Below, one piece after another: positions 1 to 64,000 of a stretch of 64,000 nt of DNA. Position 1 is the first letter of the stretch, and each line of letters begins with the position of its first letter. A program made the translations under genes and the position numbers. The DNA comes from a secondary endosymbiont of Heteropsylla cubana (GTDB lineage Bacteria > Pseudomonadota > Gammaproteobacteria > Enterobacterales > Enterobacteriaceae): NCBI RefSeq assembly GCF_000287355.1, contig NC_018420.1:1-64000 (forward strand), written 5' to 3'. Below the pieces are notes generated by a model. It was given only the letters and a program-made list of their open reading frames with translations. It was not told the origin of the DNA and ran no database searches.

Positions 1-1410
1 GTGTCACTTTCCCTTTGGCAACAATGTATCATCCGGTTACAAGATGAGTTATCTTCCACAGAATTTAGTATGTGGATCCGCCCTTTACAGGCAGAGCTAA
101 GTGATAACACCTTAGCGCTTTATGCACCCAATCAATTTGTTTTGGATTGGGTCCAAAATAAGTATTTCAACAATATTACTGGCTTATTAAATGATTTTTG
201 TGGCAATAACGCTCCCATGTTACGTTTTGAGGTGGGTAATAAACCATTAAAAGTGGGGATGCTGCAATCATCCACACAACAACACACTAGCAACTCCACA
301 CAGTCTCAACGGATTACTACTACTCCGTGGATAAACTCAACCTCTCTAACAAAATGGAATGTTCCCTCTACAAAAAAAGAAGTTTGTTATCGCTCTAATG
401 TTAATCCAAAACATAATTTTGAAAACTTCATTGAAGGTCAGTCTAATCAACTTGCACGCGCAGCTGCACAAAAAGTAGCTGAAAATCCTGGTAGTACGTA
501 TAATCCATTATTCTTTTATGGTGGTACGGGGTTAGGTAAAACCCACTTACTACATGCTGTAGGAAACGAAATCTTAGGGTTACAGGCGCACCCCAATGTG
601 GTATATATGCATTCTGAACGCTTTGTTCAAGATATGGTTAAAGCATTGCAAAATAAATCTATAGAAGAATTTAAACATTATTATCGATCTGTTGATGCAT
701 TACTTATCGATGATATTCAGTTTTTTGCTAATAAAGAACGCTCTCAGGAAGAATTTTTTCATACTTTTAATGCCTTATTAGAAGGTAATCAACAAATCAT
801 TCTAACATCTGATCGATATCCCAAAGAAATTTATGGGATAGAAGACCGACTCAAATCCCGATTTGGTTGGGGACTAACAGTTGCCATTGATCCACCAGAA
901 CTTGAAACGCGTGTGGAAATTTTGATAAAAAAAGCTGATGAAAATTCAACTTTCTTACCTGGAGAAGTTGCACTATTTATTGCCCAGCGTTTACGCTCCA
1001 ATGTGCGTGAACTAGAAGGTGCCTTAAATCGCGTTATTGCTAATGCTAACTTTAGTGGTCAGGTAATTAGCATTGATTTTGTGCGTGAAGCACTACGTGA
1101 CTTATTAGCTCTACAAGAAAAATTGGTAACTATTAATAATATCCAAAAAACTGTAGCAGAGTACTACCAAATTAAATTAGGTGATTTACTCGCTAAACGA
1201 CGTTCACGATCAGTAGCTCGCCCTAGACAAATAGCTATGGCGTTATCAAAAGAATTAACAAATCATAGTCTTCCCGAAATCGGTCACGCCTTCGGCGGAA
1301 GAGATCACACAACAATCCTTCACGCCTGCAGAAAAATCAAGCAGTTGAGAAAAGAAAATTTTAACATAAAAGAAGATTTCTCTCAATTAATCAAAATATT
1401 ATCTTCATAA
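1..1410 (+). CDS. dnaA: Chromosomal replication initiator protein DnaA
   Basis: DnaA is the AAA+ ATPase that binds DnaA boxes and opens the origin to start replication. The protein is 469 aa (E. coli 467) and opens with the enterobacterial N-terminus MSLSLWQQC from a GTG codon. Domain I is at about 1-90, followed by a short, variable, Ser/Thr/Gln-rich linker (about 90-130). The AAA+ core has Walker A GGTGLGKT at 174-181 and Walker B LLIDD with acidic residues D237-D238. The C-terminal helix-turn-helix carries the DnaA signature GGRDHTT at 432-438. It ends 2 nt before dnaN, so the two are probably co-transcribed. The upstream promoter lies outside the window. All key motifs are intact. Replication is still initiated in the normal bacterial way, unlike some insect symbionts that have lost dnaA. 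Confidence 0.98.
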
Positions 1411-1412
1411 CT

Positions 1413-2513
1413 ATGAAATTTATTGTTCAACGTGATCTAGTTTTAAAACCTCTGCAACAAGTTAGCAGCCCGTTGGGAGGTCGCCCCACCTTACCAATTC
1501 TAGGCAATTTGCTTTTGCAGGTATTCAAAAATCGTTTGCTGTTAACTAGCACTGATTTAGAAATAGAAATACTAGCTCAGGTTAGGCTAAACGCTATCCA
1601 TGAAGAAGGAGAAACCACAGTATCAGCTCGTAAGTTTTTTGACATTTGTCGCGGATTGCCAGAAGGAGCAGAGATCACTATCATACTAGAAGGAGAACGT
1701 ATGTTAATGCGATCAGGTCGTAGTCGTTATTCTCTTTCGACCCTACCAGCTTCAGAGTTTCCTAATTTAGATCATTGGCATCGAGAAGTAGAATTCACCC
1801 TTTCACAGTCTATTCTAAAACGACTAATTGAATCTACACAATTTTCAATGGCTCATCAAGATGTACGTTATTATCTTAATGGTATGCTATTTGAAACCAA
1901 AGGAGAGGAGCTTCGTACGGTAGCTACTGACGGGCATCGTTTAGCGCTTTGCACTATATCCATAAATCAACCACTACCCTCACATTCTGTAATTGTCCCT
2001 CGAAAAGGAGTAGTAGAGTTAGTACGAATATTAAATAACGGAAAAAACCCAGTAAAACTACAAATTGGAAAAAATAATATTCGTGCCACTGTCGGTGATT
2101 ACATTTTAACTTCTAAACTAGTTGAAGGTCGTTTCCCTGATTATAGTCGGGTTTTTTCAAAAAATCCCCATAAAATTCTTGAAGCTAAATGTGATCTCCT
2201 TAAACAAGCCTTTACTCGTGCCGCTATTCTTTCTAATGAAAAATTTCGTGGTGTTCGACTCTACCTTAGTACAAACCAACTAAAAATTACCGCTAATAAT
2301 CCAGAAAAAGAGGAAGCGGAAGAAATTTTAGATGTTATTTATAAAGGTAGTGATATAGAGGTTGGTTTTAATGTTAATTACATATTAGATGTTCTGAATA
2401 CTTTAAAATGCGAAGAGGTTCGTTTCTTTTTAACCGATGAAATATCTAGCATTCAAATTGAGGATAGCGCTAATCAGGCAGCCTCCTATGCTATCATGCC
2501 AATGCGCATATAA
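1413..2513 (+). CDS. dnaN: DNA polymerase III beta subunit (sliding clamp)
   Basis: DnaN is the ring-shaped processivity clamp that tethers polymerase III and other repair proteins to DNA. The length of 366 aa equals that of E. coli, and identity is high along all three clamp domains (about 1-120, 121-245, 246-366). The C-terminus YAIMPMRI is the conserved clamp end that helps form the partner-binding pocket. The start lies 2 nt after the dnaA stop, so expression probably depends on coupling with dnaA. In free-living relatives recF and gyrB follow; here nothing recognisable follows for 870 nt, so the ancestral dnaA-dnaN-recF-gyrB block has been cut to two genes. Confidence 0.98.
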   Translation: MKFIVQRDLVLKPLQQVSSPLGGRPTLPILGNLLLQVFKNRLLLTSTDLEIEILAQVRLNAIHEEGETTVSARKFFDICRGLPEGAEITIILEGERMLMRSGRSRYSLSTLPASEFPNLDHWHREVEFTLSQSILKRLIESTQFSMAHQDVRYYLNGMLFETKGEELRTVATDGHRLALCTISINQPLPSHSVIVPRKGVVELVRILNNGKNPVKLQIGKNNIRATVGDYILTSKLVEGRFPDYSRVFSKNPHKILEAKCDLLKQAFTRAAILSNEKFRGVRLYLSTNQLKITANNPEKEEAEEILDVIYKGSDIEVGFNVNYILDVLNTLKCEEVRFFLTDEISSIQIEDSANQAASYAIMPMRI

Positions 2514-3384
2514 TCACCACCACAGTAGATTCATGTTAGATAATCTATTTTTTAGATAAAAACAACACACATAAATTATAAAGAATAATTAAATAAAAAC
2601 ATAATACTGTATAATTACATGTCTATGAAATTTTTTATAAAAAACAGATATTACTGCGTAAAAATATTTTACTAACTATAAATGATTGCTTCTTTTTTTT
2701 CTGATTCTTTCAATATAACTACAAATTGACGCTGACCATAAAACCAAAGATTTTAGAAAATTTATTCTAGTAAATTTAAAAGACTCTATTTATAATGTTG
2801 TCGACATAATCGAATCTACAATACAGTAATGTTAAGATTTAATGTTAATTAAAAATCAGTTACAGTATCTTACTTGAGACAAATATAATGCATATATCTC
2901 AATAAAATATCTTTAAATGAACATGATAAAAAAAATCATTGCTTTATAACATTTATTGCAAAAAGGTTGTAAGATTCAATAAACACTACCGAAATAAGAT
3001 AACTCATCGAGAATATGTCTGTAGAGTTTAATAAGACTTATGAGGAAAAATTTAATTAATTAAAAATATTTATAAAAAAATACAAGATATATAATTATAA
3101 TATTCAAATTAACTAAGAAAAATAAAACAATTAAAAAAACGAGCGTTTTGGTCAAGGTTTTCTTAGTAACCAAAATAATTTACGATTTTACATTTTAGTT
3201 GTGAATTCAATTTTTAGACAAAAATAGTATTATTACTGCATGAAATATTAAAAACATTATTTAATTTAACATATTTTATACTAATTAAAATAATTATCTT
3301 CATTGTTACTATTATATGCCGGATGAGTATAACTGTCCGGCTTTTAGTTAATACTTTAAAAACTGAAAAAAATCTTAAATTTTT
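2514..3384. other. Gene-free AT-rich spacer after dnaN
   Basis: This 871 nt stretch has no open frame of note. It is where recF would begin in free-living relatives, but I could not recognise RecF motifs. The only ordered element seen is the GC-rich hairpin at 3318-3341 near its right end. Confidence 0.7.
3318..3341 (+). terminator. GC-rich hairpin, possible terminator
   Basis: The arms GCCGGA (3318-3323) and TCCGGC (3336-3341) are perfectly complementary around a 12 nt loop and are followed by a short T tract (TTTTAG) on the plus strand. It is the only GC-rich structure in an otherwise very AT-rich spacer. On the plus strand it could be a relic terminator of the lost genes after dnaN. It could also act below the convergent MarR-type gene, but that strand has no T tract. 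Confidence 0.4.
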
Positions 3385-3810
3385 CTATTTTTTTTGAAAT
3401 TCAAGGGATTTACAAATTTCACTAAAATTTTTTAACTGTATTTCAGATAGAGGTGAAAAAATACGATCTAAAATAACTTTATGGATCTCTTCCGCAAGAC
3501 TTAGTTTTTCAAGTCCTTTCTGTGTAATATGAACATACTTCACCCGTCTATCTGTTGGACTTTGCTTTCTCTGTAACATTTCCTCTTTTTCTAAAGCATC
3601 GAGAACTGTTACCACCGTTCTAGATGAAAAACCCATATAATTTTTAATATCAGTTGCACTGGTTTTTCCAGTAATGATTAATTGTAAAATTTTCATTTTT
3701 GACATGGAAAGACCTTCATTTACCAACTGGCCATTTACTTCTTTTCTCAGGCGATGGTAAATACGTGACAGAGACTCTACCATGATAGACACGTTAGTTA
3801 ATTTATCCAT
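3385..3810 (-). CDS. MarR-family transcriptional regulator
   Basis: This 141 aa protein has the size and order of a MarR/SlyA winged helix-turn-helix dimer. It has an N-terminal dimerisation helix (about 5-30), a helix-turn-helix around residues 48-75, and a wing with the typical D-R-R pattern (T86-D87-R88-R89) before a beta strand, then C-terminal dimerisation helices. It does not align well enough with E. coli SlyA, MarR or HosA to be named. The ATG at 3810 is preceded by a good ribosome binding site (GGAGA about 8 nt upstream), which supports an active gene. It stands alone: about 0.6 kb of desert on one side and 2 kb on the other, with no target gene adjacent. Retention of a small-molecule-responsive regulator is unusual in so reduced a genome. 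Confidence 0.85.
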   Translation of the reverse strand: MDKLTNVSIMVESLSRIYHRLRKEVNGQLVNEGLSMSKMKILQLIITGKTSATDIKNYMGFSSRTVVTVLDALEKEEMLQRKQSPTDRRVKYVHITQKGLEKLSLAEEIHKVILDRIFSPLSEIQLKNFSEICKSLEFQKK

Positions 3811-5815
3811 TTTTCAATCTCCATATATTCTTTCTTTGCAAAAAATTGTTCTTAAAGCTCTTAGATTGTTATTAAGAAATTTAATTACTCCTACTTTGAG
3901 TCTTATAGTTTATACAATACTATTATAAAATAGGTAATACTAAGAGAAAGATATATCTTTAAATAGATTACATTGTTATAGTGAAACTAACAAGATATAT
4001 ATCTCTAACAATGCTCATCAGTTCTCTTTAAGACTATTACATGCTAATTTATAATAAGAAAAATATAAATTACGCATAATCTTTTATCAACACTTAGTAA
4101 AGTACTCACTCGTTTCATATATAACAACTAGTAAGTATATTTGCTGTAAGCAAGTTTATTATTAAAATATCTTGACATTATTATAAATACTTAATAATTT
4201 TTTTTTAAAAAAATGGTTTTACTTTAAACCTCTTCAATAACTCACTTACATAAGTTTATAGTTTTTTATATATTTAAACTAAATAATTATTTGTTAACCA
4301 TTAAAAATTTAAACTAATTACTTTTCTTTTTAAGAATGTTCTCATTTTTATAAAACATAATACTTTTTCGTCTAATTAAATTAAGAAACAATGTTAATAT
4401 AATTAAATATTGTCTTATTTATTATAAATAAGAAAGATTAATAGTTATATCTAAATCATTAAAATTCTCATCAGAAAATAGAAAAAATTAAAAACATACT
4501 CAAACAAGAATTCTCAATTTTTCTGAGTAGAATATATTAGAATGGAAGAATGTTAAAAAGTTAACCATCAATAGATGAATCATTATATAGCATGTCATAT
4601 ACTGCATGATAATCTACAAATTATATTTATTTTACAGATATACTCTGCGTCTTGTGGACAGTACAATCTATTCATATTTTACGTTCACTATTACAATACA
4701 TATTAAACTTTATTTAATTAATAAAAAAAATACATATAGATGATCTTGCTATAAAAAAAATTCTACATATTAATGGGAATTATTTTTTCTGCTTAATCGT
4801 AAAGCAATCTCAATATTTTAATAACAATTATATTTTATTAACAAAAACTTCACATATCTTTCTTAAAATCATAAGAAAAGTAGAAACGTTTCCATCATAT
4901 AACTAAAACGTGATGATACTGATATGTAGGTAATGAAAAATCTGAATGATACCCTATGGATTCTCTTCCTAGTAGAAGAATATTTACAACTTCTTTAAAA
5001 TATTTTCAACAACTTACTATACCCTTCCGATAAAAGTCATTTAATGTATTCAATGAAACTTTTTTTCTCGTATAAAAGGTCTTGAAAATTGAAATAATGG
5101 AGGTTATGTTAAAGATATAATTAACTAAAATTCTAATTTATGCAACAAAGTTTTAAGATATAAGACAGTCTTTTTATTTACTTACTACATATTCACTTTA
5201 ATGAAGTTATTTAATTTAAAAATAATCACTACTAAAAAAATAAATTTAACACATACACCTATAAGCTGATGTTTAGAATAAATAAACAAGTCATAAAAAT
5301 ATATAAATTTTTAATAATCTTAACAAATTTTTATATTTAAAGCTTCATAATAACAATTATGACTAACTATATGTCTTATTAAATATAGAATAAAAGTCTA
5401 TTTAAAAAAAAGAACATTAATTTGAGATTAATGATTAATTATTAATAATTAAAGAGTTTTTCCTGATATAATTGTTATTTTTTAATAAATTTTGCTAATA
5501 TCTAAAGATAATTTTCAGATTTTTTTTGACTGGTCAATAAATATAAAAATTGTAGTTTATTCATTGAGATATCATTAATAATGATTAATACTTATAATAC
5601 CTGAAAAACAAAAATTCCACTAAATATGGGAAAATTTGCTAAATAAAATTTTTTAATTTTTTTTAGTTTTACAAAAAAAACAAACTTACAAATCATATTT
5701 TAAAAAATTTTATTAAATTTCATTTTTTTGTTTTTAAACAAAAAGATTTTTGTGAAAGAATTTTCTATAAATATCTAGATTATTAAATACAATAATTATT
5801 AATTAAAATATTATT
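3811..5815. other. Gene desert between the MarR-type gene and cydC
   Basis: About 2 kb of extremely AT-rich DNA with frequent stops in all frames. I recognise no gene remnant. A purely A/T inverted repeat (TTTTTGTTT/AAACAAAAA, 5725-5744) lies about 70 nt beyond the cydC stop; it could be a weak 3' end structure or chance. Confidence 0.7.
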
Positions 5816-7552
5816 TTAATATTTTAATTTATTTAACAAGTTTATATGATAATAATAATAACGTTTACGCTGTTTCATTAAACTTTGATGAGTTCCTTCT
5901 TCGATAATGGAGCCTTCATCTAAAATATAAATACGATCTAAATTTTCTAGACCCTGCAAACGATGAGTGACAATAATAAGAGTTCTTCCTTTTCCAACTG
6001 TAAAAATTAGTTTCAGTATTTGATGCTCACTTACAGAATCTAAACCTTCAGTTGGTTCATCAAAAAGCCACAAAGGGGAATCATGCAACAATGCCCTCGC
6101 AATACCAATCCGACGCTCTTCTCCACCAGAAAGAGCTCGACCACCTTCGCCTAACCACATATTGAGCCCTTCACCTTTAAGTAGTTTCCCCAAACCAACT
6201 TTCATCAAAATAGCGCTTAATTGTTCATCGTTAGCATCTGGCGCTGCAAGACGTAAATTATCACGTAGTGTAGCACTAAAAATATGAAGGCGCTGTTCAA
6301 CTACCGACGTCATCTTACGTAAAGCGCTTTCACTCCATTGATCAAGAGAAATATCACTTAACAAAATTTCTCCATTTTGGGGATTACAAGCTCGAGTTAA
6401 TAATTTTAATAGAGTAGATTTTCCACTTCCAGTATGACCGAGGATAGCAACATGTTCTCCCGAAGAAACCTTTAGTGTTAAATTATTAATAGAAGGGACT
6501 AATTTTCCTGGATAGGAAAATCGCACTTGATGAAATCTAAGAGAAACATTTGAAACCACCGAAGGACCAAAAATTGGAAAAACAATCTCGACTGGTTTTT
6601 GCATAAGATTATTTAGACGCATAGCGCAAGCAATAACTTCTCCAAGATGTTGGAATGCAACTGCTATTGGACTCAACGCTTCAAACACTGACAGTGTTGC
6701 AAAAACAAAAATCGCTATTAGAGGAGAAGATAAGATATTGTTTTTCTCAGACGCAATCCATAATACCCAAGTTAATGTTAGACCTGTCAATATTAAAAGT
6801 AAATTTTGTGAAGCAGCGCTCAGTTCGCTTTGTCGGCGCTGTTGAATCTGCCAACGCTGTTCCGTAATCTCTAATAAACTAAGATAATATCCAGAAGCAC
6901 CGTATAAGGTAAGCTCTGCGTTACCCAAAAGCCAAGTAGTAAACTGTAAACGATACTCAGATCGAAGAGTGCTCAGTGCTTCACCAACAGGTTTACCAAC
7001 ACAATAAAACCCTACAGGAAAAATAAGTAAAATTAATATCATGATCATTCCAAAAATTAACCCTACCTGTAGATCTAAAAAACAAAGACTTATAGTTACT
7101 ATCAATATAATTACTAATGCACTTACTAAGGGGGATATAAGTCGAAGATAAATATGATCTAATGTGTCTACATCTGAGACGAGACAATTGAGCAGTTCCC
7201 CTCGGAACAAGCGAATATTAGTAGTAGAAGTTGAAATTGGAAAAATGCTTTTAAAAACATAAAGACGAAGATACTGCAAAAGATGGAATGTGGCATTATG
7301 GCTAACTACCCGCTCAACCCAGCGCCCAACGGTACGAATAATTGCTGCACCACGCACACCTGCAGCAGGTAGCATATAGTTAAAAGTATAAAGACCAGCT
7401 GCTCCTGCTATTGCTGTACCCGAAAGAAACCACCCGGAAAGGATCAAAAGAAAGCTGCTAGCTAATAAGCTAATAATAGCCAATAGAATTCCAAGCAATA
7501 ATTGTCCACGATGAAGCCTATAAAGGCGCAAATAAGGAAATAACGCACGCAT
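5816..7552 (-). CDS. cydC: CydC, ABC transporter subunit for cytochrome bd assembly
   Basis: CydC pairs with CydD in an inner-membrane ABC transporter needed to assemble cytochrome bd oxidase; glutathione/cysteine export and haem loading have both been proposed. The protein is 578 aa (E. coli 573) and starts MRALFPYLRLYRLHRG, like E. coli. The N-terminal half holds six membrane segments, including the conserved FNYMLPAAGVRGAAI stretch. The nucleotide-binding half has Walker A GHTGSGKST at 372-380, the signature LSGGEERR near 475 and Walker B with DEPT near 497-501. The gene lies 20 nt after cydD on the same strand and is surely co-transcribed. All ATPase motifs are intact, so cytochrome bd is probably still made. 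Confidence 0.96.
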   Translation of the reverse strand: MRALFPYLRLYRLHRGQLLLGILLAIISLLASSFLLILSGWFLSGTAIAGAAGLYTFNYMLPAAGVRGAAIIRTVGRWVERVVSHNATFHLLQYLRLYVFKSIFPISTSTTNIRLFRGELLNCLVSDVDTLDHIYLRLISPLVSALVIILIVTISLCFLDLQVGLIFGMIMILILLIFPVGFYCVGKPVGEALSTLRSEYRLQFTTWLLGNAELTLYGASGYYLSLLEITEQRWQIQQRRQSELSAASQNLLLILTGLTLTWVLWIASEKNNILSSPLIAIFVFATLSVFEALSPIAVAFQHLGEVIACAMRLNNLMQKPVEIVFPIFGPSVVSNVSLRFHQVRFSYPGKLVPSINNLTLKVSSGEHVAILGHTGSGKSTLLKLLTRACNPQNGEILLSDISLDQWSESALRKMTSVVEQRLHIFSATLRDNLRLAAPDANDEQLSAILMKVGLGKLLKGEGLNMWLGEGGRALSGGEERRIGIARALLHDSPLWLFDEPTEGLDSVSEHQILKLIFTVGKGRTLIIVTHRLQGLENLDRIYILDEGSIIEEGTHQSLMKQRKRYYYYHINLLNKLKY

Positions 7553-7572
7553 ACTAAATAGCCATCCTGTAT

Positions 7573-9324
7573 TTAAGAAGAAATAAAAGCAGCTAACGGT
7601 CCTTCTCTAGATGAGAGCTCTTTATAAGTCCCTTGTTGAACTATCTTCCCATCGTCCATCACCCAAATCAAATCAAAATCTGTAATAACTTGTAACTGAT
7701 GAGTAATAAACAATGTGGTCTGACGACGCATAGCAGGATCCAGTGCACGCATAATCAATTTTTCACTAAGAGCATCAAGACTGGCAGTTGGCTCATCAAG
7801 GAGAAGCAAGTCTGGAGTGCGAATAAGAGCACGAGCTAAAGCAACACGTTGCACTTGACCTACAGAAAGCAATTTAGCATCTTCTCCGATCTTAGTGTCT
7901 AGTCCATCAGATAAAACAGATAAAAACTCTTTTATATAAGTAACATTAACGACTTTCATTAATTGTGCATGATTTGCTTGTGGTGCTCCGAGCAATATAT
8001 TCTCACGTAATGTTGATGCCGGCAAGATAGGATTCTGACTGATCCAACTCAAACGTTTACGCCATAAGTTAAGTTCAAGCGTACGTAATTCTTTACCATT
8101 AATTAAAATTGAGCCGCTGTAAGGTAAAAAACCTAATAGTACCCTAAAAATTGAACTCTTTCCTGATCCACTAATACCAACAATTGCTACTCTCTGACCC
8201 GCAGACACAGAAAAATTTAATGGACCTACAAGTATGCTTCCATCTGGAGATAATATGCATAGATTATTAGCAACTAAACTCACCAATCCAGGATTCAGTA
8301 CCTCTTTTCCGATTCCTTGAAATTGATCTTCATTATTTTCTAAAAAAGAGACTAAGGATTCAGCAGCTCCTAATGCACGAGCTTTAGCATGGTAAAACAT
8401 CCCTAGATCACGTAAAGGCTGAAAAAATTCCGGAGCTAAAATCAATATTAAAAAACCAGAGAAAAGTGTAACTGCGCTTCCATAAGTGCCGAAGTTAAAT
8501 TCTCCGAGGTAGGAAAAACCAAAATAAACTGCTACTAACGCAATAGAAATAGAAGAAAAAAATTCTAACACTCCAGAAGATAAAAATGCAATCTGTAATA
8601 CCTCCATAGTACGCTGACGAAACAAGTCAGTCGCACGAGCTAACTCTTGCATTTCTACTTCGGCGCGAAAAAAAAGACGCAAAGTATTAAGTCCACGCAA
8701 TCGGTCGAGAAAGTAACCAGAAAGACGCGAAAGTGCTAAAAAATTACGTCGATTAGCTTCAGCAGCCCCCATACCAACTAATGCCATGAAGATAGGAATA
8801 AGCGGGGCAGTTAAAAAAAGTATTATACCAGCAACCCAATTCATAAAAAAAGTTACAATCAACATCATCAACGGTATCATCACCGCAAGAGATAATTGAG
8901 GTAAATAACGAGCATAAAACTCTTGCATATCTTCAACTTGTTCAAGCAACATGCAGCTCCAACTGCCAGAGGGCTGATTATGAATCCACGCGGGACCCAA
9001 TCGAGCAAGTCGATCTAGCAATTGAACTCGAATGTGGCGCCGAAGAAGAGCCCCCGCAATAAAACCTACTTGTTCACGCGCATAATTAATTAATGCACGT
9101 AAAATAAAAAACAAAGCTAAGAAAAAAAAATTTCTTATCAGTATTATTCGAGGTATTTTATCTATAATAAATGATTGAAGTAAACCTGCTAGCATCCAAG
9201 CTTGCCCGATAATCATCGTGGCACTTATCAATCCAAGTAAAAGAGAAAGATGAAGATAACCTTGCGTTTGTTTACTTTGCAAACGAAGCCAACATAGAAG
9301 AGTATGTTGCCGATTTTTATTCAT
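7573..9324 (-). CDS. cydD: CydD, ABC transporter subunit for cytochrome bd assembly
   Basis: CydD is the partner half-transporter of CydC. I place the start at the ATG at 9324, giving MNKNRQ, which aligns with E. coli MNKSRQ and yields 583 aa (E. coli 588). The frame stays open to a TTG at 9345, which would add seven residues without support. The membrane half contains the near-invariant GMGAAEANRRNFLALSRLSG segment. The ATPase half has Walker A GISGSGKSS at about 383-391, a variant signature LSVGQVQR and Walker B LLLLDEPT. It is the first gene of a two-gene cydDC operon. The ancestral upstream neighbour trxB and downstream aat are gone. No strong ribosome binding site is visible. Confidence 0.95.
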   Translation of the reverse strand: MNKNRQHTLLCWLRLQSKQTQGYLHLSLLLGLISATMIIGQAWMLAGLLQSFIIDKIPRIILIRNFFFLALFFILRALINYAREQVGFIAGALLRRHIRVQLLDRLARLGPAWIHNQPSGSWSCMLLEQVEDMQEFYARYLPQLSLAVMIPLMMLIVTFFMNWVAGIILFLTAPLIPIFMALVGMGAAEANRRNFLALSRLSGYFLDRLRGLNTLRLFFRAEVEMQELARATDLFRQRTMEVLQIAFLSSGVLEFFSSISIALVAVYFGFSYLGEFNFGTYGSAVTLFSGFLILILAPEFFQPLRDLGMFYHAKARALGAAESLVSFLENNEDQFQGIGKEVLNPGLVSLVANNLCILSPDGSILVGPLNFSVSAGQRVAIVGISGSGKSSIFRVLLGFLPYSGSILINGKELRTLELNLWRKRLSWISQNPILPASTLRENILLGAPQANHAQLMKVVNVTYIKEFLSVLSDGLDTKIGEDAKLLSVGQVQRVALARALIRTPDLLLLDEPTASLDALSEKLIMRALDPAMRRQTTLFITHQLQVITDFDLIWVMDDGKIVQQGTYKELSSREGPLAAFISS

Positions 9325-11208
9325 TCTAAGTGTTTTTCTAGCCAAAGCGGCAGATACCTGATATTGAGATTTTACGAAAAAAAAGAAATCGAGATTAGTT
9401 TTTAAGCTAATCCGATAGGATTACATTAATTTTTAACATTCAATTATAGTTAAAATTTTTTTCTATAAACTAGGTTACATTCGAGATGCAATTAACATTT
9501 AACCAGATCAAACATAAATCTAGATAGATGTTAACATTAACTTTTTATTTTGCAATGTAATAAACTGTAGAGTAAACTTAAATTTATATTTAAAATGGCA
9601 AACTATTTTTCTCATGTCAAGCTCTAGATTTTATTTAATTATGTAGTTATTAAAGCATGTGCTATAAAACATTTTATTAAAAATAATATTGTCATACTGA
9701 CTATGTAAGTCAACAAACATTTTTAATTGTATCTTTCTTAAATTAGATATTCTATGGCAAAAAAAATACCATACTCTTCTCATAGAAAAATTGATCGAAA
9801 TTAAATTAAATCTTTATTAAATATTGCTAATAATGTTGTTTATAAGTAATTTATAATTCTATATCTTTTAGTAAATTAATACTAGAATTTACATTCCATT
9901 GACTCACAACAAATATAGAAAATCTCCATTAACAATATTAAGTTTAAATTTTGGAAATCTTTATTAGTAAGTTTTAATGAAAAATTTCCTCGCTAAGCCT
10001 AAAAAAACTATTACTCATCACAGGATCTAGTTTTTTAAAAACTGATATATTTTATCTAATTTCACTAGATTTAATTTAAACCACATCATGTGTATTTTAC
10101 ATTAATAAACAAAATAGATGTATTTTCTGATTAATAGTTTTATTGTTATTTTATTAAAATGCAGTATATTTATTGAATATGCATAAGTAATTATGTTAAC
10201 GTTAATAAAAAATTAAAACTCAGTTACCCATAAGCGCAGATGATGAGTCACTAAAAAATCATTTGATATACTGTAGTCACTATATTTATACTTAAATATA
10301 GTTTATTCCTATAATCTTTATACAAAATTATAAATTCTTAATTTTTTTGAAGTTACTTATCTACCTTTATTTTGATCTACACAAACCATTAAATATGCAA
10401 TATCAAATAGATATACGTATTTTCAACTTTATGTAATAATTTTAATGGAATCGTGATTGACAAATCATCTGATTATCTTAATCTTAATAGATTCAGAATG
10501 AAAATCAAAAAAAAAATTAACTCCCTTATATACTCTTAAATATAGTCGTTTCAAATAGCAATTAATCGTTCAATCGAAAATTTAATAAATATAAAAATAT
10601 TTAAAAATTTTAAATTATTGGTAATATTTCGAAAAAGAAAATGTTTAACTACTATTTTGTATCAAAAATATCGCCCTAACAACTTAACTCTTAAGGTAAA
10701 AATATAACTGATACTAAAGATCCGCCCTACATGATAAATTACAATCAGACGAAAATTAAAAATACTGTAAATAACAATATTGAAAATATTAAATTTTGTT
10801 TGCACATTGAGCAATGATGACTAGAATAGTTTGTATCTAAATAAGAAAAATGTAAATATTTTAATCAAGTTCATCCGACCATCCCTAATCCTAAGTAGAT
10901 AAAACTATAAACACTATTATTTTTAATAAACTTTGATTTCAAAGAGTATAAAAAATCTACTTTATCTTTATTATCAATCTATTAAAATCATCTTATCAGT
11001 TAAGATTATATTTTTAAAGATTTTTGAAAATATAGAGGAATAATTACACGATATAATCCTATTAAAAATAATCAATATGTTTAATAGATTAAAACAAATC
11101 AAAAAAACTTTACCTGAATATTCAAAGTAGAGAAATCTTTTTCGTTAAAAAAATACATTAAGTTTTCTAGATAACTCAAAGATCTCAATTGAAGGTAATA
11201 AAAATATT
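9325..11208. other. Gene desert between cydD and folK, possible panB remains
   Basis: About 1.9 kb without a gene. In relatives panB and panC follow folK on this strand. Reading the minus strand, short islands near 10890 (LGMV-like, from TTAGGGATGGTC) and near 10661-10672 (ATATTTTTG followed by ATACAAA) resemble the PanB GDSLGM and NIFGGYK segments in the right order. The evidence is weak and the spacing imperfect. Nothing else was recognised. Confidence 0.4.
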
Positions 11209-11712
11209 TTACTCTTTAACCCAATAGGTGAGATTTTTACGCGATATCCGACTTAAACGTTGTATTAATAAGGTTCCATCAGGAAATATCAAGTTCGGAG
11301 CAACTTCTAACAAAGGATACAGGACAAATTCACGATTATACATATCGTAATGCGGAACGATTAATCGAGGAGTAGTAATAATTCGTTTTCCAAATAATAA
11401 AATATCCAGATCCAATGTGCGAGGTCCAAAACGATAAACATGTTTCTTGCGACCCTGACATCGTTCAATAGCTTGGATATAATCAAGAAACTTGTCAGGT
11501 GTTAAACTTGTTTCTAATAATAAAACAGCATTTAAAAAATCTGGTTGGTCCTGCGGACCCAAAGGAAGACTGCGATAATAAGACGAGCAAACCAATAACC
11601 GAGTATTAGGTAAACTTCCTATCGCCATAAGAGCAGCTTTTACTTGTTTTGTCGGATCTCCCAGGTTACTTCCAATCGCTAACCAAACATTTTCTATGAC
11701 ACACTTTCGCAC
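11209..11712 (-). CDS. folK: 2-amino-4-hydroxy-6-hydroxymethyldihydropteridine diphosphokinase
   Basis: FolK transfers pyrophosphate from ATP to 6-hydroxymethyl-7,8-dihydropterin in folate synthesis. The protein is 167 aa (E. coli 159). Visible motifs are AIGSNLGDP at 12-20, the pterin-binding SSYYRSLPLGPQDQPDFLN region (43-61) and GPRTLDLDILLFG at 96-108 with metal-binding D101 and D103, matching E. coli D95 and D97. H121 in VPHYD corresponds to E. coli H115. The GTG at 11712 touches the pcnB stop codon directly, so translation is probably coupled to pcnB. No in-frame ATG exists near the conserved start, so GTG is the only sensible choice and gives a few extra N-terminal residues. Active site intact. 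Confidence 0.95.
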   Translation of the reverse strand: MRKCVIENVWLAIGSNLGDPTKQVKAALMAIGSLPNTRLLVCSSYYRSLPLGPQDQPDFLNAVLLLETSLTPDKFLDYIQAIERCQGRKKHVYRFGPRTLDLDILLFGKRIITTPRLIVPHYDMYNREFVLYPLLEVAPNLIFPDGTLLIQRLSRISRKNLTYWVKE

Positions 11713-13008
11713 TTAGACACCCGACTTCAGTAAAGGATAAAAAGATGTAAAATCTTCATGATCGAGATGCACAAGCATCTTCTGTTTTTTTGGACGTGTT
11801 GCAACTTGGAACTCACCCCACCATCGACTAAACCGTTGCAATTCAGTATTTTTTTCAATTTCAGCTCGAAGTATAAGCAAATCATAAGCAATACGAAATT
11901 TTGGATGCTCTATTAACTTATTTGCTCGTCTTCCATGACAACGTGATAAACGAAATTGTAATTGCCACATATCGCGCATTAAAACAGTTAATCGTTTCGG
12001 TATAGCTAACGTTCGACATTGCTCGTCAAGAATATCATTCATCGCCAAAGGAAAGGCGTCAAAATAAGAAAGACTACTCTCCTGTATAAGTATTTGAGTA
12101 TGCGCAAGTAGCGGGTACCACAACATAGCGGCAAATAACAAAACTGGATTAACCATCATATCTCTATGAAAACGCTTATCTGACGTAATGAGAACGCGTA
12201 TTAACATCTGTTCCATATAGCTATCACCGTTCTCGGTAAAATTACGACTAATAAGAGGAAATAACGGCTGAAAAAGTTGATATTCACATAGCAAGCGATA
12301 AGTTGCTTCACCATAACCAGCCTGTAGTAATTTAAGGGCTTCTTCAAAAAGTCGTGCAGGTGGGATTTCATGCAGTAATCCCGCTAACTTAGGAATAGGT
12401 GCAGCGGTCTCATTGCTTATTGTCATATCTAATTTAGCGGCAAAGCGTACTGCACGAAGCATGCGTACAGGATCTTCCCTATAACGAGTTTCCGGATCAC
12501 CAATAAGCCGAATGGTTCCTTCTTCTAAATCTTTTAGCCCACCAGTATAATCACGCACAGTGAAATCAGCTGCACTGTAATAAAGACTATTTACAGAAAA
12601 ATCACGGCGCTCAGCATCTTCCTCGATAGATCCAAAAATATTATCACGAAGTAGCCTGCCATTATGATTAGTTAAAGCTGCTCCCTTGGAAGCTTCTTCT
12701 GCTTGCAATATCTGATGGTGCCCTCGAAGGGTGGCGACTTCAATAATTTCGGGTAAAAATATAACATGCGCTAACCGAAAACGACGCCCAACTAGACGGC
12801 AATTACGAAAAAGTTTGCGCATCTGCTCTGGAGTTGCACTAGTGGTGATGTCAAAATCTTTAGGTTTTTTTCCAAGAAGAAGATCACGAACCCCACCGCC
12901 GACCAAGTAGGCTTCATATCCCGCTTTATGTAGACGGTAAAGAACCTTTAACGCATTTTCACTGATCTCTTTACGGGAAATACTATGCTGGTCACGTGGG
13001 ACAATCAT
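11713..13008 (-). CDS. pcnB: Poly(A) polymerase I
   Basis: PcnB adds 3' poly(A) tails that promote RNA decay and belongs to the class II nucleotidyltransferases with CCA-adding enzymes. The head has [12 protein letters not shown] (35-46) and the metal-binding pair D51 and D53 in KDFDITT, followed by [12 protein letters not shown]. The central region keeps [11 protein letters not shown] and the [17 protein letters not shown] block. At 431 aa it is shorter than E. coli (about 465): the Arg-rich RNA-binding C-terminal tail is missing, and the protein starts at the internal position VIPREQH. Upstream in-frame codons still resemble the lost N-terminal extension but are cut by a TAG. A weak AAGGAT lies about 12 nt before the ATG. 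pcnB-folK gene order is ancestral. Confidence 0.94.
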
Positions 13009-14317
13009 AAAATGGAGTCTATCCTTAGATGCCGTCTCCCTAGGTAACTACAAATCACCTTACGGCAATATGAATCAACTTACAATATTTAGCACATTTT
13101 TCAAAAATAATAGATAAACAGTAAGATCTTCCGATCTATAAACGATAATTATAGCTGATCTCTATAAATTTTAGAAGCTAATTACATTGTTTCGTGACAC
13201 AGACAATATTCTAGTCCTAGATTTCAATAAACCATTTTTTAATTTTAAACTCCAATAAAGATTTTTTCATACAACACAGTTAGCACCTAACAATATTTCA
13301 ATAATCAAGTATATCCAAAAAAATAAAATTTGTTTTATACCTATTTTATAATCAATCTATTAATTGTTTTCATAAACATACATATTTTCATATTAGGAGC
13401 TATTAAAAAACTTAAAATAACAATCTTAGTGTTCGTGAAAATATCACTATTGAAGCTAACTAGACTTTAAAGCTAGAATATTGATGAATGTCTATTCATT
13501 AGATGTTAAAAAATACATTATCAATATAAAATTAAATATTTTTAAACAAAACTATATTGTTTGTTACGATATTGATTGATATCAAAAAAGTGTTTTCTTT
13601 ATCTTTTTAAATAGATCTTAAATATTATTTAAAATATTATTAGCTAACAACTTTTACATAAAGAAAAACATCTTTTTGTATAAAGCTCAATTGCAAAAAA
13701 AACTACATCGATTAATTAATAAAATAAAACTAAAAAGAACCATAAGAATAAAAAATATACAGCCAAATAAACATTTATCTAACCTTTATAGATTCACATC
13801 TAACAAATAATTTAAACAACTTTAATTATGCATAATACTAAAAAAATATTATTATCGATTTTAATCTAATAAGTCATGGAGATGAGAGAGCTAATTTCTC
13901 TCCGGCAATAAACATAACATTGATTAGGTAAATCCAATAGATACAGACAAGTAAATATTATAAAAATAATTATTACAACATACATTCGCTTAAAATCACT
14001 CAATCATAGATAGATTTTTTTAAACACGAATGCTTTTTAAGCACTAGTTGTTCCAGCAATCTAATTTAGTTGTAAAATAATTTTTATTTTTTATAAAACA
14101 AAAAAACTGTTATGGTGATTCATAATGTTACAAATATAACAATTAATTAAAAAATTTAATTTTATATAAATAATCTTATAATTAAGCTAACATCATTATT
14201 TGGAGGAGGACGACGACTAGACTATATAAAAACCTTTTTATCTTATTATTTAAAGTGTTGTTATAACAATATATTATGGTTAAAAATAAAAACGTATATT
14301 TTCAGTACTATCACTCA
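13009..14317. other. Gene desert between pcnB and the AI-2E-family gene
   Basis: About 1.3 kb without a gene. The ancestral pcnB neighbours gluQ and dksA were not recognised. Two ordered spots stand out: a 6 bp hairpin GAGAGA/TCTCTC at 13884-13902, and a GC-rich island GGAGGAGGACGACGAC at about 14201-14216. I see no function for either. Confidence 0.65.
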
Positions 14318-15319
14318 TTAAATTAATTTTTGTGCTCGTAATTCAGTTTTTAAATAAGCATAATAAATCGGAGCTGCTATTAATCCTTCTAAACCGAAGA
14401 TCGCTTGGAAGAGAAGCATTGCTAATAATAATTCCCAAGATTTTGCATTAATTCGACTTCCAACAATTTCAGCATTAAGAAAATATTCTAATTTGTGAAT
14501 TAATATAAGATATATCATCATTATACTACCTATACCTAATGACAATGATAATCCTGAAATAATAATCATGATATTGGAAATAAGATTACCGACACTTGGA
14601 AGTAATCCAAAAATAAAAGTATTAACAATTAAAGTTTTACCAAAAGGTAGATGTACATTGAATAAAGGAAATAAGACTAAAATCAACATTCCTGTTAGAA
14701 AAGTATTAACGATAGATATTTTTATTTGAGCAAAAACAATATTGCGAAATGCCTCAGAGAGATAATAAAGACGTTCTAACAACTGCTGTATGAAATAGGT
14801 ATTAGAAGAAGACGGCTTATGTAAAGAAATTATTCCCCCAATAATTAAACCGATAAAAATCGTAATTAAACCATGAAGAAAAGAACGACCCATATTCCTA
14901 AGCATGATGAAATTGGATTCCACTAAAGTAAAAATCTGGTCCTTTAACTCTTCTGCACTATCTGGTAAAAACGAAGGAAGATAATCAGGCAAATGATTTT
15001 TTACATCAGAAAAAATACGGTTAGTTTCAGCAATTATATCCATACTACGCTGCACGTCCGAAGTTAAAAAACTAACCACACTGAGGATTCCTAAGGTCAT
15101 GCTAAAAACCACGAAAAAAGTAATTAACGTGATTACAACCCATCGACCCCAATTACTCCCTACTAGACGTTCAAAATAAGGTGTTAGAGAGGTAATCGAT
15201 TCATATGCTAGAAAACTGGCCAAAAAACAGGGAAATAAATGTAGTGGAATGATCAGGGTTACAAAAAGAAACATCAACAGGTAAGAGATTGCCTTAAGCC
15301 ATATTTCAGGTACACCCAT
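14318..15319 (-). CDS. AI-2E-family (UPF0118) inner-membrane transporter
   Basis: The protein is about 333 aa, strongly hydrophobic with seven or eight membrane segments, and has the AI-2E/PerM superfamily plan: two N-terminal segments, a soluble middle region (about 90-140) and a C-terminal membrane block ending with a conserved GLEGLIAAPIYYAYLK-type segment. Members export small molecules or act as Na+/Li+(H+) antiporters; TqsA exports autoinducer-2. It is not close enough to E. coli YdiK, PerM or TqsA to be named. I prefer the ATG at 15319 because AAAGGA lies 7-8 nt upstream of it. The alternative ATG at 15334 adds five residues (MKGKK) and has no good ribosome binding site. It stands alone between deserts. 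The substrate is unknown. Confidence 0.85.
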   Translation of the reverse strand: MGVPEIWLKAISYLLMFLFVTLIIPLHLFPCFLASFLAYESITSLTPYFERLVGSNWGRWVVITLITFFVVFSMTLGILSVVSFLTSDVQRSMDIIAETNRIFSDVKNHLPDYLPSFLPDSAEELKDQIFTLVESNFIMLRNMGRSFLHGLITIFIGLIIGGIISLHKPSSSNTYFIQQLLERLYYLSEAFRNIVFAQIKISIVNTFLTGMLILVLFPLFNVHLPFGKTLIVNTFIFGLLPSVGNLISNIMIIISGLSLSLGIGSIMMIYLILIHKLEYFLNAEIVGSRINAKSWELLLAMLLFQAIFGLEGLIAAPIYYAYLKTELRAQKLI

Positions 15320-16901
15320 TTTTTTTCCTTTCATTACTTGCAGATTCCTTTATTGTGGGAAAAGCAAACAACAGGGAGTAGATTTATTGCATAATAAATC
15401 CTAATTTAGTGACATCATACAAAAAAAATTTATTATTATTAACTATTAAGAACGCAAACTTTATCTATGAGTTTAAAATTACTAATTTTCTCCATTTCTT
15501 ATAATTATTAAAATTTTCAAATATTTGAGCATAGTAGCCATAAGACTTATTATTATTTTTCATAAAAATTTTAACTATATATTGTTTTTGAAAAATTTAA
15601 ATTTAAGAAATTATATACCTATTACTGTTACCTCTTTGTAAATTTTAAAAACCATCGAAAAACTAAAGAAAATCTTAAAAATTATAAATTACTTTAATTG
15701 ATAAAATATCCTTAGGATTATTCTTAGGTCTGAAATGGGTCTTAATATAACGCATTCACTCGTAAGAAATCATAAATGACTATTTTAAAAAAAACACTAA
15801 AATACGCTATACCATTTGGTAAATAACCCATGCACCAATTACATATCATTATATTATGATATTATGCTCGACATGTATTTTATTTTAAGTTAATAGAAGA
15901 TTATATTATTGCTTTCATTGATTTGATTTTACTTTTTAGTATTTATTAATCTAGTTAGATGTTCAATTAATCATTTGTAGATAAATTAGAAATGCAGATA
16001 TATAATTTACTTACAAGCAATAATATTAAATATTATTTACATTATTTGATCAGAGTAAGAAATGGCTTATTATATCAAATACTTAAAAACGAGATAAATA
16101 TCACAATTGAAAAATAAAAACCGTTGATAGGTAAAATAATAAATTTAAGACAACTAAAATATAAACATTTTTGTTTACAATTATGTATTTCTTAATGCTA
16201 GAAATATTAGTAAATATTTAGTTTGCTTGTATAACTTATCAGCACTTTACTACTAAAAGTTTAAAAAATGACCACCCTTCCTTAGAATCTTTTTAATTTT
16301 AATTACAGTATAGTTTGTAGATAAAAATACTAATACTCATAAAAAAAATAACGTTTAATTTTATTAATATAACTATGATATAAACACCCTAATAATTAAG
16401 AAAAAACCTTTAAAAAAACAATTTTTAATAATTACAAATCAATAAATAACTAATAATTTTTTAGATTAAATTTATTAAAAAAACCATTTATATCATCACC
16501 CAGTACTAACGCAGTCAAATAAGACATTGTTAATATGAAAAATTTAAAATAATAATCTCAATTGAAAATACTAAAATAATATGAAATTAACTAAAAATCA
16601 GTCTAGCAAGCAATTGATGTTTACTATTTTTTTCTAATAAATATTTATTAAATATAAGAAACAATGAGGTTACATTATTTGTTTTCATTAAAAAACGCTA
16701 ATTATACTAATTACTGTACATCTAACTCTAAGAAGCTTATTCTAAATTTAAGATTTTTTTATAAAGTCTTTATTTTTAAATAATTTAAAATTAACTAATA
16801 TATTAGTTATCTGCTTTAACTCAGAAAAATCATTAATAAATAAAATCTCTTTCTCATATTATTTCTACATCTACCACATGGATGAATTTCAAGGATATCA
16901 T
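15320..16901. other. Gene desert upstream of aspS
   Basis: About 1.6 kb of very AT-rich DNA with dense stop codons. I recognise no gene remnant and no convincing structured element. The promoters of aspS (rightward) and of the AI-2E-family gene (leftward) must lie here but cannot be told from the AT-rich background. Confidence 0.7.
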
Positions 16902-18659
16902 ATGCGTACTTTATATTGTGGGCAGGTAAACCTATCACATATAACCAAAAAAATCACATTATGCGGTTGGGTTGATCGACGTCGTGATCTAGGTAACCTA
17001 ATTTTTATCGACATGCGTGATCGGGAAGGTCTAGTTCAAATATTTTTTGATCCCGAATACAAAGATATCTTTGCTCTCGCCACTAAACTACGAAATGAAT
17101 TCTGTCTTCAAATAAGCGGAATTGTTCGTCTCCGCCCAATTAAACAAAGAAATAAAAAAATAGCTACCGGAGATGTTGAAGTATTAGCTACTGAATTATG
17201 TATTCTGAACTACTCTAATCCACCACCCATTGATAATCATAACAATAATAGTGAAGAAAACCGCCTCAAATTTCGTTACCTTGACTTACGTCGCCCTATT
17301 ATGGCTCACCGCATAAAAACACGAGCGCATATTTCTAGCTTTATTCGCAGCTTTATGGAAACGGAAGGTTTTCTTGATATTGAAACACCTCTGCTCACCA
17401 AAACAACACCGGAAGGTGCACGCGATTATTTAATACCAAGCAGGATTCATCAAGGTAAATTTTATGCTTTACCACAGTCTCCTCAGTTGTTTAAGCAATT
17501 ATTGATGATATCAGGCTTTGATCGTTATTATCAAATTGCTAAATGTTTTCGAGATGAAGACTTACGTGCAGACCGACAGCCAGAATTTACACAGATAGAT
17601 GTTGAAACTTCTTTTATGACAGCAAGTCAGATCCGAAAATTAATGGAACGTCTAATTTGTAACTTATGGCATGAAATTATTGGAATTGACTTAGGAGTTT
17701 TCCCTCAAATAACATATGCTGATGCTATACGTCGTTTTGGATCCGACAAGCCTGATTTACGTAATCCCATGGAGTTAATTGACATAGCTGATCTAGTTAA
17801 AAACGTATCCTTTAATGTATTTGCTATTCCTGCTAATAAAACAAATTGTCGCGTTGTTACATTGCGTGTTCCCGGGGGTGCTTACCTTAGTCGAAAACAG
17901 ATTGATGAATATAGTTCATATAATGGAACATGTGGATCTAAGAAGCTCAATTGGATAAAAGTAAATCAACGCATTTCTGGAATACAAGGAATACAAAGTC
18001 CTTTTGCTACACTACTAGAAGAAGTGGTAATTGAACAGATCCTTGTACGTACAGGAGCCACTGATGGTGATCTTATTTTTTTTGGTGCAGATTCGAAAAA
18101 TCTAATTAATGATGTATTAGGAACACTCCGAATAAAATTGGGATATGATTTAAATCTTACATGTACTGATCGTTGGGCACCTCTTTGGATTGTTGATTTT
18201 CCTATGTTTAAAGAAGATGAACAAGGTAAACTCACTCCAATGCATCACCCCTTCACAGCCCCAAAAAACCTAGACACTAAAACACTTTCTACATCACCGA
18301 TGTCGGCAATTGCTAACGCTTACGATATGGTGATCAATGGTTATGAAATAGGTAGCGGGTCAATTCGTATTTATCAACCTGATATGCAAAAAACAGTCTT
18401 TGAGATACTGGGGATCAACGAACAAGTTCAACAAAAAAAATTTAGCTTTTTACTCAATGCATTAAAATATGGAACTCCACCGCATGGGGGTCTTGCTTTT
18501 GGTCTTGATAGACTCGTTATGCTATTAACCAACACTAATAATATTCGCGATGTTATCGCTTTTCCAAAAACTACCGCAGCAGCAGATCTAATGACTGAAA
18601 CTCCGAGTTTTGCTAGTATTGAAATACTTAACGACTTATCAATTATAGTAAATAACTGA
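16902..18659 (+). CDS. aspS: Aspartyl-tRNA synthetase
   Basis: AspS charges tRNA-Asp; it is a class IIb aminoacyl-tRNA synthetase. The N-terminal OB-fold anticodon-binding domain starts [13 protein letters not shown] with [12 protein letters not shown]. The catalytic domain has motif 2 [18 protein letters not shown] and motif 3 [12 protein letters not shown]; the bacterial GAD insertion domain lies between them (about 285-420). I choose the ATG at 16902 (585 aa, E. coli 590) because it aligns with E. coli MRTEYCGQ and has AAGGA 6 nt upstream. An ATG at 16878 would add eight residues without a ribosome binding site. In relatives nudB and yebC follow; here yebC is about 38 kb away and nudB was not found. 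Confidence 0.97.
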
Positions 18660-18666
18660 GAAAAAC

Positions 18667-18686
18667 ACCACTTAAGATTAGGTGGT
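18667..18686 (+). terminator. Probable rho-independent terminator of aspS
   Basis: ACCAC (18667-18671) and GTGGT (18682-18686) form a short stem followed at once by TTTTA, only a few bases after the aspS stop codon. The stem is short (5 bp), but its position right after the gene and its T tract fit a terminator worn down by AT drift. Confidence 0.5.
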
Positions 18687-19482
18687 TTTACAACTTATAA
18701 AAACGTTATGTTTCATTTGTTAAAAATATTTTGTCTTGTGAATAAATTATTAATACTCAAAAGGCTATCAAATCATAACTATTCATTAGTTATCAAATTT
18801 ATAGAAATTATTAAAATACTTGAAAAACTCGAGTTAAAGATATTGCCTTGGCCAACTTTAACCTGATTTTAAAGAATCAAAATTTATAATATAATACAAT
18901 ATTAATATTAGCATTGTCTAATAAACTATATCTATTAAAGTATTCGGACTATAAGATTAATAAAATTGCACTTTTTTAGAAAGATCGCCAATAATATTAT
19001 AAAACCAGTTTTTACTTAAGTAAAATATAAAACATTTCAGTAAAATAAGATGTAAAAATTTATTTTTTATAAATCTTGACAATCGATCTATAATCGCGTC
19101 TAAGATTCATTAAATAAATTAAAATCTTGTACAGAGATAAAATATTAATAAATCTAATGTAACTTTAATGTCTAATATCTATATCATGTGTGAAACATGA
19201 CATCTGTGTCTACCAATCTCATAACACTTTTTTTAAAATTATCGTTTAATGAGTCAATAACTTTTCCATTAAAAGAAAAGTAAGACTAAATAAAACTCTA
19301 AAGTAACTTTAGAAAAACATATAAAATAATTAACGACAACATATGCCTTTTTATTTGAAAAATAAATACAAATAATATAAATTATAATAATTAATATTTA
19401 ATTATATTTACCATTTTACTTGCATCAAGTATAAAAATATATATATTTCGATTAAGAAAATAAGGTAGTTAACATAAAAAAG

Positions 19483-19514
19483 TAAAAAGATATCATAATT
19501 ATGATATCTTTTTA
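19483..19514. terminator. Perfect 14 bp palindrome, bidirectional terminator-like
   Basis: TAAAAAGATATCAT (19483-19496) and ATGATATCTTTTTA (19501-19514) are exact reverse complements around the loop AATT. Both strands read A-rich arm, stem, T-rich arm, like a bidirectional rho-independent terminator. It lies about 220 nt past the 3' end of the leftward tRNA-Ser gene and about 820 nt past aspS, so it could end the tRNA transcript. Such a long perfect stem is unlikely to persist by chance in decaying DNA. Confidence 0.5.
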
Positions 19515-19734
19515 TCTATTAATCATATGTAATTAAAAGTTTTTCATATACCAAGGAATGAGATCTAAAAATTAGATGTTTAAAACAATCAATAAGCAAT
19601 ATAGATATTATATGTATATTTTTAAATATATTTTATTTTTTTTTTTAAATTTTTATAATCCTATTTATGTTCGATAGATGCTTTTTTAAGAATATTTTAT
19701 ATATTTATTTAATAAGTATCACTTATCCACATTA

Positions 19735-19822
19735 TGGCGGAGGAGGTGGGATTCGAACCCACGAAAGGTAACCCTTCGCCGGTTTTCAAGACCGGTGCCT
19801 TCAACCACTCGACCACTCCTCC
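19735..19822 (-). tRNA. serT: tRNA-Ser (anticodon UGA)
   Basis: The minus strand folds into a class II (long variable arm) tRNA of 88 nt with encoded CCA. The acceptor GGAGGAG pairs with CTCCTCC. The D arm has GTC..GGC with a G-U pair. The anticodon stem is CCGGT/ACCGG with loop CTTGAAA, giving anticodon TGA. The variable arm (CGAAGG..CCTTTCG) forms a stem with one bulge, and the T arm is GTGGG TTCGAAT CCCAC. It closely resembles E. coli tRNA-Ser(UGA), encoded by serT, which reads UCA and related Ser codons. A consensus sigma-70 promoter lies 11 nt upstream. It is a single gene, not part of a tRNA cluster. Confidence 0.97.
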
Positions 19823-19833
19823 ATAATAAATGC

Positions 19834-19862
19834 ACTATAAACAGTGTTTATTTGCTTGTAAA
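19834..19862 (-). promoter_or_regulatory. Sigma-70 promoter of tRNA-Ser
   Basis: On the minus strand TTTACA (19862-19857) and TATAGT (19839-19834) are separated by exactly 17 bp, one mismatch from each consensus hexamer. The tRNA begins 11 nt after the -10 box, leaving a 5' leader of only a few bases. Position, spacing and match make this the clearest promoter in the window. Confidence 0.8.
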
Positions 19863-22631
19863 GCTCACCTTTAAATTTTTTATTAAAAATATCTATGATT
19901 ATCTAATATTTTTTTATTAAATCAAATTTTTATTAACTAATTATTGATATGTTTGAACACTGTTCACCACTTTTGGTGATCTTTTTATCACCTTGTTCTT
20001 AGAAAGAAAAATTTTTAATAAATATTTTATTTTTATATAAATTTTTTATTATTGTAGACTAATTGGTTATTAGTATAAATAAAAAACACCTATTTTCTCT
20101 CCAAAAAAAAAGGAAACTAACACTATTAAATTCATACAAAAAGCTAAATAAAAATTATTTTTTTTTAACGCATAAAAAAAATATATCTAAATAATGCAAA
20201 AAAAACAAACGATCATTCAATTCATTTATTTGAGCATGAATATGACAACTGATTCGAATGCTCAACGAACTAAAAAATTTTAGTTATTAAACATTAAGCA
20301 GTTATTAACTAAGCATTATTAACTAAGTATATTTATATAAAACTTTTATATTTTTGGTAAAAACAAATTTTAATATTTTTAATAGAATTCAAGATTCAAT
20401 TAAAATCCTAAATTTATAGATATAAAATATAAGAAACATAACACTTTATTAGTAATAACCTTACAACTAATACACTGAACACTATGAATATAATATTCAG
20501 ACACTTAAAATGAATTATCAATGATTACATACGGGTTTAATCAAGTAATCTATATCCAATGTTTATCAAAACAAAACTTACTAACAAGCATTCTCTGATC
20601 TATTTAAAATAGGACATAATTTAAAAATCTTTTAGATCAAATTTTATTTTATACGATATAAGTATCTAAATATTTTTATGATCCACCTAATATCCTGGAT
20701 TATTTTTGCCATATTTTTTATTAAAACAAGTAATAAAACTTACCAATAATTCTTTATATTTAATAACAATTTAAAAAAAAGACTATTATTAATGAGCTTT
20801 ACAGACTATACTATTTTCTACTAGATTCTAGTTTCACATGAAATTTGAATTAAATGATAAGTATTTTGATAAATATATAAACTATAAATTTTAATCATAT
20901 TAAAAAGAATATATTAAATTTATTTTTTCTTTCAATAATATTTTTATATTACTCCATAATAACACCTGAATCGAGCATCTAATATGCAAAGTCTTCTATC
21001 TAGACTCAGAATCTCTATATTTAATAAGACAATTGCCTGTTATCAAACAAAGCTATTAAATCATTAAGTTGTTATCGATGCGATTTAATTGGCAATTTTC
21101 AACTTTATTATATTCTTTTTCACACTTAAACAATGCATAATATAACAAAAAAGTAATCTATATCAGGCTGTTTATTAAAAATCTTTACCAATCTAAACTT
21201 CTTATGTAAAGAAAAACATGAAGAACGGAACATAAATAGAAGATTATTCTCTTATAAATTAATATTTTATTAAAACCTTTATTAAGAAATTATGATACAG
21301 GCAAGGTAAAAACACTGTACTTTTATTCTCACTCTTACTGGTTACAAGAGCTCAAATTTCTAAAATCGAAGAAAATGACTTTTTCTTATAATCACTTTGA
21401 TAAAAAATGATTTTACAGCAAGGTTTTAAAAAACTTTATTATTTCTCTATTAAATTACAGAAAAAAGATAAACTGAAAAATTCAATATCTTTAATATAAA
21501 AAATAAATATTGTATAATAAAACGATCAGCAAGACAATGTTAAAGAAATGTCTATTAATTTTTATGGGGAAGGTATATTAAGATATTAGAAATAATAACT
21601 GCTTACCACTAAATGTAAAAAATTTTAGATCTTGTTTTCTTTAAATTACTTCTAATATTTCTCGTCTTTATAATAGTATTGCTTTTATCTTTAACAATAT
21701 GAAATTTATATTTTTATATAGAAAAGTCTACTTTTCAATAAAACGAAATAAAAAATCTAACGATTATCACTCAATATTAACAATGAACAATTTAGTTTCT
21801 TTAAATATTGCTATATTTTTAATACAAAAATATTTTGAATCCGATTCAACTATGTTTAATTATAGTGAAATAATATTAAAACAAAGATCTATTAATAATT
21901 TTCAAATTTTTATTTTCATAAAATAAAAATAAATTTTTTATAAAAATTAATCTAGCTATTAACTTTATTAGTCATCATTATTAATAATAAATATGTTATA
22001 ATAAATGACTTTATTATTTATAATAATTAGTTATGTTTGTTTTTTTTATTAGAAAATTTTTGTACTCCAATTCACAAAGAAAATAATAAAACTTAATATT
22101 TAAACATCTACCCTAAGGTAAGAGCGTACATACTTGCTTATCCTTAAACTAACTAGAAATGTCAAGAAAAAGAAATAAAGATTAAGAATAATTAAACTAT
22201 AACCGAAATATATAGACAACAAATACCATTAACTTAATATACGTAAAATACCGTTTTTATAAATAAACCGTTCTAGTCAATAAAATTTGCTAAAGAAGCT
22301 ATATGTTTATTAAAAATCTTTATTAAAAAACCTATATTTCATAGTAAATATACTATATCATTTATAAATAAAAAAATATACAATCGTGTTAGCAATAAAG
22401 CTACTAAAAAAAACAATATTCTTTGAAATTTTGAAGAATGTGTAAATTATTTTAAAATAAATCTGCTTAATAGCATGTTATTTCTTCTATCAATTTTCTT
22501 AGAACTATGAGAATTTATTACTATAAAATTATAAAAAAATAATTTTTTAGTAATAAATTTTAGATAATCAACCCTTTTAATTCTCTAGATTGACTAAATA
22601 TCAAATATATTTATCATGAATATAAATAACT
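19863..22631. other. Gene desert between tRNA-Ser and dapF pseudogene
   Basis: About 2.8 kb without a gene. In relatives yigA (DUF484), xerC and yigB follow dapF on this strand; I searched for XerC tyrosine-recombinase motifs and found none convincing. A stem-loop TTGAGCAT/ATGCTCAA (20230-20265) and a 75-codon AT-rich open frame at 21699-21926 (Lys/Ile/Asn/Phe-rich, no recognisable family) are the only items seen. I regard the frame as chance. Confidence 0.6.
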
Positions 22632-23434
22632 TCAGCTCTTATGGAGAGAACATACTTAAATCCCACTCCGACTAAATAGCACCATCGAGCACCTATCAGT
22701 TTTATTTCTATACGATCTGCTTCTAAACGCCAACTCCTAGAAAATTCCTACCACAACCGTAATGCAAACTCCGATATAACAAAAACTGATATTCATTTCA
22801 ACTCCCCACATTTATAAATCCGAAAATAAATATGATTTCCTATTAAAATATAAATAATATTGACATTAGCTCTTTCTTAAAAACTTTTATAATTCTCTAA
22901 AAATGAACCCAACATTTTGATTAAAACATTATCTATGAATCTATCTACACAAATTAGATAATGCAGGTCATTAAGATAAGCAATGATAAAGCGAAAAATA
23001 TTTTGATCCTCATACATAATACATTTTTTAATATGCTCTTTATAAGAGAAACACTTTTTATTCGTAAAAATACAATTTACCCATATTAATTTATGTTATA
23101 TCGACTGTTATTGTACTTAATATTATACGTCGCTTTTTTTTTGTATTGTTCTAAACTTTACATTTTTTATTAAATTTTTTATCTGAATAACCCAAAAAAA
23201 AACAACGAACACTATCACCTAACTTCCTCGTTTCATGGCCATAAGGGTTAAAAACACGATAATGAAAATCTAACTCCAAATCATAGGTTGATTCTACTAA
23301 CTGCCAACACGAAAGCCCTACTTCGCAACGTCTATCTGATAGACGGGAAATCATTCTAGATAAAAATATTTTAGATTATACGATCTACGATCATAGAATC
23401 ATTTTTAAACCGTTTATTATAGAGATTCCTATAT
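22632..23434 (-). pseudogene. dapF: Diaminopimelate epimerase, decayed full-length pseudogene
   Basis: DapF converts LL- to meso-diaminopimelate for lysine and peptidoglycan. This is a fossil nearly the length of the intact gene (about 803 nt; E. coli 825). In order on the minus strand one can read: remains of the start near 23434; NDSMIVDRII then a stop (E. coli NDFMVVDAVT); an open piece 23354-23151 with ISRLSDRRCEVG and YDLELDFHYRVFN (E. coli IRRLADRHLGVG and YDPELDFHYRIFN); INMGKLYF (VNMGEPNF); then LHYLICVDRFID, LGSFLENYKSF, a stop and ERANVNI (PHCVIQVDDVD, LGPVLESHERF, ERANIGF); and a C-terminal RIEIKLIG (RLDIAWKG). Many stops and frameshifts, and both catalytic Cys contexts are gone. 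It lies downstream of lptM as in E. coli. Confidence 0.88.
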
Positions 23435-23564
23435 TCCTACTTCACATTAACATCTTATAATATAGAGAGCACCTCTAATACGAAAAAGTCAACTCTCGAT
23501 TAAAACTGTTTTCTTATAATCTCTTAAGTTATGTTTTTTAATAAAATAGCCAAAAAAATTATTA

Positions 23565-23708
23565 TTAACGTAACAAAGGTGCAGATGTTATTTCATGCTT
23601 TTGCATACTTTGGTTGGGAGAGGGAAAGTAAAGTGGACCTTTTAAACCACAACCAGAAATTCCAAAAAGGATTAATCCAAACCCTATAAGACTTAATTCA
23701 CTTTTCAT
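23565..23708 (-). CDS. lptM: LPS-assembly-associated lipoprotein LptM (YifL)
   Basis: This 47-codon gene encodes a small outer-membrane lipoprotein. The start MKSELSLIGFGLILFGISGC is a lipoprotein signal peptide with the lipobox ending G-C (Cys20), followed by GLKGPLYFP, the hallmark of LptM/YifL (E. coli GCGLKGPLYFPP). In E. coli LptM binds the LptD-LptE translocon and helps LptD mature with correct disulfides. The protein is shorter than E. coli (67 aa): the Pro/Thr/Gln-rich tail is reduced, but the conserved head is complete. GGAAAGG lies upstream of the ATG at a long spacing. Its old operon partner dapF, immediately downstream, is dead, so lptM has been kept for its own sake. It implies that LptD and LPS export are retained. 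Confidence 0.85.
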   Translation of the reverse strand: MKSELSLIGFGLILFGISGCGLKGPLYFPSPNQSMQKHEITSAPLLR

Positions 23709-24799
23709 GCTATTTACTTACCTTTCCTGTTTCTTACTCTATCTTGAATTCCCATCATTTTAGTTAGCATAACAACAATATCATCAATGATATTTTGATC
23801 AAAAAAAAAACAATTAAACAAATTATAAACATACAGTTAAAAAGATGTTTAGTCATAATAAGTATTAAATATTATCTACCTTAACATTATCAAGATATGC
23901 TATTTGTTGAATAACGGCATTAAATATAAACAAGAAAAATTACAAAATAATGCAATATTGAATACTTCTATTATAATTGATAATATTCTAACACATTTAT
24001 TAAATTAATTTTAAAAAAACAAACTTATTAGATGTAAAAGTTTAAATATTGATTAAAATTAATAAACTATTTTCTATTTATTTTTTGAGACTTTAATAAA
24101 GTTAAACTCAATATCTAGATGTAGACAATCAAACGATTAACTCTATATCTAAGCAAACAAATTCCATTTAGTTCTTCTATTAGATATTTCACTGAAAAAT
24201 TAACATACTTTTATTTAAGAGTCCACAAACTTAAACTCCAAAAAAAATTTTGATACGTGTTAAATGAGAAATAATTAATATCAAACTGAACATAAGTTCA
24301 ATCCTGATATCCTCAATATTGTATATCTTCTAAAATTACTTCTTAGATCTTTAGAAAAAACTAAACAATAAAAATTAGTAATACAATTACTATTATACTT
24401 TATATTATTAACATAATGATAAATTTTATTTATTAATATTTACATATAAGTTGACATAATAAATCTTTAACTAAATTATATCTTTTATACATACAACATA
24501 ATAGTTGTTTATCCAAAACAAATATATATTATATGCGCTGCTTTCGTTAGAATAATTAATAAACATTGAATGTAGATTCAATCATCTGTTATACAACACA
24601 ATCTAATTAATGAAGTGTTACTACTAAAAATCTTAAATCGTATATACGACTTTTAAAAATGAGCCTCTCAGCGTTCTTGAAAACATAATGATATATATAT
24701 TCTATTAAATTTTCAAACAACTTTTATAAACTTTTATTTTAAAAGAAAAAACTTTTTATGTAAAAATTTTTATATAATTTATTAAATTAAAAAAAATCA

Positions 24800-25235
24800 C
24801 TAATCTTTATCGAGGTCATGCAATAAAAATATCGAAGAAAGTAGGGCATGCAACGACGAGAATCATTGTGTTATTTTTTATTGCTCATAGTTCAGTGTAA
24901 GGATACTATTATAAAATTCTAATAGTGCGATTTTTTTAAATGTACCTTTTAAAACAATGATTTTTTACTTTTATACAACTTAAAAAATATTTTGATTTCA
25001 ATTTTAGCTCCCTGATAAGAAATATATCGTCATTTATAACAAGGTGAGTTTATTTGTAATTCATAAAAAATTTTATATTAACACTTCAGTAATCTGCACA
25101 ATATTTTAAAAAACCATATATTTATATTATATCTGTAGCAATTTTTATCTAACTCGTAGGGCATACGCTCGATATCTAAAATAGAAATAGAATAATCCTT
25201 CCGATGAAATCTACTCTCTACTGGAGAATAACTCA
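24800..25235 (+). pseudogene. atpA: ATP synthase F1 alpha subunit, fossil core
   Basis: Four short segments on the plus strand match AtpA in the right order. First, TATCGAGGTCATGCAATAAA (from about 24811) matches the IGRGQREL segment before the P-loop. Second, TTAGCTCCCTGATAAG (about 25004) and GGTGAGTTTATTTG (25043) match LAPYAG and MGEYF. Third, TTATCTAACTCGTAGGGCAT (25145-25164), then ACGCTCGATATCT, match DLSKQAVAYRQIS with small deletions. Fourth, CCTTCCGATG and TCTACTGGAGA (25199-25229) match PGDVFY and LLER. The distance between the first and third anchors (about 330 nt) is what AtpA predicts. By extrapolation the original gene spanned roughly 24.3-25.9 kb. No frame is open. I identified it by eye, so the boundaries are approximate. 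Confidence 0.62.
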
Positions 25236-28200
25236 CCACCTATATAATTCTCATTATATAAGAATTATAATACTAACTATTATATCATATTTATAATCTG
25301 ATGTAATAAATTTAAATATACGATAAATATCATTTATCTACATTTTCTCCCAGATAACTTAAAATCATTGAATAATTCAATTCTACTAAATATGTTAATC
25401 AACAATATAAGTCTTAAAACTTTACTGTTATTCCTATCACCCATCCCATATATTCTATCTGCTATGTGCACTGAATTAATTACACCTGATTTATTTTTTT
25501 AATTACTAGATTAAAGATTTTGAAAGCAGCATATCTAATCATCTTATTTTAAGATATTCATTTATTTAACTAAGCAACACAATAAATTTTACTAGAATTA
25601 ATAAAAAACAGCACCACTTTATTAATATAAAATTAATGTTTTATATGGACGAAAAAAAATAAAGTGATGTTTATCATATAGTATATTTTAAAGGTTTATT
25701 TAATATAATTTAAATAGATAATATGTTTATAAAAAATCTAATCTAGATGGAAATCTAAAGACTACTATCGACTTAATAAAACACCTTTAGCATCATAGAT
25801 TAAGGTAGAATTAATAAAATAATTTACTTAATAGTAAAACTTAAATCTTGAATGTTAAAAGCTCTTAAAGAGAGATAGATTTGAGCACTTTAAAATAATT
25901 ATCGAAATCCATATACTACCAAATAGATATTTTATGGATTTTTTATATTATGTAGATAATTTTAATAACTATATGTAAATCCAGAAACAGTTTTATTAAA
26001 AAAATCTCACTCTTATACCGACATCACAAAAAAAAGTCTAAAATAAAATTATTTACATTTATACTATAAAGAACAATATACATTTATCTACAGGGAAGTG
26101 ATCAAAGTTTTAGGTAAAAAAATTAAAAAAAACTCTATCTTATTACGATAACAATAGATAATTAGCAAACATTTCATAAAAAATAGCAATATAACATGTT
26201 AAATTATTGTACCTTAACTTTCTTTCCCTTGTAAAAAAAACAATTCTATGTTAATATTTACTTTTTACAAAAAAAAGACTTAAAAAAGTTGGAATCATTT
26301 ATTTTTTTATTTATAAACACACAGTTTCTTATTAACTTATATATTTGAAAATATGTGTATATTTTTTTATCTTAACAATAGATCTTACCATCACTACATC
26401 CCAACACCTTTTATAAAACAATTACTATTGCTTGAGCACTATCTTTAAGAATCAAAGTAACCTACGATTTTTTATTGCAAACAGTCTTAATTTATTCCAT
26501 AATTGCAATATTTCTGTTTAATATCATCAATGTTAAATCAAATAAAAACATATACATTACTATTATGTAATAATTTAACTATAAGCATTAAAAATATTAT
26601 CAAACATCATAACTAGATATAGTTTTTTTATAATGCAAATATACATTCTATCTCATTAGAAATATTTTACAACACGACAACCGTATTTTATGAACAACTA
26701 ATAATTTACCTAATCTTGTTTAATTAATTTTTTGTTTTTCTTATACCCTCTAGATAAATTATCACATCTTAATTCTTAAAAATTTCATTTATAATGATTA
26801 CTGGTATATCTTAAAGGCTAGCTTAATACTTATTCTTGAATTAATTTATTTTTATAAAATTATATTAATTTAAATAGGATGCAATCCTACTATTTATGTC
26901 TTCAGCTTCAACAAGAAGCAAAGACAACTTTTGCAGTATAGTAAATTATTTCTTTGTTTTAAGTTCAGGGTATTAATATATTATTTGATAGCACTGATTT
27001 ATATTGTAATAATATAGACAACGCTTAACAATCAAATCTATTGTCAAGTTAGAAAGAATTATTTAACGTTGTCATATTTTTCTCCTAAAGATGTGTATCT
27101 CTCTATGTTCAGAAACATTATAATTTCTATTGCCCTAACAAAAATTTTTTTATAAATTTCTGTAAAATTTTATCTATAAAAGATATAAAAAAATGGTTGG
27201 TGTTTAATTTTAATAAGTTGATTATTATCAAGATCAATATATTCTTCTGATATTCAAATAAAAACATTTTTATGCTTTCATATTGTGCTCAAGTTTTATA
27301 TATCCAAGTAAAATAATGCAATTATTTATATAGGTTTTAAATTGATGTTTAACTGTTTTAGATATTAATGCACTAAATTAGAGATTTTTTAAATACAACT
27401 AAATTTATTCTAAAATTTCATATTCATATTAAACTTAATATTACTCTATAAACATCGTAAGCTAACATATAAAAAATGTGAATAATTTTAACTATATTGA
27501 ACGAATTATTATAAAGAAGGCAGGTTAATATTGTTTAATTTATCTTAACCTAATGAGAAACATTTTATCTCTCTCCACCTCCTGATTTAAGAAAAATAAT
27601 GACATAGATAATCTTATTAATTACATTCTCTACACCTATATGTTAATTAAATCATATTAAAAATTATATTGCATAATAGTATTAAACTACGTAATATATA
27701 ATAAAAAAATCAAGTTCTGTTATATCAATAATTATTTTTTTTAATTCTATTATTATCAAAGAATATTTTTATGTTGACTTAAACATTCTTAATACATTTA
27801 CATTTTTCTCAATTATTATTTTAAATAAATATATGTGCATATACAAACATCATTTTACTTCTAAATAAATATATCTGACGATAAAATGGTTTATAAATAG
27901 CCTATTTTAGTTAGACCACAACCGATAAAGACTCTCAATCTTTAATAATATAAGTTAGTATAACTAATTATGATTAATCTCTTAATCATATAAACACGCA
28001 ACGTTTGCAAAAAAATATATATATCATATTTAAATATATATATATATTATACTATATTATAATAATATAGTCCATATTAAAATTCTATTTTTCCTATAAA
28101 TGTAGATAAATGAAAAAATAGAATCCTTATATAAACAAATCATTAAGAGATATTTGTATTTTATATTATATAAAAATAAAAAATAAAACTATTCATCTAT

Positions 28201-29967
28201 AAATAAAAATAAATGTAATAAAAACATCCTCACAATTAACAAACAACATAATACTACTTAACTAAAGCGAATAAGTTATTAGATATATAAAACGGTTTTA
28301 CTAATTTTTAGTATACTAAATTTATTCAACAAGAAAACAAAAGATTTTCTTTATAAAAAAAATTTAACGATAATTATTTTTTTCATTAAAATTTATAACT
28401 TTATAGCAAAGATATTTACAATTTTATTAAAAATTTACAAAGTTAAAAACTTTATAAATTCACTTAACTATAATAAATCAATGTCTTAAAAGAAATCTTT
28501 AGAACAATCTATCTTAATAATAAATGTATTGATTATATTAAATATAACTGATAGTTTTTCATATTTAAACATAAATCTATCTTTTATATTGTTATTATTA
28601 ATTCTTTATCTTGATCTTTCTTATTAAATTTTAATATACTATATTTATCTATGTTTTTTCAACATAATAAAACTTTAGTGAATCTTTAAATTAACAAATA
28701 ATTATCGCAAAATAAAAACAACTTTAATCAATATGTTAGATTTTCAAGCAGATAAAATTCAAAAACCTTATCATGTCTGTAATAACGAATTAAAATCTTT
28801 GATTTGTAATTAAGATTCAATGCAATTCAACATTAAATTATTACAATAAAATATTTTTATTTAAAATATTAAAACGCTAAACTTTAAAATAAAATTTCTT
28901 CATTAATTATATTAACTAAAAAAACAACATTATTTAATAATCAATTTAATACAACATATCTATAATTCTTATTTTCTAAAATAGGTATCAATATTGAGTA
29001 ATAATCTAAATAAAGACATAATATTTATATTAAAGTTCCATATCTATCTTCATAGAAAAAACTAAAGTTATTTGAAATCATCAATTAGAATAAACTACCT
29101 AGAAAAAAAATCACGAATACCCGAATTTCCTCTATAAACTTTTGTGACTAAATTAAAAATAATCTATTTCATTTTATTTCTTAACCATCATGTCAATTGT
29201 GCATTCATGTCTACTTTATATAATAAAATTCATTCAATAGACTAACAAAAGCATAAACAACTGTACTTGTAGTACTTTGATTATCTTTTCACGTATGAAA
29301 TAAAACAAATACGCTCATTTATTTTTCTATAAGATAAAAATGCAATATTAGATATGATTTAAATAATAAATTTCACTAAAAATTTTAAAAAACATCACTT
29401 ACATGACATAATAGAATCTACGAGAAATCAACTTCTTCTTATCAATCATAAATAATAAAAAATTATCTTGATTTAGCAAGATTATATACAACCATATTAA
29501 TTAATATACAACTATAATATGCAAATCGTAAAACCACACTTCTTATTTGTAGAAAAACTAAGATAAAGGGATGATAGACAAAAAAAAGGACTAGCATCTT
29601 GTTAATAATCAATCTAAATTAATTGAAACTAAATTACTAAATTTATTTACAATACAATCATTATACTATTGACTACCAGCAATGTCAGATCTAGTATATT
29701 TTTAATAAAAATCAAAGTTATTGAACTCAAAAAAAAAGAAAACTTTTCAACAAGTATTAATTTTATTACAGACTATTAATTAATAGAATTTTATACGATA
29801 AAAGATCAATCTCTTTCAAGATGAATATCTGATAGAAAGTAATCAAGTTTAATTAAAAAATTTTTACTAAAATAAAATCAGGAGTTATGGAGTTAGCAGC
29901 AACCTTATATTATCGCTAAAGAGGGTCTCCCCCCTATTAACATACATATATTGTATTTTCAATTTCT

Positions 29968-29976
29968 TGCTATAAT
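29968..29976 (+). promoter_or_regulatory. Extended -10 promoter upstream of glmU
   Basis: TGCTATAAT is a perfect extended -10 element (TGN-TATAAT). No strong -35 is present, as expected for that class. Transcription from about 29983 would give a 5' leader of about 135 nt before glmU. With the upstream ATP synthase operon eroded, glmUS needs its own promoter, and this is the best candidate. Confidence 0.5.
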
Positions 29977-30118
29977 ACTGTTTAATATTTTTATATTACA
30001 TAACCTCAACTTATGTAAATCGCTTATTCAAGATCCTTGAATAGCAGAATATATAGAAAAACCGCTGTAACTATCACTATTCTAATAATCTGATAAATAG
30101 GGTTCTATTAAGATAGTC

Positions 30119-31495
30119 ATGTCAAATAGAGCATTAAACGTAGTTATCCTTGCAGCAGGAAAGGGAAATCGTATGTTTTCTGATTTACCAAAAGTGCTGC
30201 ATCCTCTTGCAGGAAAAGCGATAGTGCAACATGTAATAGACACTGTTATCAAGCTTCATCCAGCTTATATTCATCTAGTCTACGGTCATGGTGGTGAGCT
30301 TTTGCGTAAACATTGTGCTAAACAAAGTGCACCTATAAATTTGGTGCTGCAACGTGAACAATTCGGCACTGGCCATGCCGTTCACCAAGCTTTAACCCAC
30401 CTGCAAGACAAAGAAACAGTTTTAATTCTTTACGGCGACGTACCTCTTATCTCTCTCGAAACACTGCAACGTCTACTTATAATACAACCTCCAGGGGGGA
30501 TTGGTCTAATCACAGTTACTCTTAATAACCCTGGAGGTTATGGCCGTATCTTGCGTGTTAATGGTGCAGTCACTGGCATTATTGAAGATCAAGATGCCAA
30601 TAAAGAACAAAAAAAAATAAAAGAAATAAATACTGGCATTCTTGTTGCTAATGCTAAAGACATTAAATCTTGGCTCAGCCGATTAACTAACAAGAATGCA
30701 CAAAACGAATTTTATTTAACAGACATGATTTCCATAGCCTGGAAAGAAGGTTGTAAAATTCATACAGTACAACCTAATCGAAAAACTGAAGTAGAAGGCG
30801 TAAATAATCGATTACAGCTTGCTAGACTAGAACGATGTTTTCAAAAAGAACAAGCAGAGCGACTACTATTAGCAGGTATAACCTTATCAGATCCTGATCG
30901 TTTCGATCTGCGCGGTGAATTACACCATGGTCGAGATGTGTTTATTGATCAAAATGTTATTCTAGAGGGAAAAATTACTTTAGGTGATCGAGTGATCATT
31001 GGAGCCGGATGCATTCTAAAAAATGTGTTGATAGGTGATGATGTGATCATAAAACCTTATACAATCATTGAAGGAACTCGAGTAGCGGCACGCAGTAGTC
31101 TCGGCCCTTTTTCTCATCTACGACCTAACAGTGAACTAGAAGAAGAGGTGCATATAGGAAACTTCGTAGAACTAAAACAAGTACGACTAGGTAAAGGCTC
31201 AAAAGCTGGTCATCTTAGCTATTTAGGAAACGCCGAAATTGGTGAAAAAGTTAATATTGGGGCTGGAACTATCACATGTAATTATGATGGAACCAATAAA
31301 CATAAAACTTGTATTGGGAACAATGTTTTCATTGGTTCTAATACCCAACTGATAGCACCGGTAACTATTGGCCACGGTGCTACTATAGGTGCATCTACCA
31401 CTGTCACACAAGATGTTTTAAAAGATGAAATGATTATCAGCCGCATACGTCAATTCCCTATACCTAACTGGAAACGACCCATTAAAAAAACATAA
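30119..31495 (+). CDS. glmU: Bifunctional GlcNAc-1-P uridyltransferase / GlcN-1-P acetyltransferase
   Basis: GlmU acetylates glucosamine-1-phosphate and then makes UDP-GlcNAc, the shared precursor of peptidoglycan and LPS. The protein is 458 aa (E. coli 456). The N-terminal pyrophosphorylase has LAAGKGNRM at 11-19, YGDVPLI near 105 and the EINTGI region. The C-terminal left-handed beta helix carries hexapeptide repeats from about residue 250, with catalytic H365 in KAGHLSYLG (E. coli H363), and [13 protein letters not shown]. The start is ATG, preceded only by a weak TAAGAT. glmS follows, as in E. coli. Both active sites are complete, so envelope precursor synthesis is retained. Confidence 0.98.
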
Positions 31496-31647
31496 AAAAA
31501 AGGGGGGGGGGAAATCATACCTTGATTACAGGTAGATTTCTAATCTTTCATGTTAATAAAAAAGAAAAAAACTGCTGTATGATGCAGCAATCAAATTTTT
31601 CTATCGCATCACAACACGTAACTTCCATTTAATCAGGGATAAATGAG
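31496..31647 (+). promoter_or_regulatory. glmU-glmS intercistronic region with A8-G10 tract
   Basis: The 152 nt spacer starts with a run of eight A (31494-31501) directly followed by ten G (31502-31511), extraordinary in DNA this AT-rich. A small hairpin TGCTG/CAGCA lies within about 31571-31590. In E. coli this spacer is cut by RNase E and pairs with the sRNA GlmZ to activate glmS. I cannot see a clear GlmZ site here. AGGGAT precedes the glmS ATG by about 8 nt. Confidence 0.45.
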
Positions 31648-33480
31648 ATGTGTGGAATAATAGGCGCAGTTGCGCAACGTAATGTTGTCGAAATTCTTTT
31701 AGAAGGATTACGTCGTCTTGAATACCGTGGATATGATTCTGCGGGAATAGCAGTTCTAGATAAAAACATGCACCTACAATGCCTACGCCGCGTAGGAAAA
31801 GTGAATAACTTAACCGATGCAGTAAATGCTAATCCATTATTCGGAAGTACTGGAATTGCCCATACCCGTTGGGCAACTCATGGAACAGCAACAGAAAGAA
31901 ATGCTCATCCACATATTTCCGGAAATATCGTTGCTGTTCATAATGGCATAATAGAAAATTATAAACTCTTACGTGAGCAACTTCGATCATGCGGTTATAC
32001 TTTTATCTCAGAAACTGATACAGAAGTCATCGCTCACCTGATTCATTGGGAGCAATCCCATACAAACGGTATACTTGTCGCGGTAATGCAACGAGTAGTC
32101 AGCTCCCTCCGTGGCACGTATGGGGCAGTTATAATGGATGCTAGAAATCCTAATGTATTAGTCGCAGCACGTTCTGGTAGTTCATTGGTTATCGGCCTAG
32201 GTGTTGGCGAAAACTTTTTAGCTTCCGATCAACTAGCGTTACTACCAATCACAAGACGCTTTATTTATCTTGAAGATGGTGATATTTCAGAGATAACTTG
32301 CCATACAGTTCAGATATGGAATAAGAATCACCAAATTGTACATCGACCAATAATCGAATCTGATATCAAATACAACTACGGAAATAAAGGGATTTTTCGG
32401 CATTACATGGAGAAAGAAATTTTTGAACAACCTGAAGCAATTACAAATGCTCTAGAAGGACGTGTCAAAAAAGGAAGAGTAATCCTTACAGAATTAAATG
32501 AAGATAAAAATGCAATATGGAAACAGCTAAAACATATACAAATTATTGCTTGCGGTTCATCTTATCATTCTGCAATGGTAGCCCGATACTGGTTCGAGTC
32601 GTTAGCTGGCATACCCTGTGATGTTGAAATTGCTTCTGAATTTCGTTATCGAAAAATCGTAGTCCGCCAAGGAAGTTTATTAATCAATCTATCTCAATCT
32701 GGCGAAACCGCTGATACACTCGCTGCTCTTCGATTAACAAAAACACTGGACTATCTCGGATCACTGGCTATTTGTAATGTTACAGATTCCTCTTTAGTTC
32801 GTGAATCAGATATAGCACTAATGACTCGGGCAGGACCCGAAATTGGCGTGGCTTCTACTAAAGCATTTACTACGCAACTGATAGTATTATTAATGCTGGT
32901 ATTACGTATTGGTCGCCTACGTGGTATGAGCAAATGGCTAGAATCAGATATTGTGAATGCACTACAAACATTACCGACCCATATTAAACATATACTTTCT
33001 TTATCTAAATCTATTCAAATTATAGCGGAAAGCTTCTTCGATAAAGAAAATGCCTTTTTTTTAGGTAGAGGCGAACTCTATCCTATTGCGATGGAAGGAG
33101 CGTTAAAATTAAAAGAAATATCTTATATCCATGCAGAAGCTTATGCTGCTGGAGAACTCAAGCACGGTCCACTGGCATTAATTGATGTTAATATGCCAGT
33201 TATTGTAATAGCACCAAACAATAAACTATTAAAAAAAGTAAAATCTAATATTGAGGAAATAAGTGCACGAGGTGCTCTATTATATATATTTTCAGATCAA
33301 AATGCTGGTTTTAGTCCAAAAAGAAATATGAAAGTTATATCTTTTCCAACTATAGCGCAGAGCGTAGCACCTATTTTTTATAGCATACCAATGCAACTAT
33401 TAGCTTATTATATCGCCCTAATTAAAGGAACTGATATTGATCACCCCCGAAACTTAGCTAAATCCGTAACAGTAGAATAA
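31648..33480 (+). CDS. glmS: Glutamine-fructose-6-phosphate aminotransferase (isomerizing)
   Basis: GlmS makes glucosamine-6-phosphate from fructose-6-phosphate and glutamine, the entry step to amino sugars. The protein is 610 aa (E. coli 609). The N-terminal glutaminase begins MCGIIGAV; the Cys after the initiator Met is the nucleophile, which fixes this start. Further motifs are the GYDSAGIAV region, THGxxxxxNAHPH and the oxyanion-hole region. Two SIS sugar-isomerase domains follow, with [27 protein letters not shown] and the ARG..DQNAG region. The C-terminus ends LAKSVTVE with the Schiff-base Lys K605. It is second in the glmUS operon. Confidence 0.98.
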
Positions 33481-34944
33481 TCTTATTAAATATTAATTCA
33501 ATTAAAAATTAATAATTAATTAATAACGCTCTGTTATATACAAATTAAAATGATTAGTGAGTTTTCATGCACTTGTTTTATATAAAAGGATATTAATTTA
33601 AATTGTTTTATATTTTTCTTTTAAAGAAAAATAAACCGTTGTGTAAAATTTTATTTTCTGATAAGTTGAATGTTTCACATATAAATTTATATATAATTTT
33701 ATTATTTAAATAAAAATTTATTTTTATATAGCGTAATTATATCAAACAATTGATTCTAATCTTATTGCTATAAGATTAAAATCATCAACTTTAAATAAAA
33801 ATAAAAAAAATTAACCATTAACATCTTAAAACAATCAATTTTATTTTAATAAATTGCAATCTTATATAAAAATTATAAAATAGCTATTTTAAGTAAGTTA
33901 CTATTTACATAAGATTAACACTTAAATTAATTGAAAATTTTTCAAAAAAAATGACAAACAGTGGGATAAAAAAGCAATTCACTAATATATTAAAACTATC
34001 TACCCATACTAGGTTTATTAGAGACAACAAGGTTGTTATGTTCTTTCTTCGTAAAAATCACAATCCTCTACAAAGATACTTTTTTTTATAAACAATATTT
34101 TATTTTTAGCACTCCCGATAATTTTCAAAATTTAACTATCACTTAAAGCTTGATTCTTATCAATTATCATATTTCTTTAAATTAATATCATTCTTATTAA
34201 AGATAAAAATGTAGATATAAGATGTATTAACTTTTATATGATTCTTAAAATTTTCAAATATCATTATCGGTAGATAAATACTTATTTTAATGTTTTATGT
34301 AAATATTACCACTAATTCTAAAATTACGGCAAGCTGCATAACTAACCGTCTTTAATAGTAATGACTATAAGATCTTTTTCATTAACTTTTCTTTTTTTTC
34401 TTCATCTCAAGATAATTAGAATATTTTTATTGAAAAAAATAAAAAAATATAAAACTGTTTTAGCATTCCATATTAATCCTGAAACTATTTTTATAAAATT
34501 TCTACTTATATAGTATACCAAAAAAAATGAAAAAGCTCTACTTCTTTAACGTTTTATAAACAAAATTAAAAAGATTCCCTCCAACTAAAAGGATAAGTTA
34601 AAAGAAAAAAAATTCACTATAATGTAAGTTGTTAATGATATCTTAATATTAACTTAATAATTTACTGTTCCGTTTAAATCTATTTCTAACCATGCTAACA
34701 CTCCATAATTCTTCAACTCATTTTACTTTAAGAGCAGTTTTTGAATCATCAGTATATTATAAAAATTAATTTATTATGTTAGGATATAGTATTTTTACTA
34801 ATATTAGAAGTTGTGATTAATCTGATAATTTTATAAAAATAACTTTTTATAGAAAGATCTTATTAAATATAAAAACAAAAAAAACGAATACTTCGTTATT
34901 AAAATAACAATAAAAACATCAATTAAAATAATATACTCGATTGT
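33481..34944. other. Gene desert between glmS and envC
   Basis: About 1.5 kb without a gene. Its length is close to gpmM, which precedes envC in E. coli, but I could not find GpmM motifs in the right place. Nothing else was recognised. Confidence 0.6.
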
Positions 34945-36168
34945 ATGATAGGAAATATAAGATTAAAAACTATCTATATTGCTTATAGAAAAAATCAACA
35001 TCGCAACACAAAAATAAGAGCACTATTATATATCTGTATTCTATGCTTCTTAAATATAAGCCATGCGGACAGTAACATAGAAAAATTGAAAATTATACAG
35101 AAAAATATTTCTTTTAAAGAAGATGCTCTTCAGAAGCAACAACAACAACATACAAAATTAGTTTCTTATTTAAAAAATCAAGAATATTCCATTAATAAGT
35201 CGGTAAGAGTCCTGCGCCATACACAGAATACTTTAAAAAAGCTAAAATCTGATATTGATCATCTTGCTCTCTCCATTCATCAATTACATGCATATAAAAC
35301 CAAACACAAACAATTGCTAGCACTACAATTAAATATAACTTTTCGAAAGGAGTCAGACGCAAAATCTAAACTTATCTTCAATAATCAAGACAACTTATAC
35401 AATAAACGCATGCTCATCTATTTATGGTATTTTAATGCAGAACGTAGTAAAAAAATCAATAACCTGCATCATGCCAAAAGTTATTTAGAAGAAAGAAAAC
35501 ACTCACTAGAAAAGAAAAAATATGAACAAAAACTATTTTTACAACTTCAAAGAAAACAACAAATAATCTTAGAACGTAACCGTAATAATCGAAAAAAAGC
35601 TTTAGAAAATCTTAATTTATCTATCGTGGAAAATAAAAAATGTTTAGAAAAACTCTACCAAAACGAAATACAACTACGTAATACTGTTACATCTGTTAAA
35701 CAAAAAAACATAACTAAGAATTTAAACAATAACGATATGTCGACACGCAATAAGGATCATTTGATCACTTATACTGGGGGTTTAGGTCGACCAGAGAGAC
35801 GAAAATGTTGGCCAGTGCAAGGCTGTACTGTTCATAGTTTTGGTGAGCCTCAACAAGGAGAATTATATTATAAGGGGTTAGTAATTTCAGCTAAAGAAGG
35901 TAGTGAAATAAGTTCTATTGCTTCTGGTCGTGTAATAATGGCTGACTGGTTACAAGGATATGGTTTAATGATCGTTATTGACCACGGAAAAGGCGACATG
36001 AGCCTTTATGGCTATACTAAAAATGCATTAGTAAATGTTGGAGAAAAAGTAAGATCTGGTCAACCTATTGCTCTAGTAGGAACTAATAATAATGAAAAAA
36101 TATCGTCGCTCTATTTCGAGATTCGTCGCCAAGGGCAAGCTATTAATCCTATCCTCTGGTTAAGATGA
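34945..36168 (+). CDS. envC: Murein hydrolase activator EnvC
   Basis: EnvC is a periplasmic septal protein recruited by FtsEX; it activates the amidases AmiA and AmiB so that daughter cells separate. The protein is 407 aa (E. coli 419). A signal peptide occupies about residues 24-40, ending near SHA-DS. A long coiled coil (about 45-260, Gln/Lys/Leu-rich with QKQQQQH and TQNTLKKLK) follows. The C-terminal degenerate LytM (M23) domain runs from GGLGRPERRKCWPV to the end, with KGLVISAKEGSEISSIASG, HGKGDMSLYG and LYFEIRRQGQAINPILWLR. No strong ribosome binding site precedes the ATG at 34945. Retention implies septation with real peptidoglycan. The coiled coil is more diverged than the LytM domain. 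Confidence 0.93.
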   Translation: MIGNIRLKTIYIAYRKNQHRNTKIRALLYICILCFLNISHADSNIEKLKIIQKNISFKEDALQKQQQQHTKLVSYLKNQEYSINKSVRVLRHTQNTLKKLKSDIDHLALSIHQLHAYKTKHKQLLALQLNITFRKESDAKSKLIFNNQDNLYNKRMLIYLWYFNAERSKKINNLHHAKSYLEERKHSLEKKKYEQKLFLQLQRKQQIILERNRNNRKKALENLNLSIVENKKCLEKLYQNEIQLRNTVTSVKQKNITKNLNNNDMSTRNKDHLITYTGGLGRPERRKCWPVQGCTVHSFGEPQQGELYYKGLVISAKEGSEISSIASGRVIMADWLQGYGLMIVIDHGKGDMSLYGYTKNALVNVGEKVRSGQPIALVGTNNNEKISSLYFEIRRQGQAINPILWLR

Positions 36169-37222
36169 TTAACTAATACCATAATAATTTCATCATACAA
36201 ATAATAACATAAAATTATATTGTTAATAAAAATTTAACTTTATTTTTAATAAAACTTAAAATACATATAATGTTTATTATGAGTAAAATTAATTTTATCT
36301 AAATTATAGATAAATTTTATATTCAAGCGGATGTATTGTTTTGGTTATTTAGATGCTTTAAGATTATTAAAAATATTTTCATCAATCACTTTTATCATAA
36401 CTATTATCTTACGTTCTGCATTGGTAAGTATGTATTTTATATCTTTTAAACACCACCAGAACATAGAAGTTTTAAATAGGAAAATTATTTTAAAGAGTAT
36501 TTTACATTAATTGTTGTAAAAAACCGGCTTTCATTTTTTTTAAGAAGTTATTATCAATAAATATAATGTATATATGATCGAATAATATTTTTAAGAATCT
36601 TATTTTTAAAGAACTTACTTTATTAAGATAACTTAAAGATTCAAAAATATCTGACAATACTGAAAAGTAAATATTAATTTTAGATAATTTTATACAATTT
36701 TATTTTAAAATACCCACGTTTTAAACTAAATTTTTTATATATCTAACTTACATATCGACATATATTTTCTTATTTTCATAACAACTTTCTACCCAATAAT
36801 CACCAGCCATTGAATTTTGGCATAAATTATACGGGCAAAAATTATTTTTATTCGTTTTAATAAAAAAATTTTACGTGATGTAACACTAAAAAAAACAAAA
36901 AAAAATTAAAACGTGTTTTTATTAGTAAAATATCAAACATTATTATATTCAATAAATAAAAAAATCGTTATTCTTATAACAGTCTTGTTTTTGTCTACTC
37001 CTAACTATTTATCTAAATTAAACAATAATTTTTATATACAAAATTTTTTTTAAAACGAAAAAACTAAAACAGTTATTTTTAACGTTAGAAATTCAAAAAT
37101 AAACTTTATGAATTTATAAAAAAAATAAAAAATAATATCTACTATAATTTTTTAAAAGTAAAAAGAATTTACAAAAAAAAATTTTAAAAAAAATTATATT
37201 ATTTTTTTTTGAACAAAAAAAA
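36169..37222. other. Convergent spacer between envC and rpmA
   Basis: About 1.05 kb between two convergent genes. yhbE and obgE, which follow rpmA in relatives, were not recognised. The last 120 nt before the rpmA stop are almost pure A/T homopolymer runs. No clear terminator is visible for either gene. Confidence 0.65.
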
Positions 37223-37480
37223 TTAACTAATAGTTATATTAATAAATTTACGTTTCTTTAAACCTTTCGTTTCAAATTGAACTTTTCCTTTTTTTAAGGC
37301 AAAAATCGTATAATCTCTTCCACATCCTACATTTTTTCCTGGATGAAAGTAAGTTCCACGCTGACGAACAATAATGCTTCCGGCATTAACCATTTCGCTA
37401 CCAAAACATTTTACTCCAAGTCGTTTACTTTCTGAATCACGACCATTTCGTGTAGAACCACCAGCTTTTTTATGTGCCAT
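37223..37480 (-). CDS. rpmA: 50S ribosomal protein L27
   Basis: bL27 sits near the peptidyl transferase centre, with its N-terminus reaching the P-site tRNA. The protein is 85 aa, identical in length to E. coli, starting [20 protein letters not shown] and containing [10 protein letters not shown] and the NVGCGRD motif. It begins 4 nt after the rplU stop codon, with AGGAG overlapping the end of rplU, so translation is probably coupled. The C-terminal third is Lys-rich and more diverged, as is usual in AT-driven genomes. It forms a two-gene rplU-rpmA operon. Confidence 0.97.
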
Positions 37481-37484
37481 AAAC

Positions 37485-37808
37485 CTACACTCCTATTAAA
37501 CCATGAACGCCAATTATTTTAACCTCAGTAAAGCATTGACGGTGCCCTCGCTGTTTACGAAAATGCTTACGCCTACGAAATTTTAAAATCATTACTTTAT
37601 GACTTCGTCCATGAGTCAAAACTTCTGCTATAATTTTTATATCTTTTATAAAAGGTTGACCTATATGAACATTATTATTTTTAGCAACCATCATAACTTT
37701 TTCAAAATTAATAGTTTTACCGATTTCAACATCTAGTTTTTCAAGTCGAACAGTCTGCCCTACACTAACTCTATGTTGTTTACCGCCACTTTGGAAAACT
37801 GCATACAT
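37485..37808 (-). CDS. rplU: 50S ribosomal protein L21
   Basis: bL21 binds 23S rRNA in the large subunit. I place the start at the ATG at 37808, which gives [18 protein letters not shown] as in E. coli, with GGAG 7-8 nt upstream. The frame extends to 37835 but would add nine unsupported residues. It is 107 aa against 103: the stop after the conserved KITGI end has been lost and translation runs four codons further (LIGV) to a TAG just before rpmA. The basic [19 protein letters not shown]-binding segment is intact. The divergent neighbour of relatives, ispB, is not intact here. Confidence 0.96.
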
Positions 37809-38955
37809 AAAAAACTCCAGTTTTGCATACGCCATCTACAATCATTTCAAAACATTTCGATATTTTAACATATATGCATACATATACAGTTAAAGATTAT
37901 TAAATAAGAAGTATAATATACATAAAATGTAAATTTTATCTAGTTATATAACTACTCTTATTTAGTAAAGCATTGTTGAATCTCAGAAGAATAAGAATTT
38001 ATTTAAACGAAACAAAAATATAAAATAAATTTTTAGGAAAAGTAAATCTTTTAATCATCTATCTCAAATTAAAAATACCACACAAATACATTTTTATACA
38101 ATCAATATAAATTATTTAATAAAAATACATTAATGCTTATTGTATCTATAGTATTAATCATTTATTTCTAATTAACTTATATTTCTAAAACTGTATCATA
38201 GGATTTGTTAACGACATATAGAGTTTTTTCTCAAAAAAAAACGACACTTTCATATAAAACCAATTCACTTATACACACGCGCTTTAATTATTAAACCAGA
38301 TACCACTAAATTTATCTTAAATATTTTATTTATCAAAATAGATAATTTTTAAAAGTTTTAATCACGTCTGTTTTAAAGTATCTTTTTTAGCTCAAGGCGA
38401 ATTAGGTTCTTTCGAGATGCTATATTGTCTTTCGACCAATATTTGTTAATCTCAACATCTTCTTTATTAAAGAATCATAAAAATTTGTTGGGTGATTTAT
38501 AAAACAATATAATTACAAGAAATATTTACCATACTTATGGTAGCTCTTTAACTTCAACAACATTTTACTACCATATAAATTTAGACCTTGCTTCCCATGT
38601 TTCTCAACATTAGATTTCAAATCTAACATCTTATTAAGAGTTAATATTATTTTTATTAAAAACATACCTTTTTAAGTATACATAAATAACTTACATATAT
38701 TATATGAAACATTCATTGTAAATATAAAATGATTAATAATAATACTTAAAAAAATCGTATACACTATTTTGAATAAACTCTCTTATTTGTATATAAAACT
38801 CTTAATTGATAAAATCACTTTATAAAAAGTTGCTTTTATTTAAATTCTATGTTGTACATACAGAATGTTATAAAAAATTATATACACTAATAATTATAAT
38901 TGTCTATTACAACAAGTTGTTATAGCATAACAAAATATTCAAGGTTAAAGAAAAT
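37809..38955. other. Gene desert between rplU and hslU
   Basis: About 1.15 kb. In relatives ispB starts divergently from rplU, and menA lies beyond hslU. A single stretch near 38488-38502 (LLGD-like) could recall the IspB LVGDF motif, but the flanks do not fit and I do not claim it. A lone DnaA-box-like TTATACACA lies at 38269-38277. A small hairpin sits just after hslU. Confidence 0.55.
38917..38933 (-). terminator. Small hairpin just after hslU
   Basis: TTGTTAT and ATAACAA are exact reverse complements around the loop AGC, about 22 nt past the hslU stop. There is no following T tract on the minus strand, so at best this is a 3' end stabiliser or a degraded terminator. Confidence 0.3.
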
Positions 38956-40287
38956 CTAAAGAATGAAACGACTTAAATCTTCGTTAGACACTAATTCATC
39001 TAGATATCGATGAATATAAACAGAATCTATAACAATAGATTTACCATTCCACTCACTAGCATCATAAGAGATATCTTCCATTAAACGTTCTAACACAGTG
39101 TGCAAACGACGAGCACCTATGTTTTCAGTACGCTCATTTACCTGCCAAGCTGCTTCAGCAATCCGCTTAATAGCGTCTGCGGTAAAGCTAATATTCACTC
39201 CTTCAGTTGCCATGAGTGCGATATATTGAGTGGTAAGCGAAGCACTTGGTTCAATTAAGATCCGCTCAAAATCTTTAGCTGTCAATGCCTCAAGTTCAAC
39301 ACGAATCGGTAAACGACCCTGTAATTCAGGAATTAAGTCGGAAGGACTAGCAACCTGAAAAGCACCAGAAGCTATAAACAAAATATGATCAGTTTTTACC
39401 ATACCATGTTTAGTAGAAACTGTACACCCTTCTACTAATGGTAGGAGATCTCTCTGCACTCCCTCTCGGGAAATATCTGGTCCCGAAATTTCACCCCGCT
39501 TGCAAATTTTATCAATTTCATCAATAAATATAATACCGTTCTGCTCTACCGATTCAATTGCTGTTTCTTTCAAGTCTTCTGGGTTGACTAGTTTAGCTGC
39601 TTCTTCTTCTACCAATAATTTCATGGCTTCTTTTATTTTTATCTTTCTCAGTTTATGTTTGCGCCCTGCTAAGTTTTTAAACATAGATTGTAATTGATGT
39701 GTCATCTCTTCCATTCCAGGGGGCGCCATAATTTCTATACCTATTGGTGCCGCCGCAAGATTAATTTCAATTTCTTTTTCATCCAACTCACCTTCTCGCA
39801 GTTTTTTTCGAAATTTCTGGCGTGCAATAGCAGATTCACTTTTCTCTTCTATTTGATCAGAAGTATTTCTCGCTAATTGATTTAAAACATCGAGGACCCG
39901 CTCTTCAGCTAATTCTTCAGCCCGAAAACGATTTTTTTCAATAGATTGCAGACGAATCATTTTAACAGCAGCATCAGTTAAATCACGAATAATAGAATCC
40001 ACTTCTTTTCCTACATAACCTACTTCTGTAAATTTTGTAGCCTCAACCTTAATAAAAGGAGCGTTAGCTAATTTCGCTAAACGACGGGCGATTTCTGTCT
40101 TACCAACTCCAGTAGGACCAATCATAAGAATATTTTTTGGAGTCACTTCATGCCTCAGTGTTTCATTTAATTGCATGCGACGCCAACGGTTACGCAAAGC
40201 AATAGCAACAGCTCTTTTAGCATTATGTTGCCCGACAATATAACTATCGAGTTCACTGACAATCTCCCTAGGCGTCATCTTAGACAT
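38956..40287 (-). CDS. hslU: ATP-dependent protease ATPase subunit HslU
   Basis: HslU (ClpY) is the AAA+ unfoldase that feeds substrates to the HslV peptidase. The length of 443 aa equals E. coli. Walker A GPTGVGKT is at 57-64, followed by the pore-loop region [22 protein letters not shown]; the I domain (about 110-240) has [15 protein letters not shown] and MAPPGMEEM; Walker B is [11 protein letters not shown]; sensor 2 is in [24 protein letters not shown]. The C-terminus EDLSRFIL, which docks into HslV, is exact. The ATG at 40287 lies inside the end of hslV, giving an 8 nt overlap where E. coli has a short gap. It belongs to the RpoH regulon in E. coli, and rpoH lies nearby. Confidence 0.98.
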
Positions 40288-40828
40288 TCTTTGACTCCTT
40301 CACTTTTGACATTAATTCTTCAACAGTATAGAATTTATTTGTATAAATACAAATATCACCTGCAATTCCTAATGCTTTTTCTACAATCTCACGTGCACTT
40401 AGTTCGGTATTTTCTAATAATGCACGTGCAGCTGAATGAGCATAAGGACCGCCAGACCCAATAGCAATGAGATCATTTTCAGGTTGAATGACATCACCAC
40501 TGCCTGTTATCAATAGCGAGTCTGATTCATCACCGATTGCTAGCAACGCTTCTAGACGACGTAATGCCCGGTCGGTACGCCAATCTTTTGCTAATTCAAC
40601 TGCTGCTTTCACTAAATGCCCCTGATGGAGTTCTAATTTACGTTCAAACAACTCAAACAGAGTAAAAGCATCTGCAGTGCCACCAGCAAAACCAGCAATA
40701 ACTTTGTTATTATAAAGACGTCGAACTTTACGTACATTACCTTTTAGGATCGTACTACCTAGAGTAGCTTGTCCATCACCACCAATGGCAACGTATCCTT
40801 TATGACGCACGCTTACAATTGTTGTCAA
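40280..40828 (-). CDS. hslV: ATP-dependent protease peptidase subunit HslV
   Basis: HslV (ClpQ) is the proteasome-like threonine peptidase of HslVU. It starts [23 protein letters not shown]; the Thr after the initiator is the catalytic nucleophile, which fixes the start. The start codon is TTG (E. coli uses GTG), with GAGGTAGG just upstream. Conserved blocks include [28 protein letters not shown] and [23 protein letters not shown]. The protein is 182 aa (E. coli 176): after YTVEEL the C-terminus continues [10 protein letters not shown] and ends inside the hslU start, giving an 8 nt overlap. No sigma-32 consensus promoter is obvious in the very AT-rich upstream DNA. Confidence 0.97.
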
Positions 40829-43376
40829 GACCTACCTCATTTAAATAGAAACAGTAATTTATTCGTAAAATATTAAAAAATTGATAATTATCATAAATAA
40901 CAAGTATTTTAATAAGTAAATAATTAAAAAAACTTATTTTTATAAATTTTAATTATAAAGGAGATATCCTGTCTTATCCTATATAATTGTATAGCATTTT
41001 TAATATGTTCTTTATAATACGACTTTTAATTACTATTTAAAAACCAGTATGAATTAATGTAAGAGAGTATAATCGGCGATTCATCTAATACAATTTTTCA
41101 ATAAAATCAAATTCTAATTTTTTGGCAATTGTCTACTAAGTATATCCTATTGAGTTAGGTAAATTAAATCAATCTCTAATTTGATTGTTTTTTTATTCTT
41201 TAAGAAAGATATATATTATTTGTTAATTTATTGTATTATCTTTCAGTAAAATTTTTTTTTAGATTTAACTGAGTTTTAAAACCACAAACATTAATTTTGA
41301 TTCCTAGATTCTTTTGTGCAGATTGCTAAATAAAAGAGTAAGGTTAATCTAATATATTTAGATACGTAAAAATAAATTTACCATTATACTGTTTCATTAT
41401 TATACTAATATTCATATAGATTTATAGATTTTTAAAATATCTGATCTCCGGCTTTCATTTGATTAAGCAATTAATGTTACTCCTATGTTGACATTAAACC
41501 CCATTGCAAGATGTTGAGTGGTTTTCTGACTTATATAAAACTATGACAATTTTCTAGCTCTATATAATCTTCTTTTGGTGTAGAGGTAACTTATTACTAA
41601 CATTCTTATTATAATCTGATATAAATAACATATCTTCTGATTGATTATTTACACTAAAATATCGAAAAACTAAAAATAAATGTAATTAAAAGTACTTCTA
41701 TTGTCTTCTTATATCCAGATGAAGAAGAGTATTTTTAAGATACATAATCGCGCGGCGCGTAGAAGACAATTTATTAAGTCTTACATAGTCTTTTTATAAC
41801 ACTATTATGTCGCTAAAATACAATATTAAAAATATCGTTAGTATTTTTATATTACACCACAAATAATAGTATTTCACTAGATTTTAGTTGGTTTAAAAAC
41901 AAGTGACCTATTATAAATAGGTAATATTTAATGTCTTAACTAAAAACTAGTGCTTTAATCATATTGATTATTATCTAAATAACAACACTAGATAGTTAGA
42001 TATAAACTATGATTAAAATCAATTTATATTAATAAACAATCAAATCTACAGGCATTCCTAGAAATATCATCTAAAATATAAGTAGTAAAAAATATGGTTT
42101 TTATAGATATATCAAAAAAAAATAGTTAAAACTAACATATAATAAATAAGCATATTACTATATGATAAAGGTGTTGTTTAACATTATCAGTGATTTATTT
42201 TTAAGTCTTTAATAAATTACACATTGAATTTAATTATTAAAAAAACAAATATCTAAAAATAGAGGTAGCGTTCTATGCATAGAAACTTTTTTTCATAAAA
42301 AAATATCCACATTAAACTCTAAATGTTGATAAAAATTGTTTATTCTAGATATTATTAATTTTTAACATGTACTTATTAAACAAGTTTTACGAAATCACTT
42401 TAAAAAAAATAATATTTATGATAAGTAAAGTTATATAAAAATACTAAGTGTAATACTTACTTTTCATCAAATGAAATAATTCATTTTTATTTTTTTAGTA
42501 AAATTATCTTATTCTGGTTAATAGAAAACCTTAATATCAAGGTTAGTTAATAATAAAAATTACATCAACATAAGGCCATTAATATAAACATTTCTTATTC
42601 TTTGAATTAAAAATCTAAGATGTTTTATAACACTATTGTTGTATTTTTATATCTTCATCGTCAAGATATATTCTTCTTTGACAAAACAAACGATGTATTA
42701 GGGATATAGACTTGTATGAAGAAAATATGTTTATACAACATCTTTTTATTAATTAATTAAATGTTACTGTGTTTTTTTTTAAATTAAGAAATCAAAAAAA
42801 GTTAATGAACCCCTCTACAATTTAAAAACTTTTCCGAAAAAAATAACTACTTCCTCAATATTACTTATCACTACAATTTAATTCATTCTAAAAAATAAAA
42901 TTATTAAAGTAAAAAATTTTAACTTAAATTGTTATTCGAGTAGTCATGTTTATTGACTGTTTAATTCTACCTAAATAATCTTTAGCATGAAAAGATTTAA
43001 TATAACTATCACTTAATAACTAATAAACTCCCTGTAATAATAAATTAAAAATATGTTATATCCATGTACAAGAATTATAAAAACAAATCATAAGAATGAT
43101 AAATGAAACCATTTTTGATACAAAGTAGAATCTAAAACTCTACCAACTTAATTAATATCAAGATTACAGATGATTATTTCGCAGAAAAACAGTCAGATTA
43201 CTTTTTAGTAATATCAAAGAATGATCTTACAATCCAAAAATTTATATTAAATACCCGTAAGTTAGCAAAAATGTATGGCTACAGCAAATACAAAATTACT
43301 AATAGTAAAAACATAAAGGATCACCACATACTCAACAATAGATTGTAAGTTAATAATAGCAGGTTATCATGTTAGG
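40829..43376. other. Gene desert between hslV and rpoH
   Basis: About 2.5 kb without an intact gene. In relatives ftsN, cytR and priA precede hslV; none was recognised. One clearly structured spot exists, the inverted repeat at 41700-41770 enclosing a GC-rich island. A 26-codon basic frame starting at 41718 overlaps the island (it contains HNRAARRRQFIK) and matches no protein I can name with confidence. Confidence 0.6.
41700..41770. repeat. 10 bp inverted repeat around a GC-rich island
   Basis: ATTGTCTTCT (41700-41709) and AGAAGACAAT (41761-41770) are exact reverse complements separated by 51 nt. The enclosed DNA contains CGCGCGGCGCG (41749-41759), the highest local GC in the window's non-coding DNA. 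There is no T tract, so it does not look like a terminator. It could be a relic RNA gene, a binding site pair or a gene fossil. Confidence 0.45.
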
Positions 43377-44237
43377 CTAAACTTCTATAGCCATGCGCAT
43401 TTTTTTCATAGCATTTTTTTCTAATTGACGCACACGTTCCGCAGAAACACCATAACGATCTGCCAACTCCTGTAAAGTGCTTTTATTATCATCATGTAAC
43501 CAACGTGCACGAATTATATCTTGGCTGCGCTTATCGAGTTCTTCTAATGCTGAATTTAATTTTTCAGCAGCATGGTCACCCCAGTTATCTTCTTCAATTC
43601 CACCTGCAAAGTCAGAAGCTTTATCCTGTAAGTAAAGCATTGATACAACTTGATTCCCTTGGTTGGCAGCATCACCATCTGGTATAGGATCAAATGTCAT
43701 ATCCTGAACAGCCATACGAGATTCCATCTCTCGCACATCTTTAGTGGTTACTCCCAACTCTTTAGCTACAAGCTCCACTTCATCCTGATTAAACCAGCCT
43801 AAACGTTGTTTTGTTTTTCGCAAGTTAAAAAAAAGTTTACGTTGTGCCTTAGTAGTTGCTACTTTTACGATACGCCAGTTACGTAGAACGTATTCATGAA
43901 TTTCCGCTTTGATCCAGTGAACTGCAAAAGAGACTAATCGAACACCAACTTCTGGATTAAAACGCCGAACAGCTTTCATCAAGCCGATATTACCCTCTTG
44001 AATAAGATCAGCCTGTGGTAAACCATAACCAGAATAATTACGTGCAATGTGAATCACAAAACGTAGATGAGATAAAATTAACAACTTAGCTGCTTCCAGG
44101 TCACTGTAATAATGCAGTCGTTTCGATAAAGCTTTTTCTTCCTCAGCTGTAAGCATTGGATAGACATTTGCAGCTCTCATATAGGATTCTATACTACCTT
44201 GAGAAACATTCGCTAACACTTGCATATCTTTAAACAT
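43377..44237 (-). CDS. rpoH: RNA polymerase heat-shock sigma factor RpoH (sigma-32)
   Basis: RpoH directs RNA polymerase to heat-shock promoters. The protein is 286 aa (E. coli 284). Region 2 has [41 protein letters not shown] and the melting/-10 helix [22 protein letters not shown]. The RpoH box ([18 protein letters not shown]), needed for control by DnaK and FtsH, is identical to E. coli. Region 4 ends with [30 protein letters not shown] ribosome binding site (GAGG) lies 7-8 nt before the ATG. ftsYEX, upstream in relatives, was not found. A possible promoter (TTGCAA, 17 bp, TTAATA) lies about 100 nt upstream on this strand but is weak. hslVU nearby is a classical target. Confidence 0.98.
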
Positions 44238-45304
44238 TCATGACCTCTCTAAAAAAAATTGAATGCCATTTAAGAGAAAACGCCTGCACTAGCACTTGCT
44301 TCTTGCGTTATTAAAACACTTCTTTTAATGATTGCAAACTATATATTTAATTGGTGGATTAAAAACCACAGCAGTTTTTTTCATAATTTAATTATGCCAA
44401 AAAGTAATCGGTTACACAAATAAAAAAAACCAATAACCATCCTTTTTACTTGTTAAATCAATTATACATCACAACTGAGTGCGATATGATTTTCTGCTTA
44501 ATCTTACTTATAAAGCATTTTTATTTGATATTTTTAACTGTCTAGTACATCGATAAATAATATATAAATAATATTTAAGAGTGATATTATATTTTATATT
44601 GAAACCTTTAAATTGAAACATAAGCACATCATTACTAAGGCATATAAAAAATTAATGACAAGTCGCCATATTAAATTATAGTGAAGACTAATCTCATGAG
44701 ACTGACTTTTAAAGTAACTTTAGGTTTAATTATATAATAATTTTCTATTCAAAATCTCGCTCTCTCAAAAAAAATAAAGATAAAGACATTGAGTTAATAT
44801 ATTTAAAAATATAACTTGATTTAATCTAATAATAGACTATGTAACAAAATAAATTCAAAAAAAACCATTTGTACATAACTTCGCGAGCAATACAACAAAA
44901 TCTAATTTTAACAACTAAACCATAAAACCTACTCTAAGAAAACATATATTTGCAGATAACTTAAGTATTATGATATAATTGTGATTTTTTTAAGCAAAAA
45001 GTCTAAAATGGATACGACTTCATTGTCAAATTTAATATATTTATGAACAATAAACTTCCAGTCAACGCAGATAATCAATGAGATTCAAGATCCTCTGAAA
45101 AAAAATAACGATTTTCATCGACATAGAAAACTTCTATAAAAAAAATACTTCATAATATATATTCATTAAAGTTATTAACTTATCACCGCTGTCAACTATT
45201 AAAAATACATAAAAATTTACAGAACATTAGATTGTGTTGCAAGTAACTTACTTATTAATTAATTTATATCGCATGTTTAATAAAAACAGCACCTATTTCA
45301 ACAA
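44238..45304. other. Gene desert between rpoH and bamD, possible pheLA remains
   Basis: About 1.07 kb. In relatives bamD is followed on this strand by raiA, the pheL leader and pheA. On the minus strand from about 45205 I read TTGACA (promoter-like), then a short Phe-rich frame starting ATGAAGTATTTTTTT, then a frame containing SE and, after a stop, LSALTGSLL, which resembles the PheA start (SEN..ISALDEKLL). This is suggestive only. The rest is unrecognised. Confidence 0.4.
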
Positions 45305-46057
45305 TTATTGAATAGGATTTGCCACTTGTATTTTATGCACGGTGTCTGCCAACACCGATAATTGTAATTGTCGATAAGCCCACTCCATATAAGGAATTGC
45401 CTTACGTGTAGCTTGGGTATCTGGAAAATCGCTTAGCATTTTTTCTACACGATTTACCACTGCGATATACGCTTCTCGTCTATCGTAGTATTTTACTACA
45501 GATAATTCATAGTTAGCTAGCCAGTTTTTAAGATAAATTAAACGTTTACTAGCATCCATGCTATACTTACTGTTCGGATGATGGACAACTAATTGTTTAA
45601 AGTCGCAAAACGCGGCACGCGCATATTCTAAATTACAGCTATTACTAGCGACACGTAAACCAAAAAAACCATCTACACCACCACTATGCATCTCCATATT
45701 ACTCAAACCACGCAAATATAAAACATAATCGACATGTGGATGAGTTGGGTTCATTTTTAAAAAGCTATCTATGGTCACTGTAGAGAAATTGCCAGATTTA
45801 TAATAAGCATACATTAAATCAATCTGAACCTTTTTCGCTTTCACAGCATGGTTGAAGATAGAATCTTGTTCTAATTGTTTCAAATCTTGAATCGCAGCTA
45901 TATAATTACCTTTTTTTAATTTTTTTTGAGCAGAACTATAAATTTGGAGTGGGGTATGATTAAATACAACATCTGTGTGAGTAGCACAGCTCGATAGTAT
46001 GAAGCAACATATAACAGCTATCAACCTATACTTTATATCGATCATAATATCGATCAT
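45305..46057 (-). CDS. bamD: Outer-membrane protein assembly factor BamD
   Basis: BamD is the essential lipoprotein of the BAM complex that binds BamA and incoming beta-barrel proteins. The protein is 250 aa (E. coli 245). A lipoprotein signal ends with lipobox LSSC, making Cys24 the lipidated residue. Five TPR-like repeats follow, with IYSSAQKKLKKGNY, QIDLMYAYYKSGNF, LKMNPTHPHVDYVLYLRG, FKQLVVHHPNSKYSMDASKRL and NRVEKMLSDFPDTQATRKAIPYMEWAYRQL. The start has a 12 nt tandem duplication (ATGATCGATATT, then ATGATCGATATA), so two Met codons, 46057 and 46045, are possible. AAGGA lies about 14 nt upstream of the first. It is divergent from rluD, exactly as in E. coli. Confidence 0.96.
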   Translation of the reverse strand: MIDIMIDIKYRLIAVICCFILSSCATHTDVVFNHTPLQIYSSAQKKLKKGNYIAAIQDLKQLEQDSIFNHAVKAKKVQIDLMYAYYKSGNFSTVTIDSFLKMNPTHPHVDYVLYLRGLSNMEMHSGGVDGFFGLRVASNSCNLEYARAAFCDFKQLVVHHPNSKYSMDASKRLIYLKNWLANYELSVVKYYDRREAYIAVVNRVEKMLSDFPDTQATRKAIPYMEWAYRQLQLSVLADTVHKIQVANPIQ

Positions 46058-46187
46058 AACGTTTTATCTATCCTTGAAATAGTTTTAAAAACCATCATTA
46101 AACCATACCTAAAACTAAATAAAACAGATTACTCTAAAATTAAATAAAATTTAGTTAATCACCTAAATATTATAAAATGCATGGTAT

Positions 46188-47135
46188 ATGACACATCACC
46201 AACATCTTAACGGAATAGTAAGTAACTTACAGTTTGGACAACGCTTAGATCGAACTTTAACTGAATTATTTCCTAATTATTCACGATCACAAATAAAAAA
46301 TTGGATCTTAAATGGACTAGTAAGAATAAATGGACAAGTGAAAACACAACCAAAAGAAAAAATACGTGGTAACGAACATGTTGAAATAAAATATTTTATT
46401 AAAGAAACAACACCATACGAAGCTCAAGCTATACCACTACGTATTGTCTATGAAGACAATGATATCCTGGTAATCAACAAACAAAATAACCTTGTAGTGC
46501 ATCCTGGAGCGGGCAATACTTCTGGAACTCTATTAAATGGATTGCTATATTATTTTCCACCTATACTCAATGTTCCTCGTGCGGGAATAGTGCATCGTTT
46601 AGATAAAAACACGACAGGTCTTATGCTGATAGCTAAATCTAAATTAGTCCAGGAGCGTCTAGTTAAATCACTAAAAGCTAGGGAAATTACTCGTGAATAT
46701 GAAGCTGTTGCTATTGGTAGTATGACTGCTGGAGGTGTTATCGAACAACCAATCGCACGTCATGCTACCAAGAGAACTCAAATGGCAGTAAACCCAACGG
46801 GTAAATCTGCAGTAACTCATTACCATATTATAGAAACTTTTCGCAATCACACACATCTAAAACTACAGCTACAAACCGGCCGCACACATCAAATCCGTGT
46901 GCATATGGCATATATTCATCATCCACTAGTTGGTGACTCACTTTATGGCAGACTACGAACCTCATTCAAAAAAACGTCTTCTTCTGTAAATAACGTTCTT
47001 CGTAATTTTCGACGACAAGCACTACATGCCAGCATGCTAAGATTTTACCATCCAACCACATTTCTTAAAATAGAATGCCATGCTCCATTACCGGAAGATA
47101 TGATATCGCTAATTTCTGCATTAAAAACAGGTTAA
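46188..47135 (+). CDS. rluD: 23S rRNA pseudouridine synthase RluD
   Basis: RluD makes pseudouridines 1911, 1915 and 1917 in helix 69 of 23S rRNA, the key subunit-bridge modification. The protein is 315 aa (E. coli 326). An N-terminal S4 RNA-binding domain (about 18-80, RLDRTLTELFPNYSRSQIKNWI and VRINGQ) is followed by the RluA-family core. The catalytic Asp is D139 in GIVHRLDKNTTGLML, the same number as in E. coli. Other motifs are VVHPGAGNTSGTLLNGLL, LQTGRTHQIRVHMAYI and HPLVGDSLYG. The gene is divergent from bamD across 130 nt. pgeF and clpB, downstream in relatives, are absent. Confidence 0.97.
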   Translation: MTHHQHLNGIVSNLQFGQRLDRTLTELFPNYSRSQIKNWILNGLVRINGQVKTQPKEKIRGNEHVEIKYFIKETTPYEAQAIPLRIVYEDNDILVINKQNNLVVHPGAGNTSGTLLNGLLYYFPPILNVPRAGIVHRLDKNTTGLMLIAKSKLVQERLVKSLKAREITREYEAVAIGSMTAGGVIEQPIARHATKRTQMAVNPTGKSAVTHYHIIETFRNHTHLKLQLQTGRTHQIRVHMAYIHHPLVGDSLYGRLRTSFKKTSSSVNNVLRNFRRQALHASMLRFYHPTTFLKIECHAPLPEDMISLISALKTG

Positions 47136-48517
47136 ACATTTTTAAACAACGCATAGACCAATGATCGATCTTCGTTTTTAAATTAAACAATTTTATTGAA
47201 GACAAATGAAAGAAAAGAGTGATCTGGATGCAGATTTATTACTTTTTATATCTAAATTAGTAGATTTTAAATAAAAAATTTATAATTTAACTATTTATAA
47301 ACAATTTTTAAAAAAACACTTATACATGATTTTAATATAAGGTATCGATTTAATCGACTTCATGATCACAAGCTAAAAAATGGCTAGTTTGAATGTTTCT
47401 TTATTACCAATGCATGCTAACTTATATTATATAGATAATTATTTTTATATGATAACATAATTCTTTTTCAGAACTATTTTTATGTTTAATGCTGTTTAGT
47501 ATTATTATTGTATTTTTTCTTAATGATAAAGTTATGATGAATGATTTGTCATAATACATCGTCATAATTAAGATATTAAAAAACCCTCATCTATCCCTTC
47601 CTCCTAACATCTAATGTAACTAACACATTAAAGTTAATAGGATTGTAGGATAATTTTATTTATGCATGTTAAAGTGAATAGTGAAAAACAACCTCTTTTT
47701 TTACAAAAACTAACATCATTCTAATTATTATCGGTTAAAGTACACGAAAATTTAATAAGAAATTAACTTATTATTATATACTTATTAAAAATATATTTAC
47801 CTTAATGGAACTGTTATCAACTAAACTATGTTACTTATTACCATACCTAATAATTTTAAATTTATAACGTCAAAATACCTACCTAAATTCAGATCTAATT
47901 TTTAATTATTATAAAAATTAGAATACTACAATAACGAGAATATTTATCTGAAAACAATTAATGTAAATTAAACCTAATAAAAATATCAAGAATACTGAAT
48001 GATAATAACAGTCATATAGATATTATAAAAAAAAGAAGAAAACGAACTATCTTATTTAATAATAATGTAATCTTTATCAAGTGAATCTAACTGATATAAC
48101 AAAATATTCTAAACAAGAAGCATTGTAAAAATCTAAAAATAAAAAATGTTAATTATTCTAAATTAGTAATTATGTTTGTTGAATTTATAATTTTAAAAGA
48201 AATATAATACTCCTTTCAATGATTAAAATATAACCATGTTTTCATTGAATTAAAGATGAGACAATTTGGATATATCATTAACAAAATCATAATTTTTACA
48301 TATATTACTATGATTAAAAACAAATAATAGTTGATAATTTTCTACTATAAAAATTTTACTAAAATACGATTCGCTCTATTTAAATACTTTTTAAAAAAAT
48401 CAAACCTTTTAAGAATAAAAATTTTCTTTTTTTTAGAGAAATAAAAATAAATTTTAGAAAATAACATCTTCATATGTTTTTTAAAAAAAACTATTTTCCA
48501 TAGACTTCTAATACTTT
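47136..48517. other. Convergent gene desert between rluD and ligA
   Basis: About 1.4 kb. pgeF (yfiH) follows rluD in relatives, but I found no PgeF motifs. Close to the ligA stop is an A/T-only palindrome (GTTTTTTTTAAAAAAC on the minus strand) that might help end the ligA transcript. Nothing else was recognised. Confidence 0.6.
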
Positions 48518-51630
<3,113 letters not shown>

Positions 51631-52945
51631 ATGTTAAAAATTGCCAACTTTAACATCTATCAAACGAATTCATAGCGCAGCTTAACTCATCTGATTCTAA
51701 AAGCTTTTCTATTCACGCGTTATTACTAACTGCAGACGCTACTAATTACTCATTTAGCGAATTTCTTAATAGTGGCTATATATCTCTTATATGCTAACAA
51801 CATTAAGTAAATTAAATGTAAATTACTGTCTATCAATTGATCGAGAAGACTCTAAAATAAATAGGATAGGTAACCCTTTACGAATAAATAAAACCACATA
51901 TTATTTGTTTCTTGGTAATTCTGGTACTAGTATGCGTCTATTGACTACAGATATCTCTCTTAGAAAGATATGCAGAGCACATTAACTGGAGCCCCCTCAT
52001 GAAAAAATCACCTATTAAAAATATAGTGATGGTCTTTAATAGGGCGGATCAGAAATAAATTTAGCTAGAGCAAAAATATTATTTCCCACTCCGCTTCCGG
52101 CGGTGGTTTTCAGGGTTGTAATATTAACTCAGAAAGTATTCTTTCTAGTCAGTTTCTTAATGCATTATTAATAATCTCAGCGCAACTCTCTAAAAAAATT
52201 GCGTTTATATTAAAGGAAATTAGTATTTTACCCCTATAAAGACACTAATTTAACGTTGATGAAAATATTCGTAATTGAGAAGTACATCACGACACTTATG
52301 AAGTGTTTTATCTGGAAAGCAATAGGGTATATACTAAGTACCTGAAAATTATCTAATACAAAGATGATACATCGTCCAGCACATCATATTTTCTTAGCTG
52401 ACAGATCGATTCGAGGAGGTATTGTGTGTTTAACTGGCATTAATCCACATAACGTGCAAGAAGATACTCATCTTGTAAATCTCTTAGAAAACATTGACAC
52501 AACTATTTTTAGGGATAAAGATTATATTGAATCTAACCATTCATCACTGCATTTGGTCGACGTGGATATGGATCAGATCCCTGATTCGACTATGACTATT
52601 GCAATAAGTTTGTTATTTAGTTCCATATGGATGACTACGTTACGTAATATCGCTAACTGGCTAGTTAAAGAAAATGATAGGTTAACAGCTACTTCTATCG
52701 AGTTGCAGAAATTAGACATAATAGTACTTGAATCCACAGATTTTATAACAATTACTCCACCCGAAGAACTAACGAGTTCCTGCATCAGCACCTACAACGA
52801 TCGCCGTATGGTAATACGCTTTTTCTTAGTAACAGTATCCAGTATCCTTATAACTATTATTGACCCAAAATGTACACATAAAACTTTTCTATTTTTTTTC
52901 AATCAACCGCCCAAGTTAAGCAAGCCGTCTTTTATCCCTGTATAA
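51631..52945 (+). pseudogene. aroA: 3-phosphoshikimate 1-carboxyvinyltransferase pseudogene
   Basis: AroA (EPSP synthase) makes 5-enolpyruvylshikimate-3-phosphate for aromatic amino acids and chorismate. The pseudogene keeps full length (about 1315 nt; E. coli 1284). Frames in order: LTLTSIKRIHSAAL (E. coli LTLQPIARVDGTIN); 51791-51985 with SKLNVNYCLSIDR and FLGNSGTSMR (FLGNAGTAMR); then MKKSPIKNIVMVF (MKERPIGHLVDAL) and SSQFLNALL (SSQFLTALL); finally a still open 52364-52945 frame with VDMDQIPDSTMTIA, NWLVKENDRL, ITPPEEL, YNDRRM and IIDPKCTHKTF. There are several frameshifts and stops before 52364, and the DHRM motif has become DRRM. It lies just upstream of cmk, the ancestral order. Decay is younger than in dapF. 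Confidence 0.93.
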
Positions 52946-53070
52946 TAAGATTATTGGTGATTAAAATAAGTGTTCATATGCATCATCAATATGCATAATG
53001 TAAAACTATACATAATTGGAGAATTTATTAAGCTTTTATTCTATTATTATTGTGCTTACAGGAAAAGAGA

Positions 53071-53778
53071 ATGACAACTATAGCTCCAGTGATTACTATT
53101 GATGGACCAAGCGGCTCAGGAAAGGGAACCCTCTGTAAAGCATTAGCCAATATATTACAGTGGCATTTATTAGATTCCGGTGTAATATATAGGATATTAG
53201 CGCATTTTGCTATAGATAATCAAATAAGTATTGAAGATGAATCATCCTTATTATCTCTCTCCTCCAATCTAACCACTTACTTCAATTGTAAAGAAAAAAC
53301 ATTAAATGAGATTTTCTGTAGAAAGCCTCTTGTTCAAACAATTCGAAATGAAACCATCGGAAATGCTGCATCAAAAATTGCCTCATTTCCCCGCCTACGA
53401 ATAGCTCTACTACAGTATCAACGTGCATATCGCACCTTGCCAGGACTAATTGCTGACGGTCGAGATATGGGTACTGTTGTTTTTCCTGACGCACCTGTAA
53501 AAATCTTTCTTAATGCATCATCAAAAGAAAGAGCAAACCGACGAAGACGCCAGTTGCAGGAAAAAAACTTTAATGTTAATTTTGACCATCTTTTGTCGGA
53601 GATAAAAGAACGAGACAATCGCGATCGCAATCGTATAATAGCTCCGTTAGTACCAGCAGTTGATGCATTTATACTTGATTCTACCAAACTCACTACCGAT
53701 GAAGTAATAGTTAAAGCTCTGACACATGCTAATAAAATTCTTTGGTATCGTAACAACGGTAGTATAGTAACTCAATAA
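53071..53778 (+). CDS. cmk: Cytidylate kinase
   Basis: Cmk phosphorylates CMP and dCMP, recycling pyrimidine nucleotides. I choose the ATG at 53071, which gives [20 protein letters not shown] as in E. coli, with AGGA 7-8 nt upstream. A TTG at 53050 would add seven residues. The protein is 235 aa (E. coli 227). The P-loop GPSGSGKGT lies at 12-20, LLDSGVIYR follows, and the NMP-binding and LID regions have [33 protein letters not shown] and [12 protein letters not shown]. It sits between dead aroA and rpsA, in ancestral order. Its frame is intact and well conserved while the upstream neighbour decays. Confidence 0.97.
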
Positions 53779-53877
53779 TTACACTGCCACGAGGAACAGC
53801 AGCGTAGCATGTATAACAACCCCATCTCGCAGGATGCCGGATGGCCGTTAATTGAAAAAATCTGAAGATTATCCAAT
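53779..53877 (+). promoter_or_regulatory. rpsA leader without a canonical ribosome binding site
   Basis: The 99 nt between cmk and rpsA has no Shine-Dalgarno near the ATG; the closest is a weak GAAG about 12 nt upstream. In E. coli rpsA likewise lacks a real Shine-Dalgarno, and a folded, S1-autoregulated leader replaces it. This spacer is less AT-rich than other spacers and keeps short GC-rich segments (CCCCATCTCGCAGGATGCC), consistent with selection on structure. Confidence 0.5.
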
Positions 53878-55557
53878 ATGATAGAATCTTTTGCTCTTCT
53901 CTTTGAAGAATCAATGAAAGAAATTGAAGCTCGTCCGGGTGCAATCGTTCGCGGGACCGTTATATCTATTGCAAAAGATATGGTTCTAGTTGACGCCGGA
54001 TTAAAATCTGAATCTGCTATTCCTATAGAACAATTCCTTAACGCTCAAGGGGAATTAGAAGTTGAAATCGGTGATCAAATTGATGTTGCACTAGACGCAG
54101 TTGAAGACGGTTTTGGAGAAACGCTTCTTTCCCGGGAAAAAGCTAAGCGCCATGAAGCCTGGCTAATACTAGAAAAAGCATATGAAAAATCGGATACCGT
54201 AGTTGGTATTATAAATGGAAAAGTAAAAGGCGGTTTTACTGTTGAATTAAACGGTATCCGCGCTTTCCTTCCAGGATCTCTGGTTGACGTGCGTCCAGTA
54301 AGAGACACTTTTCATCTAGAAGGAAAGGAGCTTGAATTTAAAGTAATTAAGCTGGATCAGAAAAGAAACAATGTCGTAGTATCTCGACGTGCGGTGATAG
54401 AATCAGAAAATAGCGCTGAACGCAATCAACTACTAGAAAACTTGCAAGAAAGCATGGAAGTTAAAGGTCTTGTTAAAAACTTGACTGACTACGGTGCCTT
54501 TGTAGATTTAGGCGGTGTTGATGGTCTTTTGCATATCACGGATATGGCATGGAAACGAGTTAAACACCCTAGCGAAATTGTAACAGTAGGAGATGAGATT
54601 ACCGTTAAAATACTAAAGTTTGATCGTGAACGTACTCGAGTTTCCCTCGGTCTCAAACAGTTAGGTGAAGATCCTTGGATTGCTATAGCAAAACGATATC
54701 CAGAAAACACTTGTCTTTCCGGTCGAGTAACAAATCTGACTGACTATGGTTGCTTCGTTGAAATCGAAGAAGGTGTTGAAGGCCTAGTGCATGTTTCTGA
54801 AATGGATTGGACAAATAAAAATATTCACCCCTCTAAAGTAGTAAACGTTGGCGATATAGTAAATGTAATGGTTTTAGAGATTGATGAAGAACGTCGTCGC
54901 ATATCTCTTGGTCTAAAGCAATGTAAACCCAACCCTTGGCAACAGTTTGCAGAAACTTATCATAAAGGTGAACGTGTTGAAGGAAAGATTAAATCGATTA
55001 CCGATTTTGGAATCTTTATTGGCTTAAATGGCGGTATTGATGGATTAGTTCATCTATCTGATATATCTTGGCAAGTAGCTGGTGAAGAAGCTGTACGGGC
55101 ATATAAAAAAGGTGATGAAATTGCAGCAGTTGTTTTACAGGTTGACGCAGAACGCGAACGTATTTCCTTAGGGATAAAACAACTAGCCGAAGATCCATTT
55201 AATAATTATCTATATTTAAATAAAAAAGGTAGTATTGTAACCGGAAAGATCAAAGATGTTGACACAAAAGGGGTTACAGTTGAATTATCTGACGGTGTTG
55301 AAGGTTACCTCCGCGCTTCTGAATTTTCGCTTAATCGTATAAACGACACTATACCAATTTTAAGTGTTGGAAATAACATAGAAGTAAAATTTATTGGAGT
55401 GGATCGTAAAAACCGCGTTGTTAACTTATCTATTCATACTAAGTTCGAAGAAGACGAAAAAGATGAGGTCAGCAACCCTCCTAGCAATAAACAAGAAGAA
55501 AATACTTTCTCTAATGCAATGACCGAAGCTTTTAAGGCAGCAACAAAAAGCGAATAA
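53878..55557 (+). CDS. rpsA: 30S ribosomal protein S1
   Basis: S1 binds mRNA on the 30S subunit, unfolds structured leaders and is needed to translate most mRNAs; it also regulates its own synthesis. The protein is 559 aa (E. coli 557), with six S1/OB repeats. Repeats 1-2 bind the ribosome ([50 protein letters not shown]). Repeats 3-6 bind RNA ([98 protein letters not shown]). Identity to E. coli is very high through repeat 5 and lower in repeat 6. The start ATG aligns with E. coli MTESFAQLFEES. Confidence 0.98.
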
Positions 55558-55567
55558 TAATGAAGGA

Positions 55568-55583
55568 ACGGAAGTAATTCCGT
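55568..55583 (+). terminator. Short hairpin after rpsA
   Basis: ACGGAA and TTCCGT pair perfectly around a GTAA tetraloop, about 10 nt past the rpsA stop, followed by GCTTTA. The T tract is weak, so this may be a 3' end stabiliser or attenuator rather than a strong terminator between rpsA and ihfB. Confidence 0.5.
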
Positions 55584-55596
55584 GCTTTAACAATAA

Positions 55597-55633
55597 AAGA
55601 TTATTAGGCTCTCAATAAGAGCCGAATAATCTT
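55597..55633 (+). promoter_or_regulatory. Long hairpin abutting the ihfB ribosome binding site
   Basis: AAGATTATT (55597-55605) pairs with AATAATCTT (55625-55633) and GGCTCT (55607-55612) with AGAGCC (55618-55623), with one A-G mismatch and a 5 nt CAATA loop. The helix ends exactly where the strong Shine-Dalgarno GGAGGA of ihfB begins (55634). This places a 15 bp interrupted stem next to the ribosome landing site; a role in translation control, RNA processing or partial termination is likely. Confidence 0.65.
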
Positions 55634-55643
55634 GGAGGAAATT

Positions 55644-55925
55644 ATGACCAAGTCCGAGCTTATCGATAGACTTGTTTGCCAACATGTTCATCTTCAAGCA
55701 AAATTAATTGAAGATGCAGTAAAGGAAATCCTTGAATATATGACTACTACACTTTCTAATGGGCAACGCATCGAAATCCGTGGTTTTGGTAGTTTTTCTC
55801 TTCACTACCGATCTCCCCGAACTGGCCGAAACCCAAAAACTGGAGATAAAGTAAAACTAAATGAAAAATATGTACTACACTTCAAACCCGGTAAAAATTT
55901 ACGAAATCGCGCTAATATCTATTAA
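55644..55925 (+). CDS. ihfB: Integration host factor subunit beta
   Basis: IHF is a heterodimeric DNA-bending nucleoid protein. I choose the ATG at 55644, giving [10 protein letters not shown] as in E. coli (MTKSELIERL), with GGAGGA at 55634-55639. The protein is 93 aa (E. coli 94, lacking only the last Gly). The HU-like fold shows [28 protein letters not shown], with the DNA-intercalating P64 at the tip of the beta arm. It follows rpsA as in relatives and may share its transcript. The ihfA partner lies outside the window. Confidence 0.97.
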
Positions 55926-56800
55926 TTAATTTGGATAAGTCTCTATGCAGTTATATAAAATTAATCTTTAGTAAAGATTAAACATTTTCTAATAATATTA
56001 AATTAATGTTTTTTCACAGTCACATACGAAACATATATAACATATCGTCTAATTTTATGTGTACAACTAGTAATAAAAATTATATTTTTAAATCCTTTTT
56101 ATTAAAAAAATTCATAATTAATATTATTAATCTAACTATATTAGATTTAAGTATTGTTTTTATATAGACTATAAATCAAAATATTTTTACAAAAAAATGA
56201 AAATAAAAACATTTTTACACATATAAAAATACTCTTTAAATATATTTTTAACCTAACTTGTTAAATATAAAAATCTTATAATTTATAAGACAATATATAC
56301 ATGTATGTTTTTTAAAATATTTTATGTTAATCATATACATTTGGTTATACCCAATTCTTATTCTACAGAATAAAATAAATTTTTATTTTTTTATAAATTA
56401 ATAAGCTAATAAAATTAGCTAAATTTAACTAATTTTATTAATATTAATTAGTGGTAAATTGTATATTTATTTTACACTAATTATATGTATAGAAATTTTT
56501 ATAAAATATTTTTATTCATTGTTAATCTTTATCGTACAAAAAAAAACAGAACTACCGAAAACCTACCACGAAATTTAAAAAAAACATGTTTATATTTATA
56601 TAAATAATTATATCTGATCAACCAAACAATGATTCTATTTATAGAACATTTATAATAAAATTAAGCATTTAAATTTTTTTTAAAAAATCATAATTGATTT
56701 TAAAGTATTTTATTATTATTATTAATTTAACATATTTAAAATATAAAAACTTAGTAAATTAAGAGATACTTAATAAGTATAAACTTATATAAAAATCTTA
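55926..56800. other. Convergent spacer between ihfB and yebC
   Basis: About 0.9 kb of very AT-rich DNA with no gene. ycaI and msbA, downstream of ihfB in relatives, were not recognised. No clear terminator for either flanking gene. Confidence 0.65.
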
Positions 56801-57571
56801 TTAAGATAACTGATAATTCTTTTCTCTAGAAAAAACGTTTTCACTGCTACAAGTAATCCCGTTATGGTAAATTTTTTTTACATTGTCACATCTTTCTAAT
56901 ATATCAATAAGTTCAACTAATCTAGATGTAGCCTTTAAATCTAAATTAATATAAGTTAATGGGATCCAATCAATGATAGATTTTATTGGTATAAATTTAG
57001 CCGTTTCTAGCATTTTCTTTACTTTCTCGAAAAATTCAAATGAGGTATACACATTAATCGACCCATTATTATTCACAATAATATCATCAGCACCAGATTC
57101 TACTGCAGCACTTATAATGTTATCTTCTATTAAACCAGGAGAAAAAGAAATAATACCTTTCTTAATAAATAAACACGAAACGGAACCATTAGCACTTAAA
57201 TTTCCACCAGTTTTAGAAAAAGCATCACGTATTAAAGATGCAGTACGATCATGATTATCACTACAGCACTTAACCATAACAGCCGTTCCGCCTGAACCAT
57301 ACCCTTCATAAGTTACAATACTTTCCGTCTGTATATTGTCACCACCATTTATTCCTCGAGCAATAGCTCGATTTAATGTATTACGCATCATATTATGAGA
57401 AAATGCTTTATCTACCGCTGCACGTAAACGGGGATTTGAGGTAAGATTGCTTCCACCTAAACGAGCAGCAACAACTACTTCTCGAACAATTTTACTAACA
57501 ACCTTTTCTCGCTTACTATTTTGTTTAGCCTTACGATGTTTTATATTGCTCCATTTACTATGACCCGCCAT
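56801..57571 (-). CDS. yebC: YebC/TACO1-family protein (probable translation/regulatory factor)
   Basis: The protein is 256 aa (E. coli YebC 246) and starts MAGHSKWSNIKHRKAKQNSKREK as in the family. Conserved blocks are ARLGGSNLTSNPRLRAAVDKA, NRAIARG, TYEGYGSGGTAVMVKC and RDAFSKTGGNLSANGSVSCLF. YebC proteins were long called transcription factors; relatives, including mitochondrial TACO1, act in translation of difficult sequences such as proline runs. The C-terminal third is more diverged and Lys/Asn-rich. Upstream GGAGAA lies about 5 nt before the ATG. In relatives it sits between nudB and ruvC near aspS; here it has been moved or its neighbours deleted. Confidence 0.95.
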   Translation of the reverse strand: MAGHSKWSNIKHRKAKQNSKREKVVSKIVREVVVAARLGGSNLTSNPRLRAAVDKAFSHNMMRNTLNRAIARGINGGDNIQTESIVTYEGYGSGGTAVMVKCCSDNHDRTASLIRDAFSKTGGNLSANGSVSCLFIKKGIISFSPGLIEDNIISAAVESGADDIIVNNNGSINVYTSFEFFEKVKKMLETAKFIPIKSIIDWIPLTYINLDLKATSRLVELIDILERCDNVKKIYHNGITCSSENVFSREKNYQLS

Positions 57572-58826
57572 ATTTTCTCCTACAAACCTTTAATCAAAAT
57601 TAAATTTATTATATAGGTAATTATTTTATGTAATCATGTGACTCATTAAAAAAAATAAAAAAATCTAAAGTATTTAACAATAAATGTTTAAATATCATTA
57701 AAGTAATTAGAAATTTTTTATTATTATTCACACTTGATATAAATAATAAATTATATAACTACTATTATAGTAAGACTTTTCTTGTTTTAAAAAACCTTAA
57801 AATCAAAAATTGATTTATTTATTAAATATAGATTAGATGATATATAAAACAAATAAGATTATTGGTTGAAAAAAAACAACATTGTTCCTTCCTTAAGCAC
57901 AAGACAAGTAATTTATAAAGAAATAAATAATCTAGTGTATCTTTTTTTAATAAAAATATATTTTAATTAACCACTTAATACGAAAAAATAATGTAAAATA
58001 TATCTGTATCTATATACCCCACCCGAAACACCCATATAATCTTATTAAGATTAATAATTACATTCACAACAAAATAATCATTAATATATTAATACTTTCT
58101 AACAAGGAAGTAAGTTTACATCTATCTATTTATTGTATTAGAGGAAAAGAATTCAGTTATAGTTATATTAACTAATATTCGACTTAATTAGCACATCCCT
58201 AACATTCTTTATTAAGAAATCTAAAAATTAAAAAATAATTTATTTCTATAATAGAAACAATGATGTGATAAAAAATTTATTTTCATGCACATATATATTT
58301 TATGCTGCACAATGGAGAGTATTGAAGTATATTGTTGCATTCTTCATGTATCGATTAGAGCAAAAAGTAAGTTACCGTATAAAAAAACGAAGAAAGAGAG
58401 ATTCCAGAAAAATATTTTTTCATATTACTTGATACTGTTCGCTTTTCGTTAGTAATGAATGAGTAATCTAGCGATAATTCATCAAACATTAATTTGCTAA
58501 AAGATAGAATCTTCGCAACTTTACAATTCTAAAAAAAAGATTAAAATAATATATGAATAACCAAAGCATATAAAATCTATCTAGATTGCTATTAATCTAT
58601 ATAAAAAGGGTAAACACAGAAAAGAAACAAGTGAGTTATATAATTAACTTGACTAAAATTTTTAAAAAAAAATCTTTGATAATAAATTACTATTTTTGTT
58701 TAAAATTTAATTTTTTATAAAAATTTTTAATATTAAAATATTGTGATTTCTAATAAAAAAATTAAGCAATCATATTATTTAATTAATAGAAATATTTTTT
58801 TTAAGAAGAAACACAGAGTAAAAAAA
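57572..58826. other. Gene desert between yebC and pgl
   Basis: About 1.25 kb. From 58232 to 58432 the plus strand stays open for 66 codons without a good start, with a somewhat lower AT content and a basic end (RIKKRRKRDSRK). I match it to no family; in so much AT-rich DNA such a run can arise by chance. Nothing else was recognised. Confidence 0.55.
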
Positions 58827-59816
58827 TTAATGTTGCATTAAAATAGATACCCACATAGGACCTTGTCCAACAGGATAACGCGCTAATAATGATAACGTAC
58901 CAAATATCTCATCAATGGAATAGACAGCAATATAATTAGACTTTTCACCAGCAACTACTAAAAACTTTCCTTGACTATCAATGTTAAAACCTCGAGGTTG
59001 TGTTTCAGTTGACAGGTGCCCAACTAACTGAAGCATTCCACCATCTTTAGATACTGAAAACTGACTAATTAAACTAGCAGTCCGATCTCCACAATACAAC
59101 CAACGACAATCAGGCGTAATATGAATATCTGAAGCACACCGAACATCTTGAAAAGTAGGAGGCATAATATCCACAGTCTGTACGATTCGTGGGCTACTAT
59201 CTATCGCAATCACATTAACGGTGCTACTTAATTCGTTAATTACATAAGCGTAATTACTTGTGTGATGAAACACCATATGACGCGGTCCTGTATTAGCCAT
59301 ACTATCTAAAGCTTCCGGGGTGTAAGGAGCTAAAAAACCACTGTGGTTAATGCTGTAAAGGCGAATACGATTTTCTGTTAAACAAGGAACCCAAACTACT
59401 TTCTTTTTAGAATCAACATTAGCAGAATGGCAATGAATTAAACCTTTAAGAGTCTGCCTTGAAATATGAACAATACCTTTCTTATCAATAGGGCAAACAG
59501 CAAGAGAACTACCATTGTAAGAAACGCTGTACAACATTTTTCCTTTACAATCAATGCTTAATTGTGTTGGACTAGCAGGTAACGCAGTTATAGCAACCTC
59601 TGTTAGTAATCCATATTTATCAATTTGATAACTAACTATACTAGAAATCGGGCGTATACCCAAATAAAGATGCGTTCTTGCTGGATGGATAACTATCGGT
59701 TTTCCTTTACCTGGAGCGTTAACAATTTGACGTAGTATGAGCATACCCTGTCTATTCATATGAAAGACGTGAATCTCTTGACTTTCTGGACTGGCAACAT
59801 AGATGATTTGATTCAT
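58827..59816 (-). CDS. pgl: 6-phosphogluconolactonase
   Basis: Pgl (YbhE type) hydrolyses 6-phosphogluconolactone in the oxidative pentose phosphate pathway. I place the start at the ATG at 59816, so the protein begins MNQIIYVASPESQEIHVF, aligned with E. coli MKQTVYIASPESQQIHVW (329 aa against 331). An ATG at 59831 would add five residues; neither has a strong ribosome binding site. It is a seven-bladed beta propeller with GPRHMVFH, YVINELSSTVNV, ADIHITPDCRWLYCGDRTASLISQFSVSKDGG, ETQPRGFNID and the C-terminal YPVGQGPMWV. Retention points to NADPH or pentose production by this route. It is a single gene without operon neighbours. Confidence 0.96.
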   Translation of the reverse strand: MNQIIYVASPESQEIHVFHMNRQGMLILRQIVNAPGKGKPIVIHPARTHLYLGIRPISSIVSYQIDKYGLLTEVAITALPASPTQLSIDCKGKMLYSVSYNGSSLAVCPIDKKGIVHISRQTLKGLIHCHSANVDSKKKVVWVPCLTENRIRLYSINHSGFLAPYTPEALDSMANTGPRHMVFHHTSNYAYVINELSSTVNVIAIDSSPRIVQTVDIMPPTFQDVRCASDIHITPDCRWLYCGDRTASLISQFSVSKDGGMLQLVGHLSTETQPRGFNIDSQGKFLVVAGEKSNYIAVYSIDEIFGTLSLLARYPVGQGPMWVSILMQH

Positions 59817-60667
59817 ATTTATCTTGTACATAATACGATAAAGAACATAGCTTTTTTATATCAGAAATTTTTGCGTTATAATAAAGACGCATATTTTTAT
59901 GATTTAAAATTGTATAACATAACAAATAAAAATACTAAATTTCTTTTTCATGATATGAAATTAATAATTTCATTATTTTTGATAAAAGTCATAAAAATAC
60001 ATAAATCTATGTATCACTTATTTAATAAAAATCAAAAATACAATGATCAACCTACTCATAATAAAGAATTTTGCAATACACTGCTATGAAAACATTACCC
60101 AAATATTATTTTTTTAAAAAAAATAATTTTATCTATAAAATTGTTTATACTAATTTTGTCTTTTAATTACATTAAAATCAGTTACAAATTATCTAATTTT
60201 ATAAACACATCATAATAATGTTTAAAAAAACATTGTTTTTCCACTAACCAGATATTCATGTTTTTATTGTTTATAATAATCAAATGAATACTTTCCTTAT
60301 TTTTTAAAAAAAAGAAACAATATTATTTTATAATAACTATTATTAATGTAACTATATCGTTAATGATCAATACTATTTAACAAAAATGATGATATATATA
60401 AAAGAATGGCGCTCTATATTATCATTAGAAAATATATCAATTTATATTGATTAATACTTTTAATTAATCAAGATTATAACACATGGAAATTTCTTAAAAA
60501 CATCAATATTACCCACTAATACTAAATGCATATTTAGCAATTATTTTTTAAGACACTTTACAAAATAATTGCTAACGATATAAAATTGCACACATATTAA
60601 AATCATATCTAAACATATAATATGCGACATGTATTTCAAAAACATTGATTTCTTTATATTTTAAATA
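59817..60667. other. Gene desert upstream of pgl
   Basis: About 0.85 kb. A plus-strand frame from 59760 to 60089 (109 codons) begins inside pgl antisense and runs into the spacer. Its product is Lys/Asn/Ile/Phe-rich without recognisable motifs and I treat it as spurious. No other element is seen. Confidence 0.6.
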
Positions 60668-61240
60668 CTACAAATAACTAAAAGCGGTAATAACATGTTT
60701 TACACAATTTACTTTACTAGCTACGCTTGCAATAGCTTTTCCTTCAGGGTAAGCTACTAACCCTAATAGAAAAACCTCTCCATTTTCAGTAATTACTTTT
60801 ACGTTAGACGATTTAATTCCTGTATTTTTCAGCAAATGAAACCAGATCTGTATAGTAATCCAAACATCTATAGAAATCTGTTTAAACGATACTATCTTCC
60901 CCTGACGAATTTCATTATACACCTCAGGCTCACCTTCAAGACCTAACACAAGATCTTTCGCTCGTTCAGCTAATTCTCGACTAGGAGCTTGACCAGTTAA
61001 CAAAACCTTTCCATGATAAACAGTGTTAATTATACGCGTACCTTTCCGCAACTGATAATCTTGAGCTAATCTATAAGTAATACGAGCTTCAAGGGTACCA
61101 TCATCAAGTTGTCTACCGAAACTTCTAGGATCACTAGCGGTTTTAGTCACAACTGCAGTAGTACCAATTGCTACTGTACTAACACATCCCTGCAACATCA
61201 TCGCAATACATAGAAGGAGCAATATTATATATAACTTCAC
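60668..61240 (-). CDS. dolP: Division/outer-membrane stress-associated lipoprotein DolP (YraP)
   Basis: DolP is an outer-membrane lipoprotein with two BON domains that binds anionic phospholipids at division sites and supports BAM function. The protein is 190 aa (E. coli 191). The start is GTG at 61240, with AAGGGG 5 nt upstream. A lipoprotein signal ends LQGC (Cys19), followed by a VAIGTTAVVTKTASDPRSFGRQLDDGTLE region as in E. coli. BON1 (about 47-115) has YHGKVLLTGQAP and EVYNEIRQG. BON2 (about 120-190) has SSNVKVITENGEVFLLGLV. In relatives diaA lies upstream; it is gone. Together with bamD and lptM it shows that the outer-membrane assembly machinery is under selection. Confidence 0.96.
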   Translation of the reverse strand: MKLYIILLLLCIAMMLQGCVSTVAIGTTAVVTKTASDPRSFGRQLDDGTLEARITYRLAQDYQLRKGTRIINTVYHGKVLLTGQAPSRELAERAKDLVLGLEGEPEVYNEIRQGKIVSFKQISIDVWITIQIWFHLLKNTGIKSSNVKVITENGEVFLLGLVAYPEGKAIASVASKVNCVKHVITAFSYL

Positions 61241-62745
61241 CTCGACCCCTTCATCTTCGAGTTAGGAAAAGATTTTTATCTATCAAAAATAAAAAAAAGA
61301 TTATAGCAACCAAATAAATCGTTTTATTTTTAAATAAAAAAATAATATGTTAGCAAAAAGTCAACCTTTTAACATGGAAAATATGATTCATATCAAACTA
61401 AAAAAAACTAATCTAAGAACATATTTTATATGTCATTAAGATATACTTACTCAAATGCACTAAGAAACTTATGCTGCTAACATTTTATTTATATTAATAT
61501 TTTATTCACTTTTATGTCATAAAAAGAGAAATAGAACTTGTAATTTTAAAAATTGCTATCTTTCATTAAAAAAATAATCTTATGAATAAATTATTATCAT
61601 AAAATACATTTCTCTCATTAAAATTCAACCTTATATTAATAAAACAACAAAAGACTCAATTTAATTATTCGTTAATTAATAACATAATTGTATATATTAT
61701 AAAAAAAGAAATTAATTACCCATATTTTCTAAAATGCAACTTAACTAACGTGAGTAGTGTTTTTAGGATATACATTGTTTAACAAATTAAAATAATTTAA
61801 AATCTTTCCTTATTTTAATAACATATGTATAAAGAAATTTTCTTTGATGTTATGCCTTCTAATACGCTTCTATCATACTTTTCATTTATCTGATTATTAT
61901 TACAACCGTAATTCCTATAAAGTAATAAAATAAAATTTACAATTTTGATTGAAATGTAGATATTTTTATCCATCATTTAGTTATTCTTTACAATTTTAGG
62001 ATTAACAATCCATTTTGATTTTTTTAATATAAGATATATGATATCTATAAGAGAAAACTAAAAATATTTTTATTCTTTCATGATCCTACTAGTCATCGCT
62101 TATCTAGCGACAAAATAGTTAAAACCTTTTATTCAAATTTTTTTACTTCATAGAATAGCAAGAAGAATTATTAAGCTACGATAGTAGTAATACTTATATA
62201 CTAAAGTATCGTATTATTTTAAACTTTTTTTTCATCAGCTTTTAAGATTCTATCTTAAAAGACAGTTTTATTAACGCCATAGAGTCAATTACAATCTAAC
62301 TAAACTGCATACAATTACCTAGATCCTATTTTATATAAAAAGATTTTATACTGTTAGTATTACTTAATACAACTAATATTACTAAAACCTCACTATAATA
62401 TCTCAATGAGAGAATACTTTTAAAACAAGTAAAAAACAATCTATATTTGTAATACAAAAAAATATTAAGATTTAAATGGATTAAAAGAATAAAAAGTATA
62501 AAAACGAATTCTAAATTCTACTATGATAGAATTTACTATCACTAATAGTAAATACAAAGGCATAGTGGATTCTGATGAAAACTGCAATTGTATTGACTGA
62601 ATCCCCTGCAAAAATAGAGATCTGTCCGCATTGTTAATCAGCGACACAAATCATATCAAATCCTAAAAGATTTTCTGAAAACAAAAAAATCAAATAGTTA
62701 TTTACTTGCCCACGAGAAAAAATTGTCTAATCCTCCTTATTAAAC
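61241..62745. other. Gene desert between dolP and guaC
   Basis: About 1.5 kb. A short plus-strand frame at 62573-62635 reads MKTAIVLTESPAKIEICPHC then stops; the first half resembles the TopA start (ALVIVESPAKAK). A perfect anti-Shine-Dalgarno match TAAGGAGG occurs on the minus strand at 62739-62732, just past guaC, with no gene after it. The remainder is unrecognised. Confidence 0.5.
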
Positions 62746-63783
62746 CTAACTAAATATTCCATTTTCCTGTTCACTAACTCGAATAAAAGTAGTACGTTTT
62801 GTTAACTCCTTCAAGCGCGATGCACCAACATAAGTGCAGGCAGAACGAAGGCCACCAAGAATATCACGAATAGAACATTCGACCGGACCTCGCACAGCTA
62901 ATTTAATACTTTTTCCTTCCACAGCTCGATAATCCGGAACTCCCCCAATATAGCGTTTCATAGCTGATTCGGAACTCATACCATAGAACAACATAAACTG
63001 TTTTCCATTTTCTTCAACAATAGTGCCTTCACACTCGTCATGACCTGCTAACATACCTCCCAACATTACAAAATCTGCACCGCTACCAAATGCTTTAGCA
63101 ACATCTCCCGGAACTACACATCCACCGTCGCTAACAATTTGACCACTTAAACCATGGGCTGCATCAGCACATTCAATTAACGCCGATACTTGAGGATAAC
63201 CAACACCAGTTTTTATTCTTGTAGTACAGACCGAACCAGGACCAAGACCTACTTTTACAATATCAGCACCAGAAAGAATAAGCTGCTCGACCATTTCACC
63301 CGTAACTACATTACCAGCACAAATTACTTTATCTGGAAAAGTTGCTCTAGCTTTTTGAACAAAAGTTACAAAGTATTCTGAATAACCATTCGCAACATCA
63401 ATACAAATAAACTTCAGGTTAGATGATAACGCCATGAATTGCTGCAATTTATTAAAATCCGCATCTGAAGTTCCTGTGGATACCATTACATAATCTAGCA
63501 CCGATTTTGGTGATCGTTCTATAAATTCACGCCACTGAACTATATTATAATACTTGTGCACTGCTGTAATTATATTAAATCTAGCTAATACTTCAGCCAT
63601 GTGAAAAGTACCAACAGTATCCATATTAGCAGCAATGAGAGGCACACCAAACCAATTAATTCCAGGATACTTAAATTTAAAATCTCGTTGAAGCACAACA
63701 TCAGACCGGCTTTTTAAAGTAGACCTCTTAGGGCGGATCAAAACATCTTTAAAACCTAATTTTACATCTTCTTCAATACGCAT
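62746..63783 (-). CDS. guaC: GMP reductase
   Basis: GuaC deaminates GMP to IMP with NADPH, letting guanine nucleotides feed adenine nucleotide synthesis. The protein is 345 aa (E. coli 347), a TIM barrel of the IMPDH/GMPR family. It starts [29 protein letters not shown]. The catalytic Cys is C186 in GPGSVCTTR, the same number as in E. coli. Further motifs are [32 protein letters not shown]-like, [22 protein letters not shown] and [15 protein letters not shown]. coaE, divergent upstream in relatives, was not found in the 217 nt left in the window. The gene is complete. Confidence 0.98.
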
Positions 63784-64000
63784 AGGGGATTCCCTGAAAA
63801 AAGTAACAAATCGATAATCAAGATAAGAGGCACTTTTTCATAGCAAAAACACTTCACCATTTAGGATTACACTGAGAAAAAACCCGAAATCTACTTATCT
63901 TAGATTAATACAATATATTTGATTGTTTTTTTTGATGCCCACCAAAGCAGTCAATCTGCATAAGATTGTCTTACTATTCATAATGAATATCTGAGTAATT

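Follow-up and report, generated by a model that had tools for sequence, protein, structure and literature searches.

The analysed window comprises 64,000 nucleotides (positions 1 to 64,000 of contig NC_018420.1) from a secondary endosymbiont of Heteropsylla cubana, whose reduced genome and relatives indicate that it is probably a host-dependent symbiont. A contig scan with GlmU gave seven distant loci but no close relative, and an identification with Profftia was set aside, since Profftia carries an ATP synthase (PMC8692619). Open reading frames counted in the window cover only about 46% of its length. The features considered here are the following:

5816–7552, minus strand: cydC, intact, 578 amino acids, encoding one subunit of the ABC transporter that matures cytochrome bd
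7573–9324, minus strand: cydD, intact, 583 amino acids, encoding the partner of CydC
18660–30118, no strand: decayed AT-rich gap of 21% GC directly upstream of glmU, with no recognisable atp remnant
19735–19822, minus strand: tRNA-Ser, inside the decayed gap
30119–33480, plus strand: glmU and glmS, both intact (63% and 67% identity to E. coli), which adjoin the atp operon in E. coli
37836–38955, no strand: gap between rplU and hslU, with ispB and menA undetectable here and in the whole genome

Both cyd genes are full length and lie exactly at the coordinates originally given for them, and the complete ATPase motifs claimed for their products (Walker A, signature, Walker B and H-loop) were found in both proteins. 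CydC scored 756 bits against a cut-off of 630 for the NCBIfam equivalog PRK11160 and CydD 850.6 bits against 684 for PRK11174, with 55% identity to E. coli CydC (residues 1–573 of 573) and 57% identity to E. coli CydD (residues 1–582 of 588). The cydD start was placed at 9324, and a TTG at 9345 in the open reading frame list was taken as an artefact because Met1 of the E. coli protein aligns at 9324. At the stop density taken from the decayed gap, 578 and 583 codons would remain free of stops with a probability of about 1e-45. Comparison with five relatives shows that cydD is under purifying selection, with divergence far higher at third codon positions (0.52–0.64) than at first positions, and lowest at second positions (0.13–0.17).

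CydDC is described as a heme transporter in E. coli, and the roles of its heme-site residues were taken from that description (PMC10374445). Relative to E. coli, CydC keeps the heme ligand His85 together with R77, R81 and R136, while CydD keeps the heme ligand His312 together with Y311, F195, R192, K3 and K314, with K7 replaced by H; among residues of the heme site or entry, 10 of 11 are conserved, as is Glu500. The pair resembles the E. coli complex in its two subunits, ATPase motifs and axial histidines (PMC10374445), but it belongs to a cell without detectable hemB or hemH.

The original prediction held that cytochrome bd maturation had been kept while ATP synthase was lost, a reading that depends on cydAB, and a genome-wide search located an intact cydABX at 87.7 kb of the genome, with cydA and cydB open. 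The oxidase is assigned to cytochrome bd-I, with CydA, CydB and CydX present and 12 of 12 important heme and quinol-site residues conserved in CydA; in CydX only 15 of 37 residues are identical to E. coli. Upstream of the oxidase in the chain, ndh is open and encodes an NADH dehydrogenase II (Ndh-2) that shares 58% identity with its E. coli counterpart across 434 residues. Genome-wide searches for the other complexes, with cyoB standing for cytochrome bo and nuoD for complex I, returned no COX1/cyoB match at E ≤ 1e-20 and no nuoD match. The predicted respiratory chain would thus pass electrons from Ndh-2 to cytochrome bd, with no oxidative phosphorylation.

Such a chain might instead serve oxygen or peroxide removal and redox protection, with cytochrome bd and CydDC burning oxygen and balancing envelope thiols and with little role in proton-motive force. 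Ndh-2 does not pump protons (PMC11137140) and export of glutathione and cysteine has also been reported for CydDC (PMC4785604), as this explanation would have it. However, both axial histidines (CydC H85 and CydD H312) are present in all ten cyd-bearing genomes compared, which points to heme handling more than thiol export; oxygen removal by cytochrome bd is still compatible with this, but we regard the explanation as a whole as very unlikely.

No intact ATP synthase was found elsewhere in the genome: subunits a, c, alpha, beta, gamma and delta were sought genome-wide without a match, and b and epsilon had no match in the window, to which their search was confined. The 'fossil atpA' reported earlier in the window did not hold up, as tblastn with E. 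coli queries, nucleotide profiles for nine atp genes (from 9 sequences for atpI and 15 for each of the others) and a motif scan revealed no similarity clearly above chance. The best profile match in the window was to atpH (E = 0.065) and fell inside dnaA. The gap upstream of glmU, a place that the atp operon occupies in E. coli as well as in relatives whose compared stretch extended to glmU, was searched by permissive tblastn, with 20 first-order Markov shuffles as a control. Its best tblastn match was to atpG rather than atpA (E = 2.4e-5, against 6.3e-5 for the best of the 20 shuffles). We rejected it as a remnant: the alignment is rich in K, N and I, contains many stops and derives from a single, very AT-rich query with no correction for composition; moreover, the nucleotide profile of atpG had no match up to E = 10.

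Synthesis of the cofactors that the chain requires could not be detected either, with 0 of 10 genes found genome-wide (hemB, hemH, ubiA, ubiB, ubiE, ubiG, ubiH, ispB, menA and menB). In E. coli, rplU has ispB as its neighbour and hslU has menA. With all ten synthesis genes undetected, heme and quinone presumably come from outside, either from the host or from a co-symbiont. The same result counts against a working chain, which could be starved, and would be expected if the chain were a nonfunctional relic on its way out; the low open reading frame coverage of the window and the broken cydA of a relative (G187) also fit a relic. On the other hand, cydA, cydB, cydC, cydD and ndh are all open, the catalytic and heme-ligand residues compared are kept, and the second- and third-position divergence of cydD across the five relatives bears the mark of purifying selection. 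Moreover, genome G013 keeps atpD, cyoB and nuoD yet has no ubiB or ubiG match, and its only ubiA match is weak (24%, E = 1.8e-6) and probably cyoE, so a lack of quinone synthesis need not mean that the chain is dead. We consider a relic very unlikely.

The earlier suggestion that ATP is supplied by glycolysis or substrate-level phosphorylation is made plausible by three genes present in the genome: ptsI (PTS enzyme I), ackA (acetate kinase) and pyk, which encodes a pyruvate kinase. Its appeal to pgl was dropped: the family assignment in the window was confirmed, but pgl belongs to the pentose phosphate pathway and makes no ATP. Matches to the ATP/ADP translocase (TLC, PF03219) were found in 0 of 20 genomes, and equally in 0 of 14 controls.

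With cydAB present and no intact ATP synthase found, the proposal that respiration serves redox balance or proton-motive force rather than ATP synthesis is supported. On genomic evidence, we think it reasonably likely that the two-enzyme chain recycles NADH and is the main source of proton-motive force in a cell without ATP synthase. NADH would be oxidised by the non-pumping Ndh-2, and electrons would pass through quinone to cytochrome bd (CydABX), which would reduce oxygen, regenerating NAD+ for glycolysis. Without F1Fo, the gradient could not yield ATP, nor ATP a gradient, so cytochrome bd would likely be the main generator of proton-motive force; ATP itself would come from substrate-level steps at pyruvate kinase and acetate kinase. 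With no large drain on the gradient, such a cell would be suited by a weakly coupled chain, whereas a strongly pumping one would stall. CydDC would flip heme to the outer face for assembly of CydAB, with heme and quinone taken from the host or a co-symbiont.

Among reduced genomes of the family, counted as one per genus, cydA was found in 10 of 19 genera without atpD versus 0 of 36 with atpD (Fisher p = 3.2e-6, taking genera as independent), and the presence of cydD tracked that of cydA. The 36 atpD-bearing genomes measure 2.0 Mb or less, and for 15 of the 35 genomes assigned to the group without atpD, the lack of the gene was deduced from gaps in the numbering of matches rather than from a row of their own. 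The genus count leaves out G143 (3.3 Mb in 110 contigs), where nuoD and both oxidases are present and an assembly gap is likely, G338 (a second species of a counted genus, in 190 contigs) and further species of counted genera. Genus g64 is represented by the cyd-bearing G063, a choice that favours the bd reading, since G399 of the same genus likewise lacks atpD but keeps cyo; substituting G399 gives 9 of 19 (p = 1.5e-5). Another 51 reduced atpD-bearing species lie outside the cydA count, including G196, which carries both atpD and cydD and may be an exception to the family rule; if it also had cydA, adding its genus to those with atpD would bring the count to 10 of 19 versus 1 of 37 (p = 2.3e-5). 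A genome that has lost ATP synthase need not keep cytochrome bd, since 7 of the 19 representatives without atpD keep cyo and not cyd and 2 keep neither.

The survey also bears on a low-oxygen niche, in which poorly oxygenated tissue, or the interior of another symbiont, makes the high oxygen affinity of cytochrome bd worth keeping, while the loss of ATP synthase has unrelated causes such as host metabolite supply. Oxidases of the bd type do have high oxygen affinity, and some cyd-keepers may be nested symbionts of mealybugs, which would share such a niche. However, the niche alone leaves unexplained why cydA occurs in 0 of 36 reduced genomes with atpD when 35 of 36 keep COX1/cyoB, and in a clade of 11 in the RpoB tree, cyd-keepers without atpD are interleaved with cyo-keepers that have it. 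We consider this explanation unlikely, if less so than the relic or redox protection.

Returning to the chain as a source of proton-motive force, a broader reading, advanced tentatively and with doubts that slightly outweigh our confidence, is that in the family's reduced genomes ATP synthase loss is a precondition for keeping cytochrome bd and CydDC. The oxidases would then form two mutually exclusive packages (bo, usually with ATP synthase, and bd without it); in the present cell, heme and quinone would be wholly external, and CydDC would be the final point at which a cell without heme synthesis still handles heme.

Parts of this arrangement have precedents. In Sodalis endosymbionts of Columbicola feather lice, ATP synthase loss is linked to cyd retention and cyo loss, and ndh is kept where nuo is lost (PMC11137140); the present genome has likewise lost ATP synthase, cyo and nuo and kept ndh and cyd. 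It differs in apparently belonging to another lineage (no second genome with its genus label, g1, turned up in the survey) and in an atp operon erased beyond recognition; the parts of that account consulted do not take up quinone and heme synthesis, and the word 'heme' occurs 0 times in its text. Moranella endobia of mealybugs also lacks ATP synthase, and substrate-level phosphorylation with ackA and pta has been proposed for its ATP, as we propose here, but nuo is the NAD+-regenerating enzyme named there (PMC3620526), whereas here nuoD is absent and ndh was found. E. coli mutants deficient in ATPase show increased Ndh-2 and cytochrome bd along with stronger glycolysis and more acetate (reviewed in PMC6861446, citing Noda 2006 and Jensen and Michelsen 1992). 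The Ndh-2 and cytochrome bd route is shared and acetate overflows in the mutants, although theirs is a regulatory response in a laboratory strain and that of the present genome a change in gene content.

The ATP-synthase-less, cyd-keeping pattern is thus already published for feather-louse Sodalis (PMC11137140); added here are the genus-level count of cydA against atpD and the finding that cydD follows cydA. Loss of ATP synthase with retention of cyd looks common among relatives, and the pattern is apparently of a known kind but wider than so far described. A dependence on presumably imported heme and quinone, so far without explanation, is flagged as well. The contingency seen in louse symbionts, in which ATP synthase is lost and a weakly coupled oxidase kept, is suggested for the present lineage too and, by this small survey, for about half of the family's genera without ATP synthase. 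It matches the physiology of E. coli upon ATPase deletion, and respiration without ATP synthase becomes a testable question.

The symbiont genome is a single contig of 1,121,596 bases (completeness 99.98%) whose first 64 kb form the window, and two genes for the CydDC transporter lie there:
5816-7552, minus strand: cydC, over the NCBIfam equivalog cut-off; 55% identity to E. coli, residues 1-573 of 573
7573-9324, minus strand: cydD, over the NCBIfam equivalog cut-off; 57% identity to E. coli, residues 1-582 of 588
Walker A, signature, Walker B and H-loop motifs were found in both proteins, bearing out the complete ATPase motifs originally predicted. Because the 28 ORFs counted cover 46% of the window and stops make up ~8.5% of triplets in the decayed gap at 18660-30118, the 1161 stop-free codons of cydC and cydD are not due to chance. 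Differences between cydD and its counterparts in five relatives (0.24-0.30, 0.13-0.17 and 0.52-0.64 at codon positions 1, 2 and 3) are a signature of purifying selection. An intact MarR-type regulator (3385-3810, minus strand), with no NCBIfam model over cut-off, stands alone in a decayed stretch.

Queries for ATP synthase subunits a, c, gamma, alpha and delta had no match in this genome, but each picked up its gene in G009, a control with a large genome; b and epsilon were not found within the 64-kb window. One locus, 559753-560364, exceeded the cut-off of the ATP-synthase nucleotide-binding family (97.9 bits) but was rejected as atpD (28 bits versus 463 for atpD; 21% identity to E. coli AtpD), and we read it as termination factor Rho from its 423-aa frame and a similar match in most relatives. 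The original prediction also invoked a fossil atpA in the window, which could not be recovered: E. coli tblastn, nucleotide profiles built from 9 or 15 sequences per atp gene (lowest E-value 0.065 for any atp gene and 1.8 for atpA), and permissive tblastn of the 11.5-kb gap upstream of glmU gave no signal clearly over shuffled controls. Despite this failed premise, the absence of atp genes from the genome is nevertheless supported. The ATP/ADP translocase family was matched in 0 of 20 genomes, but in 0 of 14 controls too.

The remaining respiratory genes agree with the earlier proposal that respiration here does not serve ATP synthesis. Open cydA, cydB and cydX lie at ~87.7-90.6 kb of the genome, and CydA keeps 12 of 12 residues regarded as important. 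COX1/cyoB (E ≤ 1e-20) and the 49-kDa subunit of complex I (E ≤ 0.001) had no match in this genome. The genome has an open ndh whose product is 58% identical to the E. coli protein across 434 residues. None of sdhA, glpD, dld, pyrD and gltA was found in it, a 33% SdhA-like match probably being the aspartate oxidase NadB. It also carries stop-free ptsI, ackA and a pyruvate kinase gene (38% identity to PykF).

We surveyed 392 genomes of the family, evenly drawn from a larger group, and found atpD (E ≤ 1e-60) present in 357 and absent in 35, with 20 of the latter listed directly and 15 deduced from missing genome handle numbers. Oxidases were searched for in 71 genomes: these 35 and 36 reduced genomes with atpD (≤2.0 Mb, one per genus). 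All 15 genomes with cydA (E ≤ 1e-30) lack atpD (0/36 with atpD); they include G187, whose copy is broken, and G143, a 3.3-Mb draft and the only one of the 71 with both oxidases. COX1/cyoB (E ≤ 1e-20) was found in 35/36 genomes with atpD and 15/35 without, nuoD in 31/36 and 19/35, and neither oxidase in 6/35 without atpD. Counting one genome per genus, which leaves out G143 and G338 and treats genera as independent although they are not fully so, cydA occurred in 10/19 genomes without atpD versus 0/36 with it (Fisher p = 3.2e-6). This became 9/18 (p = 9.1e-6) without the present genome and 9/19 (p = 1.5e-5) when genus g64 was represented by G399 instead of G063. Seven of the 19 representatives without atpD keep cyo and two have neither oxidase.

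A search of 68 genomes for the cydD membrane domain gave matches in 12/12 known cydA genomes and 9/9 comparators (large genomes and outgroups), 0/36 of the atpD-bearing set and 0/10 cyo-only or oxidase-less genomes. The domain also occurs in G196, which has atpD and is a possible exception to the association; cydA was absent from the 80 kb taken from it. This 0.85-Mb genome carries cydC and an open 595-aa cydD frame at G196:C1 ~305634-309081:
L061 17635-19990 and L062 6-1082 (stretches fetched from G196): cydDC of an atpD-bearing genome
Genus g64 is mixed, atpD being lost and cyd kept in G063, atpD lost and cyo kept in G399, and atpD kept in G196 and G343. In G187 (G187:C1:36339-37822), cydA is split across overlapping frames with stops, and the 582-aa cydD frame is still open; bd is apparently being lost there, and both atpD and cyo are missing.

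Two relatives show earlier stages of atp operon loss. In the cyd-bearing G144 the loss is recent, all eight subunit genes being recognisable and several broken by stops or frame breaks:
L064 1-9001 (G144:C1:632000-641000): atp operon, eight subunit genes, several broken
In G094, scraps of atpB, atpF, atpD and atpC are left between mnmG and glmU. A FastTree phylogeny of 61 RpoB sequences assigned the present genome to a clade (support 1.00) made up of 11 reduced genomes, in which six with cyd and without atpD are interleaved with five with atpD and cyo. The genome closest to it, G054 (support 0.93), has both atpD and cyo. Read literally, the tree has ATP synthase lost 13 separate times, but supports within the clade span 0.31-0.93 and long-branched genomes elsewhere may be misplaced.

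Genes for making the quinone and heme of this chain were also sought. None of ubiE, ubiA, ubiG, ubiB, ubiH, ispB, menA, menB, hemB and hemH was found here, each being positive in G009, and the rplU-hslU interval, the E. coli place of ispB and menA, is a 1.1-kb gap in the window with no matches. Across ten cyd-bearing genomes compared, hemB was found in none, hemH in four (G063, G104, G144, G165) and ubiA in three (G063, G094 and, in two pieces, G065), so that cofactor import looks common in this group. G013 keeps atpD, cyoB and nuoD; there too, ubiB and ubiG had no match, and the only ubiA match is weak and probably cyoE.

CydDC transports heme and is required for cytochrome bd (PMC10374445). 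The axial histidines His85 (CydC) and His312 (CydD) are kept in 10/10 cyd-bearing genomes, two of which, G103 and G065, share 23-34% identity with E. coli. Of 11 residues examined at the heme site or entry, the present genome keeps 10, all but K7 of CydD, and it also has Glu500. The low identity (~23-34%) of the CydC and CydD of G103 and G065 (L073, L075) possibly reflects very fast evolution or a distinct transporter lineage.

The pattern this genome falls under is already known from Sodalis of Columbicola lice, in which ATP synthase loss is reported to accompany cyd retention and cyo loss, with ndh kept where nuo is lost (PMC11137140); the Moranella consortium is described as having no ATP synthase and relying on substrate-level phosphorylation (PMC3620526). 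No extension of the cyd link across the family was found in open-licence full text, and our additions are the family survey and the retention of CydDC without heme synthesis. E. coli without its ATPase shows higher Ndh-2 and cytochrome bd and an excess of acetate (PMC6861446), and the enzymes raised there are those retained here. The best reading, with roles inferred from gene content, has a weakly coupled Ndh-2/bd chain that would recycle NAD+ and supply proton-motive force, while ATP would come from substrate-level steps and the cofactors of the chain from outside.
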